This document shows positions 1 to 20,201 of a stretch of DNA of 20,201 nt, in pieces (within the stretch, counting starts at the first letter, position 1; each line of letters opens with the position of its first letter). Made by a program: the position numbers and the translations under genes. The DNA is from a virus. The notes beneath the pieces are model-generated. The model had not been told where the DNA came from. It ran no database searches and worked only from the letters and a program-made list of their open reading frames with translations. The stretch spans positions 1 through 20,201 of IMG/VR virus record IMGVR_UViG_3300042475_002290. One strand, given 5' to 3'.

Positions 1-1
1 T

Positions 2-652
2 AGCAAACATGTACAAAAGATGATTGCTAGTATCCGTAAAATGGGTGTGCTAAGATGTGTTATTACAACAACTACTGATATAATAGAGGGTGAAAAGAAA
101 AGATACATTATTGACGGTCAACATCTTGCTACAGCATTAGAAAGAGAAGGAAAACCAATTCCTTACATTGATATTACTGTAGAATCAGAACAAGATTTAA
201 TTGAAAAGATGGCATATCTTAATAACTCATCTAAGTCTTGGGATTTAATGAATTACATTAATGCATGGAAAATGATCCAGCCAGACTACATGAAGTTATT
301 CAAGTGGAAGAACATGTATGACATAGAAATAACTATGTTAGCTGCAATTGGTGTTAATAATGCGGGTTTAAGAAGTAGTTCACAAAGCATTAAAACAGGT
401 GATTTTAAAATTACCAATCCAAATGCAGAAGATATGTGTAAAGCATTTAATGATATTTTCTTAAAGATTGGTATGGCTGAGCGATCAGTAAAGTTTCAGT
501 TTCTTACAGCATTCTTACAGGCCTATGGTAATTATAACCATCAGAAAGTAATTACTAATCTTGAAAAACATCTTAAGACTGTAAAGCTTATGATGAATGG
601 AGAAGAAACTGCTACTTACATTAGACGTAAAATATTTAATTTACCAAAATGA
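2..652 (+). CDS. ParB-like nuclease-domain protein, 5'-truncated
   Basis: The reading frame is open from base 2, so the gene starts before the window; the first internal ATG is at 20. Codons 2-19 (S K H V Q K) continue the domain upstream of that ATG. The N-terminal part shows the ParB/sulfiredoxin-like pattern: a helix with HVQKMIASIRKMGVLR, a beta strand, then YIIDGQHLATALEREGKPIPY, where the DGQHL loop matches the nucleotide-binding DGxHR/L region of ParB-like domains. The remaining ~150 residues are helical and unrecognised. Such proteins in phages may bind or cut DNA, or use CTP or ATP. No helix-turn-helix or partition partner (ParA) is visible, so I do not claim a role in partition. It overlaps the next gene by ATGA (649-652), which suggests translational coupling. 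Confidence 0.6.
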   Translation, partial: SKHVQKMIASIRKMGVLRCVITTTTDIIEGEKKRYIIDGQHLATALEREGKPIPYIDITVESEQDLIEKMAYLNNSSKSWDLMNYINAWKMIQPDYMKLFKWKNMYDIEITMLAAIGVNNAGLRSSSQSIKTGDFKITNPNAEDMCKAFNDIFLKIGMAERSVKFQFLTAFLQAYGNYNHQKVITNLEKHLKTVKLMMNGEETATYIRRKIFNLPK

Positions 653-885
653 AGCTATTACCATTATTAGCATTATTACTTTTATTTAGCTGTAATCCAG
701 AACCAAAAGCAAAGTATTACATTACTGACAACTATGGTTATAGGTATTATACGGATGCAATAAAGGATAATGGTGATGGATGTATTTTTTTTACATCTAA
801 ACATGGTTATACAGAGGGTATGATCATTAAATTATGTGGGTATAATTCAATTATTGAAGATGGAAAGACAAGAAATACAAGATGA
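649..885 (+). CDS. Small predicted lipoprotein
   Basis: This 78-residue protein begins with a lysine and a long hydrophobic run (MKLLPLLALLLLFSC) ending in a lipobox-like LFSC at residues 12-15, followed by NPEPKAK. It should therefore be a signal peptidase II substrate anchored to a membrane by its cysteine. The mature part is about 60 residues, rich in Tyr and Gly (YYITDNYGYRYY), with two further Cys, and I do not recognise it. The start overlaps the stop of the previous gene (ATGA) and its 3' end overlaps the helicase gene by 26 bp. A surface lipoprotein in an early phage region could act in superinfection exclusion, but that is speculation; only the export signal is visible. Confidence 0.7.
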   Translation: MKLLPLLALLLLFSCNPEPKAKYYITDNYGYRYYTDAIKDNGDGCIFFTSKHGYTEGMIIKLCGYNSIIEDGKTRNTR

Positions 886-1954
886 AGCATTAAAGGCTAG
901 TGAGGGTAAACAAAGATGCACAATTGTACTTGGTACAGGTGTAGGTAAGACTCTTGTTGGCTTAAAGCATATGGAGAAACATTATTCTCCATTACAAAGT
1001 ATTTTGATTGTTGCCCCCAAACTGTCTATCATTAGCTCATGGAGATATGAAGCTGAGAAATTTGGATTAAGCAAAGTATTGGAAAATGCTAAGTTTACCA
1101 CTTATCTCAGCTTAAACAAACATAATCCTGGTGAATATGATGCAGTTTACTTTGATGAAGTTCACAGTTTATTAGATAGTCACAGATCTTTTCTTAATAA
1201 TTATGCAGGTAGAGTACTGGGTTTAACCGGTACTCCACCTAAGCATAAAACATCTGAGAAAGGTAGATTAGTATCTGAATATTGTCCAGTTGTCTATACT
1301 TTTAAGGCAGATGATGCAATAGAATCAGGTATTATCAATGATTATCAGATAATTGTGCATGAGATTAATCTTGATACTGCAAAGAACTATAAAGTATCAA
1401 CACAGAAAGGAAGTTTCCTTACATCTGAGTTGCAGAACTATGGTTATTGGGGTACAAGGATTGATACAGGATCAGGGCAACCTCATATACTTAGAGTAAT
1501 GAGAATGAAAGCTATGATGGAGTATCCAAGTAAAGAGAAATATGCAAAAGCTTTGTTAAACAGTATAACAAGCAAGTGTATTGTATTTGCTAATACCCAA
1601 GAACAAGCTGATAGAATGTGTACACATAGCTATCATAGTAATAATCAAGATTCTGAAGAGAATCTGCTTGATTTTAAAAATGGTAAGATAAATAAACTTT
1701 CATGTGTATTGCAATTAAATGAAGGTGTAAACATACCAGGTTTAAAACAAGGTATTATTATGCATGCATATGGTAATGAGCGTAAGGCTAGTCAAAGAAT
1801 AGGAAGACTTTTGCGTTTAAATCCAGATGACAAAGCTATTGTGCACATACTATGTTATGTAAACACAGTTGATGAGAAATGGGTCAAGGATGCTTTAGAA
1901 GACTTTAACCAAAGTAAAATAGTGTGGAGAAACTACAGTTTACAAACTACATAA
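860..1954 (+). CDS. SF2 DEAD/DEAH-box DNA helicase
   Basis: A 364-residue superfamily 2 helicase with both RecA-like domains. Numbered from the ATG at 860: Q-motif-like RQEIQDEAL at 3-10, Walker A GTGVGKT at 25-31, motif Ia VAPK near 51-54, Walker B FDEVH at 98-102, motif III LTGTPP at 122-127, motif IV CIVFANTQEQAD, motif V LNEGVNIPGL, and motif VI QRIGRLLR at 312-319. It should be an ATP-driven DNA translocase of the UvsW/RecG-like or restriction-helicase-like type, acting in replication restart, branch migration or recombination. I chose 860 rather than the upstream in-frame GTG at 836 because 860 is an ATG directly before the conserved RQE motif; it overlaps the lipoprotein gene by 26 bp. 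It is compact, with no extra domains. Confidence 0.9.
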   Translation: MERQEIQDEALKASEGKQRCTIVLGTGVGKTLVGLKHMEKHYSPLQSILIVAPKLSIISSWRYEAEKFGLSKVLENAKFTTYLSLNKHNPGEYDAVYFDEVHSLLDSHRSFLNNYAGRVLGLTGTPPKHKTSEKGRLVSEYCPVVYTFKADDAIESGIINDYQIIVHEINLDTAKNYKVSTQKGSFLTSELQNYGYWGTRIDTGSGQPHILRVMRMKAMMEYPSKEKYAKALLNSITSKCIVFANTQEQADRMCTHSYHSNNQDSEENLLDFKNGKINKLSCVLQLNEGVNIPGLKQGIIMHAYGNERKASQRIGRLLRLNPDDKAIVHILCYVNTVDEKWVKDALEDFNQSKIVWRNYSLQTT

Positions 1955-1970
1955 TTCTTATATTTAATAT

Positions 1971-2225
1971 ATGGAAGATGTTAAGACACATAAACTTATT
2001 TTGCATAATGACAAGAAAAACACATTTACATATGTAATGGCTTGTCTTATAAGATTTTGTGAGCACCATCCAACGCAGGCAGAGCAGTGTGCTTTGCTTG
2101 CACATGAGATGGGTAAATGCACTATAAAATCTGGAGATCTCTTACAAATGCTTGAGATTTCAGAATCTTTGCGTAATTTAGAGCTCAAAACATCAGTAGA
2201 ACAGTATGAGAGCAATATGCATTGA
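1971..2225 (+). CDS. clpS: ClpS-like ATP-dependent Clp protease adaptor
   Basis: The 84-residue protein aligns along its length with ClpS, the adaptor that delivers N-degron proteins to the ClpAP protease. Visible landmarks: the first strand and binding loop KLILHNDKKNTFTYVM (8-23), matching the Bacteroidota ClpS pattern L.L.NDxxNTFxxVI; the helix CEHHPTQAEQC (30-40), very typical of Bacteroidota ClpS; and AHEMGKC (44-50), whose His45 corresponds to the histidine that helps bind the substrate N-terminus in E. coli ClpS. The second Asp of the usual NDD is Lys15 here. It lies after the helicase gene and overlaps the next gene by 20 bp. The 16-bp spacer contains TATATTTA. It may redirect host Clp proteolysis or regulate phage protein turnover; the role is inferred. 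Confidence 0.82.
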   Translation: MEDVKTHKLILHNDKKNTFTYVMACLIRFCEHHPTQAEQCALLAHEMGKCTIKSGDLLQMLEISESLRNLELKTSVEQYESNMH

Positions 2226-2481
2226 TGCTTCAAATAGACCAAGTAAAGTGCCTGATAGTGAGTGGCTTATAGAAGGTGAAGTTTATACTATTACCAGAGT
2301 TGTTAGAATGGGATTGCAAGAAAATAAGTTTGGTGTGTTATTAAAGGAAGTTAAGTTATCTACTAGCTCTTTTCCTTATGAGCTATATGACGCAGAAAGA
2401 TTCTTACCAATTGATTTACTATCACAAGCATTTGAAGAAACTAAAGAAACAGTTAAAGAAGCTGATTTAGAACTAATTTAA
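2206..2481 (+). CDS. Small conserved phage protein, SH3-like appearance
   Basis: A 91-residue protein starting inside the end of the ClpS-like gene. The pattern (CIDASNRPSKVPDSEWLIEG, then GEVYTITRVVRM, then FGVLLKEVKL and FPYELYDAERFLP) is one I associate with small beta-rich proteins common in Bacteroidota phages: a Cys-containing first strand, an 'EGEVYTI' strand and a final 'F.Y..YDAERF.P' segment. This suggests a small SH3-like barrel, but the function is unknown. The acidic C-terminal tail (EETKETVKEADLEL) is probably unstructured. The overlap with the upstream gene implies co-translation. Alternative starts further in would remove the first conserved strand, so the ATG at 2206 is preferred. 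Confidence 0.7.
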   Translation: MRAICIDASNRPSKVPDSEWLIEGEVYTITRVVRMGLQENKFGVLLKEVKLSTSSFPYELYDAERFLPIDLLSQAFEETKETVKEADLELI

Positions 2482-2486
2482 ATTTT

Positions 2487-2975
2487 ATGGGAAATGATGT
2501 TTTGGCACTTTATAAAGTTGCAAACAAAGACATTGTAGATATCATTGAGAAATTTAATCTTTCAACCAAAACTAGAAAACGAGGTATAGTCTACAAAAGA
2601 TATTACTTGTATCATGTACTAACATCAAGAAGATTTCTTACTTGTAGTATGACCGGTAAGTTTTTTGGTAAAGACCATTCAACTGTTATTCACGGACTTA
2701 AGCTACATGATTATTGGTGGAAAGTAAAAGATATGAACTATCTAACTGAAATTAATCCAATACATGAGTTATTAAAAAATGAAAAAATAAGTGATGGTAA
2801 ATTTGGTTTTGAGATTCAACATCTTGGTGAAGAAGAAACAAAAGTTATTATAACAGGTAACTTTGATTGGAGAGTATTAGAAAAAATGCCAAGTAGGATG
2901 ACAAAAGAAGAATTAACTAAAATTTTCAAAGAACATGGGAAGAATGAAAGAGGCATATATTCAGTTAATGAATGA
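2487..2975 (+). CDS. DnaA domain IV-like DNA-binding protein
   Basis: A 162-residue protein whose residues ~25-80 match the C-terminal DNA-binding domain of DnaA: an Arg/Lys-rich helix (TRKRGIVYKRYYLYHVL), a helix-turn-helix (RRFLTCSMTGKFFGKDHSTVIHG), and the signature GKDHSTVIHG at 61-70, equivalent to the G.RDHTTVLHA signature of DnaA. There is no AAA+ ATPase domain, so this is a stand-alone duplex-binding module with a different C-terminal part (residues ~90-162, containing IQHLGEEETKVIITGNFDW and MTKEELTKIF). It could mark a phage origin, or mimic or titrate host DnaA; neither is shown. Its end overlaps the next gene by 41 bp if that gene begins at 2935. Confidence 0.78.
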   Translation: MGNDVLALYKVANKDIVDIIEKFNLSTKTRKRGIVYKRYYLYHVLTSRRFLTCSMTGKFFGKDHSTVIHGLKLHDYWWKVKDMNYLTEINPIHELLKNEKISDGKFGFEIQHLGEEETKVIITGNFDWRVLEKMPSRMTKEELTKIFKEHGKNERGIYSVNE

Positions 2976-3165
2976 TAATGACGGTATACCAGAAGATATG
3001 ACTCTTGCAGACTTAATAAGAATGAAAGAGTTAAACATCTATAATTGGAAAGAGTATGAAAGAGCGCAAGAAAGAACCAGATTACAATCTAATAAACAAA
3101 CAGATCTGGGAGAGACTGCAAAAGATTCTGAAGGAGAGCCCATCAGAAGAGAAGAGAACAATTAA
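2935..3165 (+). CDS. Small hydrophilic hypothetical protein
   Basis: A charged protein of up to 76 residues with no recognised domain. Three in-frame ATGs (2935, 2944 and 2968) could start it; 2968 leaves only an 8-bp overlap with the DnaA-like gene, so the N-terminus is uncertain. The core DGIPEDMTLADLIRMKELNIYNWKEYERAQERTRL looks like two short helices. The C-terminal third is polar, rich in Lys, Glu and Gln, and probably disordered. It sits between the DnaA-like gene and a signal-peptide gene, from which it is separated by a 12-bp A-rich leader. Function unknown. Confidence 0.5.
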   Translation: MGRMKEAYIQLMNDNDGIPEDMTLADLIRMKELNIYNWKEYERAQERTRLQSNKQTDLGETAKDSEGEPIRREENN

Positions 3166-3177
3166 AAAATCAAAAAA

Positions 3178-3624
3178 ATGAAAAGTTTATTATTAAGTTT
3201 ATTATTAGTGGTATCAGGAACATGTATGTCACAGGTTAGAGTAGAACCCAAAGAGAAATCATACTTACATTTATTAACTGCAATTTATGAAATAATACCG
3301 TCAAGTGATGGTACTGCTACTTATTATTGTAGAATTCTAAGATATGGTTATGACTATCCAGCTATTCAACAAGGATATTTTCAGGTTACTATTTTTCAAA
3401 GAATAGATGGTTTAGTAAATTTTTATACTGAGCTGGCTAACTTAGAGAATAAGGAAGATGGAACATATCAATTATCTATGAAAGTACAAAGAGATGGTCA
3501 GTTATATGCCGTTAAAAAAGGTACTAAGATTAAATTAACATCTCAGTTGTATAAATATGAAAAATATAACATAGATGAAATTAAAACTGATTTAGAGTTA
3601 TTAAAATCAATGTTAAACCGATAA
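3178..3624 (+). CDS. Predicted secreted protein with signal peptide
   Basis: A 148-residue protein starting MKSLLLSLLLVVSGTCMSQ. This is a classic Bacteroidota signal peptide, with cleavage expected after Ser18 to leave Gln at +1. The mature 130 residues are predicted mostly beta (YLHLLTAIYEII, ATYYCRILRYGYD, GYFQVTIFQR, TYQLSMKVQRDGQLYAVKKGTKIKLTS), with a C-terminal helix (IDEIKTDLELLKSMLNR). No family is recognised. The start is supported by the leader of repeated A (AAAAAATG), shared with the next gene. Together with that gene and the RlpA-like gene it forms an exported-protein cluster. A cysteine inside the signal peptide (Cys16) lacks a good lipobox, so secretion rather than lipidation is favoured. 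Confidence 0.7.
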   Translation: MKSLLLSLLLVVSGTCMSQVRVEPKEKSYLHLLTAIYEIIPSSDGTATYYCRILRYGYDYPAIQQGYFQVTIFQRIDGLVNFYTELANLENKEDGTYQLSMKVQRDGQLYAVKKGTKIKLTSQLYKYEKYNIDEIKTDLELLKSMLNR

Positions 3625-3634
3625 AATTAAAAAA

Positions 3635-4093
3635 ATGAAAAAATTATTATTAGTCTTAGTAACAGTTACATTATTTACAACTACATCTTTTTCACAATGG
3701 ATAAGTAAAAAGATTGACAATGGATTTGATACTCCATATTACATAGCATATACACAAGATGGTCAAGATGCATATCTTAAATTAGAAAATTATAATGGAA
3801 TTGCATTCTATATGGGTGGAGTATACATCTGTGATGAATCTGTTAGTGTAGATATTTCTTTTCTAGTTAATGGAGAGTATCAAAAGTATACTACAACAGG
3901 TAATGTGTCTGAAAACCGTAAAACTGTATTTATGGTAGATGACCTTAATTCAGACCCAGAGTTTCTAGCTGATTTTAAAGCTGCTTCTGTTGTGAGAATT
4001 AGAGTTAATGACACTACTTGTGATACAGAAATCTATGAATTTAAAATGACAGGCAGTACAGCAGCCTTTAATACAGTGTCTAATCAAAAGTAA
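3635..4093 (+). CDS. Predicted secreted protein with signal peptide
   Basis: A 152-residue protein with the signal peptide MKKLLLVLVTVTLFTTTSFSQ, expected to be cut around Ser20/Gln21. The mature region contains many beta-strand stretches (YYIAYTQDGQDAYLKL, IAFYMGGVYICDE, VSVDISFLVNGEYQKY, VVRIRVNDTTCDTEIYEFKM). Two or three cysteines could form a disulfide outside the cytoplasm. It is not obviously homologous to the preceding secreted protein beyond the same layout. An A-rich leader (AAAAAATG) precedes it after an 10-bp spacer. The periplasmic or outer-surface role is unknown. Confidence 0.7.
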   Translation: MKKLLLVLVTVTLFTTTSFSQWISKKIDNGFDTPYYIAYTQDGQDAYLKLENYNGIAFYMGGVYICDESVSVDISFLVNGEYQKYTTTGNVSENRKTVFMVDDLNSDPEFLADFKAASVVRIRVNDTTCDTEIYEFKMTGSTAAFNTVSNQK

Positions 4094-4095
4094 TT

Positions 4096-4290
4096 GTGAA
4101 ACACTTTATTAAATATCTATTGGTATGGATAAGCCAAAACTTGTCCATACCATTTTGGATGGTAGGTCATATACATCTATCAGTAAATGTGTATGAAGAC
4201 ATCCATGAGATATTAATGTCATTTGGTATGAACCTCATAGTAGCTATAGGATTTACTATAGATTACTTAGAACAAAGAAAACAAAAATGA
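4096..4290 (+). CDS. Small two-helix membrane protein (GTG start)
   Basis: A 64-residue protein begun by GTG at 4096, two bases after the previous stop. It has a hydrophobic stretch at about 4-28 (containing LLVWISQNLSIPFWMVGHI) and a second at about 39-58 (ILMSFGMNLIVAIGFTIDYL), followed by a basic tail EQRKQK. Small size, two membrane segments and a charged tail directly upstream of a cell-wall-type gene fit a holin or another lysis or envelope helper, but no specific holin family is recognised. It overlaps the RlpA-like gene by 4 bp (ATGA), so the two are probably translated together. Confidence 0.6.
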   Translation: MKHFIKYLLVWISQNLSIPFWMVGHIHLSVNVYEDIHEILMSFGMNLIVAIGFTIDYLEQRKQK

Positions 4291-4652
4291 AAGTATTACT
4301 AATATTTGCCGTGTTGTTCAGCTTTGTAGATCCTAATCCTTTAGTTACTAAGGGAAGAGTAAGCTACTATGGACAACATTGGACAGGAAGATTAACTGCT
4401 TCCGGAGAAAGATTTCATGCAGATAGTTTAACATGTGCACACAAGACTTATAAATTTGGAACTCTTCTTAAAGTAACAGACTCAAGAAATGATTCTGTTA
4501 TATATGTGAAGGTAAATGATAGACTACCAAAGTCTTCTCATTTTATTGCAGATTTAAGTTATGGAGCTGCAAAAAAGTTAAACTTTTTGAAAGCTGGAGT
4601 TATTTATGTAACTTTAGAAGTTGTTGATACAGTGCAAATTAATAAAAAATAG
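4287..4652 (+). CDS. RlpA-like double-psi beta-barrel protein, exported
   Basis: A 121-residue protein with a short hydrophobic N-terminus (MKVLLIFAVLFSFVD) and an RlpA-type double-psi barrel: GRVSYYGQHWTGRLTASGERF (23-43), the TCAH/KFGT segment (49-59) matching TAAHxTLPFGT, KVNDRLP (75-81) matching VxINDRGP, and ADLSYGAAKKL (88-98) matching IDLSxxAA. Glu41 and His52 correspond to the residues reported as needed for lytic transglycosylase activity in Pseudomonas RlpA, and the NDR and DLS aspartates are kept. It may cleave denuded glycan strands and act in lysis or wall remodelling. It is much shorter than cellular RlpA and lacks the C-terminal SPOR domain. It is coupled by ATGA to the small membrane protein upstream. 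Confidence 0.85.
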   Translation: MKVLLIFAVLFSFVDPNPLVTKGRVSYYGQHWTGRLTASGERFHADSLTCAHKTYKFGTLLKVTDSRNDSVIYVKVNDRLPKSSHFIADLSYGAAKKLNFLKAGVIYVTLEVVDTVQINKK

Positions 4653-4655
4653 ATT

Positions 4656-4874
4656 ATGCCAGATATAACTATGTGCCATGGATTTGAATGTCCTGTAAAA
4701 GAAAAATGTAAAAGATTTAGTGCAAAACCTGATGAACATTGGCAAGCATACTTCCTAGAACCACCATATGAAAAAACTGATACAAGTTTTAAGTGTGACT
4801 ACTATTGGGGAGATGGTGCTGAAGCTATATGGAAACAACTAAATGATATTATGGGTATAGACTTACCAGAGTAG
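4656..4874 (+). CDS. Small cysteine-cluster protein
   Basis: A 72-residue protein with cysteines spaced as MCHGFECPVKEKCKRF (Cys7, Cys12, Cys18) and a fourth in FKCDYYWG, a pattern suggesting a metal-binding site. The segment ends in WKQLNDIMGIDLPE. Similar short proteins beginning with MPDITMC occur in Bacteroidota phages to my recollection, but I know no function. It lies 3 bp after the RlpA-like gene and is the last gene before a 109-bp structured intergenic region. Confidence 0.6.
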   Translation: MPDITMCHGFECPVKEKCKRFSAKPDEHWQAYFLEPPYEKTDTSFKCDYYWGDGAEAIWKQLNDIMGIDLPE

Positions 4875-4983
4875 TGTCAACCTATAAGATTAAAAAACTT
4901 GAAAAATTTTAAGCCTATAAGTTATGAAACAAACGGCATAACTTGTATGATAAAGGACAAAAACCTATAAAAATATCCCTTAT
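4875..4983 (+). promoter_or_regulatory. Structured intergenic leader with hairpin, CCTATAA repeats and mini-ORF
   Basis: This 109-bp gap holds three copies of CCTATAA (4881-4887, 4914-4920, 4964-4970). It also holds an 8-bp perfect inverted repeat AAGTTATG (4919-4926) / CATAACTT (4937-4944) with a 10-base loop, extendable to about 11 pairs (4916-4947, one G-U). A five-codon ORF (ATG 4924, MKQTA, TAA 4939-4941) starts within the 5' arm. The 16 bases at 4923-4938 recur at 4983-4998 with one mismatch, where they open the next gene, which also begins MKQTA. The arrangement suggests an operator or cis-acting RNA. What binds it, or whether a transcript starts here, cannot be told. Confidence 0.5.
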
Positions 4984-5178
4984 ATGAAACAAACAGCAGT
5001 AAATTGGTTGGTTGAGCAGATATGCGGAGACCACACAAGTGAATGGCAGGAACAAATAGACCAAGCCAAAGCAATGGAGAAGGAGCAGATAATAGATGCT
5101 TGGGATAATGGATGTGAAGATGATGGTATTATTGATAATGCAGAACAATACTACAACGAAACTTTTAAATCAGAATAA
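4984..5178 (+). CDS. Small conserved phage protein (MKQTAVNWLVEQ type)
   Basis: A 64-residue acidic protein beginning MKQTAVNWLVEQI and containing QAKAMEKEQIIDAWDNG and EQYYNETF. I recall this pattern from many Bacteroidota phages and prophages as a hypothetical protein; it has no known function. It is predicted all-helical. It follows the structured leader and is one base from the next gene, so the genes at 4984-5638 probably form a small transcription unit ending in the terminator at 5662. Confidence 0.7.
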   Translation: MKQTAVNWLVEQICGDHTSEWQEQIDQAKAMEKEQIIDAWDNGCEDDGIIDNAEQYYNETFKSE

Positions 5179-5179
5179 G

Positions 5180-5404
5180 ATGGCTAAAATTAAAATGACA
5201 TTTAATTTACCAGAGGACCAAGCAGAGTTTGACTTTGCTGTACAAGGTGGCAAGATGTACTCAGCTCTATGGGATATTTCTCAAGAGCTCAGAACACTAT
5301 GGAAGTATGAAGAACTTAAGCAAGAGGAGTGGGATATGGTAGAAAGAATCAGAAATAAGTTTTATGAAATACTAGATGAGAATCAGATTAAACTAGACAA
5401 GTAA
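5180..5404 (+). CDS. Small conserved phage protein (TFNLPEDQAEF type)
   Basis: A 74-residue protein from the ATG at 5180 (MAKIKMTFNLPEDQAEFD...), one base after the previous stop. A longer frame back to 5096 would overlap the upstream gene by 83 bp and encode residues with no conserved look, so 5180 is chosen. The pattern TFNLPEDQxEFxxAxxGxKMYSALWDISQELR is seen in small proteins of tailed phages of several hosts. A beta strand followed by two helices is likely. Function unknown. Confidence 0.72.
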   Translation: MAKIKMTFNLPEDQAEFDFAVQGGKMYSALWDISQELRTLWKYEELKQEEWDMVERIRNKFYEILDENQIKLDK

Positions 5405-5422
5405 CCAAATAAACCAACACAT

Positions 5423-5638
5423 ATGATTATTTTAAGAAAAGGAGAGGAAAGGAAGGGACACAGAGTATTAATTGTAAAAGAGAATGAACAAGCCGGGACT
5501 AAATTTGCAGTGCAAGAGAAAGGTAAGTTCTTATTGTTTTTTACTAAATGGACATTTATTAAGGATCTAGCTGGAAATGTAAAGCTATTTGATTCTAATA
5601 AGAACGCAAGTGCTTATATCAACTTTAAGAAAAGGTGA
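5423..5638 (+). CDS. Small basic hypothetical protein
   Basis: A 71-residue basic protein (MIILRKGEERKGHRVLIVKENEQ...) with alternating beta-like stretches (RVLIVKE, TKFAVQEKGKFLLFFTKW) and a C-terminal KNASAYINFKKR. No family is recognised. The start lies after an 18-bp A-rich spacer. It is the last gene before a clear Rho-independent terminator 23 bp downstream. Confidence 0.6.
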   Translation: MIILRKGEERKGHRVLIVKENEQAGTKFAVQEKGKFLLFFTKWTFIKDLAGNVKLFDSNKNASAYINFKKR

Positions 5639-5661
5639 TACAAGTTTATTAACAGAGTTAG

Positions 5662-5690
5662 CCCCCAAGAGATTGGGGGTTTTATTTTAT
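5662..5690 (+). terminator. Rho-independent terminator
   Basis: A perfect 7-bp stem, CCCCCAA (5662-5668) with TTGGGGG (5673-5679), closed by the loop GAGA and followed at once by TTTTATTTTAT. This is the only terminator in the window with a proper U tract. It ends the small-gene unit 4984-5638. The next start codon is only 10 bases past the T-rich tail. Confidence 0.9.
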
Positions 5691-5699
5691 CTTTAAGTT

Positions 5700-5861
5700 A
5701 TGAGTATAAAAATAGAAATGATGGTCAAGGATATTAAAGATAATAATAAGGACTACAAGAAAATGCACAAGGACACTATCAAATCTTATCTTAAGATTAG
5801 ATATAAGTGTTCTGCATATCTAGCTAAAAAAGTTGTTGAAATATTATTTGCAGAATCATGA
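5700..5861 (+). CDS. Very small lysine-rich hypothetical protein
   Basis: A 53-residue ORF, ATG at 5700 and TGA at 5859-5861, encoding a basic, probably helical protein (MSIKIEMMVKDIKDNNKDYKKMH..., ending VVEILFAES). It fills the space between the terminator and the next gene and overlaps that gene's ATG (ATGA, 5858-5861), the coupling geometry seen elsewhere in this genome; this and the lack of another explanation for the space support it being real. No family recognised. Being so close behind the terminator, it needs read-through or a promoter overlapping the terminator. Confidence 0.6.
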   Translation: MSIKIEMMVKDIKDNNKDYKKMHKDTIKSYLKIRYKCSAYLAKKVVEILFAES

Positions 5862-6439
5862 GTGGAATTTTTAACATGAAGTGGTTAAAAAGAAGATATG
5901 GAGCTGACAATAGAATATCTGCAGAAGAAGCCGCTTTGGGTTCAGGAGCAGATGTAAATTGGGTTACACTAAATAATCTACAGAAGTTTAGATTTGGAGT
6001 TGACCCAGAAGTATTATTATTTGTATCTTTTAAAATGGAAACACAAGAACTTAAAAAATTATCTGCAGCAATAGCTGAAGAACATTACAATATAACAAAT
6101 GGTGCAGATGGTAATCTGAACTATTTATGGTATATGTATCACAAGGGTAGCAAGAAGGATGAATTCCGGCCCTTTGTATATATGGCTGAGTTAATGTTGC
6201 TAAAGAAGTATAATTATCTCTCAGAAACTGAAATCAGAAACCTTATAGGTATGATGAAGTCAGATGATAGAGATAATCTTACTATGGTTACATTAACTAT
6301 AGAGAACCTTAGAAATTTAAGAATTAAAGAACACGGAGTATATTCTAAAGAAAACAAAGCATATGCAGAACTAGAGTATACATATGCATTTGAAGTATTG
6401 AATCATACAGTGTTCTTACAAACAATGGCAGAAAAATGA
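5858..6439 (+). CDS. Helical hypothetical protein with a repeated ~30-residue motif
   Basis: A 193-residue protein of unknown function, probably mostly helical. Residues 121-151 (TEIRNLIGMMKSDDRDN... to IENL) match residues 3-33 of the protein at 15665-16090 at 15 of 31 positions, so the two share a module that looks like one helix-turn-helix HEAT-like unit. The rest (GADVNWVTLNNLQKFRFGVDP, LKKLSAAIAEEHYNITNGADGN) is not recognised. The start overlaps the stop of the small gene upstream and its own stop overlaps the next start (ATGA, 6436-6439). Confidence 0.65.
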   Translation: MSGIFNMKWLKRRYGADNRISAEEAALGSGADVNWVTLNNLQKFRFGVDPEVLLFVSFKMETQELKKLSAAIAEEHYNITNGADGNLNYLWYMYHKGSKKDEFRPFVYMAELMLLKKYNYLSETEIRNLIGMMKSDDRDNLTMVTLTIENLRNLRIKEHGVYSKENKAYAELEYTYAFEVLNHTVFLQTMAEK

Positions 6440-6702
6440 CAGAACAAGAATTAATTGACTTAGGCTTTGATAGAGTAGAAGTCTTAGATGATGAAAGCCA
6501 AAATGGTTATGACTACTATTATTATGTATTAGATTTATTACCAGGACTTAGTTTAATATCATCTGGTAATGATCAGAGTCAAGATGGCTGGAGTGTATAT
6601 AACTTTGATTGGGTAAATGGAGATAAGCTAACAAAAGCTTCTATTCTTCATCTGAAAGAGGTTGCTGTTGCCCAGGGTTATCTAGGTCAACATCCCCACT
6701 AA
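6436..6702 (+). CDS. Small acidic conserved phage protein
   Basis: An 88-residue acidic protein beginning MTEQELIDLGFDRVEV, with YDYYYYVLDL, a GLSLISSGND strand-turn, and GWSVYNF. These features suggest a small alpha/beta protein of the kind common in Bacteroidota phages; function unknown. Its first 19 bases are identical to those of the gene at 14929. The 3' end overlaps the minus-strand gene below by 62 bp tail to tail. Confidence 0.68.
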   Translation: MTEQELIDLGFDRVEVLDDESQNGYDYYYYVLDLLPGLSLISSGNDQSQDGWSVYNFDWVNGDKLTKASILHLKEVAVAQGYLGQHPH

Positions 6703-6958
6703 GTTTTGTAAGTTGTGCTTTCTCTGCAAGTATGTTGAACATAATCATTGCAGCAGCAGACTTATAACAATCATCTATTTCAGTTTGAACTATATCCATA
6801 GGGACAGGAGTTGTTAAAACTTCTCCTGTTCTTAAATGGATTCTAGTACCTGCATCTGTATTTCTTACATTAACAAATGAGGTTCTAGTAATATGAGTAA
6901 TGTTGAGATGCTCAATATACTCTCCATCTTTGTCTTTTAGTACTATTGGTAGAAACAT
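6641..6958 (-). CDS. Small hypothetical protein, minus strand
   Basis: A 105-residue protein starting at 6958. The N-terminal half looks like a small beta domain (MFLPIVLKDKDGEYIEHLNITHITRTSF..., VRNTDAGTRIHLRTGEVLTTP), followed by a helix (IVQTEIDDCYKSAAAMIMFNILAEKAQL) and an acidic tail ending LSDEE. The 'G..I.LR.G..L.T' pattern resembles small flagellar/competence-type LytTR-like or SH3-like strands, but no family is claimed. Its start codon shares one base with the stop of the phosphoesterase gene (TAATG), so the two form a minus-strand operon. Confidence 0.62.
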   Translation of the reverse strand: MFLPIVLKDKDGEYIEHLNITHITRTSFVNVRNTDAGTRIHLRTGEVLTTPVPMDIVQTEIDDCYKSAAAMIMFNILAEKAQLTKLSGDVDLDNPGQQQPLSDEE

Positions 6959-7983
6959 TAGATAATTGTGTTGCCTTCTATTTTGTAATTATTTACGGAC
7001 ACTAAATTATCAATTTTTGTTAGAATAGCAAAGCCATGGTTCCATTCATTTATTTCCATGTAGTCTGGTGCTAGTTCACATAGACATCCAAGGCTATAAG
7101 CACGGATTGTTGTAGCATGACTTACTCCATGAACTCTTTGTGAGCTTTGAGAACTTTTGTGAAAGTGATTAATAATGCAGTTGGTTTTAAGTCTCATCAA
7201 AGCAGTTCTAGCTGGTACTACACCACCTGCTCCAGGAATCTTATCACCATGCTCTATAAGGAAGTCTCCAAAAACTACTTTGGTTCTAAATGGAATGTAT
7301 TCTATTCTGTACTCTGCAACATGTAAGATTACATCTAGTCTAAATTCATCCATGTCAAGTAACTCAGATGCTTTTATTCTAAGATATCTTTCAAACCTGT
7401 TCTCATGGTTACCAGGTATAAAGTAAATAGGAATATCTGGGAATCTTGAGCGCATGTATTCAAAGAACTGTTTACCTGCTTCTATTTCATTCTTAAAATG
7501 AACCTTTCTAGGATCTTTTTCATGAAAAGAAAGCTGATAGAAATCAAGTAAGTCTCCATTGATTAGGATGCTATCAACACCTTCTGCTTCCATCTTGTCA
7601 CATGCAGTTTCTATTGCATCTTCATCATGGTAAGGAATGTGTAAGTCACCAATAACACCTAACTTCTTACAGCCTGTAGGAAATATAAATGTTCCTCTTT
7701 TTTGTGTAAGAGAAGATGGTAATGATACAAAATTATTCATAACTTTAGTTTTAAGTTCTTTTTGAAAGTCTCTAGTACCTAAATTTTTTCTATGAGAATT
7801 ACCAGCTTGACCTCTGTAATATCTAACTCTAATGTAAACATTTTCAAAAGTGTTAAAGAAACCTTTGTTCTCTTCATATATTTTGCGAGCTAAAGTTTTG
7901 CTGGGTGCATTTGGGAACTTTTCAAGATATTCTAAAACAATTTTAGTATTTTTCTTGGCGTTAGGTTTAAGTTCTTTACTCAT
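6958..7983 (-). CDS. Calcineurin-like metallophosphoesterase with N-terminal helical domain
   Basis: A 341-residue protein. Residues ~108-340 hold the metallophosphoesterase motifs in order: GDLH (112-115), NGDLLD (142-147), GNHEN (191-195), HGD (245-247) and NHFHKS (272-277, in place of GHTH). All the metal-binding Asp, Asn and His are present, so it should be an active two-metal phosphoesterase, acting on nucleic acid or a phosphorylated nucleotide; the substrate is unknown. Residues 1-70 form a basic helical region (KNTKIVLEYLEKFPNAPSKTLARKIYEEN) that could be a winged helix for DNA binding. Metallophosphatases are regular members of phage replication gene sets, including crAss-like phages. 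It is transcribed leftward, divergent from the gene at 8015. Confidence 0.88.
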   Translation of the reverse strand: MSKELKPNAKKNTKIVLEYLEKFPNAPSKTLARKIYEENKGFFNTFENVYIRVRYYRGQAGNSHRKNLGTRDFQKELKTKVMNNFVSLPSSLTQKRGTFIFPTGCKKLGVIGDLHIPYHDEDAIETACDKMEAEGVDSILINGDLLDFYQLSFHEKDPRKVHFKNEIEAGKQFFEYMRSRFPDIPIYFIPGNHENRFERYLRIKASELLDMDEFRLDVILHVAEYRIEYIPFRTKVVFGDFLIEHGDKIPGAGGVVPARTALMRLKTNCIINHFHKSSQSSQRVHGVSHATTIRAYSLGCLCELAPDYMEINEWNHGFAILTKIDNLVSVNNYKIEGNTII

Positions 7984-8014
7984 AAGTACAATATAATATA
8001 CAAAAAATAATCAT
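7984..8014. promoter_or_regulatory. Short divergent intergenic region, likely promoters
   Basis: These 31 bp separate the start codons of two divergent genes and are almost pure A/T (GTACAATATAATATAC core). Transcription in both directions must begin here or inside the neighbouring genes. Rough TATA-type matches are visible on both strands but no clear Bacteroidota TTTG / TAnnTTTG pair, so no exact promoter is called. Confidence 0.35.
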
Positions 8015-8389
8015 ATGTTTAGTTTCAAACTTACAAAGAAGAATGGAAATTTAGTGCATATTAATGAAAGCACAAAGATTTCTTATCAATTATTTCTTGA
8101 TAAACTTCAAGAAGGTCAGGAAGTTGAAGTCTTTATGGGACTAACTTCAGACAATGGTAGTTTAGCACAATTAGCTAAGATACATGCATGTATTAGAGAA
8201 TTAGCCAAAGAGTCTGGCTATACATTTGATGAGATGAAATTTATAGTAAAAAAGCACTCTGGTCTATGTTATGATGGAGGAGGTGCTGAGTACTGTAAAT
8301 CTTTTAAAGAATGTAGTAAGGATGAATTAGCAATGGCAATAGAGTCTGCTATTGAACTTGGAAGAGATTTAAATATTAATCTGGCTTAA
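8015..8389 (+). CDS. Conserved phage protein, possibly NinB-like
   Basis: A 124-residue protein. The N-terminal third is beta-like (MFSFKLTKKNGNLVH). The rest is helical, with AQLAKIHACIRELAKESGYTFDEMKFIVKKHSGLC and then CKSFKECSKDELAMAIESAIELGRDLNINL. The second half follows a pattern I know from NinB/DUF1367-type and related replication-associated phage proteins: 'H...R.LA...G.s..EMK...K', then 'KSf...skdEl...IE.....a...gi.L'. The match is by eye and weak, so ssDNA binding or recombination is only a suggestion. Its 3' end overlaps the convergent minus-strand gene by 14 bp. Confidence 0.6.
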   Translation: MFSFKLTKKNGNLVHINESTKISYQLFLDKLQEGQEVEVFMGLTSDNGSLAQLAKIHACIRELAKESGYTFDEMKFIVKKHSGLCYDGGGAEYCKSFKECSKDELAMAIESAIELGRDLNINLA

Positions 8390-8687
8390 TCATAGATTTT
8401 GTTATTTCATCTAGATCTTTTTCTTCAAGTTGATTAGTTTTTTCAGCTTGAGCTTCAATTTCAGCTAATAAAAGAAATAAAGTTTTAAATGCAAACTCTT
8501 GTTCAGTATGTTCTTCATTATCTGAGTTTTTATCAGTTACTTTTTTGATAAGTTCAGTAATTTTATCATTATCAGTTTCTTGCTTAAAAACATACAATAA
8601 TGTTTTCTTTAACATTAGATAGAATGTCTTATTAAGTTTTATCTCAATAAGAGCATTGTCTTTAATTTCTTTAACCTTATTAGACAT
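8376..8687 (-). CDS. Helical hypothetical protein, minus strand
   Basis: A 103-residue protein read from the ATG at 8687 (MSNKVKEIKDNALIEIKLN...). The frame stays open to an ATG at 8768, but that extension would overlap the start of the UDG gene on the opposite strand and encodes an implausible Phe-rich string, so 8687 is chosen. It is rich in Lys, Glu and Leu, with heptad-like stretches (NKTFYLMLKKTLLYVFKQ, FAFKTLFLLLAEIEAQAEKTNQLEEKDLDEI), and is probably an alpha-helical or coiled-coil protein. No family recognised. Its promoter should lie in the 30-bp gap shared with UDG. Confidence 0.6.
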   Translation of the reverse strand: MSNKVKEIKDNALIEIKLNKTFYLMLKKTLLYVFKQETDNDKITELIKKVTDKNSDNEEHTEQEFAFKTLFLLLAEIEAQAEKTNQLEEKDLDEITKSMIKPD

Positions 8688-8717
8688 ACAAATAGTTTTA
8701 ACAAAAATAATAAAAAA

Positions 8718-9419
8718 ATGAAAATAGAACCAGAAATTGATGAGATTAAACAAAAATTGTTTAATCAACTTGAGCCCAGTGGTTGGGGTAGGATTTTTAA
8801 ATCTTTTATATTTAGTTCTGAGTTTACTGATATTCTAAATAATCTATACACATTAAGCACAAGCGGTAAAAGATTTACTCCACCATTAAAGCAAGTATTT
8901 AGGGCATTTGAAGAGTGTCCATATGACAAACTACAAGTAGTAATGGTAGGTCAGGATCCATATCCACAGTTGGGAGTTGCTGATGGTATAGCTTTTAGTT
9001 GTAGTAACTCTGAGAAAGAACAACCTTCTTTAAGATTTATTCTTGATGAAGCACAGAAGATGTACCCTTTCTATGATAGACCTCTGGATTTAGCAAGATG
9101 GTCTAATCAAGGTGTGCTAATGCTAAACACAGCTCTTACAGTAGAAGTTGGCAAAATTGGTAGTCACTATGATATCTGGAAACCATTTACTGCTTACTTG
9201 TTAGATTGGTTAAACAATTATAACACAGGGCTAGTATACGTATACATGGGTAAAAAAGCTGAAGAATGGTCTGAACTTACTGGAGATAATAACCATAAGT
9301 TTACTGTTAAGCATCCGGCTTCTGCTGCTTATAACGGTTCTAAGTGGGACAGTAATGATATCTTTGTTAAGATAAAAAATATAGTAAAAGAGTCTAGTGG
9401 TAATACAATACATTGGTAA
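8718..9419 (+). CDS. ung: Uracil-DNA glycosylase, family 1
   Basis: A 233-residue family 1 uracil-DNA glycosylase, which removes uracil from DNA to start base excision repair. The water-activating loop GQDPYP is at 78-83 (catalytic Asp80). It is followed by ADGIAFSC (aligning with AHGLAFSV of E. coli Ung), the PSLRFILDE helix, WSNQGVLMLNTALTV (Asn137 in the uracil-binding strand), and the leucine-loop motif KHPASAAY with catalytic His199 (HPSPLSA in E. coli). The length is close to the bacterial enzyme. It leads the plus-strand replication block. Ung genes are known in crAss-like phages; one would repair deaminated or misincorporated uracil in AT-rich phage DNA. The start is the ATG after a leader of A's. 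Confidence 0.95.
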   Translation: MKIEPEIDEIKQKLFNQLEPSGWGRIFKSFIFSSEFTDILNNLYTLSTSGKRFTPPLKQVFRAFEECPYDKLQVVMVGQDPYPQLGVADGIAFSCSNSEKEQPSLRFILDEAQKMYPFYDRPLDLARWSNQGVLMLNTALTVEVGKIGSHYDIWKPFTAYLLDWLNNYNTGLVYVYMGKKAEEWSELTGDNNHKFTVKHPASAAYNGSKWDSNDIFVKIKNIVKESSGNTIHW

Positions 9420-9420
9420 T

Positions 9421-10008
9421 ATGGAAGATATATTTTTAAAGCTTGTAAGAGAGGGTATAACCCCAAATAGTTATTACATTTTACATTGTGTAAAACAAAG
9501 TATAATTCCTTGTTCCTTTGTAAACAAGGAATTAGAGATAAAAAGATTAATTTCTGATGGATGGTTAAATGAAGATTTGTCATTAACAGATAAAAGTATT
9601 ATCTTTACTACTGAGATTGACGGATATTTTAAGAAGTCAAAGAAAAAAACATCTAAATTTTTATTGGGGGACAATTTTGAAGACTCTGTAAAGAAGTATT
9701 CAGAAACATTTCCAAGCATTAAACTTGCCAGTGGTAAGTATGCAAGATCTAACTCTAAAAACTTAGAGAATGCATTTAGATGGTTCTTTGAAACTTATGA
9801 TTATGATTGGGAAACAGTTTTGTTAGCAACAAAGAAATATGTTTTGGAATACAGAGAGATTAACTATCAGTACATGAGAACATCTCAATATTTTATTAGA
9901 AAGCAAAACAGTGACAAAACTTGGGACTCAGACTTGGCTGATTATTGTGAGATAATTTTAAACAAACCAGATGATGAAATAATATTTATTAAAGAAAGAC
10001 TATTTTGA
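9421..10008 (+). CDS. Hypothetical protein, candidate replisome-associated factor
   Basis: A 195-residue protein from the ATG at 9421, one base after the UDG stop; an ATG at 9397 lies inside the UDG gene and is less likely. The N-terminus (MEDIFLKLVREGITPNSYYILHCVKQ) looks like a winged-helix domain, with 'KELEIKRLISDGWLNEDLSLTDKS' giving the usual tail of a transcription-factor-like wing. A basic linker (KKSKKKTSKF) follows, then a helical domain (YARSNSKNLENAFRWFFETYDYDWETVLLATKKYVLEY). This two-domain layout and its place between UDG and the DnaB-like helicase recall phage replisome organisers or helicase loaders, but that is inference by architecture and context only. Confidence 0.62.
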   Translation: MEDIFLKLVREGITPNSYYILHCVKQSIIPCSFVNKELEIKRLISDGWLNEDLSLTDKSIIFTTEIDGYFKKSKKKTSKFLLGDNFEDSVKKYSETFPSIKLASGKYARSNSKNLENAFRWFFETYDYDWETVLLATKKYVLEYREINYQYMRTSQYFIRKQNSDKTWDSDLADYCEIILNKPDDEIIFIKERLF

Positions 10009-10193
10009 TACACATAAATTTTAAGAAGTTGTTAATTGCAATTATAGGCAGTGCATGCTTGTACTTGATAATTAACAATTATATTATAGAGATGAGTATT
10101 TGGAAATATATAGCTATAGAAGCTATAATTACTATTTCTCACCATCTATATGACATAATAAAGCCTTCTACAGAAGGTACCGAAGAAGATTAA
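10005..10193 (+). CDS. Small single-pass membrane protein (TTG start)
   Basis: A 62-residue ORF starting with TTG that overlaps the previous stop (TTGA). It has a hydrophobic segment LLIAIIGSACLYLIINNYII (residues 9-28) after a basic start, then a second mildly hydrophobic helix (WKYIAIEAIITISHHLYDII) and an acidic tail (STEGTEED). If TTG is not used, the next start is the ATG at 10092, which would drop the membrane helix. It is an odd presence inside a replication gene block and could tether replication proteins to the membrane; nothing direct shows that. Confidence 0.5.
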   Translation: MIHINFKKLLIAIIGSACLYLIINNYIIEMSIWKYIAIEAIITISHHLYDIIKPSTEGTEED

Positions 10194-10203
10194 TCTATAG
10201 AAT

Positions 10204-11178
10204 ATGTATAATGATGCAAGCCCTCTAAAGGCTGTTAGTGAAAGAGACGCTCTTAAAAAAGCACTCTATAAAATGAAAGCTAGACACAATGGTGAATTAA
10301 AATCATTGAAGACAGCTTGGGTGAATTTTAATAATGCTTTTTGTGATGGTCTAGAATGGAGAACTATTACAGTTGTTGGTGCAAGACCAGGAACAGGTAA
10401 GACTTTATTTATGGAACAATTGGTTAATGATGTCATTAAGTTGAATGGTGACCAAAAGTTCAGGATATTAAAGTTTCAGTTTGAGATGCTAGATGAGACA
10501 AATGGTATTAGAAAATTGTCTATGAATGTTGGTTCTGATTATAATACTCTGATGAGTAAGGAAAAGCCTGTGGACAGAGGTATTTTTCAAAAATGTGTAG
10601 ACTTTTATGATAGCACAGAACAGTATGACTTAGTAGATGTGGTGTATGATCCATGTACAGTGGATGAGATGTGTGCTACTATTCATGCTTATATGGAGAA
10701 GCATAAAACAGAAGAGGGATACACAAATACTTTGGTCACTATAGATCACTCAGCTTTATTTAGAGTTGGTAAGGGGCAGAAGGATAAGTTTGAAATGCTC
10801 TATACACTAGGTGAAGGCCTTACAGAAATGAAAAAGAAGTTTCCTGTGGCATTCTTAGTTCTCAGTCAGTTAAACAGAAATGTTGAAACTATAGAAAGAA
10901 CAAAAGATGGTACATATGGAAATTATATTCTTGACTCTGATTTATATGGTTCTGATGCTTTATTACAACATGCTGATGTAGTATTGGGTATCAACAAACC
11001 TTTTAACAGAAGAATTAAATTCTATGGTCCAGAAAAGTATATTATTAATGATCCAGATCTTTTGGTATTTCACATACTAAAATCAAGAAATGGTTTCATG
11101 GGTATGAACTTTTACAAGTTGGACAGCACTGTTATGAGACTTGTTGAAATTGATGCACCACCTACATCATCACATTAA
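10204..11178 (+). CDS. DnaB-type replicative helicase (RecA-like domain only)
   Basis: A 324-residue superfamily 4 helicase. Walker A GARPGTGKT is at 59-67 and Walker B LVTID at 177-181. The DnaB H3 motif LSQLNR is at 220-225. The H4-like SDLYGSDALLQHADVVLGI is at 245-263, as in GSxxIxxxADVI of DnaB. KSRNG at 293-297 corresponds to the KxRxG arginine-finger segment. The ~45-residue N-terminus is too short for the primase-binding N-terminal domain of cellular DnaB, so it is a compact phage form that probably assembles into a ring to unwind the fork. The 5' neighbours could supply loading; the Toprim primase follows four genes later. Confidence 0.9.
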   Translation: MYNDASPLKAVSERDALKKALYKMKARHNGELKSLKTAWVNFNNAFCDGLEWRTITVVGARPGTGKTLFMEQLVNDVIKLNGDQKFRILKFQFEMLDETNGIRKLSMNVGSDYNTLMSKEKPVDRGIFQKCVDFYDSTEQYDLVDVVYDPCTVDEMCATIHAYMEKHKTEEGYTNTLVTIDHSALFRVGKGQKDKFEMLYTLGEGLTEMKKKFPVAFLVLSQLNRNVETIERTKDGTYGNYILDSDLYGSDALLQHADVVLGINKPFNRRIKFYGPEKYIINDPDLLVFHILKSRNGFMGMNFYKLDSTVMRLVEIDAPPTSSH

Positions 11179-11187
11179 TTTTAAAAT

Positions 11188-11769
11188 ATGTATAACAGAA
11201 AAGACAAAGAAAAAGAGTTGATGGAACATCACTCTGGTTATCTAGACAAACTAGGTTCTAGTTACCAATTTACTGCAAAAACTGCTTTTTATAGCAAAGG
11301 TAAATTTGGAAGACAGATCCAGTTATTTGAAAATGAATTAAATAAGGGCTCTGATATTTATGTAGAATTGGTAGATATTGTTAGAGATGCTAAAGGCATG
11401 GAAACAGATATGGTCCCAATGTATTGGGAAAGACCACTATTCAAATGCAGATACAATCCTTATTTTAAAGAAGAGTATGAAGTTAAAGTTTCTACAAATT
11501 CAAGAGGAGAAGAATACTCTGCTTATATCATACCTACCTCAGAGTTGGTATGTGTAAACAAAGGTTCTGAAGAAATTCCTTATAATGAATATGAGAAGAA
11601 CAGAACTACTGAGCCTGTAGAGCAGAAGAAGTTAAGTGTTTTTCCAGACTTTGAAGAGGAGTTTGTTCCCAAACTGAAAGATGTAGAAGGTTCAGGTGAT
11701 GTATCTGCTATTCTATTAGAGATTGCAGCTGGATTTCAGAAACTTGCAGTAGCACTTAAAAACAAATAA
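11188..11769 (+). CDS. Hypothetical protein of the replication block
   Basis: A 193-residue protein with no recognised family. The central part is beta-rich (DIYVELVDIVRDAKGMETDMVPMYWERPLFKCRYN, YEVKVSTNSRGEEYSAYIIPTSELVCV). It continues into a polar linker (residues ~135-165, EYEKNRTTEPVEQKKLS) and a C-terminal helix (AILLEIAAGFQKLAVALKNK). It starts MYN like the helicase gene before it. Lying between the helicase and the Sak4-like ATPase, it may be a replication or recombination accessory protein; the C-terminal helix could be a dimerisation or partner-binding element. Function unknown. Confidence 0.6.
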   Translation: MYNRKDKEKELMEHHSGYLDKLGSSYQFTAKTAFYSKGKFGRQIQLFENELNKGSDIYVELVDIVRDAKGMETDMVPMYWERPLFKCRYNPYFKEEYEVKVSTNSRGEEYSAYIIPTSELVCVNKGSEEIPYNEYEKNRTTEPVEQKKLSVFPDFEEEFVPKLKDVEGSGDVSAILLEIAAGFQKLAVALKNK

Positions 11770-11770
11770 C

Positions 11771-12490
11771 ATGGGTATAGTACTTCCAACTAAAAAAGTA
11801 AAAGCTGATAGAGTTAATCCTAAAAGATTAATTATCTATTCTAAGCCTAAAACTGGTAAGACAAGTGCATTTGCTGGTCTTGAGGGTAATTTAATTATTG
11901 ATTTAGAAAATGGTGCAGACTATGTTGAAGCCATTAAAGTAAAAGCAAATAATCTACAAGAGCTCAAAGAGATTGGTAAAGCAATTAAAGAAGCTAACTA
12001 TCCGTACAAGTATGTTACAATTGATACTGTGACAGCTTTGGAAGATATGGTTATGCCGCTTGCAATTAACTTGTATAAACAAACACCAATGGGTAAGAAT
12101 TATTCTGGAGACAGTATTCTAACTTTACCAAATGGTGCGGGTTACTTATATGTTAGGCAAGCATTCTTTCAAGTTTTAGATTTTATTGATACATTAGCAC
12201 CCCAAATTATTTTATCTGGTCACATTAAGGACAAGCAGGTAGATGATAAAGGTGAGATGGTTATGTCTGCAAACATTGATTTGACAGGTAAAATAAAATC
12301 TTTAATTTGTGCAAATGCAGATGCTATTGGTTATATGTTTAGAAGAGGTGAACAAACTATTCTAAGCTTTAAGACTAATGAAGAAGTGACTTGTGGTGCA
12401 AGACCTGAGCACTTAAGAAATGAAGAAATAGTAATTTCTGAAATGGTAAATGGTGAGCTAATGACTCACTGGGAAAAAGTATATAAATAA
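11771..12490 (+). CDS. Sak4-like RecA-fold ATPase (phage nucleotide-binding protein)
   Basis: A 239-residue protein of the AAA_24/Sak4-like group, single-domain RecA-fold ATPases thought to assist single-strand annealing recombination in phages. Walker A is SKPKTGKT at 24-31, with Ser where the first Gly usually stands. IIDLENGADYV (42-52) follows, then Walker B YVTIDTV at 81-87 and ILSGHIKDK (147-155), the conserved strand-His element of this family. The next gene encodes an SSB-like protein, the partner Sak4 proteins are known to work with, which supports the assignment. It begins one base after the previous stop region (TAAC ATG). Confidence 0.85.
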   Translation: MGIVLPTKKVKADRVNPKRLIIYSKPKTGKTSAFAGLEGNLIIDLENGADYVEAIKVKANNLQELKEIGKAIKEANYPYKYVTIDTVTALEDMVMPLAINLYKQTPMGKNYSGDSILTLPNGAGYLYVRQAFFQVLDFIDTLAPQIILSGHIKDKQVDDKGEMVMSANIDLTGKIKSLICANADAIGYMFRRGEQTILSFKTNEEVTCGARPEHLRNEEIVISEMVNGELMTHWEKVYK

Positions 12491-12504
12491 TAAACAATAA
12501 CAAA

Positions 12505-13194
12505 ATGGGATTAAGTACAAAAGATCTAGTAAGTGAAGGTGGTGGTGGAATGGCAAAAACTATTGCACCGGGTAACCACTCACTAAAAATCAACAGTATT
12601 GTGTTAGAAAACTTTCAATTTATTGATGGTGCTAAACACTTAATACTAAATGTTGAGACAGAACCAATTGATGGATTTGAAGGTTTTCTAGTTGATAAAG
12701 ATGATGAAAGCAAAGGAAAGTATAAGGGTCAGATTGGTAGAGTGAAAGCTAGTCAGTATGCATTTGCAGATGGACAAACAAAGTCTGGGATTAAAATTCA
12801 GAGAGATAGATCTTTGATGATGTTCTTGGCTAACTTGTCTAAAGCAACTGGTATAATGAAATGGTTTGAAGAACAAGATAATAAATTTAACAGCATTGAG
12901 GAGTTTGTAAAGAACTTCAGTGACAATGCTCCACTTAAAGATAAGTATCTAGACTTCTGTGTTGCTGGTAAAGAATATGAGAACAAGTCTGGTTATACTG
13001 CATATGACATGTGGTTGCCAAAAGCAGAAAATAATAAGTATGCTTATGGTGAAGAAGGTTCTGATAGAATTCTTAAGTATGATGAGGCTAAGCACCTTAA
13101 GAAACTTGAGGTAAAACCAGTAGATAATTTTGGTGATGATGATGATGATTTTCCAACACCAGGAAAAACATCTTCTGACTTTAGTTTAGATTAA
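12505..13194 (+). CDS. Phage SSB-like single-stranded DNA-binding protein
   Basis: A 229-residue protein with a glycine-rich N-terminus (LVSEGGGGMAKTIAPGNHSLKINSI) and a beta-rich body (HLILNVETEPI, GYTAYDMWLP). The strongly acidic tail contains DDDDDFPTPGKTSSDFSLD, the type of C-terminal tail that SSB proteins use to recruit partners. The body is consistent with an OB fold (residues ~20-190), but this cannot be proved by eye. Position directly after the Sak4-like ATPase and before primase is the usual context of such proteins in Bacteroidota phages. A strong hairpin follows its stop codon by 7 bp. Confidence 0.72.
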   Translation: MGLSTKDLVSEGGGGMAKTIAPGNHSLKINSIVLENFQFIDGAKHLILNVETEPIDGFEGFLVDKDDESKGKYKGQIGRVKASQYAFADGQTKSGIKIQRDRSLMMFLANLSKATGIMKWFEEQDNKFNSIEEFVKNFSDNAPLKDKYLDFCVAGKEYENKSGYTAYDMWLPKAENNKYAYGEEGSDRILKYDEAKHLKKLEVKPVDNFGDDDDDFPTPGKTSSDFSLD

Positions 13195-13195
13195 C

Positions 13196-13237
13196 AACTC
13201 CTACATAATGGGGAGTTAGTCTAGCTCCCCTTATGTA
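13196..13237 (+). terminator. GC-clamped hairpin after SSB gene, possible terminator or leader structure
   Basis: A long stem lies at 13202-13237: TACATAA / TTATGTA at the base, a bulged T (13209), then GGGGAG / CTCCCC and three further pairs with a GUC loop. No U tract follows, so it may be a mRNA-stabilising or processing structure, or an inefficient terminator. A competing stem, AACTCC (13196-13201) with GGAGTT (13212-13217), would prevent its 5' arm from forming. The primase start codon is 15 bases after the stem. Confidence 0.6.
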
Positions 13238-13252
13238 CTAAATTGGGTTGCT

Positions 13253-14236
13253 ATGATTTCTACAAAAAACTTAATATGTGATTTAGCTGATGTTCCAAGA
13301 GAATGGGCATTTGAACACTATCTAAACCTTACAGAAAAACTTACAGGCCAAGATATTAAAATGAAGTCAGTGTTTAATACACGGGAGAAGACACCTTCTA
13401 TGTGTATTTATATTGACAGAAATAATATCTACAAGTTTAAAGATTTTTCTTCAGGTATTGGTGGTGATGCAATAAGCCTTGTCCAAAATCTATTTAATTT
13501 ATCTACTAGAGGTTCCGCAAGTTATAAGATAATTGAAGACTATAACCAGTATGTTTTAACTAATGGTTGTAACACAATAAGGTCTTATAAACAGCACAGT
13601 AAATTTAAGGTTACTGATTATGAGATGCGGCACTGGAATACTCTTGATCAAAAATATTGGATGGGATTTCACATTGGTTCTAGATTATTATCTAGATATA
13701 ATGTTGTTCCATTAGAATATTATATAATGACAAAGACAGATGAAAATGATGTTGTGTCAAGTATAACTATCAAGGGTAATTATATCTATGGGTATTTTAG
13801 AGAAGACGGGACACTCTATAAAATCTATCAGCCAAAGGTTAAAGAAAGTAAATTTATCAAGGTAAGAGATTATATACAAGGTACAGAACAATTAGTATTT
13901 GATAAACCTTATTTGATTATAACATCTTCCCTTAAAGATTTGATGGCATATCAGAAACTAAAGATTAGTAATTCAGAAGCAATTGCACCAGACAGTGAGA
14001 ATACTATGATACCAGAGAACATAATGAGTAACATTAGTCCTAAGTATCAGAAAGTATGTGTGTTGTTTGATAATGATGAGGCTGGTATAAAAGCTGCTGA
14101 GAAATATAAATCTAAATATGGTTTTAATTATGTTATTCTTGATCTTGAGAAAGATTTATCAGATGCTATTAAAGTACATGGTATAGATAAAGTGAGAGAC
14201 AATCTCTTACCATTACTAAAAAATGCAATACTATGA
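13253..14236 (+). CDS. DnaG-type primase with Toprim domain
   Basis: A 327-residue primase-like protein. Residues ~39-80 follow the DnaG zinc-finger domain layout (SVFNTREKTPS..., IYKFKDFSSGIGGDAISLVQ), but the zinc-binding Cys/His positions are not cysteine, so the fold seems to be kept without metal. The Toprim domain follows: strand and loop LIITSSLKD (221-229), where the usual catalytic Glu-Gly is Ser-Ser, and VLFDNDEAG (270-278) with the DxD metal site. It should lay down RNA primers with the DnaB-like helicase, although the missing Glu leaves activity uncertain. It starts after the hairpin and overlaps the nuclease gene (ATGA, 14233-14236). Confidence 0.85.
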   Translation: MISTKNLICDLADVPREWAFEHYLNLTEKLTGQDIKMKSVFNTREKTPSMCIYIDRNNIYKFKDFSSGIGGDAISLVQNLFNLSTRGSASYKIIEDYNQYVLTNGCNTIRSYKQHSKFKVTDYEMRHWNTLDQKYWMGFHIGSRLLSRYNVVPLEYYIMTKTDENDVVSSITIKGNYIYGYFREDGTLYKIYQPKVKESKFIKVRDYIQGTEQLVFDKPYLIITSSLKDLMAYQKLKISNSEAIAPDSENTMIPENIMSNISPKYQKVCVLFDNDEAGIKAAEKYKSKYGFNYVILDLEKDLSDAIKVHGIDKVRDNLLPLLKNAIL

Positions 14237-14661
14237 GTAAATGGTCATACCAAGGACAAGACTTTGAAAGCTCCATGATTCCAGAAGGAGCAGAGGGTTT
14301 TGTGTATGAGATGCAGGCTATAATAGACGGTAAACTTGTAAGGTATATTGGAAAGAAGAACTTTTATTCTGTAACAAAGAAGAGATTTGGCAAGAAAGCC
14401 TTGTCTTCTATGCAGGATAAGAGAGCTAAGAAATATACTATACAAAAGAAACTTACCTATCTAGACTATTATAGTAGCAATGCTGTGCTGAAAGATGCAC
14501 ATAAAGCCGGGATAGAAATTAGAAGATACATGCTCAAGATATGTTTCTCTAAAATGGAACTTACTTATTATGAGACTAAGTTTCAGTTTGTTAGAGGTGT
14601 ATTAGAGAGTGATGAATTCTTAAATGGAAATATCCTGGGTAGGTTTTACAAATTTAAATAA
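14233..14661 (+). CDS. GIY-YIG nuclease-like protein
   Basis: A 142-residue protein with a GIY-YIG-type core: GFVYEM (22-27) as the GIY strand, VRYIGKKNF (36-44) as the YIG strand, basic residues near RFGKKAL (51-57), and Glu114 in TYYETKFQF as the likely metal-binding glutamate. It ends FLNGNILGRFYKF, with an asparagine segment typical of the family end. It resembles the SegE-like putative endonucleases frequent in phages. Unlike true homing Seg proteins it has no obvious extra DNA-binding domain, and its coupling to the primase gene suggests a stable phage function such as DNA processing. A homing role cannot be excluded. Confidence 0.78.
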   Translation: MSKWSYQGQDFESSMIPEGAEGFVYEMQAIIDGKLVRYIGKKNFYSVTKKRFGKKALSSMQDKRAKKYTIQKKLTYLDYYSSNAVLKDAHKAGIEIRRYMLKICFSKMELTYYETKFQFVRGVLESDEFLNGNILGRFYKFK

Positions 14662-14663
14662 TT

Positions 14664-14927
14664 ATGAGAACATTTTATGACTATAGGCATTTGGAACAAT
14701 CAGATGCTAAAAAATATCCTATAGAGGGTAGAGTAATATTAAAAAGTAAAAAGTATTGGTTGTGTTGGATTCATAAAGATGAACATTGGCTAGAAACACA
14801 AAAGTTAAATAAAGGATTTATTGTAGCTCCTAGAACTATTTACTTATATAATATTTATATTGCTGCTTCTTTTTGGGATGCTTTAAAGTACTTTATAAAA
14901 GTAAGTTTTAAGAAAAAAACAAAATAA
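14664..14927 (+). CDS. Small basic hypothetical protein with a hydrophobic helix
   Basis: An 87-residue basic protein (MRTFYDYRHLEQSDAKKYPIEG...), rich in Trp and Tyr. Residues 11-50 look beta-like (EGRVILKSKKYWLCWIHKD). Residues ~58-80 (TIYLYNIYIAASFWDALKYFIKVSF) form a hydrophobic stretch that could be membrane-associated, followed by KKKTK. Not recognised. It starts 2 bp after the nuclease gene. Confidence 0.55.
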   Translation: MRTFYDYRHLEQSDAKKYPIEGRVILKSKKYWLCWIHKDEHWLETQKLNKGFIVAPRTIYLYNIYIAASFWDALKYFIKVSFKKKTK

Positions 14928-14928
14928 T

Positions 14929-15324
14929 ATGACAGAACAAGAATTAACACAAACCTTGATCCAGTTAGCGGATCTGGGGGTTACTGGTATTAGAATAAAT
15001 TATGAAGGTGGAGGAGATAGTGGTTGTATAGAAGATATGAGGTATACAGATAAAGAGGGTGTTTCACTTGAAGAAGTTCAAAGTTTACCTTGGGATTCTA
15101 AGAATCTAAAAGAACTAAATAATGAACTTGCAATAAATATAGAAAACTTTGCAACAGATAAAATTCTTGATGATATTGAGGATTGGTGGAATAATGAGGG
15201 TGGTAGTGGTACAATGTCTATATTAGTTCCTTCCGGGGAATATTATGTAGAAAATAACATCAGAAAAATTGATTATGATGAGTTTATACATGAAGGTAAT
15301 TTATTTAGAAAAACAGAAGACTAA
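14929..15324 (+). CDS. Conserved acidic hypothetical protein
   Basis: A 131-residue acidic protein. The segment DDIEDWWNNEGGSGTMSILVPSGEYYV (residues ~82-108) is its most characteristic part: an 'E.WW.N.GG.GT' loop followed by a strand. I recall similar proteins (perhaps DUF6878) in bacteria and phages, but the family label is not certain. The N-terminus, TEQELTQTLIQLADLGVTGIRINYEGGGDSG, has a helix and a strand. It shares its first 19 bases with the gene at 6436. Its stop shares a base with the next start (15324). Confidence 0.62.
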   Translation: MTEQELTQTLIQLADLGVTGIRINYEGGGDSGCIEDMRYTDKEGVSLEEVQSLPWDSKNLKELNNELAINIENFATDKILDDIEDWWNNEGGSGTMSILVPSGEYYVENNIRKIDYDEFIHEGNLFRKTED

Positions 15325-15665
15325 TGTCACATCCTTGGCAACATGCAAAATCTTCTGCTAGAAAGTGGGGAGGTTTTCCAATTGATTACATAGAGATTCA
15401 TAACTGGTTTGATGAAACTAAGGCTTGGATAGGACACAGTAAACATAGAATGTTCAGACACCACAGTGAAGGAATATTTGAATGTGAGAAAAAGTTTGGA
15501 ACAAGTTTTGAAAATTCAGAAGGTAAAACTGTATACACAAGATATGTTGGTGAGCAACATGTAAAGGAAGATTGCAATGGATATATTCCAAGTGCTAAGG
15601 AGTGGGTTGATAATATAAATACACCTACAGAGTGGATGATTAAAACTTTAAAAATTGAAGACTGA
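15324..15665 (+). CDS. DUF6915-like conserved protein
   Basis: A 113-residue protein strongly resembling a conserved family of about this length (I believe DUF6915). It has HPWQHAKSSARKWGG at the start, then the IHNWFDETKAWIGHSKHRMFRHHSEGIFECEKKFG core, then YVGEQHVKEDCNGYIPSAKEWV. The many invariant His residues (HxWxDETKA, KHRxxRHHxxGIF, GEQHVxED) suggest a metal site and possibly an enzyme, though no activity is known to me. It overlaps the neighbours at both ends by one base, so it belongs to a tightly packed unit. Confidence 0.75.
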   Translation: MSHPWQHAKSSARKWGGFPIDYIEIHNWFDETKAWIGHSKHRMFRHHSEGIFECEKKFGTSFENSEGKTVYTRYVGEQHVKEDCNGYIPSAKEWVDNINTPTEWMIKTLKIED

Positions 15666-16090
15666 TGATTTTAACAAAAGATGAAGTAAGGAATCTGATT
15701 GGAATGCTAAGATCTCCAGACAAAGACAATAGACTTGTAGCTTTTAAGATAATAGAAGATCTAAATCTTAAAGAATATGTTGGAGAGATAATGGTAATGT
15801 ATAAATATGGTGAGTATAACTTGAGTAGTTGGGAACAAGACTGTAAACCTGCACATGAGTTTATAGTAGAGAGAATTGAGAAGTTCAATGGATATTGGGA
15901 AAGTAAACTAATCTCCGGAGAAATACTTGCACTAATGACAGCAAATAAATCTAGTAAACAATCAATAGAATTATTCTTAGAATATTTTATTAGAGACATG
16001 ACTAAGATATTAGATGCTATGGGGTATCCCACGGATAAATTTGAGTTAGATATAAAACTAAAACAAGATGGACAAACAACAGAGTCTTAG
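15665..16090 (+). CDS. Helical hypothetical protein sharing a motif with the 5858 gene
   Basis: A 141-residue protein of unknown function. Residues 3-33, which include DEVRNLIGMLRSPDKDN, match residues 121-151 of the protein at 5858-6439 (15 of 31 identical). The unit begins with a helix, has an acidic 'SxDxDN' turn and ends in a second helix, as in HEAT-like repeats. The remainder (VGEIMVMYKYGEYNLSSWEQD, FIVERIEKFNGYWESKLISGEILALMT) is helical. The 3' end overlaps the VWA gene by 23 bp. Confidence 0.62.
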   Translation: MILTKDEVRNLIGMLRSPDKDNRLVAFKIIEDLNLKEYVGEIMVMYKYGEYNLSSWEQDCKPAHEFIVERIEKFNGYWESKLISGEILALMTANKSSKQSIELFLEYFIRDMTKILDAMGYPTDKFELDIKLKQDGQTTES

Positions 16091-17246
16091 TAAAATTAGT
16101 AAAGAGCTGATGTTGAAAGAGCCCTATTATGGGTTCTTTCTCATTATGCTCAATAAAGTATGGAGAAAAGATCTTCCTACTGCAGGTGTTAGTAAGAATG
16201 GTATCAACTTTCAGTTGGCTATCAATGAAGAATTCTGGACAGGCCTCAGTGAGATGCATCAAATGGGATTACTAAAGCATGAATTACTTCATATAGCTTT
16301 TGGTCATCTGACAAGTTTTAAGTCTTTTAAGAATCATAGACTTGCAAACATAGCAATGGACATGGAAATCAACCAGTATATAGATAAAGACTGGTTGCCC
16401 AAGGGTGGAATAGATATAGATGACTATGAAGATTTAGATCTTGATAGGAAAGCTGGTTGTAGATATTACTATGACAAGCTGAATCAGTTTCAAGAAGAGA
16501 AGGATAAGAATGGTAGTTGTGGTAATGAGGATATGGATAAGTTACTTGATCAAGTAGCTAATGGAGAAGGACCAGACCACAGTACATGGGGAGAGTTTGA
16601 AGATCTTAGTGAAGCTGAGCAAAAGTTAATAGAGAAACAATTACAGAAAGTTTTATCTGATGCTAAAGAACAAACTGTTAAAAAGCGCGGGAATGTTCCA
16701 GGTGAGATAGAAGGAGTAATTGTTATTGAACAAATAGTAGCACCTAAGTTTGACTGGCGTGGATATATTAGAAGATTTACTGGAGTTAGTACAAAGGTAT
16801 TTACTAAGAAAATCCGTAGAAAAGAAAACAGAAGGTATGAAGAGAATCCAGGTCTGAAGATTAAAATGAGACAACACATGTTGTTAGCTATTGATACTTC
16901 AGGTTCTGTGAGTAATAATGAGCTACAAGAATTCATGGGTGAGATTCACCATATTTACAAAGCAGGTGTAGATGTAACTATAATGCAGTGTGATACTAGC
17001 ATTAGGTCTATTGAAGCCTACAAAGGTAAGAATGAAATAAATGTAGTAGGAAGAGGAGGAACAGAGTTTGATCCTGTCTTGGATTATTATAATGCTAACC
17101 AAAAGAAATATACTAGCCTGGTGTATTTTACTGACGGTGAGTGTTATACATCTGTAGTACCAAAAGGTAATGTCCTTTGGGTATTGTCAGAAAGATCAAG
17201 TATGAATGAAAGTTTACCAGGTAGAGTTATTAAATTAGAATTATAA
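16068..17246 (+). CDS. VWA-domain protein with metallopeptidase-like N-terminus
   Basis: A 392-residue protein with two parts. Residues ~1-215 resemble the metallopeptidase-like domain of DUF2201-type proteins, with HELLHIAFGH (71-80) giving an HExxH zinc motif plus a further His80. Residues ~268-392 are a VWA-like domain: MIDAS motif DTSGS (276-280), a GGTEF threonine (332) and YFTDGE (353-358). The middle is charged and contains a basic hinge (KKIRRKENRRYEEN). Proteins of this layout are paired with MoxR-type AAA+ ATPases in bacteria and phages, as here with the next gene. The pair is expected to work as a chaperone or remodelling system; the target is unknown. It starts inside the preceding gene. 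Confidence 0.88.
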   Translation: MDKQQSLSKISKELMLKEPYYGFFLIMLNKVWRKDLPTAGVSKNGINFQLAINEEFWTGLSEMHQMGLLKHELLHIAFGHLTSFKSFKNHRLANIAMDMEINQYIDKDWLPKGGIDIDDYEDLDLDRKAGCRYYYDKLNQFQEEKDKNGSCGNEDMDKLLDQVANGEGPDHSTWGEFEDLSEAEQKLIEKQLQKVLSDAKEQTVKKRGNVPGEIEGVIVIEQIVAPKFDWRGYIRRFTGVSTKVFTKKIRRKENRRYEENPGLKIKMRQHMLLAIDTSGSVSNNELQEFMGEIHHIYKAGVDVTIMQCDTSIRSIEAYKGKNEINVVGRGGTEFDPVLDYYNANQKKYTSLVYFTDGECYTSVVPKGNVLWVLSERSSMNESLPGRVIKLEL

Positions 17247-17251
17247 AAATT

Positions 17252-18421
17252 ATGAACACAGTACAATTAAACGTAGAAGAGTTAAAAGGATTTATCCGTC
17301 ACATGGTTAAGAATAACCAGCATATTCAAGCTGAAGGCAAAGTGCCTGTTGCAATTAACATAGAGGGTGATGCCGGTCTTGGTAAGACTTCTGCTATTAT
17401 GCAGTTGGGTAAAGAACTTGGTATGGATGTAGTAAAATTGAATCTATCTCAGATAGAGGAGCTAGGTGACCTTGTTGGTTTTCCTGTGAAAGAATTTTTA
17501 GTGCAAAATGCAGAAGGTAAACAAAGATGGATAACTGAAGCTCAGGTTCCAGCAGCCATGAATGCTAAGTATACTGTTGTAGATAAGAGAATGGCTCATG
17601 CTGCTCCTGAGTGGATTCAAGGTAAAGGTGAAGGTGGCTTCTTGGTATTGGATGATTATACTCGTGCAGACCATAGATTTATGCAAGCTACTATGGAGAT
17701 CTTAGATAGACAAGAATATGTTTCTTGGAAGCTACCTAAGAACTGGCATGTTATCTTGACCACTAATCCAGACAATGGTGACTATAATGTTACTAGCTTA
17801 GATGTTGCTCAGAAGACTAGATTTATTTCTGTGGAGATGAAGTATGATTCTGATGTATGGGCTAAGTGGGCAGAGAAAGCAGGGATAGATGGTAGATGTA
17901 TTAACTTTATGTTGATGCATCCTGAGCTTGTAACTCAAAGAGTTAATCCAAGGTCTATTACTACATTCTTTAATGCTATTAGTTCTATTCCTAAGTTTGA
18001 AGATGATCTACCTCTAATCCAAATGATTGGTGAAGGTTCTGTAGGAGCAGACTTTAGTTCTATGTTTACTATGTTTATCAATAATAAACTAGATAAGTTA
18101 ATTTCTCCTGAAGATATCTTGACTAAAGATAAAGATTATGTAATGGGAGCTCTGACAAATGCAGTTGGTAAAGGTGATGATTTTAGAGCAGATATCTCTA
18201 GTATTATTGCAACACGGGTAATTAACTATTCACTTGTTCAAGCTGATAAAGGTGCAATTGCTCCAACAGTAATTGACAGACTAGCAATTCTTACTACTGA
18301 ATGTGATGCATTTACAAATGACCTTAGATATTATATGGTCAAAGAGATAGTAAATGGAAACAAAGTTAAGTTTGCTGCTCTTATGAGAAACAATAATGTA
18401 GTCAAAATGGCAATACAGTAA
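17252..18421 (+). CDS. MoxR-type AAA+ ATPase
   Basis: A 389-residue AAA+ ATPase, 5 bp after its VWA partner. Walker A GDAGLGKT is at 39-46, Walker B FLVLDD at 130-135, sensor 1 ILTTNPDNGD at 168-177, and a conserved arginine near 190 (AQKTRF). A helical lid domain follows. The MoxR family drives maturation or disassembly of protein complexes together with VWA proteins. The final ten residues NNNVVKMAIQ are nearly identical to the last ten of the downstream HNH endonuclease, showing that the 3' end of this gene was copied or replaced when that gene arrived. Targeting by a mobile nuclease suggests the gene is conserved across related phages. Confidence 0.9.
   Translation: MNTVQLNVEELKGFIRHMVKNNQHIQAEGKVPVAINIEGDAGLGKTSAIMQLGKELGMDVVKLNLSQIEELGDLVGFPVKEFLVQNAEGKQRWITEAQVPAAMNAKYTVVDKRMAHAAPEWIQGKGEGGFLVLDDYTRADHRFMQATMEILDRQEYVSWKLPKNWHVILTTNPDNGDYNVTSLDVAQKTRFISVEMKYDSDVWAKWAEKAGIDGRCINFMLMHPELVTQRVNPRSITTFFNAISSIPKFEDDLPLIQMIGEGSVGADFSSMFTMFINNKLDKLISPEDILTKDKDYVMGALTNAVGKGDDFRADISSIIATRVINYSLVQADKGAIAPTVIDRLAILTTECDAFTNDLRYYMVKEIVNGNKVKFAALMRNNNVVKMAIQ
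18389..18421 (+). repeat. Upstream copy of the MoxR 3'-end repeat
   Basis: The last 11 codons of the MoxR gene (NNNVVKMAIQ plus stop). It matches 19025-19057 at 25 of 33 bases. Six differences are synonymous third-base changes and one codon (AAT to ACG) changes Asn to Thr. The two copies are exactly 636 bp, or 212 codons, apart. Confidence 0.9.
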
Positions 18422-18439
18422 ATAATATTTATATTATAA

Positions 18440-18484
18440 ATGGTAACAAAATTAATTGTATATTTACAACAAAAAGTTACCATG
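18440..18484 (+). promoter_or_regulatory. Hairpin enclosing the HNH start codon
   Basis: A perfect 8-bp inverted repeat, ATGGTAAC (18440-18447) with GTTACCAT (18476-18483), has a 28-base loop. The 3' arm contains the first two bases of the chosen HNH start ATG (18482-18484), so in a read-through transcript the start would be paired. The loop holds TATATTTA (18459-18466), one mismatch from the Bacteroidota -7 element TAnnTTTG. A transcript starting there would lack the 5' arm. This is a reading of the sequence; no promoter is proven. Confidence 0.55.
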
Positions 18485-19057
18485 GAAAATATTAAGTGTA
18501 CAAGATGTAAGTTGGAAAAGAATATATCTGAGTTTTATAAGTCAAAGAGACATAAGCTCGGATATATTCCAACTTGTAAGGAATGTGAATCTATTAGACA
18601 TTCCTCTAATTATAAACCAAGTGCAAGACAGAAAAAATATGAAGATAACAAAGAGAAATATCTTTTGAGTGTAAAAAGGTATGCTGAAAAAAACAAGGAC
18701 AAAATAAAACAGCAACAAAGGAATTATTATTTAAATAATAAACTAAGATTTCTTGAAGCTGGTTGGAAGAAAAAAGGTATTTTAAATAAGGATTTAGAGT
18801 TTTTTAGAAAAAAAGATTTTGATGAACTATTTGAAAAAGCGGGTATGGTTTGTCAAATATGTGGAGAATCAGTTATTAAACATAAAAAAGGATTTGTTGT
18901 TGATCACTGTCATGCAACGGGTATTGCAAGGGGAATATTATGCGCACATTGTAATGTAGCACTTGGTAGTTTTAAAGATAATATAGAAATTATAAAAAAT
19001 GCTATTAATTATCTGGATATGCAGAATACGAATGTGGTGAAGATGGCTATCCAGTAA
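18482..19057 (+). CDS. HNH endonuclease, endonuclease VII type, probable homing endonuclease
   Basis: A 191-residue free-standing HNH nuclease. The N-terminal zinc ribbon has Cys6, Cys9, Cys32 and Cys35 (CTRC ... CKEC). A lysine-rich helical linker follows (NKEKYLLSVKRYAEKNKDKIKQQQ). The C-terminal endonuclease VII domain has VCQIC (123-127), VVDHCHATGIARG (139-149) with the catalytic DHCH, and LCAHCN (153-158). Its last ten residues (NTNVVKMAIQ) duplicate the end of the MoxR protein upstream. I chose 18482 over the in-frame ATG at 18440 because related proteins start just before the first zinc Cys pair and the longer form begins in a hairpin arm. It lies between the MoxR gene and a terminator-like hairpin and probably spreads by homing into the MoxR gene. 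Confidence 0.88.
   Translation: MENIKCTRCKLEKNISEFYKSKRHKLGYIPTCKECESIRHSSNYKPSARQKKYEDNKEKYLLSVKRYAEKNKDKIKQQQRNYYLNNKLRFLEAGWKKKGILNKDLEFFRKKDFDELFEKAGMVCQICGESVIKHKKGFVVDHCHATGIARGILCAHCNVALGSFKDNIEIIKNAINYLDMQNTNVVKMAIQ
19025..19057 (+). repeat. Downstream copy of the MoxR 3'-end repeat (end of HNH gene)
   Basis: The last 11 codons of the HNH gene (NTNVVKMAIQ plus stop), the partner of 18389-18421. It directly precedes the hairpin at 19061, which would naturally end the MoxR operon. This suggests that the downstream copy is the original 3' end and the upstream copy is the replacement, though the reverse is possible. Confidence 0.9.
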
Positions 19058-19060
19058 AAC

Positions 19061-19083
19061 AAAGGTGGGGATTCACCCCCTTT
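19061..19083 (+). terminator. Terminator-like hairpin after the HNH gene
   Basis: AAAGG (19061-19065), a bulged T, then GGG pair with CCC CCTTT (19076-19083), about 8 bp with a short loop (GATTCA). It starts 3 bases after the HNH stop codon. No run of T follows beyond the TTT in the stem, so efficiency is uncertain. The position fits an operon end. Confidence 0.5.
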
Positions 19084-19110
19084 AAACAAACATTTAACTA
19101 ATAAAAAACT

Positions 19111-19143
19111 AAGATGGGGGAAGGTAATACTTCCCCTAATCTT
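19111..19143 (+). promoter_or_regulatory. GC-clamped hairpin before the 19157 gene
   Basis: A perfect 7-bp stem, GGGGAAG (19117-19123) with CTTCCCC (19130-19136), loop GTAATA, is extended across a small internal loop by AAGAT (19111-19115) with ATCTT (19139-19143). It ends 13 bases before the next ATG and has no U tract. It may be a second terminator in tandem with 19061-19083, or the 5' leader of the following gene. The rest of the 99-bp gap is plain A/T-rich sequence. Confidence 0.55.
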
Positions 19144-19156
19144 TATAAATTAAACT

Positions 19157-20201
19157 ATGGAAAAATTTGTTCATATTGAATTGACCAATGGGTCAGATCA
19201 CAGTACTGTACGTGGATTAGATGTAAATATTATAGAAGGTCTAGGAGATTCATTTGATACTTTTGTAAATGCAAAAGGATATGTTCCTACAAAAGGAGAC
19301 ACAATATATCTACTTCCGGGAGTTAATATCCCAAGAATGAAACTAAAAGACCTTGCATTGAATCTTGGTATTAGAGTGGTAAGAGATCCGGAAAAAGCTA
19401 CTGTTGTGTTCAGCGGTAAAAGCAGTGTGGGTAAACTAACTACATCTAACTGGTATTATTTTGCAGATGCAAACACTATTCTTGAAAATGTAAAGAAGCT
19501 TTGTAATGATGACTATTACATTGAGAAACTAGAAACAGCAATAGCAAGTACTGGTGCTGAGAGAGTTTGTTCAAATTGGTCAGACATGAGAAATACTCTT
19601 TGTAATGGAAGTATAGATACTTATGAAAGTCAATATTTTTATGGTATTGAACCAGAGTATCAAGAAACATTTGATGCTATTCAGGGTAAACCAATCTATT
19701 GTGAGTCAGAGTTAATTACTAATATTAATGGTGATGATTCTACAATTATAGACTATGATGTGTATAGGCAATTACAAACTATGTTTGAAAGTTCTGATGA
19801 TGACAATCATGTTCTTGCTATGGAAATTATGGCAAACTCTCATTATGAAAAGAGTGTGCTTTATTTACTAATGCTTATAAGTGATTACCAGCATGTAATA
19901 AGCAATACACATACTAAGAACCATGTGAACTTCAAGTCTATGCTTGCTTATTTCAATTGGATTCCGAGAAATATAAGTAGTTTAAATGCTCATCATATTG
20001 TCAAGATTATAGATCAAAAAGGTCTGCTAACTCTAGATATGATTAAAGTATTGTATAAAGAGTATACCAATGATATTCATAGAATGATTTCATATGATGA
20101 GGTCTTTGAGATCAAGGAAGTTACTATTAAACAAGACTATCTTGACAAACTTGGTTTAACATCTTTTAACTTAATTAATCCTGAAGAACTTGAGGTCACA
20201 G
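19157..20201 (+). CDS. Large hypothetical protein, 3'-truncated by window end
   Basis: The frame is open from the ATG at 19157 through the last base (348 codons, no stop). The protein starts MEKFVHIELTNGSDHSTVRG and includes VPTKGDTIYLLPGVNIPRMKLKD, VVRDPEKATVVFSGKSSVGKLTTSNW, and a region rich in acidic residues and Tyr (VYRQLQTMFESSDDDNHVLAMEIM). The second half is helical (HYEKSVLYLLMLISDYQHVI, ITHRMISYDE-like segments). The GKSSVGKLTT stretch looks superficially like a P-loop but does not fit GxxxxGK[ST] well, and no Walker B is seen nearby. I do not recognise the family. It begins a new unit after two hairpins. Confidence 0.75.
   Translation, partial: MEKFVHIELTNGSDHSTVRGLDVNIIEGLGDSFDTFVNAKGYVPTKGDTIYLLPGVNIPRMKLKDLALNLGIRVVRDPEKATVVFSGKSSVGKLTTSNWYYFADANTILENVKKLCNDDYYIEKLETAIASTGAERVCSNWSDMRNTLCNGSIDTYESQYFYGIEPEYQETFDAIQGKPIYCESELITNINGDDSTIIDYDVYRQLQTMFESSDDDNHVLAMEIMANSHYEKSVLYLLMLISDYQHVISNTHTKNHVNFKSMLAYFNWIPRNISSLNAHHIVKIIDQKGLLTLDMIKVLYKEYTNDIHRMISYDEVFEIKEVTIKQDYLDKLGLTSFNLINPEELEVT

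Follow-up and report, generated by a model that had tools for sequence, protein, structure and literature searches.

A ClpS-like protein without the N-terminal extension is a fixed gene in a group of crAss-like phages

Introduction

What might a phage do with a ClpS protein when neither ClpA nor ClpP is encoded beside it? This question is raised by a small open reading frame in a viral sequence from IMG/VR (record IMGVR_UViG_3300042475_002290, positions 1 to 20,201); the whole stretch of 20,201 nt that was analysed is referred to here as the window. The preliminary description of this DNA had proposed a phage-encoded ClpS-type N-degron adaptor that would act through the host protease, either steering proteolysis towards host or defence proteins or protecting phage proteins. 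Phage ClpS as such is already known from jumbo phages (PMC7824862), and the form described here is a variant of it. In the literature searched, mentions of phage ClpS were confined to jumbo phages, where it is presumed to assist host ClpAP or Clp proteins, and a search for ClpS together with crAss-like phages found no paper.

Results

The clpS-like reading frame (Table 1) starts with an ATG codon and encodes a protein that begins MEDVKTHK. Residues 5-68 matched the Pfam ClpS profile PF02617 with 48.3 bits, above the curated cut-off of 23, and the family profile search found ClpS together with the N-domains of UBR1 and UBR2. The NCBIfam ClpS equivalog models gave at best 24.5 bits against a cut-off of 107, and because these scores lie far under the cut-offs the phage protein is regarded as a divergent member of the family. 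A single-sequence search of PDB sequences with the phage protein gave no significant match. The AF2 model (pLDDT 93) predicts a confident ClpS fold; the best 38 PDB chains found with this model by Foldseek were all of the ClpS family (38/38), and VIA Z reached its highest value, 15.8, with plant ClpS1, values of 14.3 and 14.2 being obtained with E. coli ClpS bound to a Phe peptide and with Caulobacter ClpS. The helix motif CEHHPTQAEQC (residues 30-40) and His45, on which the preliminary description had based its assignment, are both present, and the profile comparison and structure prediction that it had named as checks both agree with ClpS. By profile and fold, the 84-aa protein is thus confirmed as a genuine member of the ClpS family, and it is a ClpS by descent as well as by fold.

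Table 1. Features of the clpS-like locus, with positions in the window.
Feature	Position	Strand	Basis
Helicase of superfamily 2 (ResIII / Helicase_C), immediately upstream of clpS	836..1954	+	88/89 loci
In-frame TAA two codons before ATG	1965..1967	+	Sequence; open frame from 1968
clpS-like gene encoding 84 aa; ClpS core that lacks the N-terminal extension	1971..2225	+	Pfam ClpS 8.7e-13, AF2 model, Foldseek/VIA
Asn13-Asp14-Lys15; Lys15 at the position of Caulobacter Asp49 / E. coli Asp36	2007..2015	+	Alignment; contacts from PMC12493166
His45, equivalent of E. coli His66, invariant	2103..2105	+	Alignment
Helix alpha-3, residues 57-69; Leu58 and Leu61 align with Glu79 and Glu82	2139..2177	+	Model, alignment; PMC12493166
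Overlap of clpS 3' end and next-gene start	2206..2225	+	dS drop, dN/dS about 1 over codons 78-84
Next gene, 91 aa, directly downstream of clpS	2206..2481	+	89/89 loci

Relatives of the phage ClpS were found at 37 loci with the single protein as query and on at least 527 viral contigs with an alignment as query, and many of the contigs encoding them are 85-123 kb in length. The uncultured phage cr1_1 (Crassvirales, Culoivirus) served as the reference for crAss kinship. In tblastn comparisons of cr1_1 proteins with two of the related contigs (G002 and G011), matches were obtained for the terminase (1e-44), portal (1e-28 to 1e-31), DNA polymerase (1e-41), primase (1e-27) and giant RNA polymerase (1e-17 and 1e-10); the terminase profile PF03237 gave no match, and the crAss terminase came from this direct comparison. 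Since these five proteins are homologous, the group is crAss-like, and the terminase, portal and two polymerases in near relatives bear out the earlier claim that the gene is phage-encoded. The window itself shares helicase, primase and AAA genes with cr1_1. In a quick tree, the 52 crAss-like ClpS sequences were separated from the others by a branch with SH-aLRT support of 99%. A tblastn search of the phage collection found ClpS in jumbo or huge phages and in one weak, unrelated record, and in no named crAss-like phage. Cellular matches to the phage ClpS were to Bacteroidota in 17 of 18 cases, which together with the crAss-like kinship points to a Bacteroidota host, and metagenome numbers suggest a freshwater habitat. 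The gene for ClpS is fixed in this large group of apparently freshwater crAss-like phages.

The 91-aa protein encoded after clpS is small and beta-rich, with a C-terminal helix, and is weakly SH3-like. In some relatives a GIY-YIG endonuclease-like frame, recognised by eye, lies behind clpS (in L008 from 1756, in L091 from 5460 and in L093 from 6253), the site of insertion being directly after clpS and past the first codons of the 91-aa gene. Elsewhere in the window, the region 2487-2975 encodes a DnaA-C-like helix-turn-helix (Bac_DnaA_C 1.3e-05, below the cut-off), which was matched in 21 of 89 related loci. Small ORFs in 649-885, 3178-4093 and 4287-4652 have signal-peptide-like or lipoprotein-like N-termini, and the last of these resembles, by eye, an RlpA-type domain. 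A DUF2201 putative metallopeptidase/VWA gene adjoins a MoxR-like AAA ATPase gene (16068-18421). The AAA ATPase gene at 17252-18421 ends in NNNVVKMAIQ, and an endonuclease VII (HNH) gene at 18440-19057 ends almost identically in NTNVVKMAIQ, with different codons; this arrangement suggests that the HNH gene is a homing element which entered the ATPase gene close to its 3' end and brought a recoded copy of that end with it.

The reading frame of clpS is under purifying selection, with a mean dN/dS of about 0.23 over codons 1-77, and its length, start and position were near-constant in the 89 loci examined. This selection and the constant synteny indicate a functional protein. The divergence from the NCBIfam equivalog models could be taken to mean that the ORF arose by chance or that a captured host gene is decaying here; the conservation data refute this reading and leave it a probability close to nil. 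Over codons 78-84, dS fell from 0.97 to 0.28 and dN/dS rose to about 1. The encoded tail, YESNMH, is conserved yet has low pLDDT in the AF2 model. It was considered as a functional motif and rejected, since synonymous changes are suppressed here and the tail codes in another frame for the start of the next gene, which is itself conserved (MRAICIDASN, MKVICIDSSN). The C-terminal tail is therefore conserved because the end of clpS overlaps the next gene.

Delivery of substrates by E. coli ClpS involves a disordered extension, residues 1-25, ahead of the core (PMC12493166). The pore loops of ClpA engage this extension and delivery stops when it is blocked; with ClpA mutants unable to remodel ClpS, added ClpS hinders degradation of N-degron substrates (PMC9663308). 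Truncation of the extension abolished the degradation of ClpS in vivo and stabilised it (PMC12974527). The phage ClpS lacks the extension of an N-degron adaptor. The equivalent of E. coli Asn34 is preceded by only 12 residues in almost every distinct phage sequence and by 11 in L076, as against 33 in E. coli and 24-36, with a median of 26, in 35 Bacteroidota ClpS proteins scored from their likely ATG starts. By VIA superposition, residue 1 of the model aligns with E. coli residue 22-23, so about four residues stand ahead of the core, and the prolines of the junction are missing. A longer ClpS from an upstream start was considered and is excluded in the window by the in-frame TAA. The ATG 12 codons ahead of the Asn is kept in almost all relatives; because some (for example L022, L028, L066, L089 and L097) have upstream TTG or ATG codons in frame, the statement that the extension is missing applies to this conserved start. 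The need for the extension in delivery is established for E. coli ClpAP and may hold for the ClpC-type unfoldases of Bacteroidota. A direct test of truncated ClpS was reportedly made by Hou and colleagues in 2008.

The docking face of the protein also departs from that of cellular ClpS. Glu79, Glu82 and Lys84 of E. coli ClpS contact ClpA (PMC12493166), and in an ungapped register with an offset of 21, consistent with a helix that begins at residue 57 in the model, their phage equivalents are positions 58, 61 and 63. Position 58 was strongly hydrophobic in 47 of the 52 phage sequences and in none of 39 host sequences, and position 61 in 52/52 and 1/39, respectively; position 63 was hydrophobic in most sequences of both groups. 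Helix alpha-3 of the window's protein thus has leucines in place of both glutamates. Judging from their charge in hosts, positions 58 and 61 probably lie at the surface. Such a change could mean that the protein is a reader of N-termini whose hydrophobic helix docks on itself or on a partner from the phage, such as the helicase or the 91-aa protein encoded alongside, outside the Clp pathway. The sharp division between phage and host at the two positions and the constancy of the neighbours (88/89 loci for the helicase, 89/89 for the 91-aa gene) agree with re-targeting of this kind; a shared operon would, however, also give conserved gene order, and the link to Clp may be retained, so that we consider re-targeting somewhat unlikely.

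In the substrate pocket of Caulobacter ClpS, the alpha-amino group is contacted by Asn47, Asp49 and His79 (PMC12493166), corresponding in the phage protein to Asn13, position 15 and His45. No exception to Asn13, Asp14 or His45 was seen among the 39 host and 52 distinct phage sequences. At position 15, the host residue was Asp in 37 sequences, Glu in 1 and Ser in 1; among the phages it was Asp in 37, Lys in 7, Ser in 3, Asn in 3, Glu in 1 and His in 1. The protein of the window has Lys at this Asn+2 position, which breaks the set of Asn, Asp and His and argues against normal N-degron binding by this particular ClpS. When the tree was built with this column left out, the phage clade required no fewer than nine switches between Asp and another residue, a count that is approximate because the tree has few columns. 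Replacement of the acidic residue by Lys, Ser, Asn or His might instead have given the pocket another N-terminal signal to recognise, with a preference for blocked or acidic N-termini. The repeated change at Asn+2 would suit this, and Leptospira ClpS1 has a natural His to Asp exchange at an alpha-amino contact (PMC12493166). Asp is nevertheless kept in 37 of the 52 phage sequences, so that one altered preference would not account for all members of the clade, and this alternative appears quite improbable. We propose rather that in most of the family the ClpS core may still be able to read N-terminal residues.

No match to the ClpP, Clp_N or AAA_2 families was found in 14 related crAss-like contigs of 84-123 kb, perhaps incomplete, in agreement with the earlier statement that the window encodes neither ClpA nor ClpP; the peptide deformylase family likewise had no match in these contigs. 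Since no ClpA or ClpP family match is encoded alongside it, the phage ClpS must act on the host system or on something else. Of 296 Bacteroidota genomes, 284 have a ClpS of their own, so a phage copy capable of delivery would mostly duplicate an activity already present. The ClpA profile gave long matches, in reading frames of about 840-890 aa, in six of seven Bacteroidota genomes and fragments only in the seventh; the long matches were all under the curated cut-off, and ClpA, ClpC and ClpB are not told apart by them.

Discussion

One role for the protein would be that of a true adaptor, which binds the Clp unfoldase of the host and passes chosen N-degron proteins, from the host or its defences, to the host protease. 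Membership of the ClpS family by profile and fold, the invariant Asn, Asp and His of the pocket and the presence in Bacteroidota of ClpS and large ClpA/C-like unfoldases all accord with such a role, and the same idea has been published for the ClpS of several jumbo phages, proposed to bring targets to host ClpAP (Iyer et al. 2021, PMC7824862). Against it are the missing extension, the change of the docking positions from charged to hydrophobic and the change, at least nine times in the clade, at the Asp that contacts the alpha-amino group, which is Lys in the window. Delivery by a true adaptor is on these grounds unlikely, and the steering of substrates into the host protease put forward in the preliminary description is doubtful. 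It had not remarked on the missing extension, on Lys at the alpha-amino-binding position or on the hydrophobic docking helix. Its finding of a phage-encoded ClpS with no co-encoded ClpA or ClpP match stands, and the other half of its interpretation, the protection of phage proteins, fits better than steering.

A non-delivering role is favoured because the phage protein has neither of two features used by a delivering adaptor, the extension and charged docking contacts, and because the window's protein has also lost the acidic contact of the pocket. As judged from sequence and model, the phage protein may be a ClpS core that acts as a decoy on the host unfoldase or as a shield of N-degron proteins; we hold this explanation tentatively, at something less than an even chance. 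During infection, the phage ClpS would bind the N-domain of the host Clp unfoldase, N-degron proteins, or both. With no extension on which the unfoldase could pull, the bound partner would then be held and not passed on. A decoy of this kind would antagonise the host ClpS and N-degron pathway, sparing phage or host proteins, and would supply no new substrates to the protease. On the other side, docking to the host unfoldase could be lost through the very substitutions at positions 58 and 61, and Lys15 speaks against ordinary N-degron binding by the window's protein.

In its more far-reaching form, a non-delivering core would amount to a viral dominant-negative N-recognin, in which a ClpS without its extension and with a re-made docking face switches off or diverts the host N-degron pathway; this is possible, though clearly short of probable. 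Were the pathway blocked in this way, N-degron proteolysis would matter during infection of Bacteroidota, and the protein would provide a natural dominant-negative tool for the pathway. The functions of the N-terminal extension and of helix alpha-3 could also be tested simply with the phage ClpS.

Comparison with known systems

The chromosomal ClpS of Bacteroidota (PF02617) shares with the phage protein the fold, the Asn-Asp...His pocket and the CEH/QAEQC helices, at 36-46% identity among the matches listed. The phage form differs in its lack of the extension, its hydrophobic docking positions, the variable residue at Asn+2 and the additional tail forced by the gene overlap. Eukaryotic UBR ligases contain an N-domain of the same fold, with a profile match to UBR1 and UBR2; there, in contrast, the ClpS-like domain lies within a ubiquitin ligase and no Clp protease is involved. 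In the uncultured phages cr50_1 and cr126_1 (BFVD), proteins like the bL12 C-terminal domain have a fold that resembles ClpS, and no sequence link between them and the phage clpS was seen.

Anti-adaptors of Clp include MgtC and acetylated HspQ (PMC7966870). The phage protein might resemble these in outcome, in that less ClpS-dependent degradation would result. To our knowledge, neither is a ClpS homologue.

Among phages, ClpS has been noted in the literature or databases for the jumbo phages PA5oct, Atu_ph07 and RaK2 (PMC7824862, PMC6102473), in Atu_ph07 along with other Clp proteins (PMC6102473). The PA5oct protein is only weakly similar (28%), has 26 residues before the Asn and is encoded near a ClpX-like gene. 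Closer are the ClpS proteins of three uncultured phages of 635-642 kb (LR745206, LR756502 and LR756504), which have a Bacteroidota-like core with about 39-40% identity to the crAss-like form and occupy separate positions in the tree. Unlike the crAss-like proteins, they keep the extension, with 26-29 residues before the Asn, and have host-like residues at positions 58 and 61. The same phages encode two or three ClpP proteins and an AAA_2 unfoldase, families without a match in the crAss-like group, and this pairing of a complete ClpS with Clp partners of its own counts in favour of a decoy role for the crAss-like protein.

Follow-up and report, generated by a model that had tools for sequence, protein, structure and literature searches.

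A putative phage homing element that rebuilds the 3′ end of a MoxR-like gene in different codons

We analysed a 20,201-nt stretch of a virus record (IMG/VR IMGVR_UViG_3300042475_002290, positions 1 to 20,201), hereafter the window. It encodes a MoxR-like ATPase followed by an endonuclease VII-type HNH nuclease (Table 1). The MoxR product matches PHROG 1297 (‘ATPase’, E = 1.3e-33). A Pfam search with it gave no match at E ≤ 0.001, and annotated phage MoxR-like ATPases are 25% identical to it.

Table 1. Features of the MoxR locus in the window, with L003 as an HNH-free and L022 as an occupied relative.
Feature	Position	Strand	Remark
Native, empty 3′ end of VWA/DUF2201 gene	17211..17246	+	Window tail of native type
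MoxR-like ATPase gene, resident part	17252..18376	+	389-aa ORF
Carried, recoded MoxR 3′ end with own stop (ALMRNNNVVKMAIQ, stop)	18377..18421	+	Replaces AAACTCATGCAG.. of L003
Nuclease gene leader	18422..18481	+	93% identical to L022
Endonuclease VII-type HNH nuclease, 179 codons, no own stop	18482..19018	+	PF02945, E 5.9e-21
Displaced native MoxR 3′ end, serving as nuclease C-terminus and stop (MQNTNVVKMAIQ, stop)	19019..19057	+	39/39 nt identical to L003
Native intergenic DNA after MoxR, with terminator-like hairpin	19058..19156	+	3/99 nt differ from L003

The MoxR and nuclease genes have similar 3′ ends. Positions 18389-18421 read AAC AAT AAT GTA GTC AAA ATG GCA ATA CAG TAA (NNNVVKMAIQ and a stop), and positions 19025-19057 read AAT ACG AAT GTG GTG AAG ATG GCT ATC CAG TAA (NTNVVKMAIQ and a stop). 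The initial annotation had described this repeat correctly: eight of the 33 bases differ, as six synonymous third-base changes and one two-base codon change, and 636 bp separate the two stops. The carried copy nevertheless exceeds 33 bp, beginning at about 18377. The second end was also said to share the MoxR frame, which is arithmetically true (636 = 3 × 212) but coincidental, because the two stops lie 637 apart in L022 and 785-787 apart in six GIY-YIG cases. The conserved feature is a nuclease ORF in frame with the displaced tail.

Three HNH-free relatives (L003, L004 and L005) have MoxR genes 97-98% identical to that of the window (98% for L003). As had been predicted for such relatives, their MoxR genes end with the exact downstream 33-mer and continue into DNA like that from 19058 onwards. 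Relative to L003, a 642-nt insert (18377-19018) took the place of 6 nt in the window, beginning 15 codons (stop included) upstream of the native MoxR end. It consists of a recoded MoxR end with a stop, a hairpin leader and the stop-less nuclease gene. The proposal that the element provides a substitute MoxR end with its own stop agrees with this comparison, in which the upstream copy is diverged and the HNH-free relatives carry the downstream one. Likewise the nuclease, which lacks a stop of its own, takes its C-terminus and stop from the displaced old end, its tail being identical to the L003 end. The terminator-like hairpin noted 3′ of the second copy is present and is host DNA outside the element. 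MoxR differs between the window and L003 at 15 of the last 51 nt and at 31 of the preceding 1119 nt, counted up to 18370 (Fisher p = 9e-11). In the last 16 codons, synonymous differences number about 9.5 for 9.2 synonymous sites, against a dS of 0.114 for the body of the gene.

An HNH gene lies within 900 nt 3′ of MoxR at two of 80 further loci (L001 and L022); at four of the 80, the downstream DNA is shorter than 500 nt. With 2 differences in 6763 nt, L001 and the window count as one strain, so the MoxR element is represented by two independent genomes only. L022 belongs to another MoxR clade and carries the same insert at the same site; its HNH tail bears the final residue of its own clade (MAIS and a stop). 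On a tree of 81 MoxR sequences, occupancy requires two changes, and well-supported branches force two. At L156, a 51% identical HNH gene with its own stop follows MoxR and no displaced tail is seen, making it a conventional neighbour at this site. The occupied phages are described as uncultured aquatic phages.

The inserted selfish gene probably codes for a DNA-cutting enzyme. Its product matches the structure of Hpy99I (3fc3, E = 2.5e-9), the alignment reaching residue 179, and satisfies the endonuclease VII motif (CX2-4C ... DHxH ... R ... CX2C-N), with C124-C127, D141, H142, C143, H144, R150, C154-C157 and N158 kept. An ORF of S-SRP01 is given as a homologue of the restriction endonuclease Hpy99I (PMC8557907). 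Comparison with L022 indicates purifying selection (dN/dS 0.13). Position 18482 is the likely start codon because an alternative upstream ATG (18440) is out of frame in L022, which has one additional leader base. The leader contains an inverted repeat (18440-18447 and 18476-18483) whose 3′ arm overlaps part of the start codon. Its RNA fold has a z score of -2.75 in the window, -2.28 in L022 and -5.80 in L156, where the hairpin is retained and the start codon lies outside it. A leader 27-mer was found in the L001 and L022 contigs only. Neither outcome that the initial annotation named as refuting appeared: HNH-free relatives have the downstream end, and the decapeptide shared with MoxR is not a usual ending of endonuclease VII-type proteins. 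NVVKMAI occurs only in the window allele and L022 among 56 distinct ORFs, of which 44 end within 10 residues of an AIxYL-type motif.

Besides the nuclease gene, the insert has one ORF of at least 60 aa, a 70-aa frame overlapping the nuclease, and no recombinase gene, which sets it apart from integrase-borne elements rebuilding a 3′ gene end; the nuclease itself matches PF02945 only, and the 70-aa ORF had no family search. A nucleotide search of annotated phages with window positions 16000-20201 returned no match.

The initial annotation had called for a search for other phage HNH genes whose C-terminus repeats that of the upstream gene, and further cases were found. In the cultured cyanophage S-B28, an endonuclease VII-type HNH insert lies at the end of the RNR beta gene, a site that is empty in its relative WH11-B. 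The native end is identical in the two phages and is displaced behind the HNH gene in S-B28, and 14 of the 27 differences in the gene fall in its last 36 of 717 nt. Further genes have endonuclease VII-type cases too, and other sites of the design are an SU10-adaptor-like gene, a UvrD-like helicase gene and a small gene ending KWNC; the L226 nuclease appears frameshifted. The adaptor-like gene of L299 retains native codons with no displaced tail seen, a conventional neighbour at the same site.

A protein tail-repeat scan detects in-frame fusions only, and frame-free tests with re-paired controls were used instead. The window allele (tested as the near-identical L001) reaches a score of 55, and the highest of 1005 re-paired controls is 34, so the MoxR/HNH end repeat is not due to chance. 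This test recognises the design in six of 67 endonuclease VII-type ORFs, a lower bound because it is blind to displaced ends of 2-4 residues; the majority of these genes may well lack it. Restriction to the longest upstream ORF misses L226 and L153 and under-scores L114, and the final version is free of it. The short displaced ends (adaptor-like gene; cyanophage YA and a stop) fall below the test (L247, p = 0.04; L176, p = 0.06) and are based on comparison with empty relatives. L173, scoring 34, the control maximum (p = 0.002), and the 5′ side of L158, scoring 31 against a control 99% point of 29, are possible further cases.

The VWA gene, one gene upstream of MoxR, is in relatives the site of an end-rebuilding GIY-YIG/NUMOD1 nuclease. 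All 22 loci analysed (from 18 contigs, four of them represented twice) combine a recoded upstream VWA end with a GIY-YIG/NUMOD1 nuclease of native-type ending, an association also expected simply because one insert carries both. A variable residue (K/H/Q) is the same in the carried and the displaced end at each of the 22. Among 89 loci from blastp, eight of them picked because a GIY gene was present, the VWA end was seen in 87: 17 are occupied (L018, L025, L031, L033, L053, L055 and others), two are scar-like and 68 lack the insert. Occupancy requires at least 10 changes on well-supported branches. An empty locus (L052) and an occupied one (L053) agree on both sides of the insert. L042 and L043, identical to each other in the compared stretch, are recoded up to CTTGAA and then continue with native TTATAA. 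The adaptor gene has up to six scar-like alleles (L252, L256, L260, L263, L300 and L315). The few nuclease-free alleles with recoded codons look like scars, and the element appears to have been gained and lost repeatedly. The design recurs at other phage genes and with nucleases of an unrelated family.

A 5′ case in Leptolyngbya phage Lbo-JY46, where a remnant start (MSFKINSLYLADGYK) precedes the HNH gene and a recoded start (MSFKINSLYWVDGYK) follows it, is suggestive of the same design. No close HNH-free relative was present among annotated phages; in Tenacibaculum phage PTm1 (57% identical), inspection by eye revealed no HNH motif there. An in-frame tail-repeat scan that covered six contigs of relatives, completely or to at least 96%, and one third of a seventh recovered the GIY/VWA and KWNC cases plus look-alikes. 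Inspection by eye assigned high-scoring tail pairs, among them L160/L161, L159, L211, L184, L193, L190 and L235 as well as lysine-rich or GC-rich ORFs, to gene-family resemblance, overlap or low complexity, and these were discarded.

We consider 18377-19018 very probably a minimal homing element that encodes an endonuclease VII-type nuclease and rebuilds the MoxR end. The nuclease would target the 3′ end of element-free MoxR alleles around CTC^ATGCAG. With an occupied phage as the repair template, the nuclease gene would be copied across together with its immediate upstream segment. This segment is a complete replacement for the last MoxR codons in different codons, and by its sequence the rebuilt gene still encodes a nearly unchanged protein end. 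In the occupied allele the target halves are separated, the left followed by altered codons and the right lying behind the nuclease gene, an arrangement that would protect this allele from the nuclease. The earlier suggestion that the recoded copy resists cleavage is plausible. The native end lies downstream, where the stop-less nuclease ORF runs into it and borrows 12 codons and a stop. Later loss by deletion, or by recombination between both ends, would leave recoded codons behind.

The insert could be as described and its recoding serve instead to prevent loss by recombination between near-identical ends about 640 bp apart. Alleles resembling such recombinants exist (L042/L043 and up to six adaptor-gene alleles), but how an end-restoring insert avoids re-creating its own target is then left unexplained. 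We doubt that this is the function of the recoding, although the two roles are not exclusive. A serious possibility, if not the favoured one, is that a more distant relative supplied the carried end, its own native gene end, which was captured together with the nuclease by horizontal transfer as proposed for fungal elements. The carried ends of the window and L022, AALMR(N/D)(N/T)NVVKMAI, resemble the DTN clade (L026/L045, AALMQDTNVVKMAIQ) most out of 23 native ends compared, matching it at 38-39 of 51 nt and 14-15 of 17 aa, against 34-36 of 51 nt and 13-14 of 17 aa for their own clade. The carried end may thus be foreign rather than recoded in place, being slightly closer to another MoxR clade. 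The margin, however, is just 3-4 of 51 nt, the DNA pattern of the carried end occurs in two viral contigs only (L001 and L022, both occupied), and one foreign donor would not yield the K/H/Q match at 22 of 22 VWA loci.

The related free-standing HNH gene with its own stop at L156 might suggest an ordinary homing gene after MoxR, with the second copy arising by tandem end duplication and drift. This is improbable: in HNH-free L003 the native end corresponds to the downstream copy and directly abuts the native flank, and it is the upstream copy that has diverged (15/51 nt, against 0/39 in the displaced one). Drift would not bring synonymous sites to saturation in that copy alone, and it would not repeat itself at other genes with unrelated nucleases. 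Homing nucleases are often carried in introns and inteins, yet a group I intron or intein, with the host gene joined by splicing, is very improbable here. An Rfam search of the window gave no match at gathering cut-offs and no recognisable group I ribozyme core; splicing is unnecessary because MoxR is complete, with a stop at 18421, ahead of the nuclease gene. That stop and the nuclease’s own start leave no continuous frame for an intein. The window and its IMG/VR relatives are uncultured records, but a chimeric assembly of two strains is scarcely credible given the identical junction in L022, from another clade, and the recurrence of the design at VWA, in 18 contigs, and in S-B28, a named isolate.

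The closest known kind of element to this end-rebuilding insert is the fungal mitochondrial 3′-end-replacing endonuclease element, and the window element is a phage variant of it. An Allomyces atp6 element was reportedly treated by Paquin et al. in 1994. Fungal mitochondrial endonuclease mORFs are described at atp6, atp9, cox2 and nad3 in Glomus and at atp6 in Allomyces (PMC3630166), and in Endoconidiophora endonuclease ORFs adjoin duplicated C-termini of atp6 and cob (PMC6279837). The initial claim that no described HNH homing gene works in this way is too strong in general, as fungal elements replace gene 3′ ends (PMC3630166); our search of titles and abstracts found no account of a phage homing gene that replaces a gene end with recoded sequence. 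As described, fungal mORFs resemble the MoxR insert in carrying a replacement 3′ end that is diverged in DNA, conserved in protein and in phase with the resident gene, and in displacing the native end, which matches uninvaded relatives, behind the endonuclease ORF. The phage elements differ in their bacteriophage setting, in using endonuclease VII-type besides GIY-YIG nucleases, in their scar-like alleles and in carried ends that are short, at about 8-15 codons wherever the boundary can be judged. The phage nuclease uses the displaced end as its C-terminus and stop; some fungal ORFs may too. The described mORFs are mitochondrial, with LAGLIDADG or GIY-YIG nucleases. The MoxR insert is mORF-like in its working but is not classed as an mORF because it lies in a virus record and encodes an endonuclease VII-type nuclease.

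Phage systems offer partial parallels in the accounts we drew on. F-CphI, a homing endonuclease with the endonuclease VII motif (DHHRN; PMC6083498), shares the catalytic motif of the window nuclease and is likewise an optional phage gene adjoining its target; it is protected by an intron splitting the target, whereas here the rebuilt, recoded gene end would protect. The T4 seg and mob genes are also optional GIY-YIG and HNH genes beside conserved genes that spread by double-strand-break repair, but are described as intergenic, while the window insert lies within the last 15 MoxR codons (stop included) and replaces the end (PMC2988022). T4 gene 39/60 is likewise a phage gene interrupted by a homing gene, where a nearby alteration may protect from cleavage; that gene is split, with a 50-nt insert bypassed in translation, whereas MoxR is rebuilt in DNA (PMC5009743). 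An HNH insert inside the ShiLan methylase gene reportedly begins with 11 in-frame residues very similar to the 11 after the insertion site, a repeat that gene-end replacement would predict. Unlike the MoxR case, it is internal with no stop in the methylase frame, and its authors considered introns or inteins (PMC11855218).

We lean, by a little, towards recoded-terminus rebuilding being a general, overlooked route of phage homing without introns or inteins, used by at least two nuclease families, often with a borrowed stop and at 5′ ends too. Homing genes are usually described in introns, inteins or between genes, with the host gene unbroken, and gene-end replacement would be an additional phage route. 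The design suggests how an insert can restore a gene without re-creating its own target, and empty, occupied and scar-like stages of the homing cycle are visible at single sites. Where the element has been lost, recoded ends would preserve a fossil record of earlier homing in phage genes. S-B28 and WH11-B, both cultured, offer a testable pair. The model also offers a possible reading of the puzzling repeat beside the HNH insert in the ShiLan methylase gene, and annotators should be aware that where a phage nuclease ends in a short conserved stretch, this C-terminus may have been borrowed from a gene end.

The HNH gene of the window interrupts a MoxR-like ATPase gene near its 3′ end, and the initial annotation proposed that the insert supplies a substitute MoxR end with its own stop codon and uses the displaced original end as the nuclease's tail and stop. 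Both 33-mers behind this proposal are present in the window as described, and empty relatives (alleles without the nuclease gene) bear it out. From 594 related stretches we kept the best 80, each of which includes the MoxR stop; an HNH motif lies within 900 nt past MoxR in two (L001 and L022), and four have less than 500 nt of downstream DNA. Three relatives with MoxR 97-98% identical (L003, L004 and L005) end the gene with AATACGAATGTGGTGAAGATGGCTATCCAGTAA, then AACAAAGGTGG.. or a close variant. L003 reads TTTGCT AAACTC ATGCAGAATACG, and the window reads TTTGCT GCTCTTATGAGA(..)TAA, a leader (from the carried MoxR stop to the HNH start codon), the HNH gene and then ATGCAGAATACG; these junctions therefore define the insert (net +636 versus L003; see table). 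The displaced end matches L003 at 39/39 nt, and only 3 of the following 99 nt differ, so that, as anticipated, the MoxR end of HNH-free relatives runs into DNA like that after the insert. Compared with L003, MoxR differs at 31 of 1119 nt in its body and at 15 of its final 51; synonymous sites are saturated at the end (9.5 differences at 9.2 sites) versus a dS of 0.114 in the body. At the level of sequence, comparison shows a gene end replaced, the native end displaced and its stop borrowed by the nuclease. No nucleotide match to the window, a virus record of 20,201 bases, was found in the annotated phage collection.

Coordinates of the insert and of additional features
Feature	Sequence	Positions
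MoxR insert	window	18377-19018
Gene with homologue next to small ORFs	window	15324-15665
Corresponding site, where the two small ORFs are not listed	window	15660-15670
Two small ORFs	L053	1122-1630
Remnant start and endonuclease VII-type gene	L155	2387-3010
Possible displaced end	L173	2900-3500
GIY-YIG match	G011:C1	43319-43558
GIY-YIG match, below family cut-off	G004:C1	4850-5086

L001 is the same strain as the window on another contig (2 differences in 6763 nt). L022 carries the same insert in a MoxR body 87% identical at the DNA level, with identities of 93% in the leader, 90% in HNH, 82% in the last 51 nt of MoxR and 76% in the downstream gene. Its nearest relative, L067, differs from it at 14/1119 nt in the MoxR body and 17/51 in the end. 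The HNH of L022 closes in ..NTNVVKMAIS*, its final residue being the one found in the L022 clade. Two changes in occupancy are needed on a MoxR tree of 81 sequences, and well-supported branches force both. Sequence comparison shows repeated gain and loss of the nuclease insert and purifying selection on the nuclease (HNH dN/dS = 0.13).

The window HNH protein belongs to the endonuclease VII family (PF02945, 5.9e-21), retains every motif residue and is related to Hpy99I (2.5e-9). Endonuclease VII-type proteins do not generally end in the shared decapeptide: 44 of 56 distinct ORFs stop within 10 residues of an AIxYL-type motif, and the 12-residue HNH tail is thus an addition. The predicted model has a mean pLDDT of 87.3; in it, residues 181-190 average 65 and prolong the last helix. 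Folding places a leader hairpin over part of the HNH start codon in the window, and we infer that it affects HNH translation.

We searched frame-free for displaced upstream gene ends following each of 67 endonuclease VII-type ORFs and compared the scores with 1005 re-paired controls. L226, L001, L022, L114 and L153 exceed the control maximum of 34 and L173 equals it, and the design is seen in only 6/67 in this test. At L226, a UvrD-like helicase (PF00580, 1e-26) ends ..NYLGFISDWSFF upstream and the HNH ORF, which looks frameshifted, ends ..NYLGIITDWSFFKENS; its relatives L237 and L238 (74%) have the longer of the two ends and then the next gene directly. At L114 the gene concerned is small and ends KWNC; G003 has the native arrangement. 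In Synechococcus phage S-B28 (L153), the invaded gene, which RefSeq calls RNR class Ia beta subunit and which lacks a Pfam match, ends ..AACCGAAACCTGCCTCAGTATGCTTAA. Past the HNH gene comes TAATGTCAACCTCCCCCAATACGCTTAG, which is how the gene natively ends in WH11-B and 7B11-B (protein 97.5% identical) and which runs on into the same flank as in those phages. The last 36 nt hold 14 of 27 differences (717 nt compared), and native DNA makes the HNH stop TAA. S-SRP01 and DSL-LC07 have other endonuclease VII-type genes at this gene end, closing in ..KYA* on an apparently native ..QYA* end. At L173, the upstream gene ends ..TARVTELENA* and another frame past the HNH gene reads ..IARIEVLENA*, a possible further displaced end.

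For an adaptor-like gene (upstream of HNH in L176; SU10 adaptor, PF24175, 1.1e-7), we took the 80 best of 295 related loci, and in 5 of these an HNH gene lies behind it. Four of the five have recoded CCAATAAGAATCCA.. versus mostly CCAATCCGTATTCA.., with HNH ORFs ending in native-type HYTR or YYTR. Eight loci have recoded ATAAGA codons without HNH. Two are deletion scars: L277 retains the HNH start and 3′ end, and L270 the first HNH bases, in the stretch that separates the recoded end from the native one. Recombination or natural variation could account for the other six. The adaptor-like end of L249 and the MoxR ends of L047 and L069 mix native and recoded-looking codons with no nuclease seen, and are possibly older scars or natural variants.

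In relatives, a GIY-YIG/NUMOD1 nuclease (PHROG 314, 'homing endonuclease') has invaded the VWA/DUF2201 gene, one gene upstream of MoxR, in what, from sequence, is the same design. A recoded end (..CTTGA[AG]CTTTAA) and a nuclease closing in a native-type end occur in 22/22 loci (18 contigs, four fetched twice). Among the 87 of 89 loci with a visible VWA end (8 of the 89 picked for carrying the nuclease), 17 are occupied, 2 scar-like and 68 others. The recoded CTTGA motif marks 17/17 occupied versus 2/70 unoccupied loci, and supported branches require at least 10 changes of occupancy. The scar-like L042 and L043 have recoded codons, then native TTATAA, without the nuclease; L052/L053 form a clean empty/occupied pair. 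Four loci with CTTCCGGGGCAG mix native and recoded-looking sequence with no nuclease seen (older scars or natural variants are possible). GIY-YIG matches also lie elsewhere in related phages (table). TATATTTG lies immediately 5′ of the GIY start codon in 6/6 loci inspected (L018, L025, L031, L033, L053 and L055). The Bacteroidota -7 promoter box is TAnnTTTG; TATATTTG resembles it and could provide the cassette with a promoter of its own.

The nuclease would cut empty alleles, break repair would copy the insert into the cut allele, and recoding would protect the carried end. Unless altered, a whole restored gene end would re-create the insert's target. The rival view, in which recoding limits excision by recombination, is compatible with the scar-like alleles. 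The low share of endonuclease VII-type ORFs with the design in the frame-free test (6/67) and two conventional neighbours at the same places count against gene-end replacement. L156 has an HNH 51% identical with a similar leader hairpin and its own stop; its MoxR ends SEIAKIAVK*, and no displaced MoxR end was seen behind HNH. L299, the fifth HNH-bearing adaptor locus, keeps its native codons, and we saw no displaced end there.

Fungal mitochondrial mORFs replace gene ends in a similar way, with a carried C-terminus fused in phase, a native end behind the endonuclease ORF, and end copies of low DNA and high protein identity (PMC3630166). Published work on other systems places T4 free-standing nucleases in intergenic regions (PMC2988022), F-CphI under the shield of an intron (PMC6083498) and T4 gene 39/60 as a split gene with bypass (PMC5009743). 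The ShiLan methylase insertion shows a likeness between its first 11 in-frame residues and those past the site (PMC11855218), as gene-end replacement would predict. A title and abstract search found no phage account of recoded gene-end replacement.

In Leptolyngbya phage Lbo-JY46 (L155, PP438436), a remnant start MSFKINSLYLADGYKK* precedes an endonuclease VII-type gene, and the PncB start MSFKINSLYWVDGYK, in other codons, follows it, with the HNH stop inside the new start. Its 5′-end score of 45 versus a control maximum of 38 (58 loci tested) is suggestive of a mirror-image case. In L053, a pair of small ORFs of 101 and 69 aa, neither with a Pfam match, lies between a homologue of a window gene and the next gene; neither ORF is listed in the window. 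Like the resident gene, each ends ..KIED* with a TAATG overlap, and the two may be cassettes that were put together at repeated gene junctions.
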